Under the pieces are notes generated by a model. The model was not told where the DNA came from, searched no databases, and was given only the letters and a program-made list of their open reading frames with translations. Source: Paenibacillus sp. L3-i20 (lineage in GTDB: Bacteria > Bacillota > Bacilli > Paenibacillales > Paenibacillaceae). From it: DNA of 64,000 bases. Both the position numbers and the translations under genes were made by a program. How positions within the stretch are numbered: position 1 is the first letter of the stretch; every line of letters starts with the position of its first letter. The DNA lies in contig NZ_BQME02000001.1 in assembly GCF_022180385.2 (NCBI RefSeq), positions 434,001-498,000 on the forward strand, given 5' to 3'. Below are positions 1 through 64,000 of this stretch, in pieces.

Positions 1-2
1 GC

Positions 3-158
3 CCTTTGCTTCCCCAGCCTGCAGCAGGTTTACTAGCGGATGGTTTCATTCCCCACTTTGCTCCGCTCGATCGACTTGGGGCAGACTTTGATCGGCCGCT
101 CCCCCAACTTACCGTCTTCACTCGTCTTAAAGACTTACCCCGGAATAAATTGAATTGA
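3..158 (+). CDS. C-terminal fragment of an unidentified protein (5' end outside window)
   Basis: An open frame enters from the left edge and runs 51 codons to a TGA at 156-158. The residues include FIPHFAPLDRLGADFDRPL and end RLKDLPRNKLN. I do not recognise the family. Directly after the stop is a small hairpin (AAGCCG at 159-164, CGGCTT at 170-175) that could end transcription, although no T-run follows. The frame is short, so it may not be coding; the hairpin at its end is the main support. Confidence 0.3.
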   Translation, partial: PLLPQPAAGLLADGFIPHFAPLDRLGADFDRPLPQLTVFTRLKDLPRNKLN

Positions 159-423
159 AAGCCGCCTGACGGCTTGAACCGCCAGCCCTTCTTCCCCCAC
201 TTGGCCATATCGGCTCGCCTCCCGTTTCGCCCTGTCCATCAACTACTTTCCATACTTTATGCGGTGAGAGGTCGAAAAAGAAGGCAAGCTGGGCTAACGA
301 ATGTACGACGCTCGTCCAATTTACAACGAGTGCAGGACATTCCGAATAGCTTAGTTGTCCATCGGTAAAGGATGCGTTAGACTATAACAGGAGCAAACAA
401 GCAGTGATTAAAGGAGTGTACCT
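159..423. other. Intergenic stretch without a convincing gene
   Basis: After the hairpin at 159-175 this region has only a short plus-strand frame with basic, arginine-rich composition and no ribosome binding site, which I do not accept as a gene. The last 30 bases hold the ribosome binding site (AAAGGAG) of the next gene. No clear promoter was identified. Confidence 0.4.
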
Positions 424-639
424 ATGTCTCTTCATTTTAAATTAATGACCGATTCCGATTTCCAAGACGTTCTCGATAAAGGAATCCGTATTCGCGTATT
501 CAAAGATAACCATATCGTAGATGCCAGTTCCCTCATCGTTCGCTTCGACGATGGCCTAGTCGTCACACAATCGGATGTCAGTGATCTTATGTATCACGAT
601 CGTACTGAATGTGAATTTTATGAGCTGAGAAAACGTTAA
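424..639 (+). CDS. Small conserved-looking hypothetical protein (71 aa)
   Basis: This encodes 71 residues with an ATG start 6 bases after a good AAAGGAG ribosome binding site. It is soluble, mixed alpha/beta in character and acidic, beginning MSLHFKLMTDSDFQDVL. There is no signal peptide, membrane segment or cysteine. The family and function are not recognised. It is monocistronic: a strong hairpin terminator follows within 20 bases and the next gene is convergent. The ribosome binding site and terminator make a real gene likely. Confidence 0.6.
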   Translation: MSLHFKLMTDSDFQDVLDKGIRIRVFKDNHIVDASSLIVRFDDGLVVTQSDVSDLMYHDRTECEFYELRKR

Positions 640-657
640 ACAAAAACAAACATACAA

Positions 658-698
658 AAGCCGGTCACACGTTGTTGTTTGCGACGAGTGACCGGCTT
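658..698. terminator. Bidirectional hairpin terminator
   Basis: Inverted repeat AAGCCGGTCAC (658-668) / GTGACCGGCTT (688-698) lies between two convergent genes, with A-rich sequence to its left and T-rich sequence to its right. It can end the 71-aa gene on the plus strand and the ABC permease gene on the minus strand. Confidence 0.75.
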
Positions 699-717
699 CC
701 CTGTTTAATTCAAGACA

Positions 718-2655
718 TTACATCAACTTCCTCCGCATATGCGTTAAATAACGCCAGCGTATTAGCAAGAAGTATATGATTTGCATCGCTAGAAACGAAA
801 CGTAGATGAGTAGTGCATCCTCGAGCATCGGCATTTGCACAAGGTTCCCCATGTTCATAAAGGCTATTGCACTATGAAGCATTCCTACAGAAAAGGGTAG
901 GAAAAACATAAGTATTAGCTGTCTAGTTACTAGTTTACTTAGTTCCTTACCGCTTAGTCCTATCTTGCCGATCATTTCATATTGTTTCTCATCTCGATCC
1001 AAATCAGCATACAATCGGAAATATATAAAGCTTGCAGCAAAGGTAAAGAACACTACAGCTACTAGAACGCTAATAATTAACAAGATACCGTTTAGCTGCT
1101 TACTGTCATACCAGTCGAGTACTAATGCGGACAATGCAAGAGACTTTATGACCCCGTCTGCGGATGAATCCTTTATTGTCGTTTCTTTGAGATCTTCTTC
1201 AATCGATAATTGAAGTTCCCTCGCGACTTGAATTGTATCTTCCCATTGCGGCATTACATAATAAGTTGTAGATTCTAATGCATCGTACTTAGATATGTGG
1301 TCATACATTTCATCTGACACAATAATCGTGTCATAGGGACTAGGGATGACCATATCCTCCATTCTTTCCTCTAGCTTCAAATCCGATGTACGTTCTCCTC
1401 CTGACGCACGTACCGCAGCAGCATAATTTTCATCGATCATACCACCTCTTGCAATCGTGCCGGATGAGACAAGCATTCCATCAGAATGTAACGTTTTGGG
1501 CTCATAGCCGAGCATCTCTATTAGAGCATTAAACTCCATTAGCTTCATAACCGGGTATGTTGCTGCATATTTCGTTTGTACGGAAACTTTTTTAAATGTA
1601 TACCCTTCATCAGATAATGCCCCGTCTATCCTGCTAAGATGCTCCCCTTTCCACTCACTGTCTTCTTTAGACTTGTAAATAAACGCATACGGATTATCTC
1701 GTTCCGTCCGATCAGGATCACCAATGACCAGACAGACGCCAACTCCGGAGAATGCTACTGCCATAACCGTTGCCACCATAAAAAACATAATCGCATTATC
1801 CTTCATCCGATAAGCGAGATCGGTGAACGTAAGCAGGTTGATTTTGCGAAAAAATAACTCTTCACGACGCTTAAGTCCACGAATAACATATACGCTTAGT
1901 TGTGTGAACAAAAAATAAGTGCCTACTATTACACAACCAACCGCAAGCGAAATTAGCCACATGTAAAATGCTGAATTGTTAACAAAATGGAACACCATGC
2001 CATAACCCGCACCTATCAATACGACAGAGATCAGACTTAATAGTAGGGATGCCTTTGGTTCAGGGCGCGGCTTCTCATCAGACTTAATTAGATCCAGCAC
2101 CTCATTATGTCTGCCAATTCTTGTCGTGAGCAGTGAGATTACAAGGAATAATAGAGCGAATGCTCCCGCAGTCATCCAGACTGCTTGGATAGGAATGTAG
2201 AAATTCAATCCTTTCTCTAACATTAATAAGCGAGCACTAATAAGCAACATGAGCTTCGTACAAAGTAAACCTACACTAATCCCAAATAGAATGGCCCCTG
2301 ATCCAATAATCATATTTTCGATAAATGTAAGCTTCTTTCGTTGTTTCTCCGACATCCCGAGAATCATCAGTATGCCAAATTCTTTCTTTCGCACCTTAAG
2401 AAATGCGCTAGTTGAATATAGTAAAAATAAAAATGAAAAGATGAAAATTAAATAGATGGATACTCGAAGTCCCATCGTTCCGAGATAGGAAGCTACTCCG
2501 CTGCTCGATGCCAGTTGACCTTGAAGGTCGGGATGGAAAAGCAGAACGGCATAGATGAAAAACACCATTACAGCAAAGGCACTGCTCAAAAAATGTGCCG
2601 CATACGTTCGTTTCTTACGAATGACATTTCTAAACGCGAACTGTCGGAAATTCAT
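718..2655 (-). CDS. Bce-type ABC transporter permease (BceB/FtsX family)
   Basis: This is about 645 residues starting MNFRQFAFRNVIRKKRTYAA, the usual opening of BceB-type permeases. A longer in-frame reading would add 48 residues overlapping the ATPase gene; the ATG at 2653-2655 was preferred because GGAGGTCAGGAGA lies immediately upstream. It has an N-terminal membrane segment, a block of helices, a large extracytoplasmic domain (roughly residues 330-530) and a C-terminal FtsX-like helix group. In BceAB modules this subunit senses cell-wall-active peptide antibiotics (bacitracin-like) and signals to the BceS kinase. The start overlaps the ATPase 3' end by 26 bases, which suggests translational coupling. 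The peptide substrate cannot be told from sequence. Confidence 0.88.
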   Translation of the reverse strand: MNFRQFAFRNVIRKKRTYAAHFLSSAFAVMVFFIYAVLLFHPDLQGQLASSSGVASYLGTMGLRVSIYLIFIFSFLFLLYSTSAFLKVRKKEFGILMILGMSEKQRKKLTFIENMIIGSGAILFGISVGLLCTKLMLLISARLLMLEKGLNFYIPIQAVWMTAGAFALLFLVISLLTTRIGRHNEVLDLIKSDEKPRPEPKASLLLSLISVVLIGAGYGMVFHFVNNSAFYMWLISLAVGCVIVGTYFLFTQLSVYVIRGLKRREELFFRKINLLTFTDLAYRMKDNAIMFFMVATVMAVAFSGVGVCLVIGDPDRTERDNPYAFIYKSKEDSEWKGEHLSRIDGALSDEGYTFKKVSVQTKYAATYPVMKLMEFNALIEMLGYEPKTLHSDGMLVSSGTIARGGMIDENYAAAVRASGGERTSDLKLEERMEDMVIPSPYDTIIVSDEMYDHISKYDALESTTYYVMPQWEDTIQVARELQLSIEEDLKETTIKDSSADGVIKSLALSALVLDWYDSKQLNGILLIISVLVAVVFFTFAASFIYFRLYADLDRDEKQYEMIGKIGLSGKELSKLVTRQLILMFFLPFSVGMLHSAIAFMNMGNLVQMPMLEDALLIYVSFLAMQIIYFLLIRWRYLTHMRRKLM

Positions 2656-3400
2656 TCTCCTGACCTCCCAATAAAGAAAGCACATTGATGATTTTCTGAT
2701 AGAAGGCGCTGCGATTATCTCCGCAATGAACTTCGGTATAATATTGACCATCCTTAATGAATACGACCCGATCACAGTAACTTGCGGCCATTGCGTCATG
2801 TGTAACGAGCATCATTGTTGCTCCCTCTTCTTTATTGAGCTTGCACATCAACTCCATCACATCACGTGCTGATTTGGAATCCAAATTGCCAGTCGGCTCA
2901 TCAGCAAGGAGCAACTGAGGGCGATGGATGAGCGCTCTTGCAATAGCCGTCCGCTGCGCTTGACCTCCCGAAATCTCATACGTTCGCTTGTCCATAATGT
3001 GAGAAATACCTAATTTATTTGCGATAGCTTCTGCCATCTGCTTCATTTCATTGACACTTACCCCCTCCAGAGTCAAAGGAAGCACAATATTTTCGTTTAC
3101 TGTCATCGTATCGAGCAAGTTAAAGGACTGGAACACAAATCCAAGCTCACGTCTGCGAAAGTGTGCCAGCTTCTCCTGAGAAAGGTCATATGGATTATTT
3201 CCATTGATTCGAACATCACCAGATGTAGGACGATCAATTGTGGAGACAACATTAAGCAGCGTCGTTTTGCCGCTCCCAGACGGCCCCATAATACCAACGA
3301 ATTCCCCCTTCTCAATCGTCAGGTCAAAGTTACTTAACGCTTTATAAGACACTTTTCCAGGGTAAATTTTGTTTAGATTGCGTACTTGGAGCAAATCCAT
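2630..3400 (-). CDS. Bce-type ABC transporter ATPase (BceA-like)
   Basis: This is about 256 residues. Walker A is GPSGSGKTT, the signature is ISGGQAQRTAIARAL and Walker B is LLLADEPTGNLD, with a following H-loop VTHD. It is the cytoplasmic ATPase of the LolD/MacB/BceA class that powers the adjacent FtsX-like permease, giving resistance to antimicrobial peptides. The ATG at 3398-3400 is preferred over a GTG nine bases upstream because AAGGAG lies 10 bases before it. A terminator separates it from the kinase gene, so it should have its own promoter in 3401-3511, as in BceR-controlled transporters. I could not pick that promoter out confidently. Confidence 0.9.
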   Translation of the reverse strand: MDLLQVRNLNKIYPGKVSYKALSNFDLTIEKGEFVGIMGPSGSGKTTLLNVVSTIDRPTSGDVRINGNNPYDLSQEKLAHFRRRELGFVFQSFNLLDTMTVNENIVLPLTLEGVSVNEMKQMAEAIANKLGISHIMDKRTYEISGGQAQRTAIARALIHRPQLLLADEPTGNLDSKSARDVMELMCKLNKEEGATMMLVTHDAMAASYCDRVVFIKDGQYYTEVHCGDNRSAFYQKIINVLSLLGGQENEFPTVRV

Positions 3401-3511
3401 TCTCCGCACTCTCCTTATCTGTTTCTGTGATAGCTCCAGTGTAGACGATAACTGCCTCCTTTTCGACGAACAGTACCTTCATCTACCTTACAATATTGAA
3501 AGGTAGCATAA

Positions 3512-3545
3512 AAAAGCGATTAGATCTCAATGATCTCTCGCTTTT
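3512..3545 (-). terminator. Terminator after the BceS-like kinase gene
   Basis: On the minus strand a stem AAAAGCGA / TCGCTTTT with an inner AGATC / GATCT pairing is followed by a T-run. It overlaps the kinase stop codon. It divides the RR-kinase transcript from the ATPase-permease transcript. Confidence 0.75.
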
Positions 3546-4531
3546 CCTACTGCTGCATATGGGAAAATAAGACGTATAATCGTACCTTCTCCAACCTTAG
3601 ATTCAGCTTCAATTTTTTGATTCATTTTGTCCATAACCGTCTTAGCCATATATAATCCCATACCTGACGATTCTTTAAATCGCCTGCCATTCTCGCCTGT
3701 AAAGAAGGGTTGAAATATCCGTTTCATATCAAAAGCTGGGATGCCTACTCCCTTATCTCGAACTTCCAAAATAACACCACGTTCATCGTGATAGGCTGCA
3801 ATCGTAATGATACTTTCAGTCCCAGCGGCAAATTTAACTGCATTCGAGATAATCTGGATCAATATAAATCGAAGCCACTTGTGATCGGTTTCTACCACTA
3901 AATCTTCTTCTATTTCAATGCGAGGATACACATAGTTTCGTATAAACAATCTTTTATTTTCTAAAATAACCTCATTAGCAAGATGGCGTAATATAACCTT
4001 ATCTACACCAAAATCCACTTCGAACGTTTCAAGCCGCGCCATATAAAGAATCATTTCTAATCCTTTGCGAAGCCGCTCCGTCTCCTCCAGCATACTTTCA
4101 TTGCGTGGTCCATCATCATCTTGCAGCATAAGTTCCAGAACAGACAATGGCGTCTTCATCTGATGTACCCATTGATTCATAAATGTAATATGGTTCTGCC
4201 AACTACGCTCACCGTTCACCAATTCATTTTCATAATGACGATACTGCGAATTTAGCAGCTCGTTCACCGATGCTGGAAGTGGGGCATGTCCTTCAAGCTG
4301 ATAAGATTCCTCAATCTTAAACGTCTTCCTTGATAATAGCTCATAGAGCTTCCGATGACTCATATATCGATAGATGAGATATACGGCAAAGAGGCATATC
4401 CCTAACAAAATCGCATACGCAGCAACTGTCCAACTACGATAGCCATCTAGGTAGAATACTAGAGTAACGATACCTAATTGCACAAACATAAAAAGAGTGA
4501 GAGGGACATGTTCGCGGAAAAATAGTCTCAT
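3527..4531 (-). CDS. Intramembrane-sensing histidine kinase (BceS-like)
   Basis: This is 334 residues with two closely spaced N-terminal membrane helices (about 9-29 and 34-55) and almost no extracytoplasmic loop, the hallmark of intramembrane-sensing kinases. The dimerisation/phosphoacceptor box is HQMKTPLSVLELML, followed by an N-box near QIISNAVKFA and G-boxes DKGVGIP and SSGMGLYMAK. It should phosphorylate the response regulator encoded upstream. Its ATG overlaps the regulator stop by four bases. In this family the kinase has no input of its own and takes its signal from the BceAB-type transporter encoded downstream. Confidence 0.9.
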   Translation of the reverse strand: MRLFFREHVPLTLFMFVQLGIVTLVFYLDGYRSWTVAAYAILLGICLFAVYLIYRYMSHRKLYELLSRKTFKIEESYQLEGHAPLPASVNELLNSQYRHYENELVNGERSWQNHITFMNQWVHQMKTPLSVLELMLQDDDGPRNESMLEETERLRKGLEMILYMARLETFEVDFGVDKVILRHLANEVILENKRLFIRNYVYPRIEIEEDLVVETDHKWLRFILIQIISNAVKFAAGTESIITIAAYHDERGVILEVRDKGVGIPAFDMKRIFQPFFTGENGRRFKESSGMGLYMAKTVMDKMNQKIEAESKVGEGTIIRLIFPYAAVGKARDH

Positions 4532-5235
4532 CTTTTCCCCTCAGCGCTCCATGTTCCAAATAGCCGATAACCGGTTCCCCGAACGGTTTCCAATGCGTCA
4601 GCAATGCCAAGCTCCGCAAGTTTTTTACGCAACCTCGTTACATTAACACTTAGCGCATTATCATCAACATAGGCATAATCATCCCAAAGTTTCTCCAAAA
4701 TAGATTCCCTGCTAACGAGCATCCCTAGCCGCTTAAGTAATGTCTCGGTTAAGATCATTTCCTTCTTGGTGAGTTCAACCCACTTGCCATTTAAGTGCAG
4801 CTCCATCCGCTCTGGATATAGTACAAGTCCAGACTTCTCAATTACTCTCTCTGTCGTTGATCCTGCATAATCGCCGTAAACTCGGCGAATTTGGCTGCGA
4901 ATCTTCGCCATTACAACTTCATAATGAAATGGCTTCGTTAAATAATCGTCCCCTCCATTTTCTATAGCATATACTTGATCCATCTCGCCACTTCTCGCTG
5001 ACAGAAAAATAACAGGACAAGTAGATATTGTGCGAATTTGTCTGCACCAATAAAACCCGTCAAAGCTAGGCAAATTAATATCCATTAATACGATATGCGG
5101 CTCCACAATCTCAAAAGTTTCCAGTACCTTTTGAAAATCCTCAATAATAATGGCTTTATTTCCGTACTTTTCGATATATGATTTCAGCAGATCCCCGATT
5201 TTCTCGTCATCCTCCACTATTAAAACCTTGTACAT
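4528..5235 (-). CDS. OmpR-family response regulator (BceR-like)
   Basis: This is 235 residues. The receiver domain (about 1-115) carries the acidic pair EDDE, the phospho-acceptor Asp in LMDINLPSFDG and the Lys in DDYLTKPF. The C-terminal winged helix ends RLRKKLAELG and VRGTGYRLFG. It is the first gene of the Bce-like module, and by analogy it activates the ATPase-permease genes in response to peptide antibiotics. A palindrome lies in the divergent region upstream (5282-5296). Confidence 0.9.
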   Translation of the reverse strand: MYKVLIVEDDEKIGDLLKSYIEKYGNKAIIIEDFQKVLETFEIVEPHIVLMDINLPSFDGFYWCRQIRTISTCPVIFLSARSGEMDQVYAIENGGDDYLTKPFHYEVVMAKIRSQIRRVYGDYAGSTTERVIEKSGLVLYPERMELHLNGKWVELTKKEMILTETLLKRLGMLVSRESILEKLWDDYAYVDDNALSVNVTRLRKKLAELGIADALETVRGTGYRLFGTWSAEGKR

Positions 5236-5281
5236 AGTAAGTTCCTCCCGTTGTTGTTCATTCGCTCCCTTTAGTGCTTTC

Positions 5282-5296
5282 TAACTGTATCAGTTA
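5282..5296. promoter_or_regulatory. 15-bp palindrome in a divergent promoter region
   Basis: TAACTGTATCAGTTA is a perfect palindrome (arms TAACTG / CAGTTA with central TAT read through its symmetry), midway between the BceR-like gene and the divergent hydrolase gene. It may be an operator for one or both. Which protein binds is unknown. Confidence 0.35.
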
Positions 5297-5397
5297 CATT
5301 GTAGCAAAAACTCATTGGCATAATTAGCAATTGTTATTCATCATTTGTTCATATTCAATTGGTACGCTTAATGAGGATAAAGAGAGGAGCATACAAA

Positions 5398-6813
5398 ATG
5401 AAACTATTGGAGATTGGATTGGTTATCGTTATAGTCGCTTTTATAGTAGGGTATGTTACGAATTTTTTCAACAAAGATAAGAGAGCTGATATTCTACAAT
5501 CTATTGGCGCCGCCTTGCTTAGTTTGCACATCATATTCGAAGGCTACAGAGAAGCAATACTTTTGATTTACGGCATTTATGTCATTTGTATACTCCTATA
5601 CATTATAAATCTTGTTCGACGAGGAAAGTCCTTTGAACGAGTGAGACCTAAGCTCTGGAAACGAATTGTTGTAAGTTGTCTAGGGCTGATTTTCATTCCA
5701 CTGGCGCTTTCAGTGCCGCTTTATTTCCTCCCTCAAGTAAAAATCCCGCTTCCAACGGGACCTCATGCTATCGGAACGGCTAATTACCACTTTGTTGACA
5801 CTTCTCGTGAAGAACTTTTTACTGCTGATCCATCCGATCATAGGGAATTGATAGCAAAAGTTTGGTATCCTGCTGAAATCGGAGAGGATTCCAAGCTAGC
5901 ACCTTATGCTTATACTGCCGAGGAGAGCAAATTGGTCAAAAAGAACCAGCCGCTTTTTAAGAAAGCACTTGTTAGCTCGATTGCGGATGTGAAGTCCCAT
6001 TCTTATTGGAAGGCTCCTGTATCATCACAATCAGAAAACTATCCAGTCCTTCTTTTCTCCCCTGGTTACGGGGCATCAAATTACATGTATGCGTCTATTT
6101 CAGAAAATTTGGCGAGTCACGGGTATATTGTTATTTCGATGCAGCACCCCCACTATTCGATCATTCCAACGTTGTTCCCTGACAAACGAGTAGCAAAGGG
6201 ACAGATTGAGATGTCGGATTCACTTGAGTGGGAGAGTTCCGATAAAGAGATGGAAGTATGGGTCAAGGATGCTAGATTTCTATTGCATGAGTTAGAGCAA
6301 TGGAATAAGGCAGAGACCGGGGACCTCTTAAGCGGCAAAATGGACCTATCCAGAATTGGGATGTTTGGTCACTCCTTCGGCGGTGCAGCATCTGCACAAG
6401 TGATGACGATTGAGCCTAAAGTTTTGGCTGGCGTGAACATGGACGGCTCTTTATTTGGTAAACGTATTGAAAATGGGCTTGCCCATCCATTTCTTTATAT
6501 CCAAGCTTCAGATTCAGTCGCATTTTCCAGCAAAGTTTTAACGGAAAAGGAGTGGAAAAATTCACCGCATAGTAGTGCTATCTCCTATGACATTTATAAA
6601 CCTTTCATAACAGAATCGATCATTCGGACAAAAGGGCTTCTTAGTAATGGGGGGACTGAGCTCGTCCTAGATGATGCCTCTCATGAAAGCTTCTCTGACG
6701 GCATACAGCTCTCACCAATCCTAGGTAAATATGTACCTTCGGTCATGACTAAACTTAATAAAATTTTGTTGCAATACTTTAACAAAAACGTTAAATCCGC
6801 CGGAGTAAATTAA
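5398..6813 (+). CDS. Membrane-anchored PAF-acetylhydrolase-like alpha/beta hydrolase
   Basis: This is about 471 residues starting MKLLEIGLVIVIV; an upstream in-frame ATG was rejected because GAGGAG lies just before 5398. Four membrane helices fill residues 1-130. A hydrolase domain follows with the nucleophile elbow GHSFGG (Ser near residue 325) and a late catalytic His in DDASHESF (near 428), plus an oxyanion-loop region LLFSPGYGASNYMY. The layout matches the platelet-activating-factor acetylhydrolase / dienelactone hydrolase group, probably acting on short acyl esters on the outer face of the membrane. The substrate is unknown. It sits alone between two regulatory modules. Confidence 0.75.
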   Translation: MKLLEIGLVIVIVAFIVGYVTNFFNKDKRADILQSIGAALLSLHIIFEGYREAILLIYGIYVICILLYIINLVRRGKSFERVRPKLWKRIVVSCLGLIFIPLALSVPLYFLPQVKIPLPTGPHAIGTANYHFVDTSREELFTADPSDHRELIAKVWYPAEIGEDSKLAPYAYTAEESKLVKKNQPLFKKALVSSIADVKSHSYWKAPVSSQSENYPVLLFSPGYGASNYMYASISENLASHGYIVISMQHPHYSIIPTLFPDKRVAKGQIEMSDSLEWESSDKEMEVWVKDARFLLHELEQWNKAETGDLLSGKMDLSRIGMFGHSFGGAASAQVMTIEPKVLAGVNMDGSLFGKRIENGLAHPFLYIQASDSVAFSSKVLTEKEWKNSPHSSAISYDIYKPFITESIIRTKGLLSNGGTELVLDDASHESFSDGIQLSPILGKYVPSVMTKLNKILLQYFNKNVKSAGVN

Positions 6814-6904
6814 GATTGCCAACTGATTATAGATTGATATAACATTTATAGGGATTGATGTACGATTTTAACTATTCACCTAAGTTTGTTAGGAGGCTGC
6901 AACT

Positions 6905-7579
6905 TTGATCAAAGTGTTAATCGCTGATGACGATCCACATATCCGTGAGCTTATAAAGCTTGCATTACGTTCCGATGGTTATGAATTTCTTGAAGTTGAA
7001 GATGGTAATACAGCGATTGATGCGATGTATCGAAGCAATCCGCAGTTTGCCATTGCTGATATTATGATGCCGGGCAAAGATGGTCTAACTGTCTGTCAGG
7101 AAATTAAGCGGTACAGCGATATACCTGTATTAATGTTGACGGCAAAAGGGACAAATACGGATAAAGTAAAAGGATTTCAAGCAGGGGCTGACGACTATGT
7201 CGTTAAGCCCTTTGATCCCGGCGAACTCAAGTATCGGGTTAAGGCACTTCTGAGACGATACCGTATGGAGCAAGGTTTTTCGGTACGGGTAGGATCACTT
7301 TATATGAATTCCGAAGGGCAATTATTAATTGGAGAAAAAACCATGTCATTGCCGCCCAAGGAATATGAGTTGTTATTTAAACTAGCTGCTCACCCAAACC
7401 GTACGTTAACTCGTGAACAGTTAATCGAATACGTATGGGGGCTTGAATATGCAGGTGATGAAAGAACAGTCGATGTGCATGTGAAGCGGCTACGAGAAAG
7501 ATTCAGCAGTCTAACTGATAGCTTTGAGATCGTAACCGTTCGCGGATTTGGTTACCGATTAGAGGTTAAGCATGTTTAA
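6905..7579 (+). CDS. OmpR/PhoB-family response regulator
   Basis: This is 224 residues with a TTG start eight bases after AGGAGG (6891-6896). The receiver domain has DDD at residues 8-10, the phospho-acceptor Asp in IADIMMPGKDG, and Lys in VVKPFDPG. The winged-helix domain includes PKEYELLFKLA and RGFGYRLE. Its 3' end overlaps the kinase gene by eight bases. The partner kinase has no recognisable sensory domain, so the signal is unknown. Confidence 0.9.
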   Translation: MIKVLIADDDPHIRELIKLALRSDGYEFLEVEDGNTAIDAMYRSNPQFAIADIMMPGKDGLTVCQEIKRYSDIPVLMLTAKGTNTDKVKGFQAGADDYVVKPFDPGELKYRVKALLRRYRMEQGFSVRVGSLYMNSEGQLLIGEKTMSLPPKEYELLFKLAAHPNRTLTREQLIEYVWGLEYAGDERTVDVHVKRLRERFSSLTDSFEIVTVRGFGYRLEVKHV

Positions 7580-8867
7580 ATCACTTTATACCCGGGTATT
7601 CGTCATTTTTATGTCTGCGGTACTATTTAGTCTTCTCGTTGGTTTTGTAACAGCAGTATTGCTGCTTCAAAAATCAAATTATGAAAGTTTATTAAAAATG
7701 ATAGAAGATAGAGCAAACATTATTATTGAACATTATGATCAATACAACCCTTCTGACCTCTCTCTTTATTTAAGCATTGCTGCGAAATCAGCAGAAGTAG
7801 GACTAAAACTAACTTCAACGGATATGAAAACACCACAATATTTTAATGCAACTGAAAATGAATTTTCCTGTAATTGCGAAGAGGCTATTACAGTACCTTG
7901 GATTATAGACGGCAAAACGTATGGTTTAGAAGTACTCTTAAAGGAAACAAGTGCATCCGGGATAAAAGAAATACTCATCGTCTTGGCTGTCGTTTTATTG
8001 GTCGGTGGACTAATTATGCTGCTCTCAGTGCGATATTTAATAAAACCAGTTAAAGCGGTTACATCAGCAGCGAAGCAAATTGCAAAAGGAGATTTCGATG
8101 TACGGTTGTCCCAGCACCGAAAAGACGAGCTAGGTGCATTATCATCTGCTATTAATGAAATGGCAATAGAACTCGGACAGCTTGATCGTGAAAGGCAAGA
8201 CTTTGTCGCTAATGTATCCCATGAGTTCCAGTCGCCGCTAACGTTGATCAAAGGCTACTCCTCGATGATATTGGAAGGGGAGCTGAATGAAGCTGAGCAA
8301 AAGCAGGCGCTAAATACGATGATCAATGAGACTGATCGATTATCGAAATTAAGTGATAACTTGCTTCGATTAGCCTATTTGGAATCTGAGCGATATGCCC
8401 CCTCCTTGTCGAGCTTCAATCTAGCCGAGCAAATTCGCCATACTGTATTGGCCTTTGAGCCTATGTGGTCGAGCAAAGGGATTGAAGTATCGATGGATGC
8501 CAAGCGGACGATCATTCAAGCAGATCAAGAGCTGCTAGATCAGGTGTGGGTTAATTTAATGTCCAATGCGATTAAGTTCACACCTATTGGAGGCAAGGTT
8601 CATATCGAATTGAAGGCAGTAATCGGTCATGCCGAAGATGTGAGCGTAGCTTTTTGGGATAACGGTGCTCCTATTCCACCAGAAGATATCGAAAGAATCT
8701 TTCAACGTTTTCAGAAAGGTGATCGATCTCGTGACCGTAAAGTAGGCGGGAATGGACTCGGTCTATTCCTCGCAAAAACGATTATGGATATTCATGGCGG
8801 GGATATTAGCGTTGTTCATGATGGGGATGGGAAGGCTTTTGTTGTACGGTTGCCGAGTAATACATAG
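7572..8867 (+). CDS. Sensor histidine kinase with HAMP domain
   Basis: This is 431 residues with two membrane helices (about 8-30 and 138-160) flanking a short extracytoplasmic region of about 105 residues that contains a CNC motif (FSCNCEEA). A HAMP linker follows (RYLIKPVKAVTSAAKQIAKGDF), then the phosphoacceptor box VSHEFQSPLTLIKGY and ATP-binding motifs LMSNAIKFTP, WDNGAPI and GNGLGLFLAK. Glu-Phe-Gln follows the His instead of the commoner Leu-Arg/Lys. It pairs with the overlapping response regulator upstream. The two cysteines in the sensor loop could bind metal or sense redox state, which is only inference. Confidence 0.88.
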   Translation: MFKSLYTRVFVIFMSAVLFSLLVGFVTAVLLLQKSNYESLLKMIEDRANIIIEHYDQYNPSDLSLYLSIAAKSAEVGLKLTSTDMKTPQYFNATENEFSCNCEEAITVPWIIDGKTYGLEVLLKETSASGIKEILIVLAVVLLVGGLIMLLSVRYLIKPVKAVTSAAKQIAKGDFDVRLSQHRKDELGALSSAINEMAIELGQLDRERQDFVANVSHEFQSPLTLIKGYSSMILEGELNEAEQKQALNTMINETDRLSKLSDNLLRLAYLESERYAPSLSSFNLAEQIRHTVLAFEPMWSSKGIEVSMDAKRTIIQADQELLDQVWVNLMSNAIKFTPIGGKVHIELKAVIGHAEDVSVAFWDNGAPIPPEDIERIFQRFQKGDRSRDRKVGGNGLGLFLAKTIMDIHGGDISVVHDGDGKAFVVRLPSNT

Positions 8868-8891
8868 TGCAGGTGGGATAGTTTGATAGAG

Positions 8892-8940
8892 GCGCTCTTT
8901 CAAAGGTAGATTACTCTACTTAATGGAGAGCGCTTCTTCT
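8892..8940 (+). terminator. Terminator after the second two-component operon
   Basis: Inverted repeat GCGCTCT (8892-8898) / AGAGCGC (8927-8933) is followed by TTCTTCTTT, 24 bases after the kinase stop codon. The sequence from here to 9092 holds nothing else I can assign. Confidence 0.6.
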
Positions 8941-9092
8941 TTCGTTAAAGATAAGTTCGTAGCTGATTGTTATTTTTAATTTGCCCGTATAAAACAATAT
9001 TTTTGCCATACTCAACAAGTGTTGAGTTCACAGGGAGTTTGAGTAAAGGAACTTCACGTATTCAGGTTAAAGTTAAGCTGTGTTATTATTTC

Positions 9093-9497
9093 TTACTGAC
9101 TTGGTTTAGGCTGGCTAATTGCGTCTCGGATAAAGGCTTTCATTTCTTCTGGAACTTTAACAATACTTTGTATTAGCACCTCTCCTTTTTCATTTGGTAC
9201 TGGCGTCAAGTGAATAATTACCATTTCTCCATTATCAAACGAAAGAGTAGTAAAGTTATCTATACCTGCATTGGGAGTTGCGATACCCTTAATTTGACTA
9301 AACGATTCTTCAGTACTTGCTGTATCAGTACCATTCATATATAAGGCATTAAATTCTTCATAGTTATCTTGTAGTGCATACATGTTCAGCAATGAAGTAG
9401 TATTTAGAGGGCTAATAGGTTTCCAAGCTTTTTCATTATCTCCACATGCAACAAGCGCTATTGATGCAAATAATACCAGGCCTATTTTTTTAATCAA
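9093..9497 (-). CDS. Small lipoprotein of unknown function
   Basis: This is 134 residues with a TTG start six bases after GGAGGAG. The N-terminus MIKKIGLVLFASIALVAC is a lipoprotein signal with the lipobox Ala-Leu-Val-Ala-Cys; the mature protein starts CGDNEKAWKP. The rest has a repeated hydrophobic/acidic pattern and no known catalytic motif. It lies 43 bases downstream of the large HEAT-repeat gene on the same strand, so the two may be one transcript. It would be anchored on the outer face of the membrane. I do not recognise the family. Confidence 0.65.
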   Translation of the reverse strand: MIKKIGLVLFASIALVACGDNEKAWKPISPLNTTSLLNMYALQDNYEEFNALYMNGTDTASTEESFSQIKGIATPNAGIDNFTTLSFDNGEMVIIHLTPVPNEKGEVLIQSIVKVPEEMKAFIRDAISQPKPSQ

Positions 9498-9540
9498 TTA
9501 TTTCTCCTCCTATTTCAATGTCTTATTAGACAATAGATTA

Positions 9541-12500
9541 TTACTCTATTGCTGTCCAAATATCCAAAGCACATGAACGAATCTCAATGTTTGTGTGATT
9601 TCTATATAATCTTAATAGGTGAACACATTCCGGGCTCCACAATAAATCACTTCCTGCAACTTCAAGCAAAGAAAGTGCAATAAACTGAGTTTCGTTGCTA
9701 CCTTCAGACCATATTACATCTACAATTTCTAATACTGTTTCTGGGGTCCAATACCCTTTGCTATCTTTTAAGTCCTGCGCAACCAGCTTGTATGCAACTC
9801 CTAAAAGATGTGGCTGATCAGATACGGAATTTGTAATACTATTTAGAAATGCAACGGATTCCGGGGCATTATTCCAATCAATTAATGCTATATACAATTT
9901 CATTACAACTTGCTTTAATGTTTCATTAGAATCCAGGCAATCAATAATACCCTTAAATAAAGGTATGAGATTTAAGCGTGTATGCTTCGGCAAATCTATC
10001 AGTCTCTCTGTAAATCTCAAGAGCCGCTGTCGATGTGGCAAATCTCTCTTTGCATTTGCATTCCAATCATCACTTATTTGGGTACTAGCGAGCTGTTTAA
10101 ACACAAGAATTACAGATTCATTAACCTCACCATCACGACACGTTTCTATTAACGTATTCATTGCATCATTCCATCTAGAGGCATCATCTAAATCCAAAAT
10201 AGCCTTAGCAGTAGCATTCGCAATGGTTAATTCGTTTCCATTTGTCCATCGTCTCATACATTTGAAAGCATATCTTCTAACATTCGTATCTGTACTTGCA
10301 ATGGTAATCATGATTTCTAAATAGCGAGATCTAAGGTTGACAGGAAGTTCATTAGGATGTTGAGATAATAAACTTATTGCAATATCATCTTGTGAAGAAA
10401 GAGCCATTTCATTTACTATTTTCCAACTACGTTCATCGTCTAACAATTGCCTCGCTGCATGCCCTATTGCAATGATTACATCCTTATGAACATTTGTTTT
10501 CTCGAATTCATTTATTAATAACGGAATGCTGTCACTGCTTCTATAAGCACCTAGTAATCTGATGGCTTCTTTTCTAACCGTAATTTTGAGTTTTTCCCGA
10601 TTTAAAAGTTGTTTAACCATTGTAGTCAATAAATTCGGATTAACTCTACGCATGCATCTAGGTATCGCATACATCGCTACACGAGCTCTATCTCCATCCA
10701 AGTTGTCTAATAGAATGGGAAGTGCTTTATCTGGTTGTTCAACCAGTGAAAGTCCATAAAGTGCAGCCTCTACTACAGATACTTCCTTATCCTTCAGAAG
10801 GTCTAGTATTTTATCAGGGAAAAAGTCCGGCATTTTAGCCATCGTTTTTATAACTTGTGAACGCTCAAAAAGACTACGTTTTGCATCGAATGCAATTCTT
10901 TCTAATAAGGAACTAAAAGATTTTTGCTGACGAGGCAACCACTTATTAAACCCATCCGTAGCTGGCACAATATAAATCGTTTTTCCCGTCAAAAACTTGC
11001 CGTTAATAACAGCACCCGAAATAAATGGATCTAACCATTCTTGACGCTTTTGATGCAAATGCAGGAACACTTCATTTATTGCAATAAACGATTGATCCGA
11101 AGTTAATAATTGTTTAACTCTTTCATCACGTGTTTTAGTTGGTGCAAGCCAATGTCTCGTTGCTTGTGCAGCTGTAGACTCATTGTTCGCATTCGTCGCT
11201 TCCTTTAATAAATGTTGAAGTTTTAATAGGCTATAGCCTCTTTTTCCGAAAGAGTTCGCCATACTAATGACAAAACTGTATTTTTCTATTTTATTTGCAT
11301 TCATAGCTAGTGGATAAATCTCGTTAAATATAACCTCTACAACTTCTTGAGAAAAATTTTCCTGTATTGATGGTAGTTCTAATTGTCCGCTCTGTTTAGT
11401 TAGTTTAATAATCGTGTTTAAAGAGAACTTAAACAGCTCGCTTTGCGGATTTGAGGAGTTGTGCCGCATAATACGAATAGCTAATTTTTGAGTTGCATTC
11501 CGTGTAGCATATGAAGTATCTCTAGCTTCAATTACGCTATCAACAAGTAACGTAAGTTCTTTTATATGGTCATCCGTAAAGATAGAAGTCGGACTAACTG
11601 AAAGCTCTGTTAATACTGCACACCGTACAGGGTCCTGATCATTTTTGATACGACCTAAATACACCAAAGTCTCAGTAACACCTTGCTTCGATAGGGCAGT
11701 ACTTTTTATTAGCTGCGCAAGTGCTCTAGCACGTTCATCTGCGCTAGATACAAGTGTTGCTTTTTCAAGCATCTCTCTTGAATGTTGAATAGAACGAAAA
11801 GCTGTAAACCTAATCATTAATTCCGAATCATCATAGATTTCACGAAGCCCAAGCATTCGGGCTGCTTCTTTGTCACGTAAGGAGTGCGGTAACTGATGCA
11901 GTAACACCTCTGAAAAAATACGCTCTTTGCGCTTATCTTCTTCATATACTGACTCGAAAATTAGTTTACGATTTGAAGGAGCTATACAATGAAGTAGTTT
12001 CGCTAAACGGTCGGGACTATTTGCAAGTATTTTCGCTATTTCAATCCATTGATCTATCGATAAGTACTTTCTTCTTTTTAAAATCCCCTCAGGTACACCA
12101 TGAGTAATCAGGTCGCTTCGCAACTCATTTCGTGTTAACAGCTTATAAACTGCATCAGCATTTATGCGAACTAAAGTACCAAGTTGTTTTCTTAACGCAG
12201 GATGTATTTTACCCATTGGACCATGATTCATGGCACATTCTAAAACCAAATCCGCCTTTAAATTGCATAATGTTTCGATAGCTGATGAAAGCTCCCACCA
12301 AACATTTCCCTTTTCTCTAACTGGTGTTCGTTCTAAAGTTGTTTTAAAATAGTCCGCAACCACGTCAACATGTCGGCTAGCTAATTTATGCCAATTTTTT
12401 ATGACATGTCCAATTTCTAAAATCCATTTACTCACCGTGTCTTTATAACATACTGGTAGTAATATAGCGGCCTCATGCGCTCCCCACCCAGCATACACAA

Positions 12501-12903
12501 CAGGCAATAAACGTTCCGCCAATGGTTGACGATTAATAAATACAATAGTCCGTAGCAATTTGCGACGGCAATCATGTGATAAATGTTCTATTTCACGTTC
12601 AATATCACTATCTGAGGCTACTTTGACCAAAAGTCCTACTGCATGATTTCTAACAGAAGCCATCGGATGCTTTAATGCTTGTATAACAATAGTTGCATTT
12701 TGTGTTACACCAGCACCAGTTAATGCAAGATGTGCCTCATAGGCACTTCCCTCTAGCAATGATAAAAGCAATTTTGAATACTGGGCTGACCCGCTGTTAT
12801 CCCGACCTAATATGGCTATTTTTTTCATTCTGTCAGAATATCCTAGAGCATCTAATTCTTTAAGTAAAATATTTTTATCCATTAGGTCTTTTTTGAAAAT
12901 CAT
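9541..12903 (-). CDS. Very large HEAT-repeat protein (1120 aa)
   Basis: This is 1120 residues with an ATG start six bases after GAGGTG. The protein is almost wholly predicted as helical pairs of HEAT type: repeated blocks such as [48 protein letters not shown] and [12 protein letters not shown], each about 35-40 residues. There is no signal peptide, membrane helix, nuclease, protease or nucleotide-binding motif. Such solenoids normally act as scaffolds. The gene follows dhaQ by 58 bases and precedes a lipoprotein gene. It is visibly AT-rich, with many Asn/Lys/Ile codons, which fits an accessory gene. The function is unknown. Confidence 0.8.
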
Positions 12904-12961
12904 AATTGCACCTCTTCCACCTTCTGATAATATCCAAATTTATTGTATATATTTATTGTGA

Positions 12962-13969
12962 CTACCAGTCTGATACGCGCACATCCGCCTTCAACCATTT
13001 CTCCCAGTTGGGATCTTCAAGCTTAAGCAGGCTCAAGGAAATCCCCTTCATATCCAAGGATGTCAGGTGCGAACCTACTTTAAAGAAACAGACATCGATG
13101 CCTTCCAATTGTGTCAAACGTCTGATGTCATTGGCGAAAATATACTGTTCCATTAAGGGTGTTGAGCCTAATCCATTGATTAAGATGGCAAACTTGTCCC
13201 CTTTTTTCCAACGGTAAATGCTTTTCAGCTTATTCATCAATTCAATCGCCAGCTTCTCGGATGAATCAAACGTCTCTTTGCGGTATCCTTCTTCACCATG
13301 AATTCCGACGCCATAATAAACTTCGTGCTCCTCCAGAGTAAACGAATGCTCCCTTTGAATCGGGTTGTGGGCAGGGGACAGCGCAACACCCAACGTATGT
13401 AGATGGCTAACGACAGTAGTACCAATCTCCTTCAGCTCTTGCAAAGAATATCCTTCCGTTGCTGCCGCACCGACAATTTTATGTACAAAAACAGTACCGG
13501 CTACCCCTCTTTTTCTTTTGTTAAATGTTGCATCGTTTTCAATGGAAACATCATCGTTCACAAGAATATGATCGACAGATCTGCCTTCTTTTGCCGCGAT
13601 GGTTTGGGCAGTTAAAAAGTTGTTTACATCCGCTTTAAAATTTTTCACAATCATCAGTACGCTTTGATTTTTGTCCACCTTACGAATCGCAGCCAATATT
13701 TGTTCCGGAGTAGGAGGAACAAATATGGTTCCGCTAACCGATATGGAGAGCATTCCGTCCCCAACGTAACCGAAATGCGCAGGTTCATGGCCGCTCCCCC
13801 CGCCACTTAAAAGAACGACGTTTTGTCCAATTTCCCCCAGATCTTTCCGATATATGATGTGATGTTTCGAGTCATAATAAACTCTGTCTTTATATTCAAA
13901 ATAAAAACCCTGCAACATATCTTCAACTATATTTTGAACATCGTTTTTAATCGTTTTTATATTATTCAT
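12962..13969 (-). CDS. dhaQ: DhaK-like dihydroxyacetone-binding co-activator (DhaQ-like)
   Basis: This is 335 residues of DhaK fold. It keeps the glycine-rich GGGSGHEPAH loop, LVNDDVSIEND and the substrate His in VGIHGEEG, which in DhaK and DhaQ forms the hemiaminal with dihydroxyacetone. A complete kinase with its own DhaK domain is encoded divergently, and this copy is cotranscribed with a DhaS-type regulator (four-base overlap). A DhaQ-like sensory role is therefore more likely than a second kinase subunit. In Lactococcus lactis DhaQ binds dihydroxyacetone and with DhaS activates the dha operon. A true DhaK subunit remains possible because the active-site residues are all present. Confidence 0.75.
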   Translation of the reverse strand: MNNIKTIKNDVQNIVEDMLQGFYFEYKDRVYYDSKHHIIYRKDLGEIGQNVVLLSGGGSGHEPAHFGYVGDGMLSISVSGTIFVPPTPEQILAAIRKVDKNQSVLMIVKNFKADVNNFLTAQTIAAKEGRSVDHILVNDDVSIENDATFNKRKRGVAGTVFVHKIVGAAATEGYSLQELKEIGTTVVSHLHTLGVALSPAHNPIQREHSFTLEEHEVYYGVGIHGEEGYRKETFDSSEKLAIELMNKLKSIYRWKKGDKFAILINGLGSTPLMEQYIFANDIRRLTQLEGIDVCFFKVGSHLTSLDMKGISLSLLKLEDPNWEKWLKADVRVSDW

Positions 13970-14550
13970 CGTTTCTCCACCTTATGGTTTGCGGATTGCC
14001 GCAGCGATAATAATAGTTGATCCTGAATGATCATTTTCATCAAAGAGGACATGACTGACGGATCGACCACGCAATCATTATGTATCCAATCCCTGATTGT
14101 GCCCCCAAACCCGTGACTATAAAAAGAGGCCAACAAACTTTTTTTCTCCTCGGAAACACTTACTCCAGCACCAACCGATAGTTCATCGATAATTTTAATG
14201 TATAAGTTTTTTGTATGCTCAAATAAATATTCGTTAAACGAATTTTGCTCGACAACCTTAAACGCATTTCGATAAAACTGCTGATTTTCATAAAAATAGC
14301 CGAATAACTGATTAAAAATATTTTCCCACTTCTCATATTCAATAAAATCGGTGATGTTCTCCTTCGTTTCTTCTTTATAGATCCAACCCAGCAATTCAAA
14401 TTTATCTACAAAATGATAATAAAACGTTTGCCTCCGCATCTGACAGTTTGACATGATGTCGCTCACCGAGACTCTATGGAACGATTCCGTCTCCATTAGT
14501 TCTTTTAATGATTTTGCAATCATTTTTTTTGTAATGATCGATGAAGTCAT
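13966..14550 (-). CDS. dhaS: TetR-family activator of dihydroxyacetone kinase genes (DhaS-like)
   Basis: This is about 194 residues. The N-terminal helix-turn-helix (SSIITKKMIAKSLKELM... VSVSDIMSNCQMRRQTFYYHF) is typical of the DhaS branch of TetR regulators, which activate rather than repress. An ATG nine bases upstream (14559) is equally possible; 14550 was chosen because AAAGGA lies eight bases before it. It overlaps the dhaQ-like gene by four bases and is divergent from the kinase. A site resembling the DhaS operator of L. lactis lies at 14621-14642 just upstream of the kinase promoter. Confidence 0.82.
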   Translation of the reverse strand: MTSSIITKKMIAKSLKELMETESFHRVSVSDIMSNCQMRRQTFYYHFVDKFELLGWIYKEETKENITDFIEYEKWENIFNQLFGYFYENQQFYRNAFKVVEQNSFNEYLFEHTKNLYIKIIDELSVGAGVSVSEEKKSLLASFYSHGFGGTIRDWIHNDCVVDPSVMSSLMKMIIQDQLLLSLRQSANHKVEKR

Positions 14551-14620
14551 TCCAACCATCCTTTCATTCCTTTCTTAATAGTAACAAAAATTTGTTCGCA
14601 AAGATAAACAAGCTTATTTT

Positions 14621-14672
14621 TGACAGATGCGTTTATTTGTCCGTTTACCATGAAGCGCTTACACTTTAATAT
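14621..14672 (+). promoter_or_regulatory. DhaS-type operator and dhaKL promoter
   Basis: Positions 14621-14642 read TGACAGAT, six bases, ATTTGTCC. The published L. lactis DhaS site, from memory, is GGACACAT-N6-ATTTGTCC, so the right half is identical and the left half differs at two positions. One base downstream is a candidate -35 TTTACC (14644-14649), then a 17-base spacer and -10 TAATAT (14667-14672). An activator site abutting the -35 is the geometry reported for DhaS. Confidence 0.7.
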
Positions 14673-14733
14673 AGACATTAACACTAGCAATTCATTCGGA
14701 CTTCGTCCAAGTTCAACTGAGGAGGCAACTCAA

Positions 14734-16491
14734 GTGAAAAAAATAATGAATAAACCGGAAAATCTCGTAGTGGAAATGTGTAACGGAATGGTGCTCGCGC
14801 ATCCGGAACTGGAGTTTCTGAAAAAATATAAAATCATCAAGAAAAAAACGATCAATGAAAATAAAGTAAGTCTGATCAGCGGTGGCGGCAGCGGACATGA
14901 ACCAGCTCATGCGGGATTGGTGGGTAAAGGCATGTTGGATGCTGCTGTATGCGGCGACGTATTTGCTTCTCCATCGCAAATTCAAGTATATCAAGCCATA
15001 AAGGCAACTGCTGGACGCAAAGGCGCTCTGATGATTATTAAAAATTACAGCGGCGATATGATGAATTTTAAAAATGGTGCTGCATTGGCAAAAGAAGAAG
15101 GCATCCAGGTAGAATACGTTCGAGTGGATGACGATATCGCGGTCGAAGACAGCTTGTACACTGTAGGACGTCGCGGTGTTGCAGGAACTGTGCTGGTTCA
15201 TAAAATCGCTGGGGCTGCAGCGGAAGAAGGCAGAGATCTCGAGCAAGTTAAGGAAGTGGCAGAAAAAGCGGCCGCAAACGTACGAAGCATTGGCGTTGCC
15301 CTTACTTCATGTACTGTTCCCGCTAAAGGTTCACCTACTTTCACATTGGGTACAGACGAAATCGAATATGGGGTCGGCATTCATGGCGAACCAGGAATTC
15401 GAAGAGAAAAAATGATTTCCGCCGACGAATTGGCAGAACGAATGACGAACGACCTTCTGAAAGATTTAGGAATAGATAGCGAAGATCAAACGGAAGCGGT
15501 TATCTTGGTCAATGGCTTCGGTGCAACTCCGCTACAAGAGCTCTATCTGTTTCACAATTCGGTTATGCGGGAAATGGATCGAAGAAAGATCCAAGTTCAT
15601 CGCTCCTTTGTCGGCAATTATATGACGAGTATTGATATGGCAGGTGTTTCGTTAACTGTAATGAAGTTAGACGAAGAATTGAAAACATTGATATCCCGAG
15701 AATGTATAACGCCTGCTTTTAGAGTGGACGGGCCGGTAGAGAGTGTTTCGTACGTCGAACATGTAGATCAGGATGAAGCAATTCCTGTTTCCTTTGAGAC
15801 AGAGACTTCAGAAACACACGCGATCATTAAAGACGATGTGCTTACGCTAGAAAATATGATTTATCTAGTTGATAAAATGAGTGAAGTCATTATCAAAAAT
15901 GAAATCCCATTCTGTGAACTGGATTCGCATGCGGGCGATGGAGACTTCGGCATGAGTGTTGCCAAAGGATTCAAGCAATTAAAACGCGAGTGGAGCGAAA
16001 TTTTGAGCCAACCTCAATTAACCATCGGAACGTTCCTTCAATCATGCTCGATTGTTATTATGGAATATTGCGGCGGCGCATCTGGTCCAATCTGGGGTTC
16101 AGCTTTCCGCTACGCAGGTAAAGCTGTCGACGGAAAACTTGAATTGTCCCTCGGTGAGTTTGCGGACATGTTACAGGCTGCTGTCCATGGAATTCAGGCT
16201 ACTGGTGAACGCTCTTTCGGAAGGGGAGCAGTGGTTGGAGATAAAACGCTCGTGGATGCGCTAGTGCCTTGTGTTCATTCGTGGTTGGAAAGCAACACAG
16301 CGGGAGATACGTTCAAGACTGCCTTTGAAAAAGGCGCAGCGGCGGCTGTCGAAGGTGCGGAAAAAACAAAGGAAATCGTGGCTCGAATGGGGCGTGCAGG
16401 CACTGTAGGGGAAAGAAGTCTCGGTTATCCTGACGCAGGAGCCCACGGTCTAGGAGTTATTTTCACCGAACTCTCACGTTCTCTAAAATAA
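14734..16491 (+). CDS. Single-chain dihydroxyacetone kinase (DhaK-DhaL fusion)
   Basis: This is about 585 residues with a GTG start nine bases after GAGGAGG; an upstream in-frame TTG lies inside the operator and was rejected. The DhaK domain (about 1-330) has GGGSGHEPAH and the substrate His in VGIHGEPG. The DhaL domain (about 365-585) has the Mg-ATP aspartates in LDSHAGDGDFGMS and the conserved CGGASGPIWG and VGDKTLVDAL. No DhaM/EIIA phosphocarrier gene is nearby, so it should be the ATP-dependent type that makes dihydroxyacetone phosphate for glycolysis. Expression is probably induced by dihydroxyacetone through DhaS-DhaQ. A related triose or tetrose substrate is possible. Confidence 0.88.
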   Translation: MKKIMNKPENLVVEMCNGMVLAHPELEFLKKYKIIKKKTINENKVSLISGGGSGHEPAHAGLVGKGMLDAAVCGDVFASPSQIQVYQAIKATAGRKGALMIIKNYSGDMMNFKNGAALAKEEGIQVEYVRVDDDIAVEDSLYTVGRRGVAGTVLVHKIAGAAAEEGRDLEQVKEVAEKAAANVRSIGVALTSCTVPAKGSPTFTLGTDEIEYGVGIHGEPGIRREKMISADELAERMTNDLLKDLGIDSEDQTEAVILVNGFGATPLQELYLFHNSVMREMDRRKIQVHRSFVGNYMTSIDMAGVSLTVMKLDEELKTLISRECITPAFRVDGPVESVSYVEHVDQDEAIPVSFETETSETHAIIKDDVLTLENMIYLVDKMSEVIIKNEIPFCELDSHAGDGDFGMSVAKGFKQLKREWSEILSQPQLTIGTFLQSCSIVIMEYCGGASGPIWGSAFRYAGKAVDGKLELSLGEFADMLQAAVHGIQATGERSFGRGAVVGDKTLVDALVPCVHSWLESNTAGDTFKTAFEKGAAAAVEGAEKTKEIVARMGRAGTVGERSLGYPDAGAHGLGVIFTELSRSLK

Positions 16492-16551
16492 GTTAGACAA
16501 GGAATCATCGACATTAAGTAAATAGAAAAAACACGCCCCACTTGGCGTTTC

Positions 16552-16585
16552 AGCCTGTTGAGAGACTCTCAACAGGCTTTCTTCT
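16552..16585 (+). terminator. Terminator after dhaKL
   Basis: A 13-bp perfect inverted repeat, AGCCTGTTGAGAG (16552-16564) / CTCTCAACAGGCT (16566-16578), is followed by TTCTTCT. It can also act on the convergent VOC gene transcript. Confidence 0.85.
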
Positions 16586-16642
16586 ATTCTCATAATTAAT
16601 CGTATGGTTGCGTAAATGCAAATAAACAGTATGCTTCATCAT

Positions 16643-17149
16643 TTATTCTCCACTAAAGCTTTTGGCCCATTCAGCAACCCTTCGACTACTTTCCTCTTCT
16701 GACAAATCCTCAATCCTAGTCATAATAGACCATCTTACTCCAAAAGGATCCAATATACTTCCGAATCGATCACCTGAAACAAAGCTTGCAACTGGTTCCC
16801 TTACTTTTGCTCCTCTTGCTACCGCATTTTCAAATACCTGATCAACATTAATTACGTAAATTCCTAAAGAATAACACGCATTGTCTTCATCTGGCGGCAA
16901 GACCAATTTATATGCCGGATTCGCTGCTCCCAGCTGCAAAAAACCATTTCCAAAATCTAATTCAGCATGAACAATTCTTTTATTGCCTTTTCCATTAGGA
17001 GATTCAGTAATATCCTTAACCCTTGCATTGAAAACAGTTTTATAGAACTCTATTGCTTCTGAAGGATTCTTCACTGTTATAAATGGGGTAATAGATGTAA
17101 AGCCGTTGGGTGTTCCATTCTTTGTATACTTACCTGACACTCCCTTCAT
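16643..17149 (-). CDS. VOC-family (PhnB/glyoxalase-fold) protein
   Basis: This is 168 residues with two beta-alpha-beta-beta-beta modules typical of the vicinal-oxygen-chelate fold: SITPFITVKNPSEAIEFYKTVF in the first and VDQVFENAVARGAKVREPV then GDRFGSILDPFGVRWSI in the second. The IhxxDPFGxxW pattern near the C-terminus is typical of the PhnB/3-demethylubiquinone-like group. Its substrate is unknown. The start overlaps the DJ-1/PfpI gene by four bases, so the two are cotranscribed and may handle a related reactive compound. Confidence 0.82.
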   Translation of the reverse strand: MKGVSGKYTKNGTPNGFTSITPFITVKNPSEAIEFYKTVFNARVKDITESPNGKGNKRIVHAELDFGNGFLQLGAANPAYKLVLPPDEDNACYSLGIYVINVDQVFENAVARGAKVREPVASFVSGDRFGSILDPFGVRWSIMTRIEDLSEEESSRRVAEWAKSFSGE

Positions 17150-17772
17150 TGAATTGACTCCATCAACTCATAGAAATAGTTAGATTCATGAGTCTTATAT
17201 AGACTATACCAGGCATCTAATGTTTGTGAAGAAAACACATCCAGAGCTTTTAAGACGTGTACAGAAAATTCCAATGGAGCTATGCCAGATGCAGTGATCA
17301 AATTCCCGTCCGTTACAACAGACTCCATTTTGTAATACTCTTCGCCCGTGTAAGTGGGACAGGTCATTTTTAGGTATCCCAGATCATTGCTTGTATGTTG
17401 ACGTGAATTCAGCAATCCTGTCTGGGCAAGCGCCATTGTAGCGCCACAAATCGCTGCAACCAATGTACCTTCCTTTAAGCACTTTTGAGCGATCTTTAAG
17501 ATGGGTTGGTGAATGACTTCTGACCATGTATCTCCACCGGGTAAAATCAATGTATCTGTGCTTTCAATGCTGCATTCATCCAGTTGGATGTCAGGCAGTA
17601 TTTTCAATCCACCCATTGTCGTTACAGGAGTTTTTTCAATTCCCACGGTAACTATTTTTGATGGGGAAAGCCCTTTTTTATAATATCTTCCCGAGTTCAG
17701 TTCGGCAGTTAAGTAACCGATTTCCCAGTCTGCCATTGTGTCAAACACATAAAGATATACCGTATTATTCAT
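17146..17772 (-). CDS. DJ-1/PfpI-family protein
   Basis: This is 208 residues with the class I glutamine-amidotransferase-like fold. The nucleophile elbow is AAICGATMALA (Cys near residue 109), with a conserved Glu early in the chain (DWEIGYLTAEL) and a DTLILPGGDTW strand-loop. AAGGAG lies upstream of the ATG. Members act as glyoxalases, deglycases, peptidases or transcription cofactors; which of these applies cannot be told. It forms a two-gene operon with the VOC protein and lies beside a WYL regulator ending at a shared terminator. Confidence 0.85.
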   Translation of the reverse strand: MNNTVYLYVFDTMADWEIGYLTAELNSGRYYKKGLSPSKIVTVGIEKTPVTTMGGLKILPDIQLDECSIESTDTLILPGGDTWSEVIHQPILKIAQKCLKEGTLVAAICGATMALAQTGLLNSRQHTSNDLGYLKMTCPTYTGEEYYKMESVVTDGNLITASGIAPLEFSVHVLKALDVFSSQTLDAWYSLYKTHESNYFYELMESIQ

Positions 17773-17846
17773 TTGTGAATTCTCCTTATTTTACAATTCA
17801 TCAGGTTTTACCAACCATCGGTAATCAATGACTACCATCATTATAA

Positions 17847-17883
17847 AATAGCTTCACTGACATCTGCTGTCAGTGAAGCTATT
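17847..17883 (-). terminator. Strong terminator at the end of the WYL regulator gene
   Basis: A 16-bp perfect inverted repeat, AATAGCTTCACTGACA (17847-17862) / TGTCAGTGAAGCTATT (17868-17883), has a five-base loop and overlaps the regulator stop codon. It separates that gene from the downstream DJ-1 gene, which must have its own promoter in 17773-17846. Confidence 0.8.
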
Positions 17884-18865
17884 AGCGTTGATAATATTCT
17901 ATTAACTCCGACGCAACAACAACAAGTTTTTCCTTCAAACTCTGTGGTTCGATTACTTGAATGGATTTCCCGTAGGATAGGAGAAAATAAGGGACATACT
18001 TATGAATCGATTGTTCATCTAGTAAAAAGATTGCTTGATTGGATGTCCGCTCCTTCAGATGATGCCCCAAAAACCAATGCAGGCATAAATCATCCAATGC
18101 CCCTGACCTGCCTCCGATAATTAATGAAACTAACCCGTCCTTGCCCACTAAATCAGGTAACTGATTTTGTATAAAAAATTCACGAGCCGAAAAAACTTCA
18201 GAACGGATAAATATTCTTTCAGTACTCTGGATTTCTAGAATTCGATCCACTCGAAAGCTACGGACTTCATTCCTGAGATGACAATATGCAACGGTATACC
18301 ATTTGTTGTTCCAGTAAACCACTCCATAGGGGTCTATCACCCTATTCTTATGATGTTCTTCACGGCTTGTGCGATAATCAATTTCTACAGAAAGAAGGCT
18401 TGCTACAGCTTGCTCCAATTCAGCCAATACTGGCTGAATTGAAGGGTCTCCCTTACGGTTAATCACTTCAAATCCGGCTAAATGACGACTAAGTATACCT
18501 TCCTGTTCCTGATTCGAATACATTTTCAACTTTGATGTCGCATTGTCTAATGCCTCATTCAAAGGGTATCCCGCTTCTTTTGCAAAAACAGCAGCCTGAA
18601 GAAGTGCCTTTTTCTCTTCAATATCAAATAACAAAGGTGCTCTGATAAAATTATTCAGCAAGCTATACCCGCCATTATGACCTGCGTCGGATATGATGGG
18701 TACTCCACTGGCACATAATGCATCAATATACCGATAAACTGTCCTTATATTTATTTCCAACTTTTCGGATAATTGTTGTGCAGTCATTTTTACGCCCGAA
18801 TTCAGCATCCATAGAATTGCTAGCATATTATCGTTTTTTGGCAATTTTATAGTCACGACCTTCAA
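17882..18865 (-). CDS. WYL-domain transcriptional regulator (YafY-like)
   Basis: The N-terminal winged helix LAILWMLNSGVKMTAQQLSEKLEINIRT... is followed by a GGY motif (AGHNGGYSLLN). A WYL domain includes IDPYGVVYWNNKWYTVAYC and a C-terminal WCX extension. The start is uncertain: the frame stays open to an ATG at 18925, but TTG at 18863-18865 follows AGGA by six bases and gives a usual-length protein. WYL proteins bind small ligands or nucleic acid to control stress or defence genes. The likely target here is the downstream DJ-1/VOC pair or itself; no operator was seen. Confidence 0.85.
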   Translation of the reverse strand: MKVVTIKLPKNDNMLAILWMLNSGVKMTAQQLSEKLEINIRTVYRYIDALCASGVPIISDAGHNGGYSLLNNFIRAPLLFDIEEKKALLQAAVFAKEAGYPLNEALDNATSKLKMYSNQEQEGILSRHLAGFEVINRKGDPSIQPVLAELEQAVASLLSVEIDYRTSREEHHKNRVIDPYGVVYWNNKWYTVAYCHLRNEVRSFRVDRILEIQSTERIFIRSEVFSAREFFIQNQLPDLVGKDGLVSLIIGGRSGALDDLCLHWFLGHHLKERTSNQAIFLLDEQSIHKYVPYFLLSYGKSIQVIEPQSLKEKLVVVASELIEYYQR

Positions 18866-18969
18866 ATAGAGTCCTGTATATTTCCACCAATACAAACTAT
18901 TCCTAACTGACAGAAAACCTCTCATTCTATGAAAAAAACTCCCGCTTGGAGGTTAATGACCTTTCATTT

Positions 18970-19539
18970 TCATACTTTACTAAGCCGAAGTTCATAAAAA
19001 TATTGCACAACTGGATGCTTTAACTTTATCTTTTCACTCATGTTTAAGATTCTCTTCTTCCCAACTCGTCTGTCCACCAAAGCTAGAATATTTAATAAGA
19101 TATCGTTACTCTCTAAGCTTTCATCTATAGAAGTGGATAAAAACTTATTAGCTACAATAACAAAATTTGATTTACTTAATGATAACTGTGCTGATAAAAG
19201 CTCCTTAGCAAGTTCTGATGTTTTTCTGCTTCTTACAATTACTTTTAAACGATCCTCCGGTACTTTTCCTTCGGTATCTTTTCTGATCGCTTCAATTTCT
19301 TCATTGCTAATGGGAATTTGGATATGTGGATCATTCTTAATTTCAAGCTCCGTTATATACCATTTAATTAAGGTTGTTTTATCACTCATATTAAATACTT
19401 TCTTTTTATCTACAGCGATATAACAAAGTCCTGCTTTATCAGGTGAATAACGATAGCTGCTTGAAAGGTATTCAACCCTCCCATGTAACGCAGGACAAAG
19501 AAAACTTTCCAGTTGTTGCTTCATTTTGCTCCAGGACAT
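18970..19539 (-). CDS. SF0329-like protein of unknown function
   Basis: This is 189 residues with an ATG after AGGAGGACTAC. The opening MSWSKMKQQLESFLCPALHGRVEY and the YRYSPDKAGLCYIAVDKKKVFNMSD segment match what I remember of the SF0329-type proteins found singly in many bacteria. The C-terminal half is helical. No catalytic motif, signal peptide or membrane helix is visible. It is the last gene before the toxin locus on the same strand, about 110 bases downstream of it. The function is unknown. Confidence 0.7.
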   Translation of the reverse strand: MSWSKMKQQLESFLCPALHGRVEYLSSSYRYSPDKAGLCYIAVDKKKVFNMSDKTTLIKWYITELEIKNDPHIQIPISNEEIEAIRKDTEGKVPEDRLKVIVRSRKTSELAKELLSAQLSLSKSNFVIVANKFLSTSIDESLESNDILLNILALVDRRVGKKRILNMSEKIKLKHPVVQYFYELRLSKV

Positions 19540-19652
19540 GTAGTCCTCCTATGTTCTATAATATAATTACCTATTAAAGCAGTCGTTCTATTATCCATAA
19601 AAAATGGTTAAATCATTACGACAAGCTTCCATAAAATCTTCACTATAAACCT

Positions 19653-19964
19653 CTAAAGCAATTTTTCATAATCGCGTTTACTATAAATAATGCGTCGAAT
19701 TTCTACAATATTGTCCAAGACAACATAGAAGATAAGGTAACTCTCAACGAGAAGAATTCGATACTCGTCCTTAAGCTTACCCGTACTTCTATAAAGACGT
19801 CCTGAGTAAGGGAAACTTTCTAGTCTAGATATAGTCTCTTCAAATTTTTCTACTAGATGAATTGCGGCTTCTGGTGCGAAAAGTTGTTCGCTAATGTAAT
19901 TGATAATATTTAATAAGTCCGATTGTGCCAACGCGAGATAGCGTAAAGTATACTTACTTTCCAT
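19653..19964 (-). CDS. RelE/ParE-family toxin
   Basis: This is 103 residues of RelE/ParE fold: N-terminal YTLRYLALAQSDLLNIINYISE, the middle FPYSGRLYR, and the core strands EYRILLVESYLIFYVV and VEIRRIIYSKRDYEKLL. A well-spaced AAAGGGG precedes the ATG. The gene begins 13 bases after the HsdM/HsdS-like fusion gene and should be expressed with it. The likely cognate antitoxin is the Phd/YefM protein 2 kb upstream at 21963-22241. ParE members poison gyrase and RelE members cleave ribosome-bound mRNA; sequence alone does not decide, though the length and the N-terminal pattern favour ParE. Confidence 0.85.
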   Translation of the reverse strand: MESKYTLRYLALAQSDLLNIINYISEQLFAPEAAIHLVEKFEETISRLESFPYSGRLYRSTGKLKDEYRILLVESYLIFYVVLDNIVEIRRIIYSKRDYEKLL

Positions 19965-19977
19965 TAAAGCGACCCCT

Positions 19978-21843
19978 TTATAGTTTGTTTTTAATCATCA
20001 TTCTTTCAAGCAATATTCTTTTTTGCATTACATACTTTTCTTCCGTTTCCTTTATTATTTCTTCGTATTCTTGTTTACTCTTCTTTAACTGTTCTCCTAC
20101 TTCATTCATAAATTCCATCGTAAATAATGGGATTTCAAGTTGCATCAGTTTGGATGGGTTAATTAATTTTATGGTTGTTCCCGTTTGAATACCATCAATC
20201 ATCCTACGACCCGTATCACTCTGTAAAAATTCATACAGAACATAAGCGTCGTATCGTTTAGGGTTTACTCGAATTATGGATAAGTTGCCACTAATAAACG
20301 ACTCATTAAATGGTTTTTCAACTATTGCGAACTTGATTACTGAACCTTTGGAAGTGATGAGTATATCCAACGGCTGGATTGCAAACTTCACAAGCCAGTC
20401 TTGCTTTTTATAAGTAATTTTCGACTCTTCGTCATAAGAAATTCTCCCACTCTCGATATCCTTAATATTTAGAAAATAATGAGTTGCAGCCTCCTTGAGT
20501 TCTTCATATTCTTCTTTCGATAATTGAACACCGCGCCTAATCTCAGCAATTTCGCCAAGCTTAACTGTATGCTGAAATGAATTTTTCAAAATATCAAATT
20601 CTAAATATTCTTTTGGATTGAGGCTATAGTTATAGGATTTAATTTTTTCTACATCAATCAGCCTGCAAAATCTTTCCTCTTCATTTCCCTCCCAATAAGA
20701 TGCAACAATCTTTAAGAGACCCTCTTCAGTAATCGCATGTTGATACCTATTTATTTTGCAAGAATATTTACTGGCATCAATAAACAATATTTTGCCACAT
20801 CTTTCTCTCGGTTTCCTTTTATTGAAAACGATCAGCTCCGTACTGATATTAGTTTGGGAATAGAGGTTCTCTGGCATGGTGATGATTGCTTCAATTAAAT
20901 CCTTGTCTATGATTGATTTTCTTATATGAACTTCAGTACTTCTTACCAATGTCCCCTTGGTACCGACTACAATAGCTTTACCGTTTTCATTCAAATGGTA
21001 TAAAACATTCTGATAAAATGCCCAATCCGCGGACGATTTCGGTGGTATGCCAAACTCGAATCTAGGATCGTTCCATGCATTTTCTTGATTCCAGGTTGCG
21101 TTAAAAGGTGCATCCGAAAAAATGAAATCAAAAGTTTGACGCGTGCTCCCACTGCTTACATGATCTAAGACATTCTTATTAACAATATTAAAGTTAGGGA
21201 TACTTTTTACAAACATTAATAGTTTGGAAATTAAATATGCCGAAACATTCATCTCTTCCCCGTAGTAGTAGGTGAGGTTTTCTTTTCCCGATACATTCAA
21301 ACGGTGAACCATCTCAAGATAAACACTCGAAATCCCCGAACAGTAATCGGCAATAAACTGAATATGTTCAAGGCGAACTAGATTAAGCGCCAGATTAGTA
21401 ATCGCTTCCGGAGTTCCGACGTACCCTTTACCACTAACAAACTTGGAGGCCAGTAAGTTAATAAGTTGAACAATTTCATTCAGATTTACAAATTGATAAT
21501 GGTTCAAGTTCTTAATTAAAATTTCCAATGCTCGATTCGTAGAATCGTTAGAAAAGTGAAGGAATGAATCCACAAGGCCTGTGAAAATACCCTTAAGCTT
21601 TTTATCGCTATACTCCAGTTGTTTCATTCTGGCATATAACCATTCTACAATTGGATTATCTTGAAAATCCCGATCCCATTGAACTTTCTTCTCGTTGCTT
21701 TGTTCAATTTCATTTAAATAATAGATAGAAGCAATGACTATAAAAATGCGAATAGATTGTTCAGTTGTGTATATTCTCCTTAGCTCATCAAGAGAGTTTC
21801 CTATCAATCTATTCAGTTCGGCACTCCTGTCGATATTACTCAT
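19978..21843 (-). CDS. Fused HsdM-like methylase and HsdS-like specificity domain with altered catalytic motifs
   Basis: This is 621 residues. Residues about 1-140 are helical. Residues 140-430 align by eye with type I N6-adenine methylases: TPEAI near 144, then WAFYQNVLYHLNENGKAIVV and MPENLYSQTNISTELIVFNK. Motif I, normally DPxCGSGG, reads ADYCSGISS (166-173), losing the second glycine. Motif IV, normally NPPF, reads DAPF (244-247). Residues 437-600 are one target-recognition domain (KLGEIAEIRRGVQLSKEEY, LDILITSKGS, IPLFTMEFMNEV) with a coiled-coil end. There is no HsdR gene nearby. The gene sits between antitoxin and toxin and has its own promoter. It may be a DNA-binding pseudo-methylase, or still active. 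Confidence 0.8.
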   Translation of the reverse strand: MSNIDRSAELNRLIGNSLDELRRIYTTEQSIRIFIVIASIYYLNEIEQSNEKKVQWDRDFQDNPIVEWLYARMKQLEYSDKKLKGIFTGLVDSFLHFSNDSTNRALEILIKNLNHYQFVNLNEIVQLINLLASKFVSGKGYVGTPEAITNLALNLVRLEHIQFIADYCSGISSVYLEMVHRLNVSGKENLTYYYGEEMNVSAYLISKLLMFVKSIPNFNIVNKNVLDHVSSGSTRQTFDFIFSDAPFNATWNQENAWNDPRFEFGIPPKSSADWAFYQNVLYHLNENGKAIVVGTKGTLVRSTEVHIRKSIIDKDLIEAIITMPENLYSQTNISTELIVFNKRKPRERCGKILFIDASKYSCKINRYQHAITEEGLLKIVASYWEGNEEERFCRLIDVEKIKSYNYSLNPKEYLEFDILKNSFQHTVKLGEIAEIRRGVQLSKEEYEELKEAATHYFLNIKDIESGRISYDEESKITYKKQDWLVKFAIQPLDILITSKGSVIKFAIVEKPFNESFISGNLSIIRVNPKRYDAYVLYEFLQSDTGRRMIDGIQTGTTIKLINPSKLMQLEIPLFTMEFMNEVGEQLKKSKQEYEEIIKETEEKYVMQKRILLERMMIKNKL

Positions 21844-21858
21844 CCTGTATCTCCTTTT

Positions 21859-21941
21859 TAGGTATTAATATACCTATTAAATTCTCTCAAAAAAATATGT
21901 ATGTCCATACCTAATATATCGTGCGAATAAATAACTGTCAA
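21859..21941 (-). promoter_or_regulatory. Consensus promoter followed by two related inverted repeats
   Basis: On the minus strand -35 TTGACA (21936-21941), a 17-base spacer and -10 TATATT (21913-21918) form a near-perfect sigma-A promoter. Just downstream are TATGTATG-TC-CATACCTA (21896-21913) and TAGGTAT-TAAT-ATACCTA (21859-21876), both 18 bases and both containing the half-site ATACCTA. They cover the start of the transcript, a typical place for tight repression. The second lies just before the ribosome binding site of the methylase-like gene. Confidence 0.75.
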
Positions 21942-21948
21942 GAAAAGC

Positions 21949-21973
21949 AAAAAAACCGGAGGTTACCCCCGGT
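21949..21973 (-). terminator. Terminator overlapping the antitoxin stop codon
   Basis: On the minus strand ACCGGGGGT / ACCTCCGGT forms a stem followed by seven T. It overlaps the antitoxin TAA, so the antitoxin transcript should mostly end before the methylase-toxin promoter. Confidence 0.7.
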
Positions 21974-22241
21974 CACCATTACGAATGTTCTGTTTTATTT
22001 TATCAAACACTTCGGAGTGAGTATAACGGACATCTGAGTTATTAGCTTCGAGTTCAGCTTCTTTCAGTTTTGCAAAAATCTCATTGTCGTACTGCATATT
22101 CTCATACTGCTCGATGCTCATGACCACCATATCGCCATGTCCATTTTTTGTAAGAAATACCGGTTCTCGACTTTCGTGAACAATCTTTGATATTTCCGAA
22201 AAATTATTCCGCAGATCGGATACAGGTCTAATTTGAGGCAA
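21963..22241 (-). CDS. Phd/YefM-family antitoxin
   Basis: This is 92 residues with a TTG start after AAAGGAGAG. The N-terminal DNA-binding fold is typical: MPQIRPVSDLRNNFSEISKI, then EPVFLTKNGHGDMVVMSIEQYENM. The C-terminal half (residues 55-92) is charged and helical, as expected for the toxin-binding tail. The gene has its own promoter with a palindrome over the -10 and spacer (22265-22293), consistent with autoregulation. Its toxin partner is most likely the RelE/ParE protein at 19653-19964, on the far side of the methylase-like gene. Confidence 0.88.
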   Translation of the reverse strand: MPQIRPVSDLRNNFSEISKIVHESREPVFLTKNGHGDMVVMSIEQYENMQYDNEIFAKLKEAELEANNSDVRYTHSEVFDKIKQNIRNGDRG

Positions 22242-22264
22242 AGCGTCCCTCTCCTTTCTACATT

Positions 22265-22293
22265 ATTTTATCATGATTATGATAACCAATCAA
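22265..22293 (-). promoter_or_regulatory. Antitoxin promoter with palindromic operator
   Basis: On the minus strand -35 TTGATT (22288-22293), a 17-base spacer and -10 TAAAAT (22265-22270) precede the antitoxin gene. The perfect inverted repeat TTATCAT-GATT-ATGATAA (22268-22285) overlaps the -10 and fills the spacer. This is a typical position for a Phd/YefM repressor site. Confidence 0.65.
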
Positions 22294-22534
22294 TTTAATC
22301 TTAATACAAAAATAGCCGTTTTTTCGGAGGTCAAGAATTATGTAGAATTCATTCAAGCAAAAAGCATTGAGCAAAATATAATAACAATCCTCAATTCAGT
22401 ATCTAATCTTCCAAGCACAAATACATATTCGTTAGATTTTTTTGAAAATGTTATTGATTGGATGCGTAAAAACCGACCATAATTGAATTATTTTTAACTA
22501 CACTCGAGTAAGAGGGAGCGGCTGGTCACACCTA

Positions 22535-22572
22535 AAAAAGGGATAACCCGTACACACGGATTATCCCTTTTT
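22535..22572. terminator. Bidirectional hairpin terminator
   Basis: Inverted repeat AAAAAGGGATAA (22535-22546) / TTATCCCTTTTT (22561-22572) has A- and T-runs on both sides. It ends the DUF4132 operon on the minus strand. Confidence 0.8.
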
Positions 22573-22624
22573 ATAGCCCCCAAAAATGCCCTAGAACACG
22601 TGGTTTGAGAGCTAGTGTCCTCTA

Positions 22625-25600
22625 TTATGATTGCAACTGCATTAAAATCTGTGGATCTTTAATTTTCTTATCCTCAGCCAACATTACGATCTTCGACAAA
22701 ATTTCTGCTGTCTTTGGATCTTCATCAATAAAGGGCAAGAATATGCGGCCTCTATGCTGTGAATGTACAGGAATGATATACATAGCGCCTGTAGCCTGCT
22801 TGTAAACCATACCGCTGCCCAAATGTACGCCATATTCACCAAGAGAGCCTTCAATTCGAGCATAATTACCATCTAAACGAACATTATTAATCTTCATTAG
22901 TCGAAGCGACTCTTGAACAATTACTCTACGCATCTCAATCGTTGTTAAGCTAGCTTCTGGATCGACGCCGCCAATATGAGCGATACTTACGACTAGATCG
23001 ATATCCCGCATTACTTCTGAGAATAAAATAGGAGGAACTTTATCCAAGGTGACACTCTTATACGTATTCCGATCTAAGAACTGGACGGTTTCCAGTGTAG
23101 GGGCTTCAACCTCCGAAGGTGAAAACCAATCCGCCATTGCATAAAGATTCGCTATCAAATTTTCAGCATAATATACCTTCTGCAATCCCTCTTCGTAACT
23201 AACTGTCCACTGCCTGCCTTTAAGCAAGGAGACCGTTTTTCTTGGCTGTACTTGGTGCCCGGCATATCTGCGAGAAACTGTACCTTGAGCCTGTTCATCT
23301 GCATTTGGAACATACAACTCACGGAACACTTGCTTAAATGGTTGACGAAGCTCGCGATCAAACAAGTCCTTCTGATACTGACTCCATTGCCCGCTCTCGT
23401 ACAAATGAAGAGGGTGAGCAATATAGAGTACATCTGATTCCCCAACAAGCATCAACTTACCGGCTGGATCGACAAGCCCTCCTGCAATTGCATCGAAGTA
23501 TCCCAAACTCTCTCCAGACTTAAACACTAACGTCCGTAATAGAGGAGTGATTACTGGATTACCTGATAACCCCTTCAACTCCTGGAAAGTGAATGTATTA
23601 ACTGATTCCATTGAGCGTTCTAGCTCTTTGCGGGCTCTCCGATACTGATCGGTCAGTTCCGACTTCATTTCTTTCAATGTAGCAATATACTCATCTTTTT
23701 TATACTTAGCCGGGATGGCTTTCAGCTCTTTCCCTTTTCGGGTGATGCCAATCTCAGATTGTCCCTCTTCATCAATAAGGAGTTGGACTGTCGTCTCTTC
23801 ATCTAGGTTATAAGGCTGGAAATAAGATTGCATATCGTCCAGCTTTCGTGCTTCCATATCCCACATCAACCGAATGACATCTCCGTACCCAGCATTTCTC
23901 GCTAGGTTGCCAAGTGCAATTTGCGAAGTCAAGCTTTCACTTGCCCGACGCTGAGCGCCAAACTTTTTGCTTTGCGCCAAGAAGCGCTGAATAAATTCAT
24001 AACGTTCTCGAATATCTTGCTCTCGATTGTCAGCCAGCGGAATAAGGCTATAGCCCAGCAAGTGGTCCTTATTCCGTTTCTCTTCTACTGACTTCTGCAT
24101 ATCTATGATCTCTAACTTACCCAATGTCGCATCTGCAAAAAGTTGTGATCTTCGGTGATTAGCTCCAGCCGAAATATACTTAGCACAATCGTACAATAAA
24201 TCGAATCGCTTCTCTCCGAGTGTATCGTATGCCTCTTTAAACCACCTTATATCAAAGGCGCCGTCATTAAACTCTTGTGCTGAAATTGGTGAATAATGCG
24301 CCACAATCGTTTCTTTCTCGGCAGAGAAGCTTTCATTAATATGCGCATGGAAGTACCAAGCGCTACTACGCAGCCCATCCCAATTCAAATAATTGGCTAC
24401 AATATCCAACCATTGAGGAGCATACATGGCTGCTTCTAGCAATCTTTTTTCTGTAATATCAAGACCTTCTAACATTTGTTTCAATAAAGTATCATCTTCA
24501 CCTTTACGCGGGTAACTGGCCTTAAGCAGATGACAAAGGGATTCTTTCTTCGTAATGCTATCCCCGTATCCATAGATATAGCCGCGAATGAAGGTTTCCT
24601 GCTGCAACCCGGATAAGATATGAATGAAATGCTCCATGCCCTCGATCCGCTCCAGCCCCATGGCGAGAGGTGTTACTTCAGTAGCTAGATCACCACGACC
24701 AAGCTCCACCTCCAAAATCCGTTCTACGGCTGTCTGGCGAATCGTAAGCAACATCGGCTTATCGTCTATCCAATCATATTGTTTAGATGTTATATTGCGT
24801 ATATGATTGCGACCGTTTTGACTGCCGACTATTTCCCGATATACTTCCCCTGCACCGATCATTCCCGCTTCGACAGCACGTAAATAATCGTTAAGGTTAA
24901 GATTCGAATCACCTTTCTTATTCGGGTTCATGCGATTAAAAGTATAAAAAGTATGGAACATTCGTTTAAAGCTGTTGTCATCATATATTCGACTACGGGC
25001 CATTGAAATCCATGGTTCCGCTAAGAGTTTCAATATTCCCCACTCTTTGGCTACTTTCTCTATTGGCATAGCTTGGATGACTGCATTCAAGGCATTTATC
25101 GTTAAATCAAAAGTTTCGCTCTTGTCACTATCTATGAAGTAAGCATAAAGCAGATTAGTGATTTGCCTATTATACTTAAATCCAGTGAGCGCATCTTTAA
25201 TCTCTTGAATTTGGGCAACAGGATATACCTGCTCCGCAAATTCCTTACGTGAACCTTCTAGCAGCGCATGCTTCTCAAGCTCAGCGTAGTCCAACTCATC
25301 AATGAAATACCGATAATAGCGTTGCAACGTCTGGTCAAGCGGCTCTATTTTCGAATAAAAATAGATCTGTAGTAACTGGGATGCTCCCAAATCACTGCGC
25401 TCTAAATAATCTTTCCAAACGTCGTGCAGCGGATATTTCGGAAGCACAGCAGCATCTTCCTCGTCCTCATGTAATGGGCGAAGCTGTCTTAATTCTGTAC
25501 CTAGCAGCAGCGTTTCCTTGTAACCGGAATAATACTCTACCTCATACTCATAATCACGATGTTTATGAATTTCTTGCTCCAGCCCAGAGAGAAAACGAAT

Positions 25601-27589
25601 CACATCTTCCGTTGACAACTGGAAAACATTGTTCCACTCGAACTCCCTTATTACCGGAGTTTCTGTAAGCCAAGGCTCGATAGCATTGGGATCGAATAGA
25701 CCAAAGCCATTCGCTGCTGTATATTCACTTTTTTTATTGAGCCTGCCTATCAACTGCTGCTCCTTAAGTGTGGGACTATCAATTAATTTAGGTAGCGAGC
25801 TCACTGCTTCGTATTGCTCCGCACGTTCATTATCCTCAAAAATCTCAACAATCGTCTCCAATGCCGCCAATCTCTGCAATTCACTTTTTCCTTGCAATAA
25901 CCTAGTCAACGAGACTTTCATGTTATCCTTTGGTTGTTTCAACAGCAGTTCTATAGCACTTTGGCGTAAGGAACCTGTCTTTAGCTTCAATAAACCTTCC
26001 ACCAGCATCAACTCTTCGTCCGATAACGTCAGTTTTTTCGCCTTATTGATTGCATGATCACGGTTAGTCATACTCTTATCTGATAGAGAAGCAAATATGA
26101 ATTCACGCTGAATGGAATTATCCATATCCTTCATGAAATAAGAAAGCAACTCTCCACGCGTATCCGCACTTAATCGATCCTTCAGAGCAATAATTTCGGC
26201 GATCCACTCACTATCCATGTCATAGGCGATAAGGTATAACATTTTGCGAATAGGGAGGTCTGGCGTGTAATGAATATGTGCAAAATCCAACACTTTGGAA
26301 GTGGAAGCTATCTCTTTTTGAGTTCCACCAAGGAACATCGCCTTAAGCTGTTCAAACTCACATCGACGTTCTTCCTTATTTTCTAGAAGAGGGATACGTT
26401 CAAATGTAATACTTGGCTCGTCGTCATCTTCTCTTTTCCATACACGGCTGTAATCATAACAATAGTTGGACAAGATCCAATATTGTAATTCTGAGTCCGC
26501 AGTATCTAAGTATTGTCGTGCAATGCTATACCGAACATCGTCATTTTTACTATTAACGAGTACATACTGCGCAATGATCTTTTGGTATAGCTCTCCGTGC
26601 TCCATCAAATACTGGATTTTACTAATTAAGTTACGTTCTTCGAAAACTGCTGTAGCCCATAAGCTTAAATAGACATGATTTGCATTTTTGCTAGACAACC
26701 AAGACTCACGAACGGATTCATCATTCAGAGATTGATAGGCTCCTTCGATAAGTTGCCCGACTACGCGCTGATTTGTTGCTTCCAGTCCCATACCTGTCCA
26801 TACGCCAAGCGCTCTCACGACAGAACTATAGCGAATAAATCCGTTATCAACGATAACCTTCAGCATGTACAGGTTCGCTTTCAACGTCCCCTCGTCCATT
26901 CGTTCCACAATGGATTGTCGAAGTCCTTCTTGTAATCGTGATGCAGTCAATAGCTCGCCCATCATAACGTACAATTCCTCATTATGACTCATAAATATCC
27001 CTTTGATCATTTCATGAGTAAGCAATGCCGTTTGGTTGTCTCCATATACAATTTCCTTAAGTGCTGCAAGTACTTCTGTATGGTTACGATCTATCTCATA
27101 AGCAATAACATCACTGATCGAATGTGCCAATTCATAATCCTGTCTCAACGGATAATTGGGTAACGTCAAATAATCGATAATATTAAATTCATAACAATCC
27201 ATAGTGATGAGCGAACTCATCTTGTTAACCACTTGACCAACATGGGCACTCTTTTCCGTTGTACGGAATGGTCTGCGTGCATAGCCCGTATTATAGGGGT
27301 ATTCAGTTGCATGAGCAGCAATATACGCCAACACTTCTCCCGTGTGCTCATTCGTAAGCTGCTTCACAACTTTCACCAGCGGCTCGAATAATTGATCGTT
27401 ATTGCCCGCGGCAAGTGAATGTAATATCTCTTCACATTTCAAAAAAGTAGAATTCCCCTCATTCACACGTACCATTCGACCTAACTCTACTACTAATTTC
27501 GCTAATGAAGAAAGATGAGGGTCTACCCTCTCAGCTCGCTCTTGTAGTGATGCAAAATAACGCTTCTGTTGTCCCTGCTTTTCCATCAT
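22625..27589 (-). CDS. DUF4132-type giant protein (1654 aa)
   Basis: This is 1654 residues. Residues 1-650 are helical repeats (HEAT-like). The middle carries an acidic helical region (LERSDLGASQLLQIYFYSK and following). The last 280 residues form the conserved C-terminal block seen in DUF4132/MolR-like proteins: VSRRYAGHQVQPRKT, VSIAHIGGVDPEAS, and IFLPFIDEDPKTAEILSKIV ending KIKDPQIL. There is no signal peptide or membrane helix. In other bacteria such proteins occur beside MoxR-type ATPases, SWIM-domain and VWA proteins; none is here. The gene follows the 139-aa gene upstream by 13 bases, so the two are an operon. The biochemical function is unknown. Confidence 0.82.
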   Translation of the reverse strand: MMEKQGQQKRYFASLQERAERVDPHLSSLAKLVVELGRMVRVNEGNSTFLKCEEILHSLAAGNNDQLFEPLVKVVKQLTNEHTGEVLAYIAAHATEYPYNTGYARRPFRTTEKSAHVGQVVNKMSSLITMDCYEFNIIDYLTLPNYPLRQDYELAHSISDVIAYEIDRNHTEVLAALKEIVYGDNQTALLTHEMIKGIFMSHNEELYVMMGELLTASRLQEGLRQSIVERMDEGTLKANLYMLKVIVDNGFIRYSSVVRALGVWTGMGLEATNQRVVGQLIEGAYQSLNDESVRESWLSSKNANHVYLSLWATAVFEERNLISKIQYLMEHGELYQKIIAQYVLVNSKNDDVRYSIARQYLDTADSELQYWILSNYCYDYSRVWKREDDDEPSITFERIPLLENKEERRCEFEQLKAMFLGGTQKEIASTSKVLDFAHIHYTPDLPIRKMLYLIAYDMDSEWIAEIIALKDRLSADTRGELLSYFMKDMDNSIQREFIFASLSDKSMTNRDHAINKAKKLTLSDEELMLVEGLLKLKTGSLRQSAIELLLKQPKDNMKVSLTRLLQGKSELQRLAALETIVEIFEDNERAEQYEAVSSLPKLIDSPTLKEQQLIGRLNKKSEYTAANGFGLFDPNAIEPWLTETPVIREFEWNNVFQLSTEDVIRFLSGLEQEIHKHRDYEYEVEYYSGYKETLLLGTELRQLRPLHEDEEDAAVLPKYPLHDVWKDYLERSDLGASQLLQIYFYSKIEPLDQTLQRYYRYFIDELDYAELEKHALLEGSRKEFAEQVYPVAQIQEIKDALTGFKYNRQITNLLYAYFIDSDKSETFDLTINALNAVIQAMPIEKVAKEWGILKLLAEPWISMARSRIYDDNSFKRMFHTFYTFNRMNPNKKGDSNLNLNDYLRAVEAGMIGAGEVYREIVGSQNGRNHIRNITSKQYDWIDDKPMLLTIRQTAVERILEVELGRGDLATEVTPLAMGLERIEGMEHFIHILSGLQQETFIRGYIYGYGDSITKKESLCHLLKASYPRKGEDDTLLKQMLEGLDITEKRLLEAAMYAPQWLDIVANYLNWDGLRSSAWYFHAHINESFSAEKETIVAHYSPISAQEFNDGAFDIRWFKEAYDTLGEKRFDLLYDCAKYISAGANHRRSQLFADATLGKLEIIDMQKSVEEKRNKDHLLGYSLIPLADNREQDIRERYEFIQRFLAQSKKFGAQRRASESLTSQIALGNLARNAGYGDVIRLMWDMEARKLDDMQSYFQPYNLDEETTVQLLIDEEGQSEIGITRKGKELKAIPAKYKKDEYIATLKEMKSELTDQYRRARKELERSMESVNTFTFQELKGLSGNPVITPLLRTLVFKSGESLGYFDAIAGGLVDPAGKLMLVGESDVLYIAHPLHLYESGQWSQYQKDLFDRELRQPFKQVFRELYVPNADEQAQGTVSRRYAGHQVQPRKTVSLLKGRQWTVSYEEGLQKVYYAENLIANLYAMADWFSPSEVEAPTLETVQFLDRNTYKSVTLDKVPPILFSEVMRDIDLVVSIAHIGGVDPEASLTTIEMRRVIVQESLRLMKINNVRLDGNYARIEGSLGEYGVHLGSGMVYKQATGAMYIIPVHSQHRGRIFLPFIDEDPKTAEILSKIVMLAEDKKIKDPQILMQLQS

Positions 27590-27602
27590 TTATTCTCTCC
27601 CT

Positions 27603-28022
27603 TCACCATATGCTTCCTGCTAACATTGTAAATCTAATAAATACAACTTCATCCCCTTCATTAAGCTTAATCGGTGATTCCAAATCACTATTTTCTTCTT
27701 CACGAATAAACACTTTATATAGCCCGTCTTCAAAAGCTACTACTGCGGTCTCGATTGCTTGTTTAAGATCAGGGATCTGGTCATTATAAACGGAGCCGAA
27801 TGCTACCTTCCCATTCTCTTTGCGCTCCTCAATCTCCATTCCTGTTAAAAATGGAATCAGCGTTGTACTCTGTTGCTTCTCCGTAAACTGATGTACATTC
27901 CATTTAACTACTTCGGTAATAAGCTCCCTCAGCGTTGTCGGAATGACTAGAAGCTCTATTTCAAGCTTTGTCAGCACATTTTTGCGCTTACCTAAGCTTT
28001 TTACCGTCACGTACAATTTCAT
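27603..28022 (-). CDS. Small partner of the DUF4132 protein, possibly ubiquitin-like fold
   Basis: This is about 139 residues from ATG 28020-28022 (GGTGG about nine bases upstream); the frame extends further 5' but without a ribosome binding site. It begins MKLYVTVKSLGKRKNVLTKL, followed by VIPTTLRELITEVVKW, and ends LNEGDEVVFIRFTMLAGSIW. The beta-strand opening, the LRELI helix and the GDEV-F-I-x6-G ending resemble the order of MoaD/ThiS-like beta-grasp proteins, with an insert in the middle; this is inference. No di-glycine terminus is present, so it is unlikely to be conjugated as such. It is cotranscribed with the giant DUF4132 protein. Confidence 0.65.
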   Translation of the reverse strand: MKLYVTVKSLGKRKNVLTKLEIELLVIPTTLRELITEVVKWNVHQFTEKQQSTTLIPFLTGMEIEERKENGKVAFGSVYNDQIPDLKQAIETAVVAFEDGLYKVFIREEENSDLESPIKLNEGDEVVFIRFTMLAGSIW

Positions 28023-28133
28023 AATCGATTCACCACCCTGAGATGTAAAATAAAAATAATGGAAGGGAAATGAATCATTCCCTTCCTTTCTCACTCAGCC
28101 TAACATTAGGCTACTCTATTAAGTTACTGAGAC

Positions 28134-28184
28134 AATTGCAATATAGCTTGTGGATTTTGATTAGCTTGTACAGCACAACTACAT
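28134..28184 (-). pseudogene. Relic resembling the C-terminus of flagellin
   Basis: On the minus strand seventeen codons read AVQANQNPQAILQLSQ then TAA. Flagellin C-termini typically read AQANQxPQxxLxLL, so the match is close. An in-frame stop lies about eight codons upstream and no start is present, so this is at most a fragment. It lies just 5' of the DUF4132 operon, in a stretch (28023-28387) with no other gene. Confidence 0.45.
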
Positions 28185-28333
28185 TCAAATAGAATTCACC
28201 TATATTGTACCATATGTGGAACGAGCATTGTTACGTGAACAGCACTCCACATGTGACGGATTCAGAATTCCTCTATCAACTCACTGCGGTCAAATGACTA
28301 TTATAAATAGCTGAATCTAATTCGAACTGATAG

Positions 28334-28364
28334 AAAAAAAAAACCTTCCACTTTTGGGAAGGGT
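28334..28364 (-). terminator. Terminator after the DUF2004-like gene
   Basis: On the minus strand CCTTCC / GGAAGG forms a stem with a seven-base loop and is followed by a run of ten T. It lies 25 bases after the stop codon of the 28388 gene. Confidence 0.75.
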
Positions 28365-28387
28365 CAGATCACTAAAACATATTCATA

Positions 28388-28783
28388 TTAATAAGTTTCG
28401 TAAACGAGATCGCTGTTCATTTCAAGCTTACTATTAAATACCACATAAATGCATAGTTGCCCGGCCGGGGTATCGCCTGCATCGAAACCCAATCGAAATG
28501 AGCCCTCTCTATCAAATTCAAGCTCGGATAGAATTAACTCGCTCACATCTTCATCTGGATTCATTTGGGCAATCAGGTTCAGCGCTTTATCGCTCAGTTC
28601 GTCAAAGTGTTCCCATGCTTTCTTAACGATGGGCGTCAGTCGTTTCATATCGGCTTTGATGGAGGCATCCGTTGTAATGGACAGTTCTTGCTCCTTATAA
28701 AGAATCGTGGATTTATAGGAAGATAGCGAGACATCATATTGAAAAGTCCCCATCCCTTTGATAGTATGATCCGGCTGGCTCAA
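28388..28783 (-). CDS. DUF2004/DUF6985-like protein
   Basis: This is up to 131 residues. The middle FDELSDKALNLIAQMNPDEDV and the C-terminal LCIYVVFNSKLEMNSDLVYETY resemble the small DUF2004/DUF6985-type proteins found near polymorphic-toxin and immunity genes; this is from memory. The start is unclear: TTG at 28781-28783 has no ribosome binding site and the ATG at 28751-28753 has AAAGGG too close. Because the frame overlaps the upstream leucine-rich-repeat gene by 50 bases, translational coupling is likely. The function is unknown, and an immunity-like role is only a guess. Confidence 0.6.
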   Translation of the reverse strand: MSQPDHTIKGMGTFQYDVSLSSYKSTILYKEQELSITTDASIKADMKRLTPIVKKAWEHFDELSDKALNLIAQMNPDEDVSELILSELEFDREGSFRLGFDAGDTPAGQLCIYVVFNSKLEMNSDLVYETY

Positions 28784-29207
28784 TCAAATTCGAGCAGCCT
28801 GTTATGTTCAAGCTGATTAAATAATTGTTTCCGCAATTGAGATATGTAAGCTGCGTATTATAATCCAATTGCAAATCAAACATAGCGTTGTAACTGCAGT
28901 TAAGTTCTTTTAAATTTGTGTTCTGATCGATTTGTAATTCCGAAATGATGTTCCAATAACAATCCAGCTTGGTGAGCTTAGCGTTTTGACTGACATCCAG
29001 ATCCCGAATATGGTTAAAACCGCAATCCAGTTCCTCAAGCGACGCGAAATGTTCAATCCCTTTCAGACTTGAATATCCATGCTTCGCAAGCTTCAGCGAT
29101 ACGATTCGATCCACGTCACTCTTCTGAATCCATTCACGATTTTCACAAAAGTTTTCCAGAACGTATGCTTTGAAACGTTCATCTATGAAATCTTGGGTAA
29201 TATTCAT
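28734..29207 (-). CDS. Leucine-rich-repeat protein
   Basis: This is about 157 residues from the ATG preceded by AAGGAGGATAGCG. After a 50-residue N-terminal helical part come four 21-residue repeats of the pattern LxxLxCxxNxhxxLxhxxN, for example LEELDCGFNHIRDLDV, LTKLDCYWNIISELQI, LKELNCSYNAMFDLQL and LTYLNCGNNYLISLNI. This is the internalin-like cytosolic type and no signal peptide is present. The array ends abruptly in GSYYQRDGDFSI, out of register with the repeats, where it overlaps the next gene. That could mean a recent truncation. It probably mediates protein binding. Confidence 0.72.
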   Translation of the reverse strand: MNITQDFIDERFKAYVLENFCENREWIQKSDVDRIVSLKLAKHGYSSLKGIEHFASLEELDCGFNHIRDLDVSQNAKLTKLDCYWNIISELQIDQNTNLKELNCSYNAMFDLQLDYNTQLTYLNCGNNYLISLNITGCSNLIEPAGSYYQRDGDFSI

Positions 29208-29236
29208 CGCTATCCTCCTTAGCTGATCCCGAAACG

Positions 29237-29965
29237 TTATAAACGACTTGCGAATCCCGAATTTTTGCGACGTTTCCATTCCCGGTAACGCTCGGTAATA
29301 ATCGGCTCTATTATGTGATAGTTTTCAATCGAATCTTCCACGTGGTAGATCGTCGGCAGCCCGTTTGCCAATATGTTCGTGAAATCAACAGCGGTATAAA
29401 GATCGTTATGGATATCGAGGTATTCGCGAGCAAATGCATCCGCTTCATCCGACAATTCATTCGAGCTTAATACGCCATCCCAGTTTTGCCGATAAAATTG
29501 GGCTCCAGTCATTTCATTCTGTTTAACAAGTACAATTTCCGGTCCATCGTCCCTGCGGCTTCGTTTGCCAACTAGATCGTTTTTAATCAACCAGGCTATG
29601 AACATGCCCGTCGGGACGTAGGCTTGAGTGGAATCCAGTTGTTGCGGAAAGTCGCCTTCGTAATGCCATTTTGCTTTGTCGAACACGTATATTTCTTTCT
29701 CAGCGATCTGAAATAAGACGTCCGTCGGTTCTTCAACAAAACCTTTGTTTTTAAATTCATCAGCCAGTTCCTTCAGCCGATCGATTGCTTCCTGTTTGGT
29801 GGCATATGGCTCATATGTCGGATTTATCGTCTTCTTGTCGGAATATAACCGACCTTTTATGACATTAAGGATACAAACCTTCGTTGCTTCCGTAATGGTC
29901 AAATGCCGATAATCTTTAAACGTTTTTCCCTGTTTGGTCAATACCGTCTCTATTTTGCCCACCAT
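29237..29965 (-). CDS. DUF7832-like protein with a possible WGR-like N-terminus
   Basis: This is about 242 residues from ATG 29963-29965, preceded by GAGGTG; a longer frame to 30031 has no better site. The C-terminal two-thirds contain VFDKAKWHYEGDFPQQL and AYVPTGMFIAWLIKNDLV, which match the DUF7832 pattern as I remember it. The first 80 residues (KVCILNVIKGRLYS... YATKQEAIDRLKELADEFKNKGFVE) resemble a WGR-type domain, which is inference. It heads a three-gene operon with the leucine-rich-repeat and DUF2004-like genes. Similar sets occur near toxin-immunity loci, but no toxin is seen here. Confidence 0.65.
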   Translation of the reverse strand: MVGKIETVLTKQGKTFKDYRHLTITEATKVCILNVIKGRLYSDKKTINPTYEPYATKQEAIDRLKELADEFKNKGFVEEPTDVLFQIAEKEIYVFDKAKWHYEGDFPQQLDSTQAYVPTGMFIAWLIKNDLVGKRSRRDDGPEIVLVKQNEMTGAQFYRQNWDGVLSSNELSDEADAFAREYLDIHNDLYTAVDFTNILANGLPTIYHVEDSIENYHIIEPIITERYREWKRRKNSGFASRL

Positions 29966-30318
29966 ATCACCTCGCCGTATCATCGGGAATACTCTACCAC
30001 TTTCGGGAAACAGGTTGTACATTCCCCACAAACTTTATTATAGCTCTCCAAGATGAAATGGATAGCGGTCTTTTTACCCCCTTGCTTGGGTGATTTTTCC
30101 TACTCATTCTAAATATAGTCCCGCCCTCCCTTGTTCACAAGGGCACTAACCACTTCATTCGTAATCGACCCGAAATACATCATGTTTGACAATAAGACTA
30201 GTACTTTTTATTTTATACATTACTTGAAGAAGACAGATGAGGTTTAAGATTACGAAATCGTTAAGTGAGAATAAAGTGTGGAAATAAAACCCTACCACAA
30301 CTAAAAGTTGTTAAGTAA
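29966..30318. other. Intergenic stretch with presumed promoter of the DUF7832 operon
   Basis: There is no gene here apart from a possible N-terminal extension of the DUF7832-like protein. The sequence is AT-rich around 30190-30310 and has no clear repeat. No unambiguous promoter boxes could be chosen. Confidence 0.35.
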
Positions 30319-30355
30319 AAAACACAACTCCTCTTTTTCGAGGGAAGTTGTGTTT
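30319..30355 (-). terminator. Terminator of the exopolysaccharide operon
   Basis: Inverted repeat AAACACAACT (30320-30329) / AGTTGTGTTT (30346-30355) has further pairing inside (CCTC/GAGG) and flanking A/T runs. It lies directly after the stop of the last gene of the operon on the minus strand. Confidence 0.75.
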
Positions 30356-30362
30356 CGTCCAA

Positions 30363-31217
30363 TTACACATCATATTCCAACTGTTTACGTGCCTTATCAA
30401 TAAATTCAAGCGGCGACTGAACCGATGCGATATCGTATTCAAAACCTCCCATTCGCAGCTGGAATTCTACTTTGAAATCCTTTTTCTTATCATTTTTATT
30501 AAAATGCTCCACAGCTTCCTTTATCCGATTCACTACAATTTTGGAGCCATCCTTATCCGTAAATAATAACAAACCCCATGTTGCGTTTTCTTGATCTAGC
30601 ATATAAAGCGAATCGTTGTTTCGGATACTCGTTTGGCTCATTTGCGACATTTCATACAACACATCCGACATTTGCTCGTCACTAATCATATTACGAACTT
30701 CTTTCCAATAACGAACTTCCATCACAAGAAGTGTTAATGGAATTTCATACCGTTTCGACAACGCCATAAAGACGGTAGCATCCTTCTGAAAGGACAAAAT
30801 ATTTTTTAGATTTGTGTTCTGATCCATCATAGCAAACTGATCATTTAAGCTCCTTAACTCCTCATTTTCCTGCTGAATCTTCTGTACGCCACGTGAGAAC
30901 AAATAGATAGCACAAGAATATAGTGGAGCCATCAAGAGCCAGAAATAATTTTGAATGTCCACTCCAGCACCCACAACAATCGTTTGGTAAATCGTATAGG
31001 TACCATAACCGAATATAAAGAGGATGTTCAAAATTAACCCTGTTGTAATTGTGGTGAAATACGTCAAAATCGCCATCAGAAACACCACATTTAGCAAAAT
31101 GAGATTTTGAATGTAATGATCCTGATCTCCAGAAATAAACATCACACCAACAAAACATAAAACAATTAATAACAAGAAACCAAAGTCCGATTGAATGCCG
31201 CTCCGACTACGCTTCAT
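30363..31217 (-). CDS. Degenerate GGDEF c-di-GMP receptor (YdaK/PssE-like)
   Basis: This is about 284 residues from ATG 31215-31217, with GAGGTG six bases upstream. Four membrane helices occupy residues 10-110, then a short coiled coil and a GGDEF-fold domain. The catalytic GGDEF position reads DQENA, so cyclase activity is not expected. The I-site RxxD, however, is intact (RNND, residues 199-202), exactly five residues before that position. YdaK of Bacillus subtilis and PssE of Listeria are receptors of this kind that switch on exopolysaccharide synthesis when c-di-GMP rises. The gene is the last of the operon and overlaps the BcsB-like gene. Confidence 0.85.
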   Translation of the reverse strand: MKRSRSGIQSDFGFLLLIVLCFVGVMFISGDQDHYIQNLILLNVVFLMAILTYFTTITTGLILNILFIFGYGTYTIYQTIVVGAGVDIQNYFWLLMAPLYSCAIYLFSRGVQKIQQENEELRSLNDQFAMMDQNTNLKNILSFQKDATVFMALSKRYEIPLTLLVMEVRYWKEVRNMISDEQMSDVLYEMSQMSQTSIRNNDSLYMLDQENATWGLLLFTDKDGSKIVVNRIKEAVEHFNKNDKKKDFKVEFQLRMGGFEYDIASVQSPLEFIDKARKQLEYDV

Positions 31218-33285
31218 TTCTGCCACCTCGCTTGTTTCGATATTTACGAACCATAAGAAGTAGCGAGATCATAACGAGCGCAAGTACGAGAATTGCGGCA
31301 ACGAGGAAACTTAGTATATCCGGTCGGTCAACAATATTTTCAAACATTCCTTTCGGTTCAGCTTCCGCCTGTTGCTTGAAGCGGAATGCAGCCACCGTGC
31401 CGTCTTTATCCGCCATGACTGCATCTCCCCAAACTTTCCATCTGTCCTTTTCGGCAGCAATTAGTTTGGAAGCCAGCAGTCCATGTTGTGAACTCGAACC
31501 TGAGATGACGAGCAGACCTCTTCCTGCTTGATACGGAGACTCCAGTAATTGAAGCGCCCCTATCTGTGTTCCATATCGTGACTCAATACTCATTTTCTCG
31601 TTTGATATAAAACCTTTTCCATTGTTATCATATTTGAAATAAAGCTTTTCGTTATTATCGCGTATGAGTGAGTTATCGGCGTAACTGCCGATCGCAATTA
31701 CGTTCTTTTTTGCCCAATTATCCGAACTTTCCTCTCCGTTATAAAAACGAACTTCCCCCCTATTTCCTTCCGCATATTGTCCGAGTAAACTAAATACGTT
31801 CGATAAGGTTTGATACGTCGAACGGTCAAGTTCCTTTGGCAATACTACAGCTACGTTGTTGAAGTTTCCATCACTTACAAATGGATAAGGGTAATTATCG
31901 AATAGTAAATCGGTTTGCTCCTTCGTATTCAGTTTAAGTACTGTATCATTCGTTATAAAAGCCCAAGGCATTTGAGCGTCATTTCGAACACAATAATTGC
32001 TTTTTAACTCCAAATCAAACGCAGCTGTAATCTCAAAGTTACCCGCAACGTTTAAATTTTTGGGGATCGTCAGCGTTAATGAATCATTGTCTGCTAAGTC
32101 CTCGCTTAATTTTTTACTTCCTATCGGTTTGTCGTCTACAAGGATTGTAACCATAGAACGGTCAAAATCCAGATTTTTGGCATACCTGAAATCTAAATGA
32201 ATTTGACTTGAATCAGCAATCACTCGGTTGGCTGGTAATGTAATAAAGTACTTGCGTTCCTGATGATATACTCCTGTAAGCTTGTCCCCTGTTTCGGTAA
32301 GCTTCATTGTACGTTGAATAGCTACGTCAGGAGTGTTGATTTCAGTGCTTTCATTTACAACTTTTATGTTGCTATCAAGCTGCATCACCATCTCCTGATT
32401 GGCTAACAATCTCCCCGCTTTGACTAGCAAAGTTGGTTCACCAGAAGTAACAACAAGAACTTGCTGAGCACCATTCTCGACAACTTGTATGACTGCAACT
32501 TTACTCCAATCTTGTGGAGTTAATTGATCTTTCACAACTGCAGGCAAATCTTTATGAAGTGAGACCGCTACTACATATGGTTTTGTTGGCCAAGTCATGT
32601 CAGTAAATGGCTGCAACGTTAGAGGTCCTGCCTTTACCACGTCTCCTTTAGCGTATCCAGATATGACATGCGTTGCAGTTTCCAAAGCGGCATGATCACT
32701 TTTTGTTGGTAAAACAATGACATTGTTTGAGCTGTTCATCGTATCCATGCCGACAAATCGCTCACTGAAGTCTTTAATTGTACCTTCATGAGGATTCAAT
32801 GAATAGTTGATATCTACTGACGTCGATTTATAGACGTGAAGCCAGTTATCTCTAGTTTCATCCCAAGAACATACCAATTTATCTTCTGTTGTTCGAATGC
32901 CGCCTTCGATGGTCAATAAATTAGATCCTTTAATAAGAAGACCCTTTGGGATATTAACTTGAAGATGCTGTTTCTGATTTTCTTTGATAATCGGTCGGAA
33001 AGAGTAAAACGGTGTCCCATTCACAAACAACGTCACACTGGATTGCTCCTGTTTCGAAAGCTGTGATGCTGTGTAATCTAATTTGACAGTAGCTGACTCA
33101 ACATTCCAATAAGATGGAAGCTGGAAATAACTTTGATTCGATGCCATAATGCCTGACAAATAACGATCCTGCTCGGATAATAAAATCGGATAACCAAGTG
33201 CATTTGCACTCAGTGGTGTAGATGTAAACATTATTAATGCTGCTACTAGTGCAGTTATTATTCGAGACGAACTATTTTTTATCAT
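31207..33285 (-). CDS. BcsB-like exopolysaccharide synthase subunit (YdaN/PssD-like)
   Basis: This is about 692 residues from ATG 33283-33285, with GGGGAG six bases upstream; an ATG one codon earlier is also usable. A signal peptide (IITALVAALIMFTSTPLSANA) leads to a large extracytoplasmic region with two carbohydrate-binding/ferredoxin-like repeats. A single membrane helix ends the protein (ILSFLVAAILVLALVMISLLLMV). BcsB-type proteins form the outer-face partner of the processive glycosyltransferase and guide the growing chain. The overlap with the flanking genes suggests coupled translation. Confidence 0.85.
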   Translation of the reverse strand: MIKNSSSRIITALVAALIMFTSTPLSANALGYPILLSEQDRYLSGIMASNQSYFQLPSYWNVESATVKLDYTASQLSKQEQSSVTLFVNGTPFYSFRPIIKENQKQHLQVNIPKGLLIKGSNLLTIEGGIRTTEDKLVCSWDETRDNWLHVYKSTSVDINYSLNPHEGTIKDFSERFVGMDTMNSSNNVIVLPTKSDHAALETATHVISGYAKGDVVKAGPLTLQPFTDMTWPTKPYVVAVSLHKDLPAVVKDQLTPQDWSKVAVIQVVENGAQQVLVVTSGEPTLLVKAGRLLANQEMVMQLDSNIKVVNESTEINTPDVAIQRTMKLTETGDKLTGVYHQERKYFITLPANRVIADSSQIHLDFRYAKNLDFDRSMVTILVDDKPIGSKKLSEDLADNDSLTLTIPKNLNVAGNFEITAAFDLELKSNYCVRNDAQMPWAFITNDTVLKLNTKEQTDLLFDNYPYPFVSDGNFNNVAVVLPKELDRSTYQTLSNVFSLLGQYAEGNRGEVRFYNGEESSDNWAKKNVIAIGSYADNSLIRDNNEKLYFKYDNNGKGFISNEKMSIESRYGTQIGALQLLESPYQAGRGLLVISGSSSQHGLLASKLIAAEKDRWKVWGDAVMADKDGTVAAFRFKQQAEAEPKGMFENIVDRPDILSFLVAAILVLALVMISLLLMVRKYRNKRGGRNEA

Positions 33286-33302
33286 CATTTTCTCCCCTTT
33301 CG

Positions 33303-34553
33303 CTAGTAACGTTCTGTCTTGTACCATTTCACTTCCCTTTTGAAAATAGTATCTTTTATAAAGTTATATAAGCCGTAAGCAGCTACTACCATCCACATCT
33401 GGCTATATGTCACATACATCAGCAAGATGAGCAATAGATTCGAGAGACTCATTTCTCCCTTCTCCGTCGTTAATGTAATGAATGTACCGGTAATAAATAA
33501 CACGATAGCAAGAGTCCATAAAAGTGAACTAAAACCGGCAATGGTCGTATAGACCAACCCTAACGCATGGAGCAACAGCAATACGTCAGAAATAATTAGC
33601 GAAGTGAGAAGAAGAAAGTAAATGGACAAGAAATATACGATGTCAAAACGGATGTTTTTGGCTGAACGATCAAATAGTAATGGAGCATTTTTCACGATGA
33701 CATAAATATTCCCTTTAGCCCATCTCGTTCGCTGTTTAAACCAAACCTTGAGTGTTTGCGGCTCCTGTTCCCATGTGACTGATTTGGGCTGAAACTTGAT
33801 CCTGTAGCCCATCATATAAATTCGGAAGCTAATTTCCGTATCCTCTGCGATTGCCTTAACATCCCAACCACCAATTGCTTCAATGATAGATCGTCTCATC
33901 AAAAAGTTAGTTCCTGGAATGGTGCAGAGCTTAAATAATTGCCATCTTCCTGCTTGCGCCATCCATTGAAAGGACAACGTCTCAATATTAATGAAACGGG
34001 TAAGTAAGCTCGCATCGCGGTTTCTCGTACGAAACTTTCCAATTACAGCTCCGAGCTTATCATCATTTGTAATCTCCGCAACTAGATATCTAAGCGCTGT
34101 TTTCTCAGGAGTATTGTCTGCATCATAGATCGCGATGAGCTCACCCTTACTTTGCTTGAAACCGATATTCAGCGCGTTTGATTTCCCTTTGCCACCTATC
34201 ACATTATCTGTATTAATAATGATCAGATTCCTATCGTCATACTTCGATTGCAGAGCAGCTAGCAACTCCGCACTATTATCTGAAGAGTTATCATTAATGA
34301 CGATAATTTCGTACTTATCTTGAGGATAATCAAGAGCGAGCAACGACTCCACCGTTGGTACGATAACGATTCCTTCATTATGTGCAGGAACCATAATACT
34401 CACAAACGGAACAGTTCCCTTTATAGTCGGTTCTGGTTCTTTCTCGCATTTCATGTAGTACAAATATCCCGCAATAATCAATACAATATTGACAAGCAAC
34501 AAGGACCATATACAAAACACTGCGATGACCATCAAAATATCTGCAACTGTCAT
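33303..34553 (-). CDS. Processive family 2 glycosyltransferase (YdaM/PssC-like)
   Basis: This is 416 residues with an N-terminal helix (about 8-28), then a GT2 domain with VPAHNEG, the UDP-binding Asp in INDNSSDN, the DxD-type YDADN, the catalytic ED in AIAEDTEIS and the processivity motif QRTRW. Four further helices make the membrane channel. There is no PilZ domain, which fits with c-di-GMP control through the separate YdaK/PssE-like protein. GGAGG precedes the ATG. In Listeria the related enzyme makes a beta-1,4 ManNAc-based polymer; the sugar here is unknown. Confidence 0.88.
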   Translation of the reverse strand: MTVADILMVIAVFCIWSLLLVNIVLIIAGYLYYMKCEKEPEPTIKGTVPFVSIMVPAHNEGIVIVPTVESLLALDYPQDKYEIIVINDNSSDNSAELLAALQSKYDDRNLIIINTDNVIGGKGKSNALNIGFKQSKGELIAIYDADNTPEKTALRYLVAEITNDDKLGAVIGKFRTRNRDASLLTRFINIETLSFQWMAQAGRWQLFKLCTIPGTNFLMRRSIIEAIGGWDVKAIAEDTEISFRIYMMGYRIKFQPKSVTWEQEPQTLKVWFKQRTRWAKGNIYVIVKNAPLLFDRSAKNIRFDIVYFLSIYFLLLTSLIISDVLLLLHALGLVYTTIAGFSSLLWTLAIVLFITGTFITLTTEKGEMSLSNLLLILLMYVTYSQMWMVVAAYGLYNFIKDTIFKREVKWYKTERY

Positions 34554-34563
34554 ATAGCCCTCC

Positions 34564-36114
34564 TTATTTCAAATATTTCCGTTTGTACAGTCGATATCCG
34601 ATAACGAATAACCCACTGAACAGCAATAACGAAACACCAATTACAATAAGATAAAAATTGTTTTGGACCTTAAACAGTCCCTCTAAACTTTTTGTTTCTT
34701 TCTCTCTATACTCATAATCCGGTAATACACTGCTTATCGTATGAACAATACTTATTTCCTCCTTATTCACAAATAATAGGCCTTCCTTAGATTCCATAAC
34801 GTACTCCTCTGTTTCGGTTCGATGAGGACTATATTTATAATCATCGAAGGAGATCCAGCTTTCCTTTAGCTCCTGCAATTGCTCCTCCCACTCGGCTGTT
34901 CCAGTTGCAAAGTCGAAAGTCACCGCCAAGTCCAAAGGAAGAACACGGCTTGCCTCTGGACGGCCTAATGTTGAGATCACATCATTCCAGCGAACGCTTA
35001 TGGGTGAAGAAAAAAATGATCTCCCCGGTTCAGCTTCCTTCACCAATTCTGGAATATCGTCCCTAAACAATATTGCAGAGTTAAAAAATGACATGCCCTT
35101 CTCTACAAACTGGTCCCCATTTCTCCAATACAACTCGGAGGAAACTCCAATACCAAGCGGTACGATCCCATTTGCTGCCAACAGGTCAATAAATCCAGTC
35201 ATTTTCTCTTTGAGCAAGTCCTTCTGTATTCCAGCAGCTAAAGATGCCACAGGAGCATCGACGAAGATGGATCCATCTCTCGATTGTACATATTTCAGCA
35301 CTTCTAAATATCGCTTCATTGCTGGGTAATCGGTGTTATAGAATACCGGCCGGATACTAAATATAAAGGGGATCCCCGCTTCATAAAGCTGATTTGCTGC
35401 ACTTTCCAGTAGCTTTAAATCGCTAAACGGATATATCTCCTTAAAGATGAGATAGATTTGTCCGTCATTTTGTATACCAAGCCAATCCGCCAACACATAT
35501 CCCATAGAAATTTCAGCCCCAAAGCCAGTACCGAAATAAGGTACAAATGCAACCTGTCCCCACTTCACACTGTAGGGAAACTTTTCAGTATGACTAGCCA
35601 ATTCCAATCCACCATATTTTTCTCCAGATGTATGTAAAATAATCGGTATTCGCTCTGCACTTGCCGTAATATTTAACTGATCTAAGCCACCTATCGTAAT
35701 CTTCGCTCGATCAGGAACAGAAAGAGCCATTTCAACTGGAAATTTGCTCTTTAAAAACGAAGGCCGTTCATGCCCGATGTGGAGATACGCCCCCTTATAG
35801 GGGGACAAATCCTTTTCAAACTGATCATTGATAAAATTATTCAGCATATTCCTTACAACAATAAGTTTGTTGTACCCGCTTAATTCACCCGATTGATAGT
35901 TCTCAATGGATTGCAGCTTCACATTAAACCCCAATGCAGCGAGTATCCTCTTAAGTGACTCAATATTTCCCTCTTGAGGTGTTCCTTTGGCTAAACTATC
36001 GTATATGAGCAGAAGCTTGCTTTCATTATTATTAGAAGCAAATACATTGCTCGGAACTAAAAATAATGGTATTAACATTAAAAAAATAATCATTAATTTG
36101 GGAAGCCGCAGCAT
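34564..36114 (-). CDS. DUF2334 polysaccharide deacetylase-like protein (YdaL/PssB-like)
   Basis: This is 516 residues with an N-terminal signal/anchor (LMIIFLMLIPLFLVPSNVFA), an extracytoplasmic region and a C-terminal membrane helix (FYLIVIGVSLLLFSGLFVIGY). The central part IPFIFSIRPVF... followed by FVDAPVA and GIVPLGIG has the DUF2334 deacetylase-like barrel outline; the usual metal-binding DD/HxxxH set is not obvious, so activity is uncertain. It follows the upstream membrane-protein gene without a gap. By analogy with YdaL/PssB it modifies or helps export the polymer. Confidence 0.78.
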   Translation of the reverse strand: MLRLPKLMIIFLMLIPLFLVPSNVFASNNNESKLLLIYDSLAKGTPQEGNIESLKRILAALGFNVKLQSIENYQSGELSGYNKLIVVRNMLNNFINDQFEKDLSPYKGAYLHIGHERPSFLKSKFPVEMALSVPDRAKITIGGLDQLNITASAERIPIILHTSGEKYGGLELASHTEKFPYSVKWGQVAFVPYFGTGFGAEISMGYVLADWLGIQNDGQIYLIFKEIYPFSDLKLLESAANQLYEAGIPFIFSIRPVFYNTDYPAMKRYLEVLKYVQSRDGSIFVDAPVASLAAGIQKDLLKEKMTGFIDLLAANGIVPLGIGVSSELYWRNGDQFVEKGMSFFNSAILFRDDIPELVKEAEPGRSFFSSPISVRWNDVISTLGRPEASRVLPLDLAVTFDFATGTAEWEEQLQELKESWISFDDYKYSPHRTETEEYVMESKEGLLFVNKEEISIVHTISSVLPDYEYREKETKSLEGLFKVQNNFYLIVIGVSLLLFSGLFVIGYRLYKRKYLK

Positions 36115-37605
36115 CTATTCCCCTACCTTTAACCCTTTATTTTGCCAAATGCCTCTTCTAATCACATCTGCGATAGCAAGAAACGTTACGATATCAAACA
36201 TGACCGTAAATAGGAACAAATGTTTAGCTAAATCAGCATCCCCCGCACCTATAGTGGAAACCGCTATTCCTGATAAACCTAATAACATCATCATAACGAT
36301 AAGTGGCAGCCTAATCGCACCGCGAACATCCTTTGCTTTAACAGCACTAATAAACGAAGGCATATAAATGCTGCATATAACTATTAACCACAACACAATA
36401 AAACCAAACGTTTTCGGCGATAACTCCTTTTTAAGTGTGCTATACCCAGTGAAATAATTCGTTTTTTCTCCGAATGGTTTATTTTCCGTCTTTTCAAAAT
36501 TCCCCATTGCCGAAGGTCGGATCGTAAAAGCATGTTGAGCTGACAAATCCAGCATCTTCAGCGTTATATCTGGATTAGTTATGTAGAAACCTAATAGTGA
36601 TCCAAATCCATATTGACTATAAAATTCATCTTTAAGCACTGGGGATTCAACATCGACTGTCGTAAATCGCTCATAATATATACTTTTGGATAAGATCGAA
36701 TATTGTTCATTAATACCGAACTTTTTCAAAGTCTCCTCTGGATTATCTGATTGAGAAAGCGGACCACGAGTCATCGCATGATATTGATTGATTTCTACAA
36801 ACTCTTTCGGGATGAAGACGTATGTTGATATTCCTGACAAAAACAAAACAATCATTGACGTTGCTACAACTGTCCGAAACATCTTATTTTTGCGCAGATA
36901 GATAAAAATAACTCCAATCAACCCTACAATTACACCTACAGTAGCATTTTGCTGCTTGGCAGTTGTTAGCAGTAACGTACTCACGATAAACAGACCCAAC
37001 ATGACGTAGTCGTTATAACGATTGCGATAAAGTAAAAAACCTGACGCTGCAAGCAGTATGGACATAATGTAAACGACACTTTCTCCGTAGAAGGAGTTAA
37101 AATACGCTGTGTAGCCCGTATCAGCAAACATAAACACGGCAAGCAACGCTATAGGATAGCCATATTTACGGCGAACTTTCCAAGTTACACTTTCCACTAA
37201 CAAATAAACGGCTGCAATAAGTAAAGCTGTATATAATGCACCTTGTATTCGAATATCAAAGAGCTCTGGATGATAAATAAGCTTATTAATTGCCATAGAC
37301 AACCTAATAAATAACGATTGCGATGAAGTTAACGCCGCAGCATTTTCATTAAAATATTGAAAAATCCCGTATTGTTTTACAAAATGACCAAAGTACTGAC
37401 TGTAATAATCGGGTTCGTTAAAATAAAGACCATTACCATAAATAATGCGAAAAAAATCACCGTTATCAGCCATCCCTATATAGGGGCGAACAAATAATGC
37501 AATACATGTGATCACTGCGAGCATTGATGCAGCAAGCATTGCCGGTGATATATATTTTGAAAAAGTACTCATTCCCTTTCCCAAAAGCTTACTTAATTGA
37601 TTCAT
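36115..37605 (-). CDS. Multi-pass membrane glycan-biosynthesis protein (WsfD-like)
   Basis: This is 496 residues with about ten predicted membrane helices. An early extracytoplasmic loop begins RPYIGMADNGDFFRIIYGNG, and a later one is between the helices near residues 265-385. The DNGDFFR motif after the first helix resembles the GT-C-type acidic motif of lipid-linked sugar transferases. I remember this architecture as glycan biosynthesis hexose transferase WsfD in S-layer glycosylation clusters. In this operon it probably adds a side-chain sugar to the polymer on the outer face. It abuts the YdaL-like gene (one-base spacing). Confidence 0.68.
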   Translation of the reverse strand: MNQLSKLLGKGMSTFSKYISPAMLAASMLAVITCIALFVRPYIGMADNGDFFRIIYGNGLYFNEPDYYSQYFGHFVKQYGIFQYFNENAAALTSSQSLFIRLSMAINKLIYHPELFDIRIQGALYTALLIAAVYLLVESVTWKVRRKYGYPIALLAVFMFADTGYTAYFNSFYGESVVYIMSILLAASGFLLYRNRYNDYVMLGLFIVSTLLLTTAKQQNATVGVIVGLIGVIFIYLRKNKMFRTVVATSMIVLFLSGISTYVFIPKEFVEINQYHAMTRGPLSQSDNPEETLKKFGINEQYSILSKSIYYERFTTVDVESPVLKDEFYSQYGFGSLLGFYITNPDITLKMLDLSAQHAFTIRPSAMGNFEKTENKPFGEKTNYFTGYSTLKKELSPKTFGFIVLWLIVICSIYMPSFISAVKAKDVRGAIRLPLIVMMMLLGLSGIAVSTIGAGDADLAKHLFLFTVMFDIVTFLAIADVIRRGIWQNKGLKVGE

Positions 37606-37624
37606 ACTAATGCCTCTTTCATTA

Positions 37625-38758
37625 TTATTGTTGTAAAGCTAACGCATTAAGAGCCATCAAGTTATCAAATGAGTACGCTTGTCCCGAAACTGGATCTCCA
37701 AAGCCACCATACATCGGACTTGCTGTATCTATAATTTGAAACTGCAACATCTTATCAATACTATCCTTATAAAGCTCCTCGTCTTTGACACTTTTTCCAA
37801 TCATAGCTGCTAATGCATATAAGGCAGTTGACCTAATATCAGTTGTAGGCTCTCCACTTTTTGTATATCTACCATAAAGTGTTCCCTTTTTAACATGTTC
37901 CTTAATGTAATGTACACTTGCTTCTTTATGTTTACCCACTTCCGTTAATGAAAGTACAGTTAACATCCCTTCAACCATGTTGATATCTTCAGAGCTGTAA
38001 CTGTCCTTATCGTAATTAAATCGAGTTTCATAAAAGGGGAATCCATCCGAGAGATAACCACCCTCGATAATAGCAAGCATATTAGCTTGAAGCTTCTGAG
38101 ACTCCTTTTCCGTTAGCGGTAATTTCAGCATTGTCCCCAGGTCGATGTAACATAGTGTTATATAGGAATTAACCATTTTATATTGCTCGTCATAGAAATC
38201 ATGAAGCTTTGAATCCTTGATATTGTGAGCAGTAAATCTTGAAGCATACTTATTTGCTTCATCAAGGTATCGGCTATCATCAAATACTTTGGCACCTTCA
38301 TACAGCGATTTAACTATTCTCAAATCATCGACTGCTGCGTTCACTGAATATCGTTTATCAAGCTTTGGACTATAGCGATAACTAAAACTCGTTTCCTGAT
38401 CGAAAACTTGCTTTGCAAGTTCCCACTCCTGTTGAAAAGCATTTCGATCCTTCTTTTTTGCATAAAACTCCATCATAAGTCCAGCAGACTCACTGAGCAC
38501 CTCATGCCCAGTAGCAACATTGTCACTCTGACCTGAATCCAGCCGATTGGTGTATACACCGTATTGTCCGTATTGTTCACCTTTTAAAAACTGAATCAAC
38601 ATATTTTCTTCCTTAGACACATGCTGTACATCAGGTCCCATCGTTGCAATAGGTGAACTTGTGTCTTTTCCTATCACATCATTATCATGAATCTGTTTAC
38701 AAGAAACGACAAAAAACGACATTATCACGACAAAAAAAAGGGTCATACTGTGTTTCAA
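37625..38758 (-). CDS. Lipoprotein glycoside hydrolase, GH8-like (YdaJ-like)
   Basis: This is about 377 residues. TTG at 38756-38758 has GGAG nine bases upstream and yields a normal lipoprotein signal (HSMTLFFVVIMSFFVVSC, lipobox Val-Val-Ser-Cys). The mature protein is an alpha/alpha barrel of the GH8-like type: VLSESAGLMMEFYAKK, SAGL near the first barrel helix, AAVDDLRIVKSLYEGAKVF with the acidic pair, and FDNLMALNALAL at the end. As with YdaJ, it likely trims or degrades the polymer made by the downstream synthase. It is the first gene of the operon. Confidence 0.75.
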   Translation of the reverse strand: MKHSMTLFFVVIMSFFVVSCKQIHDNDVIGKDTSSPIATMGPDVQHVSKEENMLIQFLKGEQYGQYGVYTNRLDSGQSDNVATGHEVLSESAGLMMEFYAKKKDRNAFQQEWELAKQVFDQETSFSYRYSPKLDKRYSVNAAVDDLRIVKSLYEGAKVFDDSRYLDEANKYASRFTAHNIKDSKLHDFYDEQYKMVNSYITLCYIDLGTMLKLPLTEKESQKLQANMLAIIEGGYLSDGFPFYETRFNYDKDSYSSEDINMVEGMLTVLSLTEVGKHKEASVHYIKEHVKKGTLYGRYTKSGEPTTDIRSTALYALAAMIGKSVKDEELYKDSIDKMLQFQIIDTASPMYGGFGDPVSGQAYSFDNLMALNALALQQ

Positions 38759-38940
38759 AATAATCAGCTCCACTCCGATATTTCATTTATATTAGTTCTA
38801 TAAACAATATTTCATTAGTATAACCAATCTAGAGATTCGTACCATTTCAGTATACACTATATTCCCCTGAGCTGATGGTTAATATTTGCAATATTCAAAT
38901 AATTTATATGAATTAAAAGACTATTTCCATAATAAAATGA
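38759..38940 (-). promoter_or_regulatory. Promoter region of the exopolysaccharide operon
   Basis: This AT-rich sequence carries two minus-strand TATACT-like -10 candidates, near 38820 and 38857, but no matching -35 could be assigned with confidence. No riboswitch-like structure was recognised. Confidence 0.35.
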
Positions 38941-38974
38941 AAAAACCTCACTTTTGTTAAACAAGTGAGGTTTT
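38941..38974 (-). terminator. Terminator of tyrS
   Basis: Inverted repeat AAAACCTCACTT / AAGTGAGGTTTT (within 38941-38974) has A-rich sequence on the left, giving a T-run on the minus strand. It lies 16 bases after the tyrS stop codon. Confidence 0.8.
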
Positions 38975-38989
38975 GTACTATTCCAATCA

Positions 38990-40249
38990 TTAGTGCATTT
39001 TCACCAAGCTATAGTTTTTCTTACCCTTGCGAATAATAATAAATCGTCCGCCAATAGCCTGGCTATCGTTCACTTCAAACTCCAAATCAGTAATGCGCTC
39101 ACCGTTCATAGAGATAGCGCCATTAGTAATATCCTCGCGAGCTTGACGCTTTGACTTTATAATACCTAGATCAACAAGCCAATCGATAATATTTTTTGGT
39201 TCCTTCGTTGCTTCGAATGTCGGCATTTCTTTAAACCCTTGTTCAATCTCTTCTGCAGTTAACGATTTAATATCTCCGCTGAACAGGGCTGCTGTAATAC
39301 GCTTAGCTTGCTCTAACATTTCTTCGCCATGTACAAAAGTCGTCATTTCCTCTGCTAGTGTCTTTTGCGCTTCACGTTTATGAGGCTCTGACTGTACCTT
39401 TTCAGCTAGCTCATCAATTCGCTCTTTGGAAAGGAAAGTGAAATATTTCAAATACTTCACAACATCACGGTCATCCGTATTCGCCCAGAACTGATAGAAC
39501 TCAAATGGAGTCGTTTTGTTAGGGTCAAGCCAGATTGACCCACCAGCTGATTTCCCGAATTTCGTGCCGTCGGCTTTCAACATAAGCGGAATCGTGAGAC
39601 CAAACGCTTTAGCTTCGGCACCTTCCTTCTTACGAATTAGGTCAAGACCGCTTGTAATGTTGCCCCACTGGTCTGATCCGCCGATCTGCAATTGTACATC
39701 TTCATTCTGGTATAGATGCAAGTAATCTAGCGATTGCAGAATCTGATATGAAAATTCAGTAAAGGAAATACCGCTATCCAGTCTGCTAGCAACGACATCC
39801 TTAGCAAGCATCGTATTAATGCTGAAATTTTTACCATAGTCGCGTAAAAACTCAATTACATTAATTTTATGAGTCCAATCGTAGTTATTTACCATTCGAA
39901 TTTGATTGTCGCCCTCTGTTATAAACAGCTTATTGAGTTGTGCGGACAACGCATCGACATTCGCTTGAATCTCATCAAGCGTCTGTAATGAACGCTCGGA
40001 TTGACGACCACTTGGATCACCGATCGTTCCCGTTGCCCCACCAATCAAAATAACTGGACGATGACCGGCAAGCTGAAACCGCTTCAGCACCATGAATGGA
40101 ATTAAGTGACCAATATGCATACTGTCGCCCGTTGGATCTACTCCGCAATAAAGGGAGACTGCTTTTTCATTCGTTAATTCTCGAAGCCCCTCTGCATCCG
40201 TTTGTTGATTAATGGCGTCACGCCATTCCAGCTCATCAATAATATTCAT
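38990..40249 (-). CDS. tyrS: Tyrosyl-tRNA synthetase
   Basis: This is 419 residues. The class I signature is HIGHL (after PTGDSM) and the second signature is KFGKS, the usual TyrS variant of KMSKS. The tyrosine-binding YCGVDPTG and QIGGSDQWGN motifs are present. The C-terminal S4 RNA-binding domain begins near residue 350 (IIKSKRQAREDITNGAISMNG). The length is normal for the short bacterial TyrS. Expression is controlled by the T-box leader upstream (40405-40671), which reads uncharged tRNA-Tyr. Confidence 0.97.
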   Translation of the reverse strand: MNIIDELEWRDAINQQTDAEGLRELTNEKAVSLYCGVDPTGDSMHIGHLIPFMVLKRFQLAGHRPVILIGGATGTIGDPSGRQSERSLQTLDEIQANVDALSAQLNKLFITEGDNQIRMVNNYDWTHKINVIEFLRDYGKNFSINTMLAKDVVASRLDSGISFTEFSYQILQSLDYLHLYQNEDVQLQIGGSDQWGNITSGLDLIRKKEGAEAKAFGLTIPLMLKADGTKFGKSAGGSIWLDPNKTTPFEFYQFWANTDDRDVVKYLKYFTFLSKERIDELAEKVQSEPHKREAQKTLAEEMTTFVHGEEMLEQAKRITAALFSGDIKSLTAEEIEQGFKEMPTFEATKEPKNIIDWLVDLGIIKSKRQAREDITNGAISMNGERITDLEFEVNDSQAIGGRFIIIRKGKKNYSLVKMH

Positions 40250-40404
40250 TGTAATCCCACCCCTTCATTTTATAACAATCCGTAAATTACCTTTATCAAG
40301 CGTAAACCGCTAAAGTCGTCATTTGGAGGCTTAGCTTTCGTTCCGTGGAGAAATATAAGCCTTTTATAAGATGAAAAACTTATAAGTTCTTATATTTTGA
40401 AAAA

Positions 40405-40671
40405 CAAAAAACGCCCCTTGTCTGTATTAGACATAGGGACGATTATTCAACCGTGTTACCACCCAAATTGCACCAATCGACATGCGGTTACGCAAGCTAC
40501 TTGTGCCACTCTTGGCGAGATATCGTTCGCAATTCCGCTCGGCATTACCCGAGATACTCGAGAGTGTAATTCGCTGACCTAATGTGTACCGGGTTTCATC
40601 AACCCCCGGCTTTCTACAACAGGGACTAAGCAGCTACTGGGCTCTTTCAACGTATATCGTATATAAGATTA
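40405..40671 (-). ncRNA. T-box leader, tyrosine type, controlling tyrS
   Basis: Read on the minus strand, stem I carries AGTA (5' side) and GAA (3' side) as the loop-E pair, closed by GCTG/CAGC. The specifier after GAA-T is UAC, a Tyr codon (complement of 40566-40568). The conserved T-box TTTGGGTGGTAACACGG lies at 40451-40467; its TGGT can pair with the ACCA end of tRNA-Tyr. The terminator that competes with it (CGTCCC... GGGGCG and a T-run) spans about 40405-40443. Transcription should start near 40671. Confidence 0.93.
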
Positions 40672-40677
40672 ATGATC

Positions 40678-40706
40678 AGTATAGATAAATTACAATGGGA
40701 TGTCAA
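40678..40706 (-). promoter_or_regulatory. tyrS promoter
   Basis: On the minus strand a consensus -35 TTGACA (40701-40706), a 17-base spacer and -10 TATACT (40678-40683) sit directly upstream of the T-box leader. Confidence 0.85.
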
Positions 40707-40842
40707 TTACGAACGATAGAAACACGAAAGTTTTTCGATAAGTAGCTTTAGGAATACAAGTAGCTGCCAACTATAATTCGGATAGCAGATAACGAAAAAC
40801 TTGTGTGATAGCCTTACTTCTCAACTTTTTTTACCAATTTTG

Positions 40843-40904
40843 TTTACAGTATTTAACTTTTGTGATATTGTTTACTCAACGTTGGATAATCAATGTTGAG
40901 TAAA
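40843..40904 (+). promoter_or_regulatory. Promoter with large palindromic operator before the thioesterase gene
   Basis: -35 TTTACA (40843-40848), a 17-base spacer and -10 TATTGT (40866-40871) are followed by an inverted repeat with 14-base arms: TTTACTCAACGTTG (40871-40884), six bases, CAATGTTGAGTAAA (40891-40904). Thirteen of the fourteen pairs match. The site overlaps the transcription start, so it should bind a repressor, probably of the TetR type. No regulator gene adjoins it. Confidence 0.7.
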
Positions 40905-40965
40905 ATACTAAGAGAGATACTTTACTTTTAGAAACTACGGACTGAATACTCGAAGGGAGAAACCT

Positions 40966-42240
40966 ATGAATCCAATCATTCATATTCAAAGAAAAACAGA
41001 ACTTGTGGACGAACAAATTCATATTGAAATCGTCGGACTTCATGTTGGAAAGTTGTATGAGGTGAGGGCCGAGATGAAGGACGATAGCGGGCGTCTGTGG
41101 CAATCACATGCAACTTTTGAAGCTGATTTAAGCGGGCGAATTGATCCCTCCTCGCAAGCCCCAAAGTTTGGAACCTACGAAGGAATTGATCAGGCAGGCT
41201 TGCTTTGGTCGATGAAATTGCATGCAGAACCATCACAATTATCATATGAGAACATCGGAACTTTTCCTTTTTTTATAAAAGGTAATGTGTCACCACAGGA
41301 GATTACAGTATCTCTGTATCTCGAAGATGAGTGGATTGCCCAGACTGAAATAATTGCAAAATATGTAGTCGGGCAGTTGACAGTTGAAGAGGTTCATACT
41401 GACTTTGTAGGCAAGTTTTTTGTTCCGACTAATGCTGCAAGTCTACCAACCGTCATCGTAGTCGGCGGTTCAGGCGGCGGATTATATTGGTCCGAGCAAG
41501 TAGCGGCTATACTCGCCTCCCGCGGGTTTGCGGCAATGGCTGTAGCCTATTACGATTATTATGGAAATTATGGCTTACCGAACGAATTAGTGAATATTCC
41601 AATAGAAAATTTTGCCTCATGTATCAACTGGCTTCGCGGGCGGAGAGAAGTGAATGGCGATTCTATCGGTATAATCGGCATTTCCAAAGGTGGTGAACTT
41701 GCATTATTACTCGGCTCTATGTTTCCAGAAGATTTAAAAACAGCAGTAGCTTTTAACGGGTCTATGTACATGTTACAGGGCATTCGAATTGGATCTGATG
41801 AGAAACTAGCATCATGGTCGTATAATGGCAAGCCGTTTGGCTTCCTCAGCTACCCGGATAGTTACCAATCCAGTATGGACTTTGACAAATCAAAGCTACA
41901 TGAAATCCACACTTGGACCATACAAAATGCTACGGATGCAGAAAAGGAGCATGCCCGAATTCCTGTAGAGCGAATACAAGGCAACCTACTGCTTATTACT
42001 GGTGACAAAGACGAGACAGGTCCTACATCAGATATGTCTGCCGAGATTGTGCAGATTATCCAGCGTAATTCTTCCCACTGCAACGTGACTCATCTCCGTT
42101 ACCCAGAAGCAGGACATGGATTCCATATTCCTAATCTACCGCCTAATAGCCTCGCTCCCCATGTCGCCGTTTCGGATATCGCTCGTGCCGAACGAGACGC
42201 TTGGGGAAAGATGCTTACGTTCTTACGAGAGCACCTATAA
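40966..42240 (+). CDS. BAAT-type acyl-CoA thioester hydrolase
   Basis: This is 424 residues. An N-terminal beta-sandwich (residues 1-130) of the acyl-CoA thioesterase/bile acid-CoA:amino acid N-acyltransferase family is followed by an alpha/beta-hydrolase domain. The oxyanion strand is PTVIVVGGSGGGLYW, the nucleophile elbow is GIIGISKGGELALLLGS (Ser, as in bacterial members) and the late His is in YPEAGHGFHIPN. The family hydrolyses or transfers acyl groups from CoA; the true substrate in bacteria is poorly known. GAAGGGAGAAACC precedes the ATG. It is monocistronic, with a strong operator upstream and a terminator downstream. Confidence 0.85.
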   Translation: MNPIIHIQRKTELVDEQIHIEIVGLHVGKLYEVRAEMKDDSGRLWQSHATFEADLSGRIDPSSQAPKFGTYEGIDQAGLLWSMKLHAEPSQLSYENIGTFPFFIKGNVSPQEITVSLYLEDEWIAQTEIIAKYVVGQLTVEEVHTDFVGKFFVPTNAASLPTVIVVGGSGGGLYWSEQVAAILASRGFAAMAVAYYDYYGNYGLPNELVNIPIENFASCINWLRGRREVNGDSIGIIGISKGGELALLLGSMFPEDLKTAVAFNGSMYMLQGIRIGSDEKLASWSYNGKPFGFLSYPDSYQSSMDFDKSKLHEIHTWTIQNATDAEKEHARIPVERIQGNLLLITGDKDETGPTSDMSAEIVQIIQRNSSHCNVTHLRYPEAGHGFHIPNLPPNSLAPHVAVSDIARAERDAWGKMLTFLREHL

Positions 42241-42263
42241 GAGGAACACTTGTAATGCTACAT

Positions 42264-42307
42264 AACAGCGGACCTCCTTTAGTAAAGGAAGCTTCGCTGT
42301 TTTTTTG
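42264..42307 (+). terminator. Terminator of the thioesterase gene
   Basis: AACAGCG (42264-42270) / CGCTGTT (42295-42301), with inner CCTTT/AAAGG pairing, is followed by a T-run. It starts 24 bases after the stop codon. Confidence 0.8.
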
Positions 42308-42611
42308 TATAATAAATATCTGAAAATATATCAATATCTGCTATCCTTTTTCTATTTATTCAACAGGTATAGCAACAGCGACTTTTGTACATGCATCCTA
42401 TTTTCGGCTTGCATGCTCAATTCTTCGATTTTTTTCGTCTTGATAGTGACTTTCATAAAAAAACTCCTTATCGATCCATGTATCTGTATAGACAATCGAA
42501 GTCTTTTAACGATATGACATGCTGCATTCGTTTTCCTCTCTCTCGTAATGTTTATTTATGAAAAATGATGTATTTATATTCAATCAATCGTGGAGAGACC
42601 TAATTGTCAAC
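42308..42611. other. Gene-free stretch between two terminators
   Basis: Only a low-complexity, phenylalanine- and serine-rich frame with no ribosome binding site is present, which I reject. No repeats or structured RNA were recognised. Confidence 0.4.
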
Positions 42612-42652
42612 AAAAAGAAGAGGAGCCCACAACGAGCAGGCTCCCCTTCTTT
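42612..42652 (-). terminator. Terminator of the Old Yellow Enzyme gene
   Basis: On the minus strand GAAGGGGAGCC / GGCTCCTCTTC forms a stem with a ten-base loop and is followed by TTTTTG, about 45 bases after the stop codon. Confidence 0.75.
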
Positions 42653-42696
42653 GTTTATACAAATCTGATTCGACTTAATGAATTTAATCAGCTTTA

Positions 42697-43812
42697 TTAA
42701 TATAACGTTTTGGTAGAACTTATATCGAAATTCGAAAGCTCATCACCGCGATTATTGCGTATTTTGGCAGCCCATTCAGGATCAGCGAGTAATGCTCGAC
42801 CTACTGCAACTAAATCGAATTCTCCATTTTCTAATCTTTCAATTAAACTATTCAGATCCGCTGGCTTAGCAATGTCACCGCTGCTGCTTCTAAACTCATT
42901 ATCTAATCCGACCGAGCCTACTGTAATGGTTGGCTTTCCAGTCAATTTTTTTGTCCAACCTGCTAGATTTAAGTTAGAATCACCAAACTCAGGCTCCCAA
43001 TAACGGCGTGTTGAGCTGTGGAAGACGTCCACTCCAGCATCAACGAGTGGTGTTAAAAACTGTGACAGCTCCCCAGGTGATTCGACTAGTTTAGCATCGT
43101 AGTTATCTGCTTTCCACTGAGAGAATCTAAGTACGATGGGGAAATCAGCTCCCACAGCACGGCGGGAAGCTTTCACAATTTCAGCAGCAAAACGTGTTCG
43201 TGCTGCTATATCCCCTCCATATTGATCGGTTCGATGATTTGTTCTGCCCCAGAAAAACTGGTCAATTAAATAGCCATGTGCACCGTGAAGCTCAATACCA
43301 TCAAATCCGATTCGAGCAGCATCTGCCGCTGCTTGGGCATATGCTGCTATAAGATCTGCAATCTCATTTTCGGTTAAAGGTTGGGTTATTTTCTCTCCTG
43401 AAAGATCTAACCCGGAAGGACCAACTGACAGTGCTTCCGGGTTCGGCTGGCTTCCGGCTTTGCGTGTTAAACCAATGTGCCACAGTTGGGGAACGATCTT
43501 CCCTCCTGCTTCGTGCACTTCTTTTACCACGTTAGACCAACCATTTAATGCAGCTTCACCGTGAAAATTAGGCCAGTTCGGACTTGCACCAGCAGCAGGA
43601 TGATTAATGAGTGTTCCTTCCGTGACGATAAGACCAACGCCATTCTGTGCCCGCCTGCGATAATAAGCGGCAACATCCTCCCCTGGCACACCATTTGGGG
43701 AATATCCTCTAGTCATAGGTGCCATTACGATACGGTTTGCGACCGACAAATTTGACGATGTAAAGGGCTTAAACAATGCTTCAACCGAAGTTTCACTTTG
43801 GGCATTTGACAT
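42697..43812 (-). CDS. Old Yellow Enzyme family NADH:flavin oxidoreductase
   Basis: This is 371 residues of TIM-barrel FMN enzyme. It opens ALFKPFTSSNLSVANRIVMAPMTRGYS (FMN-binding strand). The active-site HGAHGYLIDQFFWGRTNHRTD is intact, and IVPQLWHIG carries another typical residue set. The C-terminal FMN-phosphate site DLVAVGRALLADPEW is also present. Such enzymes reduce activated alkenes (enones) with NAD(P)H, probably for electrophile detoxification. An AGTTAATTAACT palindrome lies in the upstream region (about 43840-43851) and could be an operator. AGGAGG precedes the ATG. It is monocistronic. Confidence 0.92.
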   Translation of the reverse strand: MSNAQSETSVEALFKPFTSSNLSVANRIVMAPMTRGYSPNGVPGEDVAAYYRRRAQNGVGLIVTEGTLINHPAAGASPNWPNFHGEAALNGWSNVVKEVHEAGGKIVPQLWHIGLTRKAGSQPNPEALSVGPSGLDLSGEKITQPLTENEIADLIAAYAQAAADAARIGFDGIELHGAHGYLIDQFFWGRTNHRTDQYGGDIAARTRFAAEIVKASRRAVGADFPIVLRFSQWKADNYDAKLVESPGELSQFLTPLVDAGVDVFHSSTRRYWEPEFGDSNLNLAGWTKKLTGKPTITVGSVGLDNEFRSSSGDIAKPADLNSLIERLENGEFDLVAVGRALLADPEWAAKIRNNRGDELSNFDISSTKTLY

Positions 43813-44002
43813 GTACTTACCTCCTATATCGTTGATCCCAGTTAATTAACTTTATGTACTATCCATACTATCATGAATTACCATCTATTCCTAGCTGTTT
43901 ACTTGATATAATTCTAATAATTTAAAAAGAACAGCAATTCGGCGTCCGCCAAACTACTATTCTTTACGGTTATACATAGCTTAATACATTACGATCAAGG
44001 AA

Positions 44003-45289
44003 CTATAAAGAATTTAGTTCCACAACCTCGCCTGTTGTAGCATTTACTCCATATTTACAGTCGACTCGACCGCAAAAGATGTAACTCTTACTCGACGAAT
44101 CGTATACATAGATAGGATCTATCTCGATATGTTCAACTAACTTCGCAAAAGCTTCTTCCTGGTTTACAATAACTTCGCCAGCAGGATCATACCCCTCGAA
44201 CATCGCAAAGAATGCCTCACTATCCATCATATTAATAACTTCAAAGGTTGTGTTATCAATAACTACACGCAATTTGCGCTTCAATAAACGGATATCCTGA
44301 GCTACAGGACGCAATTCAGCAAAGATGAACGCTCTTTCCCGGCGCAGCGTCGACAGCATCCATTGACCAGATTGATCCGCATACACTTTACGCATAAAAT
44401 TAACAACCGTCTTAATGCATTCTTCTGCTTCGGATTCATTAATGATGATCAATTCTGGATGTTGTTCCTTAGCAATCACTTGTTCCACTGTAATCTCTTC
44501 CGAAAAATAAACGGGCTGACTTTTAAAATCATTGACGAGTGGTTCTTCCCATTCAAGCAATCGATCCATTACAATTTGTGAGTTATTTTCATTCATAATC
44601 GTTTTAATTTCTATCTTTCTTACATCCTGTACGGTAGCATAAAATTCCTCAAGCCCATATGCGGAAACCCACTTCTTCTTGTTAGTGATTGGAAATTCGG
44701 TCAACTGCAATTGTTCCAGTATTAAAGGCTCTACTTCCTTGAAAGTTAGCGTAAATTGATCCTCACTAATCGTCTCCACCATAGGAAATGGTCCAATTAC
44801 CGAATAAAACACTAACTTCCCCTCTTGATCTAGCTCAATGCTAATACTGCCTGAAGGCGAAGTTCGAATACCATTATAAATACTTCTATATCTAAACCCT
44901 GGCTTATCTTTGCCCCTTGTATCCCGTTCGAATTGACTCCCATGCTTCATTCCCGTTTCGCGTTCAATCCACCTTATAATCTCAGCTTCATCATTTAATG
45001 AGAATGTGACGCCGTTTTCCCCTGCAAAGCTTTCGCCCTGAACAAAAATGACACTATCATAAAGATTAGTATTCAAATTAATCCTTATTACGGCTGTTCC
45101 CGTAGGATTCGAACCTTCGTCTTCATTTACAACAGGTGCATGATTTGGAAACCATTCCAGCGATAACGTGTATATCGTTTCATTTGCAGAACTTCCAGAG
45201 CGATGCAAGCTATAAGAATGAAAGCGATAATCGTCCAATGCAAATTTATTCTCTGCATCTTTTATATGTTTCTCTATCCATTTTTCCAA
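44003..45289 (-). CDS. YcdB/YcdC-like protein
   Basis: This is 428 residues, soluble, with no signal peptide. There are repeated PepSY-like segments: AEIIRWIERETGMKHGS, PLILEQLQLTEFPI and FAKLVEHIEIDPIYVYDSSS. The ending IFCGRVDCKYGVNATTGEV matches the YcdB/YcdC C-terminal pattern as I remember it. In B. subtilis the YcdB/YcdC proteins are hypothetical. The absence of a secretion signal is unusual for PepSY-like proteins. A GGA lies four bases before the ATG, which is a weak ribosome binding site. An imperfect hairpin (43927-43962) follows the gene and may be its terminator. The function is unknown. Confidence 0.65.
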   Translation of the reverse strand: MEKWIEKHIKDAENKFALDDYRFHSYSLHRSGSSANETIYTLSLEWFPNHAPVVNEDEGSNPTGTAVIRINLNTNLYDSVIFVQGESFAGENGVTFSLNDEAEIIRWIERETGMKHGSQFERDTRGKDKPGFRYRSIYNGIRTSPSGSISIELDQEGKLVFYSVIGPFPMVETISEDQFTLTFKEVEPLILEQLQLTEFPITNKKKWVSAYGLEEFYATVQDVRKIEIKTIMNENNSQIVMDRLLEWEEPLVNDFKSQPVYFSEEITVEQVIAKEQHPELIIINESEAEECIKTVVNFMRKVYADQSGQWMLSTLRRERAFIFAELRPVAQDIRLLKRKLRVVIDNTTFEVINMMDSEAFFAMFEGYDPAGEVIVNQEEAFAKLVEHIEIDPIYVYDSSSKSYIFCGRVDCKYGVNATTGEVVELNSL

Positions 45290-45328
45290 AAAGATACACC
45301 TACCCGTTTATGTAATCCATATATTGTA

Positions 45329-46252
45329 TTATAGCGCAGCATGTGATGCAATTTTCTCTATATCTTTCTCAACTTCTGAAAAGAAACGAAACAACTCCTC
45401 ATGTATAACTTCTGGCTGCTCAAAATTGATGCCATGTCCTGTCTTCGGTATTATTTTATAGTTATATTGTCCGTCGTCCATTACAGCCATAAAATCTTTA
45501 TCTACTATCCGAAGATGGTCTCCCATTAGAAAATATAACTTATCTCTCACTGCAATTCCCTTTTCCCTATCGTATTTTGCAGGCTGATTCGGAGACATTG
45601 CTAATTGATTATGCGCCTTCATTACTAAAATCATGTGCTCCGCTAAAAGTGGGTATCTATCGAATACGTCTGAGTGCGGTGAACTCAGCTTTTTCAAAAT
45701 ACGAAGCATATTACGATTTGTCGGCAGCAATATTTCTGGAAACATAACTAACAATATCCGAAACATAGCCATCAGTGGATTAATAATCATCCCACCTTCC
45801 ATACAAACCGTTCGTATAACCCGCTCCGGATGTATTGTCGTATATTGATAAGCCATATAAGCTCCATTCGATACGCCAGCCATATATACTCTTTCTAGTT
45901 TAAAAAAGTCAATAATCTCATTTATCCATTCGGGCCCATTATACAGTCCCTTCTTAAAGTGTTCATTAGGAGTGCTTTTGCCTGGTCCGCCAATAGTATC
46001 AACAGCAATACAATAATATTTACTCGACAAAACTTTTATATTTAGCGCCCACATTACAGCCGAGTTATCACCGACACCGTGGAACAATAGCAGCGGCGGG
46101 TTGTTTTTCTTTCCTGCTGTATAACAGTGAGTCGTTCCATATCGGGAAGGAATCGTATGTTCCGTTACATCAGCTTCCCACATTTTCATCACAAGTTCAT
46201 AAGAATGTAATACTTTCAATCGCGCTTTCTCACTTTTGAACGACTTAATCAT
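45329..46252 (-). CDS. Alpha/beta-fold hydrolase
   Basis: This is about 307 residues from ATG 46250-46252 (GAGG five bases upstream). It has the oxyanion motif LLLFHGVGDNSAVMW, nucleophile elbow MAGVSNGAYMAY (Ser), catalytic Asp likely in GDHLRIVD, and His in KTGHGINFEQPE. It is a typical haloperoxidase/esterase-type hydrolase of the alpha/beta superfamily. It lies 43 bases downstream of a TetR regulator on the same strand and is probably controlled by it. The substrate is unknown. Confidence 0.85.
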   Translation of the reverse strand: MIKSFKSEKARLKVLHSYELVMKMWEADVTEHTIPSRYGTTHCYTAGKKNNPPLLLFHGVGDNSAVMWALNIKVLSSKYYCIAVDTIGGPGKSTPNEHFKKGLYNGPEWINEIIDFFKLERVYMAGVSNGAYMAYQYTTIHPERVIRTVCMEGGMIINPLMAMFRILLVMFPEILLPTNRNMLRILKKLSSPHSDVFDRYPLLAEHMILVMKAHNQLAMSPNQPAKYDREKGIAVRDKLYFLMGDHLRIVDKDFMAVMDDGQYNYKIIPKTGHGINFEQPEVIHEELFRFFSEVEKDIEKIASHAAL

Positions 46253-46295
46253 ATCAACCTCAACTCCCTCCGAATGATAACGCAATACTCACGAA

Positions 46296-46919
46296 TTATT
46301 TACGCAAAAATCGAAGTACAACTTCCGCAGACGGGAATGGTAAATCGCCAGTCGTTTGGATTTTGGAAATACCAAGCCCTTGTATAAAGGAAAAATAAGT
46401 GATAGCAAGCATAAAAGGATCCCCTTCGACGATTTCTCCTGTTTGCTGCCCTTCAATAATGAGTGGAATAAAATGTTGGAACGGTGCAATTGCTTGTTCT
46501 TTCGCAATTCTTTTTGCTTCTTCAGGAATGGCCTCTGACGTAGTCGTTTGCAATAAAAGTAAGCGCCAATGCTGCATCGCGATACTGTCCGTTGATATAA
46601 AAGCTTCAGTTAGCCATGTTATCCTCTGGATCGGTGAGCCTAATAATTGTGTTGCTTGATAAACAGATCTTCCTGAACCAACAGTGGCGAGCTCTACAAT
46701 TTTGGAGAACAACTCATCCTTCGACTTGAAATATGTATAGACATAACCTTGGCTGAACCCCGCACTTTGGGCGATATCTTTAATTTTTGTACCTGTAAAC
46801 CCTTTTTTCGAAAAAACCTCTATAGCATGCAAAATAATTTGCCTAACAGCATGATCCTGAACATCCTCCTCAAAACTTTTCAAAAACATCTCCTGTAATT
46901 GCTCGCTCTCTTTGGACAT
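46296..46919 (-). CDS. TetR/AcrR-family repressor
   Basis: This is 207 residues with an N-terminal helix-turn-helix (AIEVFSKKGFTGTKIKDIAQSAGFSQGYVYTYF), followed by a helical ligand-binding domain. GGAGG precedes the ATG. A perfect 26-bp palindrome covers its own promoter (46938-46963), so autorepression is likely. The half-sites TGAATGA/TCATTCA equal those I recall for the B. subtilis FadR consensus, which suggests, without proving, an acyl-CoA-type ligand. The downstream hydrolase gene shares the transcript. Confidence 0.9.
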   Translation of the reverse strand: MSKESEQLQEMFLKSFEEDVQDHAVRQIILHAIEVFSKKGFTGTKIKDIAQSAGFSQGYVYTYFKSKDELFSKIVELATVGSGRSVYQATQLLGSPIQRITWLTEAFISTDSIAMQHWRLLLLQTTTSEAIPEEAKRIAKEQAIAPFQHFIPLIIEGQQTGEIVEGDPFMLAITYFSFIQGLGISKIQTTGDLPFPSAEVVLRFLRK

Positions 46920-46937
46920 ATTGATCCTCCTATTACA

Positions 46938-46990
46938 AATTTGAATGAACGTTCATTCAAATTATAGCATTGAAATATTTAAAATGTAAA
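46938..46990 (-). promoter_or_regulatory. TetR operator and promoter of the regulator-hydrolase operon
   Basis: On the minus strand -35 TTTACA (46985-46990), an 18-base spacer and -10 TATAAT (46961-46966) form a promoter. A perfect palindrome with 13-base arms, AATTTGAATGAAC (46938-46950) / GTTCATTCAAATT (46951-46963), overlaps the -10 and the start site. That is a repressor position. Confidence 0.85.
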
Positions 46991-47498
46991 TAAAAACTAA
47001 TTTAGGCTTTGCTCAAAAAAGATTACCGCTATCACGCTCAATAAATAGAACACACTCTCTACGTCAACACTACTCCTTCACTAACAAGAAAATATAAATA
47101 GTAATTGGTATAGCTTTTATGTTCACAATGATAATAAGTTGTATCCTGACAGGCTTGAGTAGGGCTTAAAAAAGCAGAGGTAGATAAGTTCAAGCATGAG
47201 AAGTAGCTGGAATAAATGATCGGGGAAAACCTTGTTTGAGTATTAGATTGGGAATGTAATCTGAGGCAGATATATTCAAAATAGACGAAGAACAAGGCTG
47301 AGATAATGCCGGAGTGGTAAAGGATTCCGGTTTGTAATGGCGGAGAAATGATTGGGGAATGCCTGAGCTAATGAATGGGAGAACGATTGAAAAAAGAAAA
47401 GGGAGAGGGCGGTGTTACTGGCTCTCTCCTCGTTTTGGGTTTCATGTTACTACAGAGTTTAGGGGATGAGTTGGGCTGATACGAGTTTATTTTCTGCT
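46991..47498. other. Half-kilobase without a recognisable gene
   Basis: From about 47170 to 47400 the plus strand is purine-rich and has loosely repeated words (for example AATGATCGGGGAA and AATGATTGGGGAA), with no plausible reading frame or ribosome binding site. A likely terminator for the downstream methyltransferase gene lies at about 47396-47437 (GGGAGAG / CTCTCTCC followed by TTTT). The rest is unassigned. Confidence 0.45.
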
Positions 47499-48329
47499 TT
47501 ATGAGTTTATTTTCGGTGAATATCCCCGCTGCCTGAGCGCCTCAAACAACAATATAGTCGTAGCCATTGCTACATTCAGAGACTCTGCTCGACCTGCCAT
47601 CGGGATAATAACAGCTTCATCCAACTGTTCACGTACAGCAGGTGACAATCCTTCCGACTCATTGCCCATTAGTAGCCATGTCGTCCCTTTCCAATCATAG
47701 CTATAGCAACTATGGTTTGCCTGCAAACTTGTTCCAACTAGTGTTGCACCACTAGCTTTAGCCCTTGGCAGCAGCTCAGAAAGCTCACCTTCAAGGATAG
47801 GCAAATGAAATAAGGAGCCCATCGTGGAACGTACCGTCTTAGGGTTATATAAATCTACGCAGCCTTTGCCAAGCACAACAGCGTCAGCCCCAGCAGCATC
47901 TGCACTACGAATAATAGTACCTACATTGCCTGGGTCGCGTACCCCGTCAAGGACAACAACTAATGCATGTTCTTTTAACAAGGTATCTTCACAGTAAGAA
48001 AGCTTATCAAGAACGGCGAATACAGGTGGCGGAGAATCTGTCCCGGTACATTTCGCCATTACTGCCTTTGATGCACTAACCCACTCCATTTGCTTAGTCG
48101 AAGTATAGCTATCTTCCTTCAATTCATGGGGCAGTCCTCGCTCTTCATCAAAAACGATATATGTAACATTAGCTTCTGCCTTTAATGCTTCTTGAATTAA
48201 ATGAACACCTTCAATAATAAATTGATTAGCACGGTCACGATACTTTTTATCAAGTAAAGATGCCCATTGCTTAACCCTTTCATTCTGAGGTGAACCGATA
48301 TATATTTGCTTGCTCTGGAAATTATTCAT
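47499..48329 (-). CDS. SpoU/TrmH-family RNA methyltransferase
   Basis: This is 276 residues. The N-terminal substrate-binding part (ERVKQWASLLDKKYRDRANQFIIEGVHLI) is followed by a SPOUT domain with the three motifs VVLDGVRDPGNVGTIIRSADAAG, WLLMGNESEGLSP and IPMAGRAESLNVAMATTILLFE. It should 2'-O-methylate 23S rRNA or a tRNA, like RlmB/TsnR/YsgA-type enzymes. The exact target cannot be told. The start is near the divergent sspI region. It is monocistronic. Confidence 0.9.
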   Translation of the reverse strand: MNNFQSKQIYIGSPQNERVKQWASLLDKKYRDRANQFIIEGVHLIQEALKAEANVTYIVFDEERGLPHELKEDSYTSTKQMEWVSASKAVMAKCTGTDSPPPVFAVLDKLSYCEDTLLKEHALVVVLDGVRDPGNVGTIIRSADAAGADAVVLGKGCVDLYNPKTVRSTMGSLFHLPILEGELSELLPRAKASGATLVGTSLQANHSCYSYDWKGTTWLLMGNESEGLSPAVREQLDEAVIIPMAGRAESLNVAMATTILLFEALRQRGYSPKINS

Positions 48330-48502
48330 ATGATTCTATACCTGACCTTCCGTTCAAGACAGTGAAACTCAACATTAATCGTCTTCGCTTGTCCCATCTT
48401 TCTTTCGTCCATTATAACATAATCAAACGAGGTGGATGGTCATGTTTGTTGCTGGGCATAGTAAAGAAGCAAAATTTCCGAATCCGTCAGGAGGGTTATC
48501 CA

Positions 48503-48739
48503 TTGACTACGCTAGATCTTCGTCAAGCAATTATTAACCGTGTTCAAGAAAACTCCAAAGAACAACTAACTGATGTCATTCAGGACTCTGTTGGCAATGA
48601 TGAGCGCACTTTACCCGGCCTTGGTGTATTATTCGAGATGATTTGGAAGCAATCCAATACATCTGAACAGACCCAAATGGTAGATACTTTATACCAACAT
48701 CTTCATCAAGATGGAACATCGAATCCATCTCCATCTTAA
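48503..48739 (+). CDS. sspI: Small acid-soluble spore protein SspI
   Basis: This is 78 residues from TTG 48503-48505, with AGGAGG eight bases upstream; a longer frame to 48290 overlaps the divergent methyltransferase gene and was rejected. The sequence DLRQAIINRVQENSKEQL, then LPGLGVLFEMIWKQ, matches the SspI pattern. It is a minor small acid-soluble protein of the spore core and should be expressed late in the forespore. It indicates a sporulating host. Its last bases overlap the convergent phnM gene by four. Confidence 0.9.
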   Translation: MTTLDLRQAIINRVQENSKEQLTDVIQDSVGNDERTLPGLGVLFEMIWKQSNTSEQTQMVDTLYQHLHQDGTSNPSPS

Positions 48740-49965
48740 TACCTGACTGACGCAGCTAATACATGAACACCGTTAACAATCGTATCTGTCACCCAAGGTA
48801 ATCCTTCATATCGATCAATAATAATAATGTCAGCGGCTTTGCCTATTTCGATTGATCCAAATGAGTTATCTATATGCAATGCTTGTGCTGGATGTAGGGT
48901 AGCCATTCTGACTGCAACAGGCAGATCGGCTATTCCTTCGTCCACCAGCTTAAATATAGCTCCAAGTAGGGATGAAGGATGATAATCCGAGCATAATATC
49001 GTTGCAACTCCAGCTTGGATAGCATCAGTTGCGTTTAAATTATTGTCATGAGAGATACCTCTCACTACGTTTGGTGCTCCTACACATACCGAATATCCAA
49101 GCTCAGTTGCATATTTGGCTGTATCCAAATTAATCGGAAATTCGCATACACTTATCCCATAGCTCTTTAATTGATCCACTTTAGCTGGAGAATCATCATC
49201 ATGTGACGCAACGGGTATTCCCCTTTCTACAGCAAAGTTGCCGAGTCTTTTCAATTGGTCCCAATCAATCTCTTGTTGTCTTTTAAGCAATCCTTCCACA
49301 ATCCCCTGTACTTCTTTCAAAGATACACCTTGATTTTTCATTACATATTTTTCAAATGATCCTGTTTCCCTATATTGACCCTGACCTGGGGAATGATCCA
49401 TATATGATAAATAGTGTATTTTCCCCTCATCCAAAAAACGTTTCAATATCGGTACGCCTGCATGATGCGAAACCTCGAAGCGTAAATGTACACGATTGCG
49501 TATTATCGCTCGCTTACGGTTATAATGATGGATTAGCTCGATCATTTTCGTAAGTAAATGATCGCCTCTTAGACTTAACCCTACCCCAAGCGATAATGAA
49601 TGATACATCGTAGTAATACCGTGGAGCGGCAACTTGCGCTCGAACTCTACTAATGCCATCTCAAGAGGGAAAAGTGTGTTGGGCCTCGGCTGAACTTCCT
49701 TTTCAATTGCATCACAGTGAATATCAATAAGCCCAGGCAATACAAAACGTTGTTTGGCGTCGATTACTGTTAGAATGCTCTGGTCATTAATGCCTTCCTT
49801 CCACTCGGCAATCTCCTCATCATTTAACAGGATGGCAGTTATATTTCCATCCTCCACTGCTATAGCACCTGTTACCACCTTATCCTTCAAAACAACTTGT
49901 CCATTTATGATCAGCATTTGGTTGTATGTTTTTGTCTCATTAGGCTCAATAGAAGCATTACTAAT
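48736..49965 (-). CDS. phnM: Orphan PhnM-type phosphonate metabolism amidohydrolase
   Basis: This is 393 residues from the first ATG (49915-49917), but no ribosome binding site precedes that ATG. AAGGAG lies ten bases before an in-frame ATT at 49963-49965, giving 409 residues; this rare start is preferred. Metal ligands of the amidohydrolase fold are visible: LPGLIDIHCDAIEKEV, HHAGVPILKRF, SYMDHSPGQGQYR, GIPVASHDDDSP and TILCSDYHPSSL. PhnM hydrolyses alpha-D-ribose 1-methylphosphonate 5-triphosphate to the 5-phosphate in the C-P lyase pathway. No other phn gene is in the window, so it is either a split pathway member or has another substrate. Confidence 0.88.
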   Translation of the reverse strand: MSNASIEPNETKTYNQMLIINGQVVLKDKVVTGAIAVEDGNITAILLNDEEIAEWKEGINDQSILTVIDAKQRFVLPGLIDIHCDAIEKEVQPRPNTLFPLEMALVEFERKLPLHGITTMYHSLSLGVGLSLRGDHLLTKMIELIHHYNRKRAIIRNRVHLRFEVSHHAGVPILKRFLDEGKIHYLSYMDHSPGQGQYRETGSFEKYVMKNQGVSLKEVQGIVEGLLKRQQEIDWDQLKRLGNFAVERGIPVASHDDDSPAKVDQLKSYGISVCEFPINLDTAKYATELGYSVCVGAPNVVRGISHDNNLNATDAIQAGVATILCSDYHPSSLLGAIFKLVDEGIADLPVAVRMATLHPAQALHIDNSFGSIEIGKAADIIIIDRYEGLPWVTDTIVNGVHVLAASVRY

Positions 49966-50091
49966 TTTGGATCATCTCCTTGTTTAAGGATCTTTATTAG
50001 TCATATTACCATAATTATCGAGTGATTTCTTTATTTGAAAAATCGAAGAAAAAAAGCCACTCTTGTATTCTTCAGAACAAGGGCGACCAAT

Positions 50092-50394
50092 TCAGTTTCT
50101 TTTTATTTCCTGAATCCAATTATAAATGGCGGACAAACTATCTGTTTCTTTGCTAACACTCATTTTTTCAATATAGCGCTGCTTATCTCGGATAACGGGG
50201 CCGATATAACAGCATTTTCCCGCTGAAAGCACATTAACTGTTTCAGGAAATGTCGTACAAACTCCTGTCGCGAAGGGTATCGCAATTCCATTAGCTAGGC
50301 CAGGTGTAAGATCAGATTCATGCTGAGCCGCCTCCAGTAAACATAATAATTCCCATATCGTCGACCACCCATCATCATATATCATTCTCATCAT
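50092..50394 (-). CDS. Hypothetical protein (about 100 aa)
   Basis: This is a frame of about 100 residues whose start is unclear; ATGs at 50394, 50391 and 50385 are all without a strong ribosome binding site. The frame continues further 5' but there it crosses the terminator of the neighbour. It contains WELLCLLEAAQHESDLTPG, GVCTTFPETVNVLSAGKCCYIGP and a C-terminal helix. Hairpin-and-T-run sequence follows it (about 50052-50092), which supports a real gene. I do not recognise the family. Confidence 0.45.
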   Translation of the reverse strand: MMRMIYDDGWSTIWELLCLLEAAQHESDLTPGLANGIAIPFATGVCTTFPETVNVLSAGKCCYIGPVIRDKQRYIEKMSVSKETDSLSAIYNWIQEIKRN

Positions 50395-50427
50395 TATACG
50401 ATGATCAAATAAATATATCACTGCAAC

Positions 50428-50455
50428 AATAAAGAGCCCCGCTTCGGGAGCTCTC
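50428..50455 (-). terminator. Terminator of the SLH serine hydrolase gene
   Basis: AGAGCCCCG / CGGGAGCTCT forms a tight stem, and on the minus strand it is followed by TTTATTG. It lies 43 bases after the stop codon. Confidence 0.7.
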
Positions 50456-50497
50456 TGGATAACATTATTGAAACACTTCATTCACTATAAACATTAA

Positions 50498-52651
50498 TTA
50501 AGATGCCTTAGGCAATTCTTTTGTTTGTTCTTTTTCTTTTTCTTTTTCTTTTTCTTTTGCTTCCTGCTCTTGCATTAGGCCACCAACAATTTGATCTGTC
50601 GGCTGAGTAAATAGAGCGTACCAAATTGCTACTTCTTCTTGACGATTAAGAACTTTTTGTGATTGGTAATCGAAAGCACCTTTGCTGTTTACCTTCACTT
50701 CGGGACCGTAAATACCAAGTTTAACTAACATCTTAACAGCCGGAACAGCCCATTTATCTGTTTTCCCTGCAAGTTCCACTGATTCAAACAACTCATCTGA
50801 ATATTGAAGTTTCATGAGACGCCACATCATAACTGCCGCTTCTTGACGTGTAATAGCTTTATCAGGATGGAATAATCCTTTACCATTACCCGTAACCATA
50901 CCCATTTCATACGCCATTTGAACAAATCCAGCTGCCGAGTGACCTTCTAGATCAGTAAAAGCAAGTTCTGTCGTTTTGCTACCTTTGATATTAGTTATTT
51001 CAAGAATGTTTTTTACATATTCACCTCTAGTTACTGCTCCCTCTGGATTAAAGCTTTCTGCTGCATCATTAGCTAAATAACCTAGAGATTGCAATGCAAA
51101 TATTTGCTTCGCATAAGGATGTTCGTTAGTTACATCGGAGAAACCAGCTGCAACAGCGCCTTTTTGCGAGTAGCCCATTGGATTGAGGTAAGGCTCCTTC
51201 ATATAGGCAACATGCCCATTTGCATCAAGCTCGAATGCTGTAAACTGATTCGAAAGCGAATCAACAAACAAATTATCATCTATTTGCTTCAAAGCGCGAG
51301 TTCCAACGTAAGCATCCGAAACAACTAGATCGCCTTCTCCTTCTGTTCCTAATGCGGATACCATAATATCTAAACGAAGATCAGAATAAAAACCGCCGAA
51401 CTTGCTTAAATCTTTTTCATTTTGTGCTGTAAATGGTTCTAGCTTAGCAGGTGCTGCATATTGCGGGAAAAAAGTATGAATAAAAGCTGGGTAGAAAAAG
51501 TTGCGTAACAAACCTGTTTGATTGTACGTTATAAACACACCTGTATTTTGCTCAGGAATCAAAAACATATAAGAGCTCATACCGAGCATGTCTCCAGCTT
51601 TCGTAATCACTTTGGAGCTGCTTCCCGCTCCTGGCAATTGGAATGGAGCTTCGAAACCATATGTCGTATTAGGCATTAACGGATGGATAGAAGAACGATA
51701 TTGTTCCATGGAATCCACTGTGCTCTCGGACAAAATACGATTAGCTCCAGTTGTTCCGCCCTTCAAAAATGCAATCATAAATTTACCAACATCTTCGGAA
51801 GTCGACAACATGCCGCCATGGGGCATAACAGTTGGTGAAACCGCGTATGGAGGAATAATGCCAGCTGGACCATATTCAATTGCTAGATTTTCTTTGAGCT
51901 TTCCTTCAGGCAAAAATCCGGTATTGTTCATAGCAAGTGGTTTAAAAATATGCTTATCCATATAATCAGCGAATGGCATTCCACTCACCTTTTCCACAAC
52001 TAATCCCACAATTAAAGAAGCAAAATTATCGTACAAATAAGAAGTTCCAGGCTCACGCACGACAGGCGGCATGTTGGCCTTAACGTAATCCTCAATCTCT
52101 ACAATCTTATTAAAGTCATTATGTATATCTTCTGGCTGTACGTCATAATTTTGGAAACCTGTTGTATGTGTAAGTAAATGCTCTATCGTAACAGGTTTAT
52201 TAAATGGATTATCGAATGTCAGACCCTTTACATATTTCGTAAAGTCATCCTGCAAGCCAACCTTTCCTTGCTCAACTAATTGCATGAGTGCGGCAGCAGT
52301 AAACGTCTTGGAAACCGAAGCGATTCTGAACACAGTCGATGTTGGGTCCACTGCCCTTTTCTTTTCTTTATCAGCGAAACCGTAACCTTTCTGAGCAAGC
52401 ACTTTGCCATCCTTCACAACAACAACGGAAGCACCTACATAGTGAGCTTTAGCTTCTTCCGATGCAAAAAAATCGTCAAGAAATCCATTAGCATTAGCCG
52501 AATCCAACGTTTTAGCTTTAGGAGGTGCTCCGCCAGCATCCGCACTCGCATGGATGGCGGGTGTCATTAAGCTAACAGACAATACTGCAGCCACGACCGT
52601 TTTGGCCCATATTGATGGTTTTGTTAATACAGATAACTTCTTCACTTGCAT
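50498..52651 (-). CDS. Surface-anchored serine hydrolase (beta-lactamase/DD-peptidase fold) with SLH domains
   Basis: This is about 717 residues from ATG 52649-52651 (GGAG five bases upstream). A signal peptide (VAAVLSVSLMTPAIHASA) leads to a class C beta-lactamase-like domain (about 50-390) with the catalytic SVSK tetrad and Tyr-x-Asn (YLYDN). S-layer-homology domains follow (about 500-690: YAKQIFALQSLGYLANDAAESF and FVQMAYEMGMVTGNGKGLFHPDKAITRQEAAVMMWRL). The tail is a Lys-Glu repeat. SLH domains bind pyruvylated cell-wall polymer, so the enzyme works at the cell surface, perhaps as an esterase, peptidase or D-aminopeptidase. Confidence 0.9.
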   Translation of the reverse strand: MQVKKLSVLTKPSIWAKTVVAAVLSVSLMTPAIHASADAGGAPPKAKTLDSANANGFLDDFFASEEAKAHYVGASVVVVKDGKVLAQKGYGFADKEKKRAVDPTSTVFRIASVSKTFTAAALMQLVEQGKVGLQDDFTKYVKGLTFDNPFNKPVTIEHLLTHTTGFQNYDVQPEDIHNDFNKIVEIEDYVKANMPPVVREPGTSYLYDNFASLIVGLVVEKVSGMPFADYMDKHIFKPLAMNNTGFLPEGKLKENLAIEYGPAGIIPPYAVSPTVMPHGGMLSTSEDVGKFMIAFLKGGTTGANRILSESTVDSMEQYRSSIHPLMPNTTYGFEAPFQLPGAGSSSKVITKAGDMLGMSSYMFLIPEQNTGVFITYNQTGLLRNFFYPAFIHTFFPQYAAPAKLEPFTAQNEKDLSKFGGFYSDLRLDIMVSALGTEGEGDLVVSDAYVGTRALKQIDDNLFVDSLSNQFTAFELDANGHVAYMKEPYLNPMGYSQKGAVAAGFSDVTNEHPYAKQIFALQSLGYLANDAAESFNPEGAVTRGEYVKNILEITNIKGSKTTELAFTDLEGHSAAGFVQMAYEMGMVTGNGKGLFHPDKAITRQEAAVMMWRLMKLQYSDELFESVELAGKTDKWAVPAVKMLVKLGIYGPEVKVNSKGAFDYQSQKVLNRQEEVAIWYALFTQPTDQIVGGLMQEQEAKEKEKEKEKEQTKELPKAS
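50519..50561. repeat. In-frame hexanucleotide repeat (TTTTTC)n
   Basis: About four and a half copies of a TTTTTC unit encode the Lys-Glu repeat near the C-terminus of the serine hydrolase. Because the unit is six bases, gain or loss of copies changes the tail length without a frameshift. Confidence 0.8.
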
Positions 52652-52732
52652 AGTCACTCCAATTCTATTTTTTTATGCACACTCCTATAGTATACGATTT
52701 AGTAGTTTGCTAGTTTCAATAAAATAACAAAC

Positions 52733-52780
52733 AAAAGGAAACTATTTGTAATATATTACCTAACAAATAGTTTCCTTTTT
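52733..52780. terminator. Long hairpin terminator after the FAD oxidoreductase gene
   Basis: AAAGGAAACTATTTGT / ACAAATAGTTTCCTTT forms a 16-bp perfect stem with A- and T-runs at either side. It lies about 40 bases after the stop of the FAD-dependent oxidoreductase gene on the minus strand. The bases 52781-52820 are T-rich low complexity. Confidence 0.8.
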
Positions 52781-52820
52781 GATTTTTTGTATTATTTTTT
52801 AATTTTTTTATTTAGAAGTA

Positions 52821-54740
52821 TTAGTAGGTAACGCCAGTTGTTGCAACAACTGCATCCTTAAGCAACAAATAGACATCACCGTTAGTTAGTTTCTCACGGT
52901 TTTTAATGAGTGCAAGTGTTGCATCTGTAACAATACCTTCAGCTAGGAGCATATCAAGCGCACCTTCTTTTGCAGCGCCTTCTTTCAATGACAATGCAAT
53001 TGTATATGCTGCCTGATCTAATGTTAACGGACCAAACTTAGTCTTTTCATCCAGCGAAGCAGTAGAAGCATCAACGGATTGTGTTAATGCTGTTGGATGT
53101 ACCTTCGCAACACCCTTCACATTTTGAAGCATACGCTGCGGATTCGAATCTGCATCTAGCTGGAAGTCATTGCTGTATGCGCCCTGTGCGATTCCCATAC
53201 TAGCTGCTGCTTTCAATCCTTCATAAGCAGGGTGCTTAATAAAGTCGTATGGTTTTGTCTTAGGTGCTTTCAAATCCATACCCTGTTTAGTCAACAGCTC
53301 TTGCAACTGCTTAATCAACTTTTCAGAGGCAGCAAGTTCACGAAGAGTCACACCTTCGTCCATTGCTATCTTGATTGCCGCACCAGCTGCTTGACCAGTA
53401 GCCATTCCAAGAGGAACTACACGTGCACTACCATGTGGCAAAGTATCAAAGCTTGCTGAACGACCGACAACAAGGAGGCCATCTATCGTTTGAGGCACTA
53501 ATGTACGGAATGGTACACCATACAGCTTCGGTGCCATCAATACCGTTCCACGGTCCGTCTTCGCTGCTGATGTGCTTTGAATATCAATCGGGTAAGAGCC
53601 AAAAGCAATGTCGTCCCAATGTGTACTTTGCTCTAGTAGATCGACCATCGATAAACGATACATACCTTCCAAATGACGAGTTTCGCGAATATATAATTCT
53701 GGTGCGAGCTCGCCGAGCTCAATTGTTGCAAACTCAGGATACAGCTTTTTCATATGTTCCAGCATAAGTGGTATCTCTTTACGTGCAATATCATAAGCTT
53801 CTTCTCTTGAAGCTGGATCGAATGGATCAACTCCGAAGATTTGTACGGCATTAATGAGCATCGTCTCATCATTTTGCCTACCAATATTAAGTCCACGTGA
53901 ACGAATCCGCTCTGGGTTTGAAGATGGATAATCCCACATCTCGATATAACCCCATGCACTCTCATCATTAGCACCTGTACCTGGGTACTCATCTTTGTTC
54001 AGACGATCCTTAATTTTACCCCAAACCTTAGGTGTAATACCTGTTAGCTTGTAGACTGGCGTAACAGCCATTAGCAACTTATCGTCACCAATATCTTGAC
54101 GTCCAAACGTGAATTCTGCTCCTGCCGCTGCTGCAAAATCAGCATCCTGGGTAGCATCGATAACTGCCTTAGCAACTACGACTTTTTCCTCATCTTTAGC
54201 AGTTTTCAACTTCACACCAGTAACTGTGTTGCCTTTAGCCGTTTTCTCAATAATCGGCTCTATTGATTTCATGCCCATTCGAACTTCTAGATTAGGCTCT
54301 CCTTCAACCATCTTGTGGAAAGCATTTGTCGCTGTTGTAATATCGAATGAGTCACCTTCAATTTGATCAAACCATTCTTTGAATAAACCTTTGTTTAAAT
54401 AATCTTTGCCGTCTGGCGCACGATTCATATCAAGACTGTTCAGCCAACCTAGTGTAAACAAACCACCTAGTACTTCACGGTCCTTACCGTCTATCAAAAG
54501 TGTTTTCAATCCATTGCGAGCAGCTGATACTGCAGCTGTTACACCTTCTGGATCAGTACCAACCACAATGACATCATATTGCTCTTTAACAACTTCAACC
54601 TGCGGCACTTCAGTAATTTTTGTAGCGGTTGGTTCAGACGGCTTACTCGACTTTGTTAAATACTGTACTGCGAATAGAGATCCAGCAATAACAATCAACA
54701 ATCCAATAAATAATAATGGCATTAATTTTCGATTTTTCAT
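52821..54740 (-). CDS. Membrane-anchored FAD-dependent oxidoreductase
   Basis: This is 639 residues. An N-terminal anchor helix (LLFIGLLIVIAGSLFAVQYL) leads to an FAD-binding domain with the dinucleotide motif VIVVGTDPEGVTAAVSAARNG; Asp and Glu replace the usual glycine and alanine positions, a known variant. A second FAD contact is DGLLVVGRSASFDTLPHGSARVVPLGMATGQAAG. It belongs to the FAD-dependent oxidoreductase family of PF12831 type, found in secreted and sugar-metabolising contexts. The last 120 residues are helical and may be an S-layer-like or self-association part. The substrate is unknown. It is monocistronic. Confidence 0.82.
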   Translation of the reverse strand: MKNRKLMPLLFIGLLIVIAGSLFAVQYLTKSSKPSEPTATKITEVPQVEVVKEQYDVIVVGTDPEGVTAAVSAARNGLKTLLIDGKDREVLGGLFTLGWLNSLDMNRAPDGKDYLNKGLFKEWFDQIEGDSFDITTATNAFHKMVEGEPNLEVRMGMKSIEPIIEKTAKGNTVTGVKLKTAKDEEKVVVAKAVIDATQDADFAAAAGAEFTFGRQDIGDDKLLMAVTPVYKLTGITPKVWGKIKDRLNKDEYPGTGANDESAWGYIEMWDYPSSNPERIRSRGLNIGRQNDETMLINAVQIFGVDPFDPASREEAYDIARKEIPLMLEHMKKLYPEFATIELGELAPELYIRETRHLEGMYRLSMVDLLEQSTHWDDIAFGSYPIDIQSTSAAKTDRGTVLMAPKLYGVPFRTLVPQTIDGLLVVGRSASFDTLPHGSARVVPLGMATGQAAGAAIKIAMDEGVTLRELAASEKLIKQLQELLTKQGMDLKAPKTKPYDFIKHPAYEGLKAAASMGIAQGAYSNDFQLDADSNPQRMLQNVKGVAKVHPTALTQSVDASTASLDEKTKFGPLTLDQAAYTIALSLKEGAAKEGALDMLLAEGIVTDATLALIKNREKLTNGDVYLLLKDAVVATTGVTY

Positions 54741-54906
54741 AACGTTCTTTGTAACACTCCTTCTTCAGCAATAACTCTCTCATTTTTGTAATAATACCTA
54801 TTAGTCTATCAAATTTTTCGGTATGATTCGATCTTTTCTCTTAGAATATCCTTAAATTTTTATTACCAATACCATAATACCTAGTTAAAACGTCTCTTTT
54901 TTTCGC

Positions 54907-54952
54907 AAAAAAATCCTCCCTTAACGGAATTCAACGATCCCGTGGGAGGATT
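54907..54952 (-). terminator. Terminator of prfC
   Basis: AATCCTCCC (54912-54920) / GGGAGGATT (54944-54952), with a run of A on the left (T-run on the minus strand), lies 25 bases past the stop codon. Confidence 0.85.
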
Positions 54953-54977
54953 CACTAAACGATATTTATTACACAAC

Positions 54978-56564
54978 TTATGGAGCAGTCTCCAGAAACT
55001 GAGCTGTCGGATTTTTCTCCATAGCCGTTCTCATTGCATATTCATTCTCGAAAAGAACAACAAAGTTCCCCTTTTTGTCCTTAACCAGTGTCGTATTAAT
55101 TCTGAATTTGGATGGGTCAATATTATCCCCAACAATCCATCTTGCGAATTGATATGACATACGATGCAACTGGATATCAACGCCATATTCTGCACGCATG
55201 CGGTGTTCGAACACCTCAAACTGCAAATGACCAACTACGCCAAGAATCGTTTCATCAAAATTACCGGTAGAATAGAACACTTGAATTGTGCCTTCCTCCG
55301 TCAATTGATCCAGACCCTTTTGATACTGCTTATGTTTAAGCGCATTTTTCACAGTTACCTTTGAGAAGATTTCTGGAGAAAACGTTGGTAGCTCGTCGAA
55401 TTCCACTTCAGACCCCTGGGATAGTGAGTCACCAATTCGGAATATACCTGGATCAAACAAGCCGATAATATCTCCAGGATAAGCTGTTTCTACAATATCT
55501 CTATCTTGAGCAAGGAATTGTTGTGGTTGAGACAACTTAATATCTTTACGATTACGCACATGTCTTACACTCATACCACGTTCAAATCGTCCTGAGCAAA
55601 TACGCAGGAACGCTATCCGATCTCGGTGAGCTGGATTCATGTTTGCTTGAATTTTGAATACATAGCCAGTAAACTTCTCATTTGTTGGCTCAATCTCTCC
55701 TGAAGTGCTGTTACGCGGCGTAGGCTTCGGTGCCAGCTTCAAGAAGTTTTCCAGAAACGTCTGAACTCCGAAATTGTTGACCGCACTACCAAAGAAAATT
55801 GGTGTAAGCTCTCCTGCTCGAACCTTATCGAAATCGAATTGATCGCCCGCAACATCTAGCAATTCAAGATCTGCAATAAGCTGATCTGTCAAATAATCGC
55901 CTGCCATCTCACGGATGATTGGATCGTTGTAGTCGCTTACTTTTCGAACTTCGATCGTTGAATGATCGTTTCCTTGGAACAACTCGACTTGCGAGTTCAT
56001 ACGGTCATACACACCACATAATTCACGGCCAGTACCAATTGGCCAATTCATCGGAACGGAACGAATACCTAACACTTGTTCCAGTTCTTCCATAAGGTCG
56101 AAAGGACTTTTACCTTCACGGTCAAGCTTGTTAATGAATGTGAAAATTGGAATGCCCCGTTTACGACAAACTTGGAATAGCTTAATCGTTTGAGCCTCGA
56201 CACCTTTGGCCACGTCGATCAACATCACTGCGCTGTCCGCAGCAGTTAGTGTACGATACGTATCTTCCGAAAAGTCTTGGTGACCAGGCGTATCAAGAAT
56301 ATTAACACGATGATTCAAATAATCAAACTGCATAACAGATGAGGTAACAGAAATACCACGCTGTTTCTCAATTTCCATCCAGTCTGACGTTGCATGGCGG
56401 CTCGCCTTACGAGCTTTTACTGATCCTGCAAGACGAATGGCCCCTCCGAATAGGAGGAGCTTCTCAGTCAATGTTGTTTTACCAGCATCAGGGTGGGAAA
56501 TAATCGCGAAAGTACGTCTTTTTTCCACTTCCTGTTTAATTTCATTACTTAACGTTTGGCTCAT
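54978..56564 (-). CDS. prfC: Peptide chain release factor 3
   Basis: This is 528 residues of translational GTPase. G1 is SHPDAGKTTLTEKLL, G3 is DTPGHQDFSEDTYRTL and G4 is NKLDR. The MEIEKQRGISVTSS segment is specific to RF3. RF3 releases class I release factors from the ribosome after peptide release. The length and domain order are normal. The ATG at 56562-56564 begins MSQTLSNEIKQEVEKRRT. It is monocistronic. Confidence 0.97.
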   Translation of the reverse strand: MSQTLSNEIKQEVEKRRTFAIISHPDAGKTTLTEKLLLFGGAIRLAGSVKARKASRHATSDWMEIEKQRGISVTSSVMQFDYLNHRVNILDTPGHQDFSEDTYRTLTAADSAVMLIDVAKGVEAQTIKLFQVCRKRGIPIFTFINKLDREGKSPFDLMEELEQVLGIRSVPMNWPIGTGRELCGVYDRMNSQVELFQGNDHSTIEVRKVSDYNDPIIREMAGDYLTDQLIADLELLDVAGDQFDFDKVRAGELTPIFFGSAVNNFGVQTFLENFLKLAPKPTPRNSTSGEIEPTNEKFTGYVFKIQANMNPAHRDRIAFLRICSGRFERGMSVRHVRNRKDIKLSQPQQFLAQDRDIVETAYPGDIIGLFDPGIFRIGDSLSQGSEVEFDELPTFSPEIFSKVTVKNALKHKQYQKGLDQLTEEGTIQVFYSTGNFDETILGVVGHLQFEVFEHRMRAEYGVDIQLHRMSYQFARWIVGDNIDPSKFRINTTLVKDKKGNFVVLFENEYAMRTAMEKNPTAQFLETAP

Positions 56565-56620
56565 GCTTGACTTCCCTTCACTTTTGCAAGGTATACAATT
56601 GCAGCAGTAGTGATTACTCG

Positions 56621-58180
56621 CTACTTGCTGCCTTTAGTTACCCAAATTACGTTGTCTTCCTCTTGACCGTTTACCGGCCACCAATGGAAACCTTCTTCGT
56701 CGAGCAATCTGTTAGCCTCAACAGGTCCCCATGAACCAGCCGGATAAAACGCGAGGTCGCTTTTATCTTCACGCCATGCGTTAGCAATACGGTCTACGAA
56801 CTCCCAAGCGTGGGACACTTCATCCCAACGTGTAAAGTACGTTGAATCTCCTCTTGCTGCATCATGGATAAGTCGCTCATAAGCTTCCGGCGTATTGATG
56901 CCGATTTGACAGCTTTGGCAAAACTCCATTGATACAGGTTGAACAGTATTGTCTGCCCCTGGCTTTTTGGCATTTATTTTAATATATATTCCTTCGAGCG
57001 GATTGACACGAATAACGAGCAGATTAGGTGCCAAATCATGACGCTGTGCGAACAATACGTTCTGCGGCATCGATTTGAACTCTACAACTACCTCGGTCGT
57101 TTTTACTGGCAGTCGCTTACCTGTTCTGATGTAGAACGGAACACCAGCCCAGCGGAAATTGTCTACGTATACTTTTGCCGCAAAGTAGGTTTCCGTCGTT
57201 GACTCAGGATCAACTGACTCCTCTTGACGATAGCCTGGCAACTCTTTGCTTCCGAACTTACCCTTTGCATATTGTCCACGTACTACGTTTTTGCGAACAT
57301 CATCGCTTGAGGTGTAGCCGCGCAGTGAACGAAGCACTTTCACCTTCTCATCACGAATATCTTCACCGTGAAGACGGCTTGGCGGTTCCATTGCAATCAT
57401 TGTAAGCATCTGTAACATATGGTTTTGACCCATATCGCGCAAAGCACCAGATTTGTCATAATAACCGCCACGTTCCTCTACCCCAACCGTTTCCGAAAGT
57501 GATATTTGTACGTTAGCGATATAATTATTGTTCCACAACGGTTCAAAAAATGCGTTTGCGAATCGGATCACTTGAATATTTTGTACCATTTCTTTGCCTA
57601 GATAGTGATCGATACGGAAAATTTCATCTTCCTTGAACACTTGGTTTAGTTGCTCATTCAGCTTTTGAGCAGAAGGCAGATCATAACCAAACGGTTTTTC
57701 TATAACTAGACGATGCCAGCCTTGACACTCTAACAAGCCGCCATCACGCAAATTGAAAGAAACCGGTCCAAAAAGGGAAGGTGCGAGTGCCAAATAAAAT
57801 AAACGATTGCCTGGAATATTAAACTTTTTATCCAGCTCTGTTGAAAGAACATTCAATTCGCGGAAACCATCCACATTATTGATGTCAAGAGACATATACT
57901 CAAAATGCTCCGTGAATCGATTCCACAGTTCTAGATTGTCCACTTTGTAGCGACAGAACTCATTAATGGACTCATACAAATCCGAACGAAATTGCTCGTT
58001 CGTACGAGGTCGGCGAGCAAGGCCTACAACTGCGAAGTTGTCCGACAACTTGCCTTCTTTATATAAACTGAATAACGCCGGGAAGAGCTTGCGCCGGGCC
58101 AAGTCACCGGTTGCTCCGAACAGGTAGTATACTGCGCCCTCCGGAGAGATAGTATCAATTGTAGGATTGTAAGTCGTCAT
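56621..58180 (-). CDS. zwf: Glucose-6-phosphate 1-dehydrogenase
   Basis: This is about 519 residues from ATG 58178-58180; ATGs at 58189 and 58237 are also possible, and none has a well-spaced strong ribosome binding site, so this start was chosen by usual family length. The NADP-binding loop is LFGATGDLARRKLFPALF. The active-site motif is FRIDHYLGKEMVQNI. The enzyme makes 6-phosphogluconolactone and NADPH at the entry of the oxidative pentose phosphate pathway. Genes for the other pathway steps are not adjacent. Confidence 0.95.
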   Translation of the reverse strand: MTTYNPTIDTISPEGAVYYLFGATGDLARRKLFPALFSLYKEGKLSDNFAVVGLARRPRTNEQFRSDLYESINEFCRYKVDNLELWNRFTEHFEYMSLDINNVDGFRELNVLSTELDKKFNIPGNRLFYLALAPSLFGPVSFNLRDGGLLECQGWHRLVIEKPFGYDLPSAQKLNEQLNQVFKEDEIFRIDHYLGKEMVQNIQVIRFANAFFEPLWNNNYIANVQISLSETVGVEERGGYYDKSGALRDMGQNHMLQMLTMIAMEPPSRLHGEDIRDEKVKVLRSLRGYTSSDDVRKNVVRGQYAKGKFGSKELPGYRQEESVDPESTTETYFAAKVYVDNFRWAGVPFYIRTGKRLPVKTTEVVVEFKSMPQNVLFAQRHDLAPNLLVIRVNPLEGIYIKINAKKPGADNTVQPVSMEFCQSCQIGINTPEAYERLIHDAARGDSTYFTRWDEVSHAWEFVDRIANAWREDKSDLAFYPAGSWGPVEANRLLDEEGFHWWPVNGQEEDNVIWVTKGSK

Positions 58181-58343
58181 ATGCCTCATTCTTTCTATGG
58201 AATTTTTATACGAATTACATGTAATGTAGTGTAGCATATTCATCCTTAAATCGCCATTGAACGACCCATAAAAAATACTGATAGGACACACAATTTCTTC
58301 TGATTGAAGTTATATTCGGTAATCTTTGCCCATGTAAGATCGC

Positions 58344-59180
58344 TTACGGCTCATTTTTTGTCGACGAAAAGTCTCCGGTTATAAGGGGAATTCCTATCGT
58401 TAGCTCTGTCATTTTCCGTTCGGTATGATCATGCGCAGAGATTTGCAAATTAGCACTTCTTTTATTATCCAACGACTGAGAAGAAAGTAATTTACTTGAA
58501 TTCAGTGTTACACTCCACGTCCCACCATCCTCATAATCCTCGACTACTTTTCCCAAAGATAATCTTTCTAGTTGCTTAACCGCATCTTTGCTCTTTGCAA
58601 ATCCATGTACCTTCATGCTGGTATCCGTATAAGAAGAAACTAATGCTAATTCCTCCCCAATAATAGCTGCGGATGCAAGCAACTTCTGCAATGACCCATC
58701 TCCACTGCTCGCTTCTAGCATCACTAAAAGGTGATCGACTCCTCCTGCTTCCTCCGGTATATGAATAGATAATATCCCTCCCAATCTCGAAACTTCTCCC
58801 CTTATCGATTTCCCTCCGTTCGTAATGACCTTGTTAGTCATATCGCCGTTCTCTTCTTTAAACAAATTTGCTGTCAGCTCTTTAAAAGCGGATTTAGAAG
58901 TCGTTGTCACGTCCCAGCGTAATGTCCACTCTGCGCTTCCCGCTCCTGCTTCAAGCACCTCGTCGCTCCAACCCCATAATTGCTCAAGATCATAAGGTAC
59001 CGATATATTTGCAAGCTTGGCCTCTGACTCCGCCTTGGATAGCAACAAAGCAGTTATTAACATTACAACGAGAACAACAAAACCAATTACTAAACTGTAT
59101 ATCTTCTTTTTTGGTGAGGGTTTACGACCAATTTTTGTAGCTCCGCCCAGATTAAAATGCGAATTTTCGGGTATGTACAT
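58344..59180 (-). CDS. YwmB-like membrane-anchored protein
   Basis: This is about 278 residues from ATG 59178-59180, seven bases after AGGAGG; a longer frame to 59219 lacks a site. After a short basic stretch comes one membrane helix (IYSLVIGFVVLVVMLITALLL), then an extracytoplasmic domain. The repeats of WTLRWDVTTTSKSAFKEL and ANLQISAHDHTERKMTELT, ending GIPLITGDF, resemble the YwmB (TATA-box-binding-like fold) family. That assignment is from memory and moderate. YwmB's role in Bacillus is not established. Confidence 0.65.
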   Translation of the reverse strand: MYIPENSHFNLGGATKIGRKPSPKKKIYSLVIGFVVLVVMLITALLLSKAESEAKLANISVPYDLEQLWGWSDEVLEAGAGSAEWTLRWDVTTTSKSAFKELTANLFKEENGDMTNKVITNGGKSIRGEVSRLGGILSIHIPEEAGGVDHLLVMLEASSGDGSLQKLLASAAIIGEELALVSSYTDTSMKVHGFAKSKDAVKQLERLSLGKVVEDYEDGGTWSVTLNSSKLLSSQSLDNKRSANLQISAHDHTERKMTELTIGIPLITGDFSSTKNEP

Positions 59181-59546
59181 ATACAAGCCTCCTATCACAA
59201 TTTTTGCACACATACACATTCGCCCTTGGGTGAATACACTTGATGCAACTACTGATGAGAGGTGGCATGTGAAGCAATTACTTAATCTCCTAGTAAATAC
59301 GCCTTAAAGGCGCATATTCCTTCCTTGTAAGAGGAACAACTTATGTTGATTGATTTATCCAATTTCAAACTTAAAACAACTGTCCATAAACTGTTAAGTG
59401 CTCATTCGACACGCTTCTTCAAATGCAACAGCGAATAGCTCTCTTTTCGAGAAGAAACGTCATTATTCTCCCCGATGTTTCGCCAGTGTTCACAGTCTGC
59501 TTGCGTTATGCTGTCGCTATGTTCATTTTTTAGGAGGGTCACATGA
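59181..59546. other. Intergenic stretch between divergent genes
   Basis: The region holds the presumed promoters of the YwmB-like gene (minus) and the 243-aa gene (plus). GCGCATATTCC at about 59310 follows a short ACGCCTTAAAGGCG hairpin, and the right end carries TTAGGAGGG as ribosome binding site. No gene longer than 60 codons looks credible here. Confidence 0.4.
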
Positions 59547-60278
59547 ATGTCAGGTTATACACGATCTATTCATAGTATCGAACGATCCCATCACTACATA
59601 CCAATTCAATCTACACGACAATATAGCGACTTGCCTATACCAATTAGCTTTCATATACCTTCTAATGATCAACAACAATGGCACAAAGTCTATAATCTTG
59701 CAGCTGAAAGTGTAGCAGAGTGGCTTCAAATTGCCTCGAAAGCAAAGGTGCAAATAGATGGAATGCTTCTTCGTCTAGGAGGAAGAAATGGGATAGAAGT
59801 GGATGTTAGTGCTGAAGATGGAATTCGAGAAATCGTGCAATTAATTAATGAGCTGGATAGAAGCTTTAGAAGTCACGGATCAAATCTGAAACAAGAGGTA
59901 TGGGCGGTTATAGAATTAGCACTTCGCCACCCTGCCATGTCAGCACTTGGTATTAAAAAAGGAAAAGACATGACTTTTCATTGGCAAAGTCCCCATGCGG
60001 GTGCCCCAGCTAATCATTTTGTAGCATACGAACGCAAACAAGAGTCGCTACGAATGCTTGTACTTAAAGATAAGGTGTGGCTTAGAAGACTGCTATTAGG
60101 CTCTGAAGGATTACTGAACGATCTAAAACGTGCATTATCCTATGGAGAGCAGCAGAAAACAATGAATTTGCTACAGCTCCCTTTTCATGCGACCTTTCCC
60201 TACTCCATATACTACGGGGCGATGCAAGCCCATACGCCACTCCCATTCCGAGGGTTGGTACTTAATAAGTTATATTAG
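59547..60278 (+). CDS. Hypothetical protein (243 aa)
   Basis: This is 243 residues from ATG 59547-59549, with AGGAGG nine bases upstream. The sequence is soluble with an even mix of helix and strand: WHKVYNLAAESVAEWLQ, EDGIREIVQLINELDRSF and LRMLVLKDKVWLRRLLLGSEGLLNDLKRAL. No signal peptide, membrane helix or known catalytic motif is visible. I do not recognise the family. The neighbours (YwmB-like, moeA) give no strong hint. Confidence 0.7.
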   Translation: MSGYTRSIHSIERSHHYIPIQSTRQYSDLPIPISFHIPSNDQQQWHKVYNLAAESVAEWLQIASKAKVQIDGMLLRLGGRNGIEVDVSAEDGIREIVQLINELDRSFRSHGSNLKQEVWAVIELALRHPAMSALGIKKGKDMTFHWQSPHAGAPANHFVAYERKQESLRMLVLKDKVWLRRLLLGSEGLLNDLKRALSYGEQQKTMNLLQLPFHATFPYSIYYGAMQAHTPLPFRGLVLNKLY

Positions 60279-60424
60279 TTGACAATTGGATGCTTGATAA
60301 TCTTTATCCATTCGAATGATCACTATAAATCGATCATTTTCTTTGATTGCCTCATCGAGGCATTATCAACAGCTCGCTCTGATTCTCATTGAGACAAAAG
60401 AGACACTTTAGTTTGGTACTCGCT

Positions 60425-61738
60425 TTAAGGCAATAGCAATACTTCAATCAGGTCGCCCGCTTCTGCTCCAACTGAACCTGACGGAATAACTGCTAAGCCA
60501 TCAGCATCTGCTAACGAAGCCATCATACTGGACTTTGAGAAGGCAAGTGGATCTGCAAGAAGGCTTCCATCACTATTTTGCTGTAGCCTAATCCGTACAT
60601 AACGTACATGGGGGCTTCCCTTTCCGATACTAGTTACAAGTGTAGCTTTTACACTTCGTAACAACGGACATGCATCTCCTTGCATCGCACGTAAAGCAGG
60701 TCGTGCAAACAGTTCGAAACCTACGAAACAGGCACCCGGGTTACCCGACAAAGCTATGACCAGCTTCCCGTCCACAACTCCTCCTGAGGTTGGACTTCCT
60801 GGCCGCATAGCCACTCGGTTGAATAGTGTATACGAGTGACGTGTCTGTTCCGTGGAATGACTCGCCATCCCTCTAAAAATATCCGCCATCACATCGTAAT
60901 CACCAACAGAAACGCCACCAGTCGTTATAACGATGTCACATTGTTCCCTTACACGAGCTAGTGCAGCCAATACCGCTTCAGGTTTGTCAGGCAATGTACC
61001 GCATAGCAGCGGCTCAGCGCCGCTCTCCCTGATCATAGCCGCGACCATATAACTATTGCTGTCGCGTATACGTCCCGGCGCGAGAGGCGCATCCACGGGC
61101 AGCAACTCACTGCCCGTGGCGAACACCGCGACGCGCGGGCGCCGATACACGGGCACATTAGCATAGCCGAATGTACCGAGCAAAGCGATATGCCCCGGCC
61201 GAATAACCGTGCCGGGCGTAGCTAACGGGCTCCCGAGGCGGAACTCCTCGCCTCGTGGTGCCACGTTCTGGCCGGGACGGGCGGCTGCTTTAATCAGCAC
61301 CGCCTCCTCGCCACCGGCCAGAACAGCTTCTGCGGTCTGCTCCAGCATGACAACCGCATCCGCCCCTCGGGGCACAGCCGCGCCAGTCATAATTCGCGCG
61401 GCAGTGCCCTGCTCTACGGTCGCGGCGGCTATGCCGCCCGCCGCGACCGTAGCAACGATGCGCAGCGACGCCGGGGCATCTGGCGTCGCTTGCGCTGTGT
61501 CTGCCGCGCGCATGGCATAGCCATCGAGCCCCGAGCGCGCGAACGGCGGCCAGTCGCTCGTCGCAGCGAGCTGCTGCGCGAGGCGGCGGCCGCCGCATTC
61601 TGCAAGCGGCACAAGTTCGCTTGCCATTGTTTGCCCCGTCGCAGCAGTAAGTATGTGCTGCTGCGCCTCATCTACCTTCACCGCTCGGCGAAAAAACTTC
61701 CCCTCGCCACCTGTCGCTATTCCAATCCCTTCCGCCAC
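60425..61738 (-). CDS. moeA: Molybdopterin molybdotransferase
   Basis: This is about 437 residues. The GTG at 61736-61738 is preferred to one at 61762 because GGGGGGAAG lies upstream. Motifs include PPFARSGLDGYAMRAADT, PRGADAVVMLEQTA, the MPT-binding ITTGGVSVGDYDVM and ALSGNPGACFVGFELF. MoeA inserts molybdate into molybdopterin-AMP. The gene is divergent from mobB, giving a molybdenum-cofactor pair. The first half (about 61020-61640) is far richer in GC than the rest: by count one 60-base stretch at 61081 is 73% GC against 43% at 60601. Confidence 0.93.
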   Translation of the reverse strand: MAEGIGIATGGEGKFFRRAVKVDEAQQHILTAATGQTMASELVPLAECGGRRLAQQLAATSDWPPFARSGLDGYAMRAADTAQATPDAPASLRIVATVAAGGIAAATVEQGTAARIMTGAAVPRGADAVVMLEQTAEAVLAGGEEAVLIKAAARPGQNVAPRGEEFRLGSPLATPGTVIRPGHIALLGTFGYANVPVYRRPRVAVFATGSELLPVDAPLAPGRIRDSNSYMVAAMIRESGAEPLLCGTLPDKPEAVLAALARVREQCDIVITTGGVSVGDYDVMADIFRGMASHSTEQTRHSYTLFNRVAMRPGSPTSGGVVDGKLVIALSGNPGACFVGFELFARPALRAMQGDACPLLRSVKATLVTSIGKGSPHVRYVRIRLQQNSDGSLLADPLAFSKSSMMASLADADGLAVIPSGSVGAEAGDLIEVLLLP

Positions 61739-61947
61739 GCTACTTCCCCCCGTCCTTCTCACTACCCGAATCCATTTTTTCTCTGCCCATTATTGTAACA
61801 TAACACTGATATTCATTAGAACATCGTAAAATATTCGCGAACTCCTGATCTCTATACGTCCATTATGCTAAACTAATGCTGATTCATTAAGCACTTCACA
61901 TCAAAAAACATATCTGTTCTTACATATAGAGGAGGACTCCAAATCAA

Positions 61948-62508
61948 ATGATTCAACCGAGCAATAAATCTCCACTAATTGTCCAAATCGTAGGATACAA
62001 AAATACCGGCAAAACCACGATGGTTTGCCGGTTAACGGAATATTTCAAAAAAGCGTCCTATAGGGTTGGCACAATTAAACGAGATGCCCATGATTTCCAG
62101 ATGGACACCCCTGGGACTGATACATGGCGTCATCAAGAAGCTGGTGCCGATATTACTGCAATCGCTTCTTCGAAACGAACTGCAATAATTAAACAAAGCT
62201 CTGACTCATTAGAACAACTTATCTCAACAATCCGAAATGATACCGATGTCATTCTCATTGAAGGTTTTAAAGAAGCTTTGTATCCCAAAATCATTATGGC
62301 CCGAAACGAATCAGACCTTTGTTTACTTAAAACACTACCTAACATTATTGCTCTGGCTTACTGGCCTGATTTAATGCCTACGATAGAGGCATCTAGAGCC
62401 ACTTTGTTAACTGATCCAAAGGAACTATCGTCAACATTTCAGTTTCTTTCCATAACTGATCATAAACAAATTTTTGATCAGTTGCTTCAGATACATAACA
62501 ATTCCTAA
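61948..62508 (+). CDS. mobB: Molybdopterin-guanine dinucleotide biosynthesis protein MobB
   Basis: This is 186 residues from ATG 61948-61950, after GAGGAGGAC. It is a GTPase of the P-loop type: GYKNTGKTTMVCRLTEYF, GTIKRDAHDFQMDTPGTDTWRHQEAGADI and the ILIEGFKEA strand. MobB is thought to assist MobA in guanylylating molybdopterin. The divergent moeA gene completes a cofactor set. The last 30 residues are less typical. No mobA is in the window. Confidence 0.92.
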   Translation: MIQPSNKSPLIVQIVGYKNTGKTTMVCRLTEYFKKASYRVGTIKRDAHDFQMDTPGTDTWRHQEAGADITAIASSKRTAIIKQSSDSLEQLISTIRNDTDVILIEGFKEALYPKIIMARNESDLCLLKTLPNIIALAYWPDLMPTIEASRATLLTDPKELSSTFQFLSITDHKQIFDQLLQIHNNS

Positions 62509-62612
62509 TTATTGATTCCATACATCATATTTATAGCCCAATTATATTTGCTATTCTTTGAATTATAATCCGAACTTGCCTAACACTTTACGCGTAAGAT
62601 AAATAACTGCAA

Positions 62613-63263
62613 TTAATCGGCTATCCCTTGCTTGTGGGCATAGATAGCCGCTTGTGTGCGATCATCCACATTAAGCTTGTTAAAAATGTTCGTGACGTGG
62701 AACTTCACTGTCTTAATGCCAATAAATAACTCATCAGCGATTTCTTGATTAGACTTTCCTTGAGCAACGCGCTTAAGCACATCCATCTCCCGTTCCGTCA
62801 GATCATCATGAAGTGGCGCTTGCTCTTGCTGCTTCGGTGCTCTAAAGCGATTCATCATCTTCGCGGCAACTTGTGATTCCAGCACTGACTGCCCTCTCGC
62901 TGCTGCTCGAATCGCTTCCGCAATCTCACTTGCTCTCGAAGTTTTTAGCAAATAACTAAATGCTCCCGCTTCGATTACAGGATAGATCTTACTGTCATCA
63001 ATAAAGCTAGTCAGTACAATAACTTTACATTCCGGATATAGCTCTAATAGCTTAGCTGTTGTTTCTATTCCATCCATGCCATCCATAACTAAATCCATCA
63101 ATACAACGTCTGGCCGATATGCTTGCGCCAATCGAATGCCATCGGCGCCATTGCTAGCTTCCCCAACCACTTCGATACCGTCCTCAGTATCTAAAACAGC
63201 TGCTAGTCCGATTCTGACCATTTCATGATCGTCAACTAATAAAACCTTTATCGCTTCTTCCAC
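62613..63263 (-). CDS. liaR: NarL/LuxR-type response regulator, LiaR-like
   Basis: This is about 216 residues from GTG 63261-63263 (GGGAG eight bases upstream); the frame opens further 5' without a better site. The receiver domain has VDDHEMVRIGL, the phospho-acceptor Asp in VLMDLVMDGMDG and the Lys in YLLKTSRASEI. The C-terminal LuxR helix-turn-helix is LTEREMDVLKRVAQGKSNQEIADEL... TVKFHVTNIFNKL. The pattern VLTSFIDDSKIYPVIEAGAFSYLLKTS is close to LiaR. LiaR responds to cell-wall damage together with LiaS. The gene follows the kinase by 36 bases. Confidence 0.87.
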   Translation of the reverse strand: MEEAIKVLLVDDHEMVRIGLAAVLDTEDGIEVVGEASNGADGIRLAQAYRPDVVLMDLVMDGMDGIETTAKLLELYPECKVIVLTSFIDDSKIYPVIEAGAFSYLLKTSRASEIAEAIRAAARGQSVLESQVAAKMMNRFRAPKQQEQAPLHDDLTEREMDVLKRVAQGKSNQEIADELFIGIKTVKFHVTNIFNKLNVDDRTQAAIYAHKQGIAD

Positions 63264-63299
63264 TTTCTCTACTCCCTTCACTACGCGCACACCGCCTTC

Positions 63300-64000
63300 T
63301 TATCCTTTTGGACTAAACGGTGCCATTGGCACCCATAAATGAATTGTTGTACCTTCTCCTGGCTGCGAAATCACTTGCAGCGAACCACCAAGCTCATTCA
63401 CACGTTCTTCCATAGTGAGCATTCCGTACGAAGTTTGCTTCTTTTCTTCCAAATCAAACCCGATACCAGTATCTTGAAGCGTCATATGCACTTTATTATC
63501 AATACGCAACAATCTAATATGCATACTTTCAGATTTCGAATGACGTAACGTGTTAGATAATGCCTCTTGTGCAATTCTAAACAAATGGTCCTCCGCTTGT
63601 GGCAACAATGCGATGTTCTCATCTACCTCTAACGAAATTTGCATAGGCACTTTCTGCTTCAATTCCTCAACAAGAATAGTTAGCGCTTGTCCAAGGTTTT
63701 TACCATCTAAATGAACAGGTCTGAGATGAAGAAGCAGTGCTCTCATCTCTGATTGAGCAACAGCAGCCATCTCTTCGATCAGTTGTACTTGCCGCTTTGC
63801 GCGTTCCCAATCGCGATCAATCGTTCGACTCACAGCTGTCGCGGTCATTGATATTGCGAATAATTGCTGGCTGACCGCATCATGGAGCTCTCTAGCAAGC
63901 CTTTGCCTCTCCTCAATAACAGCTGTGAATCTAACTTTTTCAGTCCATTTTGGATCATTTTCATCTGGATGGTTTTCTTCTTCGCTTCCTTCATCCTTAT
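63300..64000 (-). CDS. liaS: LiaS-like sensor histidine kinase, 3' part (5' end outside window)
   Basis: The frame runs from the stop at 63300 to the right edge without a stop. The dimerisation/phosphoacceptor box ERQRLARELHDAVSQQLF is at about 63870-63920; the ATP domain includes LFRIAQEALSNTLRHSKS, DTGIGFDL and MEERVNELGGSLQVIS. It is a HisKA_3-type kinase, the partner of the LiaR-like regulator directly downstream. Its membrane part is not in this window, so the sensing loop cannot be seen. An internal ATG at 63846-63848 is not the real start, as the phosphoacceptor lies upstream of it. Confidence 0.88.
   Translation of the reverse strand, partial: KDEGSEEENHPDENDPKWTEKVRFTAVIEERQRLARELHDAVSQQLFAISMTATAVSRTIDRDWERAKRQVQLIEEMAAVAQSEMRALLLHLRPVHLDGKNLGQALTILVEELKQKVPMQISLEVDENIALLPQAEDHLFRIAQEALSNTLRHSKSESMHIRLLRIDNKVHMTLQDTGIGFDLEEKKQTSYGMLTMEERVNELGGSLQVISQPGEGTTIHLWVPMAPFSPKG

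Follow-up and report, generated by a model that had tools for sequence, protein, structure and literature searches.

A methylase-specificity fusion gene between a Phd antitoxin gene and a ParE toxin gene in Paenibacillus sp. L3-i20, and its possible role as a repressor of the toxin

Why should a gene for a methylase-specificity (M~S) fusion protein stand between the genes of an antitoxin and a toxin? In the window, a 64,000-nucleotide stretch of the Paenibacillus sp. L3-i20 genome, the minus strand carries a Phd/YefM antitoxin gene, the M~S fusion gene and a ParE toxin gene, with 119 bp between phd and the fusion and 13 bp between the fusion and parE (table 1). The analysis described below is best read, with reasonable though not full confidence, as indicating a catalytically degenerate, solo Type-I-like M~S protein that would repress itself and the toxin.

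Table 1. Features of the locus, with positions counted from the first letter of the window.
Feature	Position	Strand	Basis
Promoter-like site of phd, TTGATT-17-TAAAAT	22265..22293	-	consensus scan, 9/12 matches
Palindrome TTATCAT-N4-ATGATAA, proposed Phd operator	22268..22285	-	core in 7/7 triplets
Phd/YefM-family antitoxin gene, 92 aa, TTG start	21963..22241	-	PF02604, E 1.7e-15; start aligned with relatives
Terminator-like hairpin 3' of phd	21954..21974	-	sequence scan
Promoter-like site of fusion-parE, TTGACA-17-TATATT	21913..21941	-	11/12 matches; aligned across 8 loci
Palindrome O1, proposed fusion-protein operator, immediately 3' of -10	21897..21912	-	exact GTAT-N4-ATAC core in 6/8 loci
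Palindrome O2, AGGTAT-N4-ATACCT, proposed fusion-protein operator, right upstream of ribosome-binding site	21860..21875	-	GGTAT-N4-ATACCT in 8/8 loci
M~S fusion gene, 621 aa	19978..21843	-	PF02384 N6_Mtase, E 7.9e-59; PF01420 Methylase_S, E 1.2e-05
Degenerate catalytic motif IV codons, DAPF instead of NPPF	21103..21114	-	alignment; coordinates computed from residue numbers
ParE-family toxin gene, 103 aa	19653..19964	-	PF05016, E 3.6e-13

A conserved, split toxin-antitoxin pair

Coordinates and profile matches confirmed the gene order, the common strand and the short fusion-toxin spacing reported in the initial annotation. The antitoxin and the toxin belong to known type II families, PF02604 and PF05016 both scoring above cut-off. 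The toxin had been described as RelE/ParE; the ParE half of the name stands and is to be preferred, because the RelE/StbE model TIGR02385 falls just short of its cut-off (27.6 versus 27.9 bits). Adjacency in a single operon, as is typical of type II systems, is not found here: the fusion gene and a terminator-like hairpin separate phd from parE.

The same triplet recurs in related bacteria, with the order phd, fusion, parE in all seven distinct loci that are readable on both sides, the eighth ending at a contig edge. By taking into account that 11-22 bp separate the fusion from parE in the eight distinct loci, the two are probably co-translated (the duplicates L089, L043 and L038, of L017, L019 and L018, respectively, were excluded from the counts). 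In ordinary phd-parE pairs the two genes overlap (14/15) or lie 3 bp apart (1/15), so that the fusion has indeed split a pair, as had been proposed (L069, a fragment without Phd neighbour, and L074, L082 and L084, with an internal stop codon, were excluded from the phd comparison). Purifying selection acts on each of the three genes, with dN/dS values of 0.10-0.23 for the fusion, and these values together with the constant gene order led to rejection of a recent chance insertion. No locus was found that gives the triplet-type toxin or antitoxin another partner, and one genome that has both, and no fusion, retains a 19-codon remnant of it.

The flanks of the module differ from genome to genome, a finding that favours the view of a selfish stability element and nothing else, with the fusion taking no part in toxin control. 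This view is nevertheless very unlikely, as it leaves unexplained both the selection on the fusion and the operators at conserved spacing considered below, and stability and repression are not mutually exclusive. Among plasmids (3057 records; 1969 records with P0015) and phages (37 records) no close relative was found, every match being less than 60% identical, and a second and a third scan of viral contigs added no new full-length relative. Eight further viral-contig loci are partial matches (24-29%), and the gene beside L028 has no Pfam match. Assignment to the MADS systems failed, with 62.1 bits for the MAD5 model against a cut-off of 400 and with mad2 and mad5 matches that were partial, and a PADLOC scan of phd, ParE and the SF0329 neighbour gave no mad match for these genes. 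No known RNA element matched at gathering threshold between positions 19000 and 23000.

The fusion protein and its catalytic motifs

The fusion comprises an N6_Mtase domain (residues 127-415) and one Methylase_S stretch (426-573); it has a single TRD, as in Type 1 1/2 proteins, rather than the two TRDs of Type I. The TRD is its best-conserved region (65% versus 56% and 31%) and is matched by PDB entries 8vsq and 8vsr ('Esub1'), for which the literature search found no paper. The proteins were aligned by using 61 of the 120 listed (290 found) along with 5 references.

The N6_Mtase fold, the first-position Asp of motif IV (45/46 close sequences) and the first Gly of motif I (44/46) are what one would expect of an active solo methylase, whose GGTA-N6-TACC methylation would affect the promoter or phage DNA and whose loss the toxin would punish. 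However, an intact NPP(Y/F/W) motif IV is present in none of the 46 close sequences: all of them have another residue for its first Pro, no more than 13 retain the aromatic residue, and in 43 a Ser takes the place of the second Gly of motif I. The degenerate catalytic motif thus speaks against a working methylase. The genomic setting adds to this, since HSDR_N (PF04313) finds no match in the L3-i20 genome (97.7% complete), whereas 9/14 control genomes match, and in the same genome the fusion is the sole N6_Mtase match, at E values up to 0.001 for both profiles. Methylation as the means of control is therefore very unlikely. The stated lack of a restriction subunit is borne out, and the idea of a remnant left by a decayed Type I system, which was also considered, was rejected because the genome has neither hsdR nor a second N6_Mtase gene.

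Two palindrome types at separate promoter-like sites

The initial annotation had assigned the antitoxin its own promoter and terminator, and the fusion and toxin a separate, shared promoter. For phd, a promoter-like site and a terminator-like hairpin are present, both calls being consensus matches only. The fusion-toxin site, which can be aligned across eight loci and has a palindrome pair, is also a consensus call and ranks as the top of 22 sites in a 3-kb stretch (shuffles average 11.9 sites). Comparison of the loci shows that the three genes travel together and that one promoter-like region belongs to phd and another to fusion-parE, each with its own type of palindrome. TATCAT-N4-ATGATA lies upstream of phd in 7/7 triplets and is also found, exact, in 3/16 loci that have no intact fusion (L065, L066 and L068). 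At the fusion-toxin promoter, the AGGTAT-N4-ATACCT-like pair is present in 8/8 loci at a spacing of 35 or 37 bp; the arms are conserved and the centre varies, and in two of the loci (L017 and L019) O1 is degenerate. In the window, AGGTAT-N4-ATACCT with up to one mismatch occurs twice (expected mean, 0.18; two matches in 0/100 shuffles), and TTATCAT-N4-ATGATAA once (expected mean, 0.04; one match in 4/100 shuffles). The two palindrome types track different genes, one phd and the other fusion-parE.

The GTAT-N4-ATAC core, as defined on the triplets, was also found upstream of the three most similar stand-alone fusions, with four sites against 0.02 expected and none of 300 shuffles reaching this, values to be read knowing that four cores and ten spacings were tried and that the identity grouping of the stand-alone fusions was set after the result was seen. 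No Phd or ParE relative was detected near these three by tblastn (E up to 0.1). The core is missing in L032, at 32% identity versus 33% for L030. Among 17 more distant relatives the N4 core is absent; GTA-N7-TAC occurs ten times in seven of these loci (expected, 0.67) and is missing too from the other ten. The upstream regions of 16 canonical hsdM genes, taken as control, contain no GTAT-N4-ATAC, no GTA-N6-TAC and one GTA-N7-TAC (core counts omit L046, near-identical to L045, and L060, which has no upstream DNA). The core is not rare, with 129 occurrences in the L3-i20 genome, where GGTAT-N4-ATACC has 10 places versus 5 for the reversed control pattern. The full 6-bp arms of AGGTAT-N4-ATACCT are found at two of the ten, O2 itself and a site within a gene with PriA domains, the two places of which the context was examined; by taking these figures into account, a regulon elsewhere in the genome was rejected.

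Antitoxins of the Phd family bind DNA as autorepressors, and Phd, with or without ParE, might repress both its own promoter and that of fusion-parE, the fusion being a passenger in an ordinary autoregulated locus; in both palindromes, moreover, AT flanks a centre of 4 bp. That the two differ in sequence, that the GTAT-N4-ATAC core precedes three fusions near which no Phd relative was found, that the ATGATA-type palindrome precedes phd genes in loci lacking the fusion, and that the fusion is under selection make this explanation unlikely.

A possible mechanism and its relation to known systems

What the comparison points to is a fusion protein that gates the toxin through recognition of a specific DNA site, most plausibly in its own promoter. 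The part of the original proposal that gains support is the protein that watches a DNA site, rather than a dependence of this site on phage or on methylation. Type I S subunits with a single TRD act as homodimers on interrupted palindromes (PMC3874165), and a symmetric interrupted recognition site is inferred for the fusion because the palindromes are conserved. The toxin would have left the operon of its antitoxin for one under the control of the M~S protein. As a dimer, the latter would have two identical recognition domains with which to read the two half-sites of each operator, O1 and O2 (GGTA-N6-TACC geometry), and would repress its own promoter and hence parE, while Phd would autoregulate and neutralise leaked ParE. 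Loss, titration or inactivation of the fusion would then lead to transcription of the toxin with no matching pulse of antitoxin, and growth would stop; antirestriction DNA mimics, incoming DNA with sites, or a phage-borne homologue are candidate inactivating signals.

The fusion might instead hold ParE as a protein, a latency partner as EcoprrI is for PrrC, rather than act at the promoter. The close, probably co-translated genes would suit such a hold, and a precedent exists in PrrC, a toxin that a Type I complex keeps latent (PMC3874165); but protein-level control alone leaves unexplained the paired palindromes, their conserved spacing and their recurrence before fusions without parE, and is highly unlikely as a substitute for repression. 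Even so, the fusion may help, as a protein, to neutralise ParE.

Repression by the fusion, the reading preferred here, can be set against several known systems. PaaR-PaaA-ParE and omega-epsilon-zeta also have a dedicated repressor gene by the antitoxin and a ParE-type toxin, but their repressor is a ribbon-helix-helix protein encoded ahead of antitoxin and toxin in one operon (PMC3874152), whereas here the promoter-like sites of antitoxin and toxin are separate, the presumed repressor is the M~S fusion and its gene stands between phd and parE. Type 1 1/2 and single-TRD Type I methylases (M.AhdI, EcoDXXI deletion mutants) resemble the fusion in that each specificity unit has one TRD, and their site is an interrupted palindrome (PMC3874165), as that of the fusion may be; here, however, M and S form one chain, motif IV is degenerate and the genome has no restriction gene. 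The RptR-controlled Type I island with DarTG2 of enteropathogenic E. coli is likewise a repressor-controlled locus with Type I R-M-like and toxin-antitoxin genes, but RptR is a separate small protein that represses a complete R-M operon (PMC12255303), while here the R-M-like protein itself would repress. In EcoprrI-PrrC a toxin is genetically tied to Type I-like proteins (PMC3874165, PMC12707154), within a complete hsd operon and with a protein-level hold, in contrast to a module with no hsdR and a probable promoter-level lock. Finally, Ecl18kI, SsoII and EcoRII are methylases that repress the promoter of their own system, but they are Type II enzymes with a repressor domain (PMC12707154), whereas in the present case reading the operator would fall to the specificity domain, and the partner under control is a toxin. 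No description of such a three-gene system was found in the literature search.

A wider and clearly speculative proposal, which we consider doubtful as a whole, sees in degenerate Type-I M~S proteins a class of autorepressors, hitherto undescribed, that read DNA sites. Phages would use them in their early region, restriction-modification operons would have them as the first gene, and in the present module one would serve as the safety catch of a toxin. Within the module the repressor would be a decoy: antirestriction proteins or DNA of phages, or a phage-borne homologue, would disable it, so that toxin is transcribed without extra antitoxin and the infection aborts.

If the preferred reading is true, a methylase-plus-specificity protein without methylation would be a sequence-specific transcription factor, the operator of which is legible from comparison, and would offer a direct test of Type I specificity domains turning into regulators. 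Solo genes annotated 'N-6 DNA methylase' would also gain a suggested function, and the module would represent a toxin-antitoxin design that uncouples transcription of the toxin from that of the antitoxin. Toxin release may also be tied to interference with restriction-like proteins.

Conservation and origin of the three-gene module

The arrangement described in the initial annotation, in which a methylase-specificity fusion gene lies between a phd antitoxin gene and a parE toxin gene, was borne out together with its coordinates: the three genes lie on the minus strand, with 13 bp separating the fusion from the toxin gene. By consensus scan, phd has a promoter-like site and a terminator-like hairpin of its own, and the highest-ranking promoter-like match in the region is TTGACA-17-TATATT, before the fusion, such sites being consensus matches and not mapped transcripts (22 in the scan versus a shuffle average of 11.9).

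Features of the module, its neighbours and stand-alone fusion homologues (L-numbers, loci of relatives)
Locus	Feature	Position	Strand
Window	Phd/YefM antitoxin gene	21963-22241	minus
Window	Fusion gene, N6 DNA methylase domain and one Type I specificity domain, 621 aa	19978-21843	minus
Window	ParE-family toxin gene	19653-19964	minus
Window	O1 palindrome, proposed operator	21897-21912	
Window	O1-O2 interval with seven-T run (gene strand)	21876-21896	
Window	O2 palindrome, proposed operator	21860-21875	
Window	Upstream neighbour adjoining the module, DUF5724 + DUF4132 + DUF7737 protein, 1654 aa	22625-27589	
L017, L029, L044	Neighbour, gene with tRNA_U5-meth_tr and TRAM domains		
L088	Neighbour, TOTE-type primase-helicase gene (TOTE conflict-system primase domain and helicase domains); possible defence neighbour	1776-4202	
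L028	Neighbour, 1426-aa frame, no Pfam match		
L059	Fusion homologue	4680-6533	
L060	Fusion homologue	1-1812	
L021	Fusion homologue	437-2248	

Both genes and sites are conserved. Among the collected loci with a fusion at least 67% identical to that of the window, eight are distinct (the window, L028, L029, L017 of Cohnella phaseoli, L019 of Paenibacillus thalictri, L044, L088 and L018 of P. sinensis), and the order phd, fusion, parE on one strand was found in all seven with both sides readable; in L018 the fusion and parE are present and the contig starts at a hairpin-like sequence at the expected phd end. The flanks vary among loci and the module is rare, with 6 of 394 family genomes, own genome counted, matching at E up to 1e-150. 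Against the window, the fusion has a dN/dS of 0.10-0.23, ParE 0.10-0.20 and Phd 0.08-0.15; the ratios are rough, given dS values of 0.85-2.0 (except against L028).

With the toxin as the query, 19 of 148 relatives, own genome included, matched at E up to 1e-10. Among 16 loci examined that lack the triplet, phd and parE overlap in 14, a count perhaps overstated with the gene start taken as the first start codon, and lie 3 bp apart in one. The sixteenth, L065, has a gap of 228 bp containing a 19-codon stretch that resembles residues 554-572 of the L017 fusion (63% identity; E about 7.5e-05 in a small search); its position and orientation are those expected. Both trees split triplets and L065 from the pairs, with support of 0.974 for ParE and 0.877 for Phd. 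A single entry of the fusion into an ordinary pair, with later loss in L065, is inferred from these sequences. In the genome concerned (G163; L065/L090) Phd and ParE are retained and the fusion and O1-O2 region are lost, with the fusion remnant between the two genes.

Palindromes of the module

Upstream of the fusion, O1 lies no more than about three bases past the -10 element and O2 directly before the ribosome-binding site; the two palindromes are 37 bp apart in six loci and 35 bp apart in two (L017 and L019). O2 reads GGTAT-N4-ATACCT, with a variable centre, in all eight; the exact GTAT-N4-ATAC core of O1 is found in six, being degenerate in L017 and L019. The seven-T run between them, invariant in 8/8 loci, perhaps reflects DNA bending. 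A different palindrome, TATCAT-N4-ATGATA, stands upstream of phd in 7/7 triplets and, in exact form, at L065, L066 and L068, three of the 16 loci that have no intact fusion (the other 13 lack an exact copy), and because it precedes phd also in such loci it follows Phd.

The GTAT-N4-ATAC core, defined on the triplets, was then searched in the 200 bp before non-triplet fusion genes. It precedes all three of the most similar ones with upstream DNA, L059 (44%), L021 (39%, on a contig of only 3.4 kb) and L030 (33%), with four sites versus 0.02 expected and 0/300 shuffles, the identity grouping having been chosen after the result was seen; L032 (32%) has no core and L060 (38%) no upstream DNA. The genome of the window contains the core at 129 places (approximately 0.005 per 200 bp) and the control at 90. 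A tblastn with the window's Phd and ParE at E up to 0.1 found no match in L021, L030, L059 or L060. Since the factor common to the core-bearing loci is the fusion gene, autorecognition by the fusion protein is the simplest reading.

Among 17 more distant relatives GTAT-N4-ATAC is absent; GTA-N7-TAC occurs 10 times in seven of them (0.67 expected, 0/300 shuffles), an exploratory result from four cores and ten spacings tried, and the remaining ten have neither. The DNA upstream of canonical hsdM genes (16 examined, four of which immediately follow a fusion gene) contained no GTAT-N4-ATAC, no GTA-N6-TAC and one GTA-N7-TAC.

The fusion protein and its family

According to PMC3874165, Type I S subunits reduced to one recognition domain (TRD) form homodimers on interrupted palindromes such as TCA N8 TGA, natural single-TRD enzymes exist ('Type 1 1/2'), and NPP(Y/F/W) is the catalytic motif in methylases of the fusion's class. 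The GGTA-N6-TACC found here has the form of such palindromes. Across 24 sequences, conservation peaks in the TRD (mean pairwise identity 65%; methylase domain 56%, C-terminus 41%, N-terminus 31%), which fits a fixed target. NPP(Y/F/W) is intact in none of 46 sequences (the query and its best 45 matches): none has the first Pro, Asp comes first in 45 and 13 retain the aromatic residue; of the motif I glycines, the first is retained in 44 and Ser stands in place of the second in 43. Three of the next 16 matches (P0046, P0047 and P0061) have DPPF or DPPY. As a methylase the fusion is probably inactive; its own genome has no second N6_Mtase gene and no HsdR. PDB entries 8vsq and 8vsr ('Esub1' structures) match the TRD by sequence at E of about 1e-7, and a literature search on them found no paper.

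The homologues of L059, L060 and L021 lack nearby Phd/ParE relatives; two are on viral contigs and one on a short genome contig, and L021 and L059 share the same HTH-type gene downstream. On the viral contig L059 the fusion adjoins a CI-like HTH gene and precedes DUF2800 and single-strand-binding genes. These homologues may be phage regulators. In the distant relatives L031 and L034 the fusion comes first, followed by hsdM-hsdS-hsdR (Pfam), as it does by annotation in L026 with one small gene between, and L034, L048 and L055 each have two upstream GTA-N7-TAC palindromes 89-97 bp apart; in all five, autoregulation of restriction-modification operons is possible.

Proposed working and place among known systems

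Repression of fusion-parE transcription by the fusion protein, which would dimerise and act via O1 and O2, is the most likely working. Phd would regulate its own gene and buffer leaked toxin, so that loss or inactivation of the fusion would lead to more toxin without antitoxin. Phage sensing by the module is a guess from the company kept by the fusion family. A search covering few subscription papers and the top-ranked papers per query found no published description of the phd-fusion-parE order or of a repressor of this fusion type. The nearest systems found are PaaR-PaaA-ParE (PMC3874152), RptR-DarTG2 (PMC12255303), EcoprrI-PrrC (PMC3874165, PMC12707154) and dual-function methylase repressors (PMC12707154). 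The module is rated here as a variant of three-component toxin-antitoxin systems whose type of regulator looks new.
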